Origin: J088 sp003695505 [NCBI: Candidatus Dadabacteria bacterium]
Lineage (GTDB): Bacteria > J088
Direction: 5' to 3'
Assembly (NCBI GenBank): GCA_003695505.1
Contig: RFIY01000195.1
Coordinates: 1 to 8,842, forward strand
DNA length: 8,842 bases
Of the stretch, positions 1 through 8,842 are shown piece after piece (the stretch's first letter is position 1; the number at the start of each line of letters is the position of its first letter). Both the position numbers and the translations under genes were made by a program. Below the pieces are notes generated by a model. That model did not search any database. It was not told the origin of the DNA and was given only the letters and a program-made list of their open reading frames with translations.

Positions 1-915
1 CCGCATCACATTGCGCGGGATCTTGAGCGGCGTTCCCGGAATCCGCAGCGAGCGCACGAACAGCACGAAAAAGAAGTGGGAATGTTGCTCGTCCTGCGGG
101 ATGATGCTGACGAAATGTTTGATGTAATCGTCGGTATTGGACCAGTTGTACGGGTACTGGTAACCGAGTCGCATCAGACCCGACTGCGTCTGATCCCGAT
201 CCATGAACGCATCGAGCAATTTGCCGGCGCCGATTTCGGCCTGATAGGCGATCTCGACCAGGTCGCGATCCGGGTGTTCATCACACTGGACCAGCTTCGG
301 TTTGCTGAACGGCTGGTACTTGCGGTGCAGGTACCCGTGCGTGTAATCGCTGACGTTCTCGAGCACCATCGAGTGATGCGCGACCCAGTTGTACTCCTTC
401 GGCACCATCGTCCAGCCTGACCCCGGTTCGGCCTCGGGCAGTTGCGGCAGCGGCACGCTGTCGGCCAGCTCCGGATCGCCGGGAAAGATCCAGATCAGCC
501 CATAGCGCTCGACGACCGGCACACGCGGGACCCGGAATTTCGGATCGTCGTGCCCGAACGTCTCATGCCAGATGTCGATGACCTCGCCGTCCCGATTGTA
601 CTTCCAGCCGTGGTACTGGCAGACCAGGTCGCAACCATCGACGAGGCCCGATTCGCTCAGCCGCACCTGGCGGTGCGCGCAGCGGTTCTCCATCGCACCG
701 ACCCGGCCATCCTTGCCGCGATAGAGCACGATCGAGCGCTTCCAGAAAACGATCTCGCGGATCTCACCACGTTTCAGGTCGCGCGAAATCGCGGCGATGT
801 ACCAGTAGTTGGGATCAAGACCCGCCGCACGGACCTTGTGATAGCGCGTTTTCGCCTCCGCAAACGAAGGCGGTGCGGGCAACCGCGGCTCGACAGGGAT
901 CGTTGCTTTGACCAT
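1..915 (-). CDS. Rieske non-heme iron oxygenase, alpha subunit (partial, C-terminus off the left edge)
   Basis: Terminal oxygenase component that hydroxylates or demethylates a ring substrate using O2 and electrons from a reductase not present here. The 305 visible residues, read from ATG at 915-913, contain the Rieske [2Fe-2S] motif C79-x-H81-x17-C99-x2-H102 followed by GWKY. They also contain the start of the catalytic mononuclear iron site: E186-N-x2-D190-x2-H193-x3-H197, where D190 would be the bridging aspartate and the two histidines iron ligands. The third, acidic ligand should lie in the missing C-terminal part. The start is supported by GGAG at 926-923, 7 bases upstream. The gene is divergent from a TetR-type regulator gene across an AT-rich gap with a perfect palindrome, so repression by that regulator is likely. 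Oddity: the two histidines are separated by 3 residues, where naphthalene dioxygenase-type enzymes have 4. The family is certain; the substrate is unknown (sterol, aromatic and amine substrates are all possible). Confidence 0.93.
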   Translation of the reverse strand, partial: MVKATIPVEPRLPAPPSFAEAKTRYHKVRAAGLDPNYWYIAAISRDLKRGEIREIVFWKRSIVLYRGKDGRVGAMENRCAHRQVRLSESGLVDGCDLVCQYHGWKYNRDGEVIDIWHETFGHDDPKFRVPRVPVVERYGLIWIFPGDPELADSVPLPQLPEAEPGSGWTMVPKEYNWVAHHSMVLENVSDYTHGYLHRKYQPFSKPKLVQCDEHPDRDLVEIAYQAEIGAGKLLDAFMDRDQTQSGLMRLGYQYPYNWSNTDDYIKHFVSIIPQDEQHSHFFFVLFVRSLRIPGTPLKIPRNVMR

Positions 916-947
916 GGGGGCGCTCCAGGACAAGGGATCGTTCGAAA

Positions 948-967
948 TGGAAAATTGCAATTTTCCA
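948..967. promoter_or_regulatory. Perfect 20-bp palindrome, probable TetR-family operator
   Basis: The half-site TGGAAAATTG is followed directly by its exact reverse complement CAATTTTCCA, with no spacer and no mismatch. It lies in the 75-base gap between the divergent oxygenase and regulator genes, 23 bases before the regulator's ATG. Size, symmetry and position are typical of operators bound by TetR-family dimers that control themselves and a divergent target. Binding by this particular regulator is inference. The site would cover the likely transcription start of the oxygenase and the -35 region of the regulator gene. Confidence 0.75.
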
Positions 968-981
968 AAAGATAATATAAA
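955..981 (+). promoter_or_regulatory. Candidate promoter of the TetR-family regulator gene
   Basis: TTGCAA at 955-960, in the centre of the palindrome, can serve as -35. TATAAA at 976-981 (5 of 6) or GATAAT at 971-976 (5 of 6) can serve as -10. Transcription would start within about 10 bases of the ATG at 991, giving a nearly leaderless mRNA, which fits the absence of a ribosome binding site there. A repressor on the palindrome would cover the -35, giving autorepression. The spacer of 15 for TTGCAA/TATAAA is short, so the exact boxes are uncertain. Confidence 0.4.
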
Positions 982-997
982 TTACTTGCTATGTCAA
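969..997 (-). promoter_or_regulatory. Candidate promoter of the Rieske oxygenase gene
   Basis: Read on the minus strand, a perfect TTGACA (-35) occupies 997-992, overlapping the regulator's first codons. It is followed after 17 bases by TATCTT (-10, 4 of 6 consensus) at 974-969. Transcription would begin near 962, inside the palindrome at 948-967, so a bound repressor would block it. The -35 match and the spacer are good; the -10 is mediocre, and nearby TATTAT at 977-972 is an alternative with a shorter spacer. Confidence 0.45.
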
Positions 998-1773
998 ACG
1001 CATCGACCCAGCCCCCCTCAAAACGAGATCGCCTGCGCAGCGCGCGGGACGAGATGTACCGCGACCTGATCATCGCCGCCGGCGAGGAAACGTTTGCGGC
1101 GCACGGTTTCGACGACACGAAGATGCAGGACATCGCCAGTGCGGCTGGCGTGTCGCTGAAGACCGTCTACAAGTACTTCCCCGGCAAGCAGGAACTCTAT
1201 CAGGCGATCAAGACACGGCGTGGCGGCGAACTGGTCGCCGAGGTCGAGCGGGCGGTCGGACGCCTCGCCGGCGACTTCCCGCGCGAGCCGCTGCGGGTCA
1301 TGTTGACCGGCATGGAAACGCATCTGCGCTTCTTCATGAGTCACCCCGGCTATCTGCAGATCATCCTGCGCGAAGGCTACATCTGGTTCGAGCAACGCGC
1401 GCGGCAGGACCCCGGCCAGGAAGAGCTCTGGCAGCGCGGCCGCCAGGTGATGGAGGCACTGTTCGCCTTTGGCATCGAAACCGGCCTGTTCGTGCCCCAG
1501 CCCGTCGACGCGATGGTCGCGCATCTGATCTCGCTGCAACAGACGCGGCTCGCGACCTGGGTCGCCGCCGGCATGGAAGATGGCCCGGAAACTGTCATCG
1601 CCGCGGCGCAGGCCGAGTTCGTCCGCTTCTTCTGCGTGCCGGCGCTGGCGTCGGCCGTGCTGTCTCCGGATGGCAGTCGCGTCATCGACGCGGTCACGCG
1701 GCCGACCGAATTGCTCAGCCGCTACCGCAAACAGCCACCGGAACTGCACGTCCCCGTACCCACCCCATCCTGA
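991..1773 (+). CDS. TetR/AcrR family transcriptional regulator
   Basis: A 260-residue dimeric DNA-binding repressor. The N-terminal TetR helix-turn-helix domain spans about residues 23-70: helix 1 around YRDLIIAAGEETFAAHGF, then TKMQDIASAAGVSLKTVYKYFPGKQELY with the typical recognition helix and the YxYF-x2-K end motif. The remaining roughly 180 residues are a helical ligand-binding and dimerisation domain, which is not diagnostic for a ligand. A charged 22-residue tail precedes helix 1. No Shine-Dalgarno is visible before ATG 991; ATG 1054 (residue 22) is a possible alternative with weak GGGA upstream, but the basic tail and the likely leaderless transcript favour 991. It is followed after 31 bases by a dehydrogenase gene on the same strand, so the two are probably co-transcribed. 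It most likely controls itself, the dehydrogenase and the divergent oxygenase through the palindrome at 948-967. Confidence 0.92.
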   Translation: MSNASTQPPSKRDRLRSARDEMYRDLIIAAGEETFAAHGFDDTKMQDIASAAGVSLKTVYKYFPGKQELYQAIKTRRGGELVAEVERAVGRLAGDFPREPLRVMLTGMETHLRFFMSHPGYLQIILREGYIWFEQRARQDPGQEELWQRGRQVMEALFAFGIETGLFVPQPVDAMVAHLISLQQTRLATWVAAGMEDGPETVIAAAQAEFVRFFCVPALASAVLSPDGSRVIDAVTRPTELLSRYRKQPPELHVPVPTPS

Positions 1774-1804
1774 CCCGCCCAAACGTTTTCCCGGAGCTTG
1801 TGCA

Positions 1805-2833
1805 ATGAATGAATCGACTCCCCAACGCGTCCTGATCACCGGCGGCAACGGCTTTGTCGGCCGCCATCTCGTCAACCGCTTCGCCGACCGTGGCGACCAG
1901 GTCACGGTCTTCGACGTCGGCCCGGAGCCGCCGCGCGGCGATGTCGCCTATGTATCGGGCGACATCCGCGATGCCGACGTCGTCGACCGCATCTGCCAGA
2001 ACCAGGACATCATCATCCACAACGCATCGGTCGTCCACACCAAGCAGAACCGCGAGAAGGATGTCTGGGACATCAACTTCGGCGGCACGCGCCATCTTGC
2101 CGAAGCCGCGCGCAAACATGGCGTCGGGCGGATCGTCTATGTCAGCTCCGCGAGCGTCGTCTACGACGGCGGCGACATCGAAAACGGCGACGAGTCGCTC
2201 CCCTACCCGACGACGTCACAGGCCCCGTACGCCGACAGCAAGATCGCCGCGGAAAAGATGCTGCTCGAACTCAACGGCGACGACATCGCAACCGTGTCGA
2301 TCCGGCCGCACGTCGTCTTCGGCCCCGGCGACAACCGCTTTCTGCCGGCCATTCTCGAACGCGCCTACAAGGGCCGCCTGCGTTACAAGGTCGGTCGCGG
2401 GGACAAGCTGTCGGATTTTACCTGGGTCGGCAATCTCGTCGATGCCATCGAGGCAGCCACCGACCGCCTCGCGCCGGGCAGCCCGGTCGCCGGCGAGGCG
2501 TACTTCGTCACCAACGGCGAGCCGATGCCGTTTTTCGACTTCGCCAACAAGGTGCTCGCCGCGCTCGACCTGCCCCAGGTACGACGCAGCGTCCCGGCCT
2601 GGCTGGCCTACGGCGCGGCGGCGACCGTCGAATTCATGGACACGCTGCGCGGCGGCACGCTCGGCGTCGAGACCGGCATGACGCGCTTCGCGGTCCGCTA
2701 CATGTGTACCCACCACTACTTCAGCATCGACAAGGCGCGCCGCGACCTCGGCTATGAACCAAAGGTCTCGATCGACGAAGGCATACGACAGACGGTCGCG
2801 TCATTGCGCGCCGAAGGTCGCATCGCAGCATAA
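1805..2833 (+). CDS. NAD(P)-dependent epimerase/dehydratase, 3-beta-hydroxysteroid dehydrogenase-like (extended SDR)
   Basis: A 342-residue extended short-chain dehydrogenase. The N-terminal Rossmann fold carries the nucleotide motif G13-x2-G16-x2-G19 (in TGGNGFVG), the strand-end acid D37, and the active site S114/S115 with Y142-x3-K146 (PYADSK). The C-terminal substrate domain includes YFVTNGEPMPFFDF (about 233-246), a signature of the 3-beta-HSD-like branch rather than sugar-nucleotide epimerases. The family oxidises or isomerises hydroxysteroids or reduces related 3-oxo groups; OleD-type ketoreductases are also related. The reading frame stays open well upstream, but ATG 1805 is chosen because GGAG at 1793-1796 lies 8 bases before it and the Rossmann strand begins 8 residues later. 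It sits downstream of the regulator gene and near the Rieske oxygenase, consistent with successive oxidation steps on one substrate. The substrate is not determined by the sequence. Confidence 0.88.
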   Translation: MNESTPQRVLITGGNGFVGRHLVNRFADRGDQVTVFDVGPEPPRGDVAYVSGDIRDADVVDRICQNQDIIIHNASVVHTKQNREKDVWDINFGGTRHLAEAARKHGVGRIVYVSSASVVYDGGDIENGDESLPYPTTSQAPYADSKIAAEKMLLELNGDDIATVSIRPHVVFGPGDNRFLPAILERAYKGRLRYKVGRGDKLSDFTWVGNLVDAIEAATDRLAPGSPVAGEAYFVTNGEPMPFFDFANKVLAALDLPQVRRSVPAWLAYGAAATVEFMDTLRGGTLGVETGMTRFAVRYMCTHHYFSIDKARRDLGYEPKVSIDEGIRQTVASLRAEGRIAA

Positions 2834-2859
2834 TCGCCGGCCAGAGACGCTTGTCGAAC

Positions 2860-3702
2860 TCAGGCCGCACCGCCCGCTGCCGCGGGATGGATCAGCAGAC
2901 GAATGATCGACCCGACCGCCCACAACGTCGCCCACAGGACCGTCTGGGTCGGCCCGACCGGCCAGTCCAGTACATAGGCCAGAAAAAATCCGCCGGCCGC
3001 TCCAGTAACCGCGACCACAACCGTCACGGCCGGCAACACCGCGAAACGGCGAACAAGCTGCGCCGCTGCACCCGATGCGACGACCGCAGCGGCAAAGGTT
3101 GGCAGCAAACCGACAGTACTCGCTGAAAGCGCGATCAACGCGCCCCCCAGCACATCTCCGGCGACCCGCAGCATGCGCACCGGCAGGCCGCGCACCCGCG
3201 CGGCCTCGGGGAAAAAATACACGGCCGCGAGCCCCCGGCTCCAGAACGTAAAGCCACACAGTCCAATGGCGCCCAGAAGAATCCCGACAACGCCCTCTGC
3301 AGTGGAAACAAGTACTGCCGACCCCATCAATGCGGAATTGATATCGTGCGCCTCGTGGGGCAACTGCTGGATGCCGATCACCGTCAACCCGGTCATGCCC
3401 GCGTACAGCAACGCGGTCAACCAGGCATCACTGGCCGCGTCGGCGCGACGTCGGCCAAAGACATAGCCGAGGACCGCTCCCGCGACAATGGCCGCGAACT
3501 GGGGATGCACGAGCTGTTCGAGGCCAAGCGCGAACGTCGCCACGACGGCCAGTGTTCCCCCCTGCGCCACGGTCAGATTGACAAACGCCATGCCGCGATA
3601 CGCGTAGAACACGCCCATCGCGGCCATCCCGGCGAGCAGGATCGTGCTGACGAGCGCCGGAAACCAGAAAAACTGCAGAAAGGTCTGGATCATGTCGCTC
3701 AT
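2860..3702 (-). CDS. znuB: Zinc/manganese ABC transporter permease (ABC-3 family)
   Basis: Inner-membrane channel subunit of a metal importer, 280 residues, almost wholly hydrophobic with about eight or nine membrane segments (for example around 11-33, 48-64, 68-83, 95-113, 126-150, 180-210 and 220-243). Family features visible are GVFYAYRGMAFVNLTVAQGGTL (30-51) and the cytoplasmic coupling segment FFPEAARVRGLPVRML (163-178), followed by the long TVGLLPTFAAAVV helix. The frame is open 14 codons further upstream, but ATG 3702-3700 is chosen because it overlaps the ATPase stop as ATGA and has a GGAGG-type site just before it. His116 and His119 in a predicted loop could touch metal. The gene is last in the five-gene operon and ends 26 bases from the convergent dehydrogenase gene, with no clear terminator. 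Zinc is favoured over manganese because of the barrel protein in the operon. Confidence 0.9.
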   Translation of the reverse strand: MSDMIQTFLQFFWFPALVSTILLAGMAAMGVFYAYRGMAFVNLTVAQGGTLAVVATFALGLEQLVHPQFAAIVAGAVLGYVFGRRRADAASDAWLTALLYAGMTGLTVIGIQQLPHEAHDINSALMGSAVLVSTAEGVVGILLGAIGLCGFTFWSRGLAAVYFFPEAARVRGLPVRMLRVAGDVLGGALIALSASTVGLLPTFAAAVVASGAAAQLVRRFAVLPAVTVVVAVTGAAGGFFLAYVLDWPVGPTQTVLWATLWAVGSIIRLLIHPAAAGGAA

Positions 3703-4403
3703 AGCGCCCCCTCCTCGGCAAACATCGCCTCCGCGGCTGGCCACACGGATTCGGTGGAGCCCGCGATGACCTGTCCGGCATGGCGATTCAACAGCAGCAG
3801 ATTCGACGCGAATGCCCGTGCAGATGTCAGAAAATGGGTAATCATGACGACGGTCGTCCGATGCCGTCGGGCATATTCAGCCAGCAGGCGCATCACCGCG
3901 GCTTCACCGCGCCGATCCAGCGCGCTTGTCGGCTCGTCCAGAAACAGGCAGTCGGGCGCGGCGACGAGTGCCCCCGCCAGGGCAGCACGCTGATATTCCC
4001 CGCCGCTGAGTTTTTCGAGGGGATGATCCAGCAGGCCCTCCAGGGCGAACTCCGCACTGATGGCTTCGATGCGCTCGCGCACGTCGCGCCGGAGGAAAGG
4101 ACGCCGCCAGCTATGGTTGCGGTCGCACTGCAATTGCAGGAAGTCGCGCGTCGTCATCGGCATTCTTCCGGTCCGGTACCGCCCCTGCGGCAGGTAGCTG
4201 TTGCGAACGTGTGCCGGTTGGAGATACCTCCCCGAAACCGGCGGAATCAACCCGAGCAGGGTCTGCATCAGCGTCGACTTCCCGGCGCCATTTGGCCCGA
4301 GAATCGCCCAGATCTCGCCCTCCATGACCTCAAGATCGAGTGGAGGAAGCAGCGGCGTGCCGCCGTAGCCGACGACGAGTGCCTGCGCGGCCAGTGCGCT
4401 CAC
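3699..4403 (-). CDS. znuC: Zinc/manganese ABC transporter ATP-binding protein
   Basis: Cytoplasmic ATPase that powers the permease, 234 residues. All nucleotide-binding motifs are intact: Walker A GPNGAGKST (36-44), Q-loop Q73, signature LSGGE (132-136), Walker B CLFLDE (152-157), D-loop SALD (160-163) and switch H190. Translation starts at GTG 4403-4401, which overlaps the TGA of the binding-protein gene as GTGA; the 3' end overlaps the permease gene as ATGA. Both 4-base overlaps imply coupled translation and balanced subunit production. Length and motifs match ZnuC/MntB-type ATPases. There is no histidine-rich C-terminal extension such as occurs in E. coli ZnuC. Assignment to the metal ABC family rests on the neighbours as much as on the sequence. 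Confidence 0.93.
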   Translation of the reverse strand: MSALAAQALVVGYGGTPLLPPLDLEVMEGEIWAILGPNGAGKSTLMQTLLGLIPPVSGRYLQPAHVRNSYLPQGRYRTGRMPMTTRDFLQLQCDRNHSWRRPFLRRDVRERIEAISAEFALEGLLDHPLEKLSGGEYQRAALAGALVAAPDCLFLDEPTSALDRRGEAAVMRLLAEYARRHRTTVVMITHFLTSARAFASNLLLLNRHAGQVIAGSTESVWPAAEAMFAEEGAL

Positions 4404-5308
4404 GGTGCCGCTTCCTCGATCGAACGCATCAGCGCCTCGATCCGCTCCAGGTAACTTTGCCCGGGGCTGGCTCCGCCGCTGATGACGACCAGTGGAATGT
4501 CGAGTTTGTCGGCCAGCAGACGCGTCAGCTTGTCGGGATAATACGCCTCCTGAAGGATCATGGCGGCGGGATTGCTGTCTTGCAGATGGACAAGTTCGAC
4601 GAGCCGTTTCGGACTGGGCGGAATGCCTGGCTTGGGTTCAACGGTGGCCGTCTGCGTCATGCCGAGCCAGTCTTCGAGATAGCTCAGCGATTGATGATAG
4701 GCCAGCACGCTGAGATGCTTCTGGCGCAGGTTTGCGGCTCGTGCCAGCAATGGTCTGGCCGCATCGATCAGTTGCGCCAGCCTTTGTGAAAATAAGGTCT
4801 TCTGCTGAGGCGCGAGCTGGCTCAGACGTTCAGCAAGGCGACGCGCGACGGTCAGTCCCTGCCGCAGGTCCGTGAGGTAATGTGGATTGCCGAGCGGATG
4901 CACGTCTCCCTGGCTACGATCAGCCATGCCGGCCTCAAGAACCGCGATCCCCTCGGAAGCGTCGAAGTATGCCGGATTGCCACGGATCAACGCGGGATTC
5001 CGTGCTGCACGGATCAGCGATGGCAACCAGCCGATCTCAAGGTCGAGCCCATTGAGTACGAGCAGGTCGGCACGATGCAGTTCGACTGCATAACTCGGCC
5101 GGGGATCGACGAAATGTGGATCCTCGTCCGGGGATGCGAGCACGGTCACCCTGACTGCGTCACCGCCGATATCGCGCACCAGCGCACCCAGATCGGGCAA
5201 CGTGGCGACCACTTGCAGCGGCGCCGCGGCGGCACGCGTTGCAACCGAACAAAGGAACACAATCAGTGCAATGAAAACAGGAAAGCTTCGGGTATGCATG
5301 GTCATCAT
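4400..5308 (-). CDS. znuA: Periplasmic zinc/manganese-binding protein of an ABC importer (cluster A-I)
   Basis: A 302-residue substrate-binding lipoprotein-like or free periplasmic protein of the ZnuA/TroA fold. A signal peptide (about residues 8-29, hydrophobic core FPVFIALIVFLC, cut near AAAA-P) is followed by LQVVATLPDLGALVRDIGGD, typical of the family start. Likely metal ligands are H65 (DPHFVDPRPS), H143 (NPHYLTDL; H137 is next to it) and H205 (AYHQSLSYL); E253 is a possible further contact. At the C-terminal position where many relatives carry an aspartate ligand the protein reads ISGGASPGQSY, so a three-histidine site as in ZnuA is more likely than a manganese-type site. The histidine-rich loop of many ZnuA proteins is absent. 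Three in-frame ATGs occur (5308, 5305, 5299); AGGA lies 8 bases before the third, so 299 residues is possible. It follows the barrel gene by 9 bases. Confidence 0.92.
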   Translation of the reverse strand: MMTMHTRSFPVFIALIVFLCSVATRAAAAPLQVVATLPDLGALVRDIGGDAVRVTVLASPDEDPHFVDPRPSYAVELHRADLLVLNGLDLEIGWLPSLIRAARNPALIRGNPAYFDASEGIAVLEAGMADRSQGDVHPLGNPHYLTDLRQGLTVARRLAERLSQLAPQQKTLFSQRLAQLIDAARPLLARAANLRQKHLSVLAYHQSLSYLEDWLGMTQTATVEPKPGIPPSPKRLVELVHLQDSNPAAMILQEAYYPDKLTRLLADKLDIPLVVISGGASPGQSYLERIEALMRSIEEAAP

Positions 5309-5317
5309 CCTGACGGC

Positions 5318-6517
5318 TCAGAAGGAATGGGCGCCGTGGGCACCGGCAACGAGTTCAAATCCGAGATCCACCGTCCAGCCTTCATGGCCTGCCGGTGAAT
5401 GTGATTCGAACCCCTCGATTCTGAATTTGGAGAACTCGCTCGGCCGGAATGCGATCGCGAGGCCCGAACGCTGTGTCAACGCTTCGCCCTGGCTACGCTG
5501 ATGCAGCCATTCGTGGCGCAAGGATCCCAGCCAGCGTTGGGCAAAATGAATATCGACCAGTTCATAACCGGCGATATCCAGTTTGCCGTTGGCCGGCGTC
5601 TGCGCGCGACGCCCGGCAGCTTCGACGGTCAGCGCCAGGTAGCGGCCCTCCTCGTTGTTCTTGCGCGAGCGCCATTTTGCGTACAGATCCGCGCCCAACC
5701 ATTGCAGGCGGGCAAACGACGGCCCACTCTGCGCCGCCCAGACGCCGACGTTACCAGCCAGCGCATCCATCGGGGTAAACGACGCCTCGTTACGAAGCAG
5801 GTAGAACTGCCTGCGGAACCATCCTCCGGGCCCGGTCGGCGCCGTCGTCGGTGCCAGGCCGAGCTCGTCGGCGAGTTCATCGGCGGCAGCCTGGTCCGCG
5901 GCGACAGCCTGCAGGGTGTCGTAGAACGGCAACGGTGTGAGCCACGACAGTTCAACCCCCAGGCTGCTGAGACTCTCCGCACCAAGCAGGCCCGAGCGCA
6001 ACAACGATGCCTTGCCAAATGACCAGCTATGCAAATGCGTGGCATTCTCGCGCCCGGCGGCCCATTTGACCTTGCCGAAACGGCTCTGCAGCCCCGCTGG
6101 CAGGGCGCGTGTCGTCCCATACGCCTCTTCGATCTCGAACCCTTCAAGCGTGAACACCATAGCCATGAAATATTCAAGATAGGGATCGACCGGACTTTGC
6201 ACCGACAGCTCGATCTGCTGCAGAGTGAATCCGTTCTTGACGGGGTCGTGGTCGGTCGAGAACTGATCAACGACCGGGTTCCCGTCACCGACGGAAACCG
6301 CGGCATCAGCAATGAAACTGATCGCGGGATTCATCAGATTCAGCGCGGTGCTGCGGAATCCCGAAGATGAATCGGATGGTTGTTCAGGCGCACTGCTGAC
6401 TGCCGCGGAAAAGGCTTCGAGAAGCTCTTCATCCGTCTCCGCCCACGCAGCCGCAGGCCCCGCAAGGAGCAGCGCCATGGCAAGAACCGGCCACGGCCTT
6501 GAACACATATTCAACAT
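5318..6517 (-). CDS. Outer-membrane beta-barrel protein associated with zinc uptake
   Basis: A 399-residue exported protein, probably an outer-membrane pore or receptor. The signal peptide covers residues 1-26 (core VLAMALLLAGPAAA, cut at AWA-ET), followed by an acidic and serine-rich stretch to about 53. The body matches, from memory, the uncharacterised barrel family commonly encoded beside Zn/Mn ABC importers: GFTLQQIELSVQSPVDPYLEYF (97-118), EIEEAYGTTRALPAGLQSRFGKVKW (residues 128-152), then N159-A-T-H161-L-H163-S-W and LSWLTPLPFYDTL (190-202). It ends GAHGAHSF with a terminal phenylalanine, as outer-membrane barrels often do. It has no TonB-dependent receptor plug motif that I can see, and is shorter than those receptors. 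ATG 6517 is chosen over an upstream in-frame ATG because the signal peptide starts there and GGA lies about 7 bases upstream. Function in metal passage is inference from context. Confidence 0.8.
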   Translation of the reverse strand: MLNMCSRPWPVLAMALLLAGPAAAWAETDEELLEAFSAAVSSAPEQPSDSSSGFRSTALNLMNPAISFIADAAVSVGDGNPVVDQFSTDHDPVKNGFTLQQIELSVQSPVDPYLEYFMAMVFTLEGFEIEEAYGTTRALPAGLQSRFGKVKWAAGRENATHLHSWSFGKASLLRSGLLGAESLSSLGVELSWLTPLPFYDTLQAVAADQAAADELADELGLAPTTAPTGPGGWFRRQFYLLRNEASFTPMDALAGNVGVWAAQSGPSFARLQWLGADLYAKWRSRKNNEEGRYLALTVEAAGRRAQTPANGKLDIAGYELVDIHFAQRWLGSLRHEWLHQRSQGEALTQRSGLAIAFRPSEFSKFRIEGFESHSPAGHEGWTVDLGFELVAGAHGAHSF

Positions 6518-6537
6518 GGAAACATCCAGTATTTGAT

Positions 6538-6556
6538 GGAACCCTGTCAGGGTTCC
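6538..6556 (-). promoter_or_regulatory. Inverted repeat in the intergenic leader of the barrel gene
   Basis: GGAACCCTG, one base, then CAGGGTTCC: a 9-bp perfect inverted repeat around a single central base, located between the His/Cys-rich gene and the barrel gene, 21 bases before the latter's start. As RNA it would fold with about 7 pairs and a 5-base loop. It is not followed by a U-run, so it is a poor terminator. It could be an operator for a metal regulator, an mRNA-processing or stabilising hairpin, or a partial attenuator. Confidence 0.45.
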
Positions 6557-6610
6557 GCTTTCGCAACAGGTTCCCGATGGCGCACGCCACCGGGACATCG
6601 ACAAGGACTG

Positions 6611-6994
6611 TCAGATCGTCGCGTAAAGTGGGGGCGCGCGGGAGGGAATTCCCGGCAGAGACGCGCGCGCAACGACCGGCGAGGGGGCCTGCTGCGGCGC
6701 CCGGACGACAGCGAGCCGAGCCGGCACAAAGCTGGATGGTGGCGTGGCGGCGCCGTGCGCCGCCACTGAACACTGGATACAGTTCTGGGCGTGGCGATGA
6801 TGGTGGTGCCCCGGAATCGGGCACGGCCGGTCATCTCCGGCTGTCCATTCGTGGGGCGTCTCGGCGTACGCTACGCCTTCGCTGATGGCCTGGAGTACGT
6901 GCGTCCCTGAAACGACGGGCGCGCCCAGCCAGAAACTCAACAGCAGCGCCAGTCCGGCTCTGAGCCGACCAGTTGAGGCAACGAGGCGCATCAT
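6611..6994 (-). CDS. Small exported His/Cys-rich protein, DUF2946-like
   Basis: A 127-residue protein of unknown function, first gene of the metal operon. A hydrophobic N-terminal segment (about 12-29, ALALLLSFWLG region) acts as signal peptide or membrane anchor. The middle holds a compact candidate metal site: C58-P, then P-G-H63-H-H-H-R-H68, C72-I-Q-C75 and H80. The rest is proline- and alanine-rich and low in structure. The layout (short, exported, a histidine run before a CxxC pair) resembles DUF2946-type proteins that often sit near metal transport genes; this is by resemblance, without a search. It begins with two ATG codons (6994 and 6991), with AAGGA about 12 bases upstream, somewhat far. 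The gap to the barrel gene is 93 bases. A role in binding periplasmic zinc or copper, or in sensing it, is plausible but unproven. Confidence 0.7.
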   Translation of the reverse strand: MMRLVASTGRLRAGLALLLSFWLGAPVVSGTHVLQAISEGVAYAETPHEWTAGDDRPCPIPGHHHHRHAQNCIQCSVAAHGAATPPSSFVPARLAVVRAPQQAPSPVVARASLPGIPSRAPPLYATI

Positions 6995-7034
6995 GCGGTT
7001 GCAGCGTCCTTGCGTACGGGCGTGATCCGCGTTC

Positions 7035-7064
7035 AGTTTACGCGACGGTCACGTTGACACGCAA
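7035..7064 (-). promoter_or_regulatory. Weak candidate promoter of the metal operon
   Basis: On the minus strand, TTGCGT (7064-7059) and TAAACT (7040-7035) are separated by 18 bases, about 40 bases upstream of the first operon gene. Both boxes match consensus poorly (3 of 6 and 4 of 6). The spacer contains a short imperfect symmetry, GTCA-CGT-TGAC at 7048-7058. No AT-rich Zur-type box of the enterobacterial kind is visible anywhere from 6995 to 7144. Confidence 0.25.
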
Positions 7065-7106
7065 TGCCCGCGCGCGACGCGGCATCGGCGTCACCGCAAG
7101 GAGCGG

Positions 7107-7133
7107 CCCTGGCGGTCACGACGACCGCCAGGG
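7107..7133 (-). terminator. Strong GC-rich hairpin after the sulfhydrylase gene
   Basis: CCCTGGCGGTC pairs perfectly with GACCGCCAGGG over 11 bp around the 5-base loop ACGAC. It starts 11 bases after the stop codon of the O-acetylhomoserine sulfhydrylase gene and lies upstream of the metal operon. On the minus strand it is not followed by a run of T, so it may act as a Rho-dependent or 3'-end stabilising hairpin rather than a classical intrinsic terminator. Confidence 0.6.
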
Positions 7134-7144
7134 GTTTCAGGTGA

Positions 7145-8842
<1,698 letters not shown>

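Follow-up and report, generated by a model that had tools for sequence, protein, structure and literature searches.

A 20-bp palindrome between a Rieske oxygenase gene and a TetR-family gene as a probable operator of bacterial sterol-biosynthesis genes

A perfect palindrome lies between a divergently oriented Rieske oxygenase gene and a TetR-family regulator gene. Is it an operator, and if so, which genes does it serve? The window, that is, the whole stretch of 8,842 nucleotides that was analysed, is the entire contig C258 of genome G000, a metagenome-assembled genome (MAG) of 2.83 Mb in 395 contigs with a completeness of 84.5%. From the sequence comparisons presented here, we think that the palindrome is, with a probability of around three in four, the operator of a sterol-biosynthesis regulon, a reading whose support comes from this one MAG.

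The palindrome and the genes that flank it

The Rieske gene starts with an ATG at 915 on the reverse strand and the TetR gene with an ATG at 991 on the forward strand, which leaves a gap of 75 bases (916-990) with a GC content of 40%, against 63% for the window contig. Inside the gap, at 948-967, lies the candidate operator TGGAAAATTGCAATTTTCCA, whose arms (948-957 and 958-967) are 100% complementary without any spacer. Its edges are at 32 and 23 nt from the start codons, the TetR start codon being the one at 23 nt. The coordinates, the gap length and the mismatch-free, spacer-free 20-bp palindrome of the original prediction were all correct.

Such a palindrome might be the functionless product of chance in an AT-rich gap, as around 10 perfect 20-bp palindromes are expected in an order-2 Markov genome of the size of G000. 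Nevertheless, the probability of finding one in a given gap of 75 bp was only about 2e-4 in the order-2 Markov simulation and, as described below, its arms recur at functionally linked promoters, so we consider a chance origin most improbable. By itself the palindrome is notable, not decisive, and it is the recurrence at other promoters that carries the case. A terminator was considered as well, but none was found.

Regarding the flanking genes, the Rieske oxygenase (1-915, reverse strand, PF00355) is cut by the contig end and resembles SdmA, a 4-methylsterol oxygenase. For the fragment of 305 aa the best NCBIfam model by far was NF052579 (SdmA, 4beta-methylsterol monooxygenase), with 279 bits under a cut-off of 600, and the next family reached 43 bits. 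The same model gave no more than 364-421 bits for the longer Rieske frames of three other genomes (G406, G497 and G403), which are neighbours of SDR or sterol genes. The best solved relative of the window protein was dicamba O-demethylase (72 bits), and its matches on plasmids (653 records) were all below 60% identity, the best one at around 33%.

The TetR-family regulator (991-1773, forward strand, 260 aa) matches PF00440 with 58.3 bits (cut-off 24), but no NCBIfam model reaches its cut-off for this protein, and its C-terminal domain gives 23.1 bits with TetR_C_41, under the cut-off of 27. The structure model from the single sequence was all-helical, with a mean pLDDT of 52.

The next gene on this strand, at a distance of 31 bases from the TetR gene, encodes an NSDHL-like dehydrogenase of the 3beta-HSD/epimerase family (1805-2833, PF01073, 191 bits). 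Its best solved relative was the decarboxylating sterol-4-alpha-carboxylate 3-dehydrogenase 6jkg, which is human NSDHL, with 138.5 bits, the next one reaching 69.4. Neither of the NCBIfam models OleD (272 bits) and SdmB (60 bits) reached its cut-off, OleD being the better of the two. Since there is an SdmA-like Rieske protein on one side and a sterol-4-carboxylate dehydrogenase-like protein on the other, the gap separates two enzymes that are, by homology, of the C-4 demethylation type. Farther along the window, at 2860-6994 on the reverse strand, we observed genes of a Zn/Mn-type ABC transporter (permease, ATPase and ZnuA-like binding protein), and upstream of them those of a 400-aa protein and a DUF2946 protein.

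Recurrence of the arms in the genome

The complete 20-mer TGGAAAATTGCAATTTTCCA was found in G000 only at its own site when up to 3 mismatches were allowed. Nevertheless, the gap on contig C33 between a TetR paralogue gene and a methyltransferase gene contains TGGAAAACGAGCGTTTTTCA, which shares its arms. We set the search pattern TGGAAAA-N6-TTTTCCA from the window and C33 sites, after the C33 site had been seen, and because of this the independent finds are those of contigs C176, without mismatches, and C218, where a site with 1 mismatch is accompanied by a tandem one. There were four places in G000 with at most 1 mismatch: the window and C176:4259-4278 without mismatches, and C33:7585-7604 and C218:355-374 with one. 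The second C218 site (376-395, 2 mismatches) follows 21 bp on, which is around two helical turns. In a 2.83-Mb genome simulated with order-2 Markov models, built from 79 kb or 121 kb of G000, the expected numbers were 0.007 places at 0 mismatches and 0.14 at up to 1 mismatch (0.175 in a smaller run).

The fact that the whole 20-mer is unique in G000 would fit a purely local autoregulatory operator of the Rieske/TetR pair, the other sites being coincidences or belonging to another factor, and among TetR-family regulators it is common for a palindrome to separate the regulator gene from a divergent target. However, four places were found where 0.14 were expected, and all four sites lie 22-44 nt upstream of the start codons of sterol-type genes, and therefore a purely local role appears quite unlikely to us.

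When up to 3 mismatches were allowed, the pattern had 72 real places against 36 simulated ones, but the reversed control had 50 against 24, so that the true chance is around twice the simulated one; intergenic DNA is also richer in AT. At this level there is little to distinguish the pattern from its background, and the argument depends on the best sites and their positions. The five places with 2 mismatches comprise the tandem partner on C218, three inside long ORFs and one (on C173) that lies between converging ORFs and is covered by a weak frame of 99 codons. As for the 63 places with 3 mismatches, 41 were listed and 26 of these examined, and 25 of these 26 fall in a GC3-rich frame, which is a loose test, the one on C180 being outside.

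The ten arms of the five sites have T in 9, G in 10, G in 9, A in 10, A in 9, A in 10 and A in 9 cases along the seven positions of the pattern. Position 8, which is outside the search pattern, is a pyrimidine in all ten, and after it no preference is seen. The perfect TGGAAAA is present in seven arms, whereas two have one change and one, the outer arm of the second C218 site, has two. On the basis of these counts, together with the pyrimidine at position 8, the conserved unit consists of two 8-bp arms with a 4-bp spacer, TGGAAAAY-N4-RTTTTCCA. The original prediction had put its stress on the central TTGCAA, but the central bases are precisely those that vary between sites, and this is why a literal search with the 20-mer finds only its own site. 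Its idea that the operator would lead to the regulon and to the substrate fared better, as the arms do lead to sterol-type genes, and with them to sterols as the likely class of substrate, although the fixed 20-mer does not. The four contigs that carry sites have a GC content of 0.62-0.65 and mutual tetranucleotide correlations of 0.45-0.65, against 0.12-0.54 with the loci of five other genomes.

The C176 site is 23 nt before the ATG of a predicted squalene epoxidase gene. This ORF matches PF08491 (squalene epoxidase, 75 bits) and PF00494 (squalene synthase, 154 bits) in one frame, and its end is overlapped by an oxidosqualene cyclase (OSC) gene. The OSC reaches 536 bits with TIGR01787, over the cut-off, and 633 with TIGR03463, under the cut-off of 851; among its solved relatives, lanosterol synthase gave 446 bits against 183 for hopene cyclase. 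The squalene synthase, the OSC (with TIGR03463) and the Rieske protein stay under the strictest NCBIfam cut-offs. G000 thus encodes both a squalene epoxidase and an oxidosqualene cyclase, as de novo sterol synthesis needs. We also observed that the epoxidase and synthase parts form a single frame of 789 aa (L024:4302-6671), apparently a fusion, and that a frame after the cyclase gene (L024:8479-9309) reads by eye as a PadR-type regulator.

The C33 site is 22 nt from the TetR start and 44 nt from the chosen ATG of the methyltransferase gene, which also has an earlier in-frame ATG that overlaps the site. The methyltransferase matches Sterol_MT_C (PF08498) with 76 bits. Among the NCBIfam models it scored best with that of sarcosine/dimethylglycine N-methyltransferase (70 bits, cut-off 550), and among solved structures MitM was the best relative. 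The same contig carries gyrB.

Finally, the two C218 sites are 31 and 10 nt before a gene of the FA_hydroxylase family (PF04116, 87 bits). This family includes sterol desaturases, but it is a broad one and the C218 product may act on substrates other than sterols.

Promoters, regulators and the proposed circuit

The candidate Rieske promoter (969-997, reverse strand) consists of TTGACA (997-992), 17 nt and TATCTT (974-969), and it is predicted from a consensus match in 10 of 12 positions. Its TTGACA falls in codons 1-3 of the TetR gene and the predicted start point is near 962, within the candidate operator; the consensus match confirmed the original prediction in both respects. The TTGCAA that had been proposed as the -35 of the TetR gene is indeed the centre of the palindrome (955-960), but the only -10 that it finds as a partner is TAAATT, and the pair has 8 of 12 matches. 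The best candidate TetR promoter (948-976, forward strand) has TGGAAA (948-953), 17 nt and GATAAT (971-976), a consensus match of 9 of 12, and its -35 is the left operator arm itself.

The other sites had similar arrangements, again by consensus matching. The candidate promoter of C176 (TTGACA-18-TACGCT) stops 3 nt ahead of the site, like the window Rieske promoter. At C218 the -10 of TTGACC-17-TAATAT is inside the first site, and at C33 the left arm forms the -35 of the candidate methyltransferase promoter (TGGAAA-17-TAGCAT), like in the window TetR promoter. Because the sites overlap the predicted start point, the -10 or the -35, these positions suggest repression. The proposal that a single dimer shuts both divergent genes of the window is geometrically plausible.

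Regarding the proteins that may read the arms, at E <= 1e-15 the window TetR had three weaker relatives in G000, the nearest of which is the C33 paralogue (35% identical), whose gene faces the methyltransferase gene across the gap with the site. The helix region of the window protein, VSLKTVYKYF (residues 54-63, 1150-1179, forward strand, by alignment with its relatives), is taken as the recognition helix, following TetR-family structures. It is alike in type to VSVKTVYDFY of C33, whereas the other two relatives differ. We infer that both the window and the C33 TetR read the arms, since their recognition helices agree with each other and differ from those of the other relatives. The original prediction had named the window protein as the reader, and it is still a candidate, but it may share this role with a paralogue of similar recognition helix that adjoins another copy of the site. 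The relative on contig C102 had no inverted repeat of at least 7 bp in the first 200 bases, and its P450/TetR locus had no site with up to 3 mismatches among the places listed (50 of the 72). At that locus (L027:172-2255) the TetR gene is directly before a P450 gene; CYP120 and CYP51 are among the best solved relatives of its product.

Two proteins and few sites also allow for two separate circuits, where the window TetR would read the sites with an inner T (the window and both C218 sites) and the C33 paralogue those with an inner C (C33 and C176), the common arms being left from an ancestral duplication of regulator and site. Position 8 does split cleanly, with T in the six arms of the window and C218 and C in the four arms of C33 and C176, and the paralogues are only 35% identical; nevertheless, with very few sites the split could be due to chance, and the recognition helices are of the same type. 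We hold this arrangement as a tentative possibility, and under it the palindrome is still an operator of sterol genes.

The regulator could also act as an activator, or need a co-repressing end product, like the FasR-type lipid regulators. FasR, whose model name describes it as a transcriptional activator, was the best NCBIfam model for the window (42 bits) and C33 (50 bits) proteins and the second best for that of C102 (47 bits), although far under the cut-off of 330, and the match of the window and C33 proteins covers mostly the HTH. As the sites overlap the predicted start point, the -10 or the -35, which is a place for repression, we find activation or co-repression unlikely.

In the preferred reading, that of a repressor acting on a sterol-biosynthesis regulon, a TetR dimer (of the window protein, the C33 paralogue or both) would bind the arms and, at each promoter, cover the start point or one of the two boxes (-10 or -35). 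It would thereby repress the epoxidation and cyclisation of squalene, methylation at C-24 and demethylation at C-4, along with the desaturase-type gene and the synthesis of the TetR itself, until a sterol or triterpene intermediate releases the protein. Binding and repression are inferred from the sites and their positions, whereas the ligand is a guess from the regulon content. In the window, a single site would control the two halves of C-4 demethylation, with the Rieske gene on one side and the TetR-dehydrogenase operon on the other. Two of the four promoters are the divergent gaps of paralogous TetR genes. With a defined operator and two candidate regulators, the sensed molecule, the timing of sterol making and further genes of the pathway become testable, and a repressor that a sterol can release, if true, would be a useful biosensor part.

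Known systems and other genomes

The closest known systems are KstR and KstR2 of mycobacteria, TetR-type repressors of cholesterol breakdown (PMC1995591, PMC3068626). According to the available parts of these papers, the likeness includes palindromic operators spread over a steroid pathway and often placed in divergent gaps, those of the regulators' own genes among them, as well as two TetR-type repressors in one pathway and a gap with two copies of the motif. However, they control breakdown, whereas the G000 regulon would consist of synthesis genes, and their 14-bp operators, TnnAACnnGTTnnA and AnCAAGnnCTTGnT, are unlike TGGAAAAY-N4-RTTTTCCA. The window site TGGAAAATTGCAATTTTCCA does not match the KstR operator TnnAACnnGTTnnA as given in PMC1995591, and the KstR model gave 26.2 bits for the window TetR and about 26 for that of C33, under a cut-off of 280.

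Many enzymes of bacterial sterol synthesis are known. In Methylococcus, the C-4 demethylation genes sdmA and sdmB and the bst transporter operon have been described (PMC10942540, PMC10202945). The window resembles them in having a Rieske oxygenase and a reductase that are putatively for C-4 demethylation, but its reductase is nearer to NSDHL/OleD than to SdmB, and it has a TetR gene and a candidate operator between the enzyme genes, whereas the available parts of those papers mention no dedicated regulator. Sterol gene clusters are likewise known at the MAG level, both from uncultured bacteria that carry sterol methyltransferases (PMC10070321) and from the symbionts of Ircinia sponges (PMC9531527). 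Their genes for OSC, SMT and further sterol enzymes lie together or apart, but no operators or pathway transcription factors are reported in the accessible parts of those papers. Nor is a pathway transcription factor mentioned in the parts at hand of PMC10070321, PMC4919349, PMC9531527, PMC10202945, PMC10942540 and PMC13277303. Among the papers listed by our full-text searches, which covered mainly openly accessible ones, none was about such a factor for bacterial sterol synthesis, a silence which is not proof of absence. There is a chance somewhat short of even that G000 has the first transcriptional circuit seen for de novo sterol synthesis in bacteria. In it, a sterol or triterpene intermediate would be the signal by which two TetR paralogues with a shared operator type jointly tune the cyclisation from squalene to sterols, methylation at C-24, demethylation at C-4 and desaturation, as a working counterpart of the sterol-responsive control of eukaryotes.

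Among the 385 other genomes of the spread set, 4 had relatives of the OSC, and relatives of SdmA were found in 3 of 195 genomes from the phylum of one of the OSC-bearing genomes. No OSC was found in eight genomes from the phylum of G230, the genome with the highest full-length GyrB identity to G000, nor in viral contigs. The pairing of operator and TetR was not seen at the SdmA/OSC loci of seven other genomes (eight regions, one of only 4.5 kb, searched by tblastn with the TetR proteins). The only TetR homologue in the eight regions was on L132, around 5 kb from a Rieske gene, and the best site-like words had 3 mismatches (L129:571 and L084:15906). No relative with an orthologous Rieske/TetR gap was found in the genomes searched. 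As for the window TetR, a search of a set of 192 spread genomes gave no homologue at E <= 1e-25 in the 191 besides G000, the collection of genome contigs gave three matches limited to the HTH, and none of the 57 plasmid records matched covered over 80% of the protein.

Two of these genomes favour the sterol reading by gene neighbourhood. The Rieske protein of G406, 50% identical to that of the window, is encoded in a cluster with squalene epoxidase, OSC, squalene synthase and an SdmB-like SDR. G403 has an SdmA-like gene around 7 kb from an OSC gene, and adjoining this OSC gene is a relative of the C33 methyltransferase (53% identical). In the G406 cluster we also observed two apparent fusions: a frame of 1176 aa with squalene epoxidase and oxidosqualene cyclase parts (L129:4346-7876) and one of 1556 aa with squalene synthase and SdmB-like reductase parts (L129:10022-14692).

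G000 itself may belong to a poorly sampled lineage. Its GyrB (L026:16-2439) is at most around 60% identical over the full length among the best 20 of 386 spread genomes, with partial matches up to 66%; no supported sister lineage appeared by GyrB among these 20, and the 16S of G000 was not found. Contig C202 (L030) has the gene order FtsH, FolP, DisA/CdaA-like, CdaR-like and GlmM, named by eye, which resembles that of delta-proteobacteria-like lineages.
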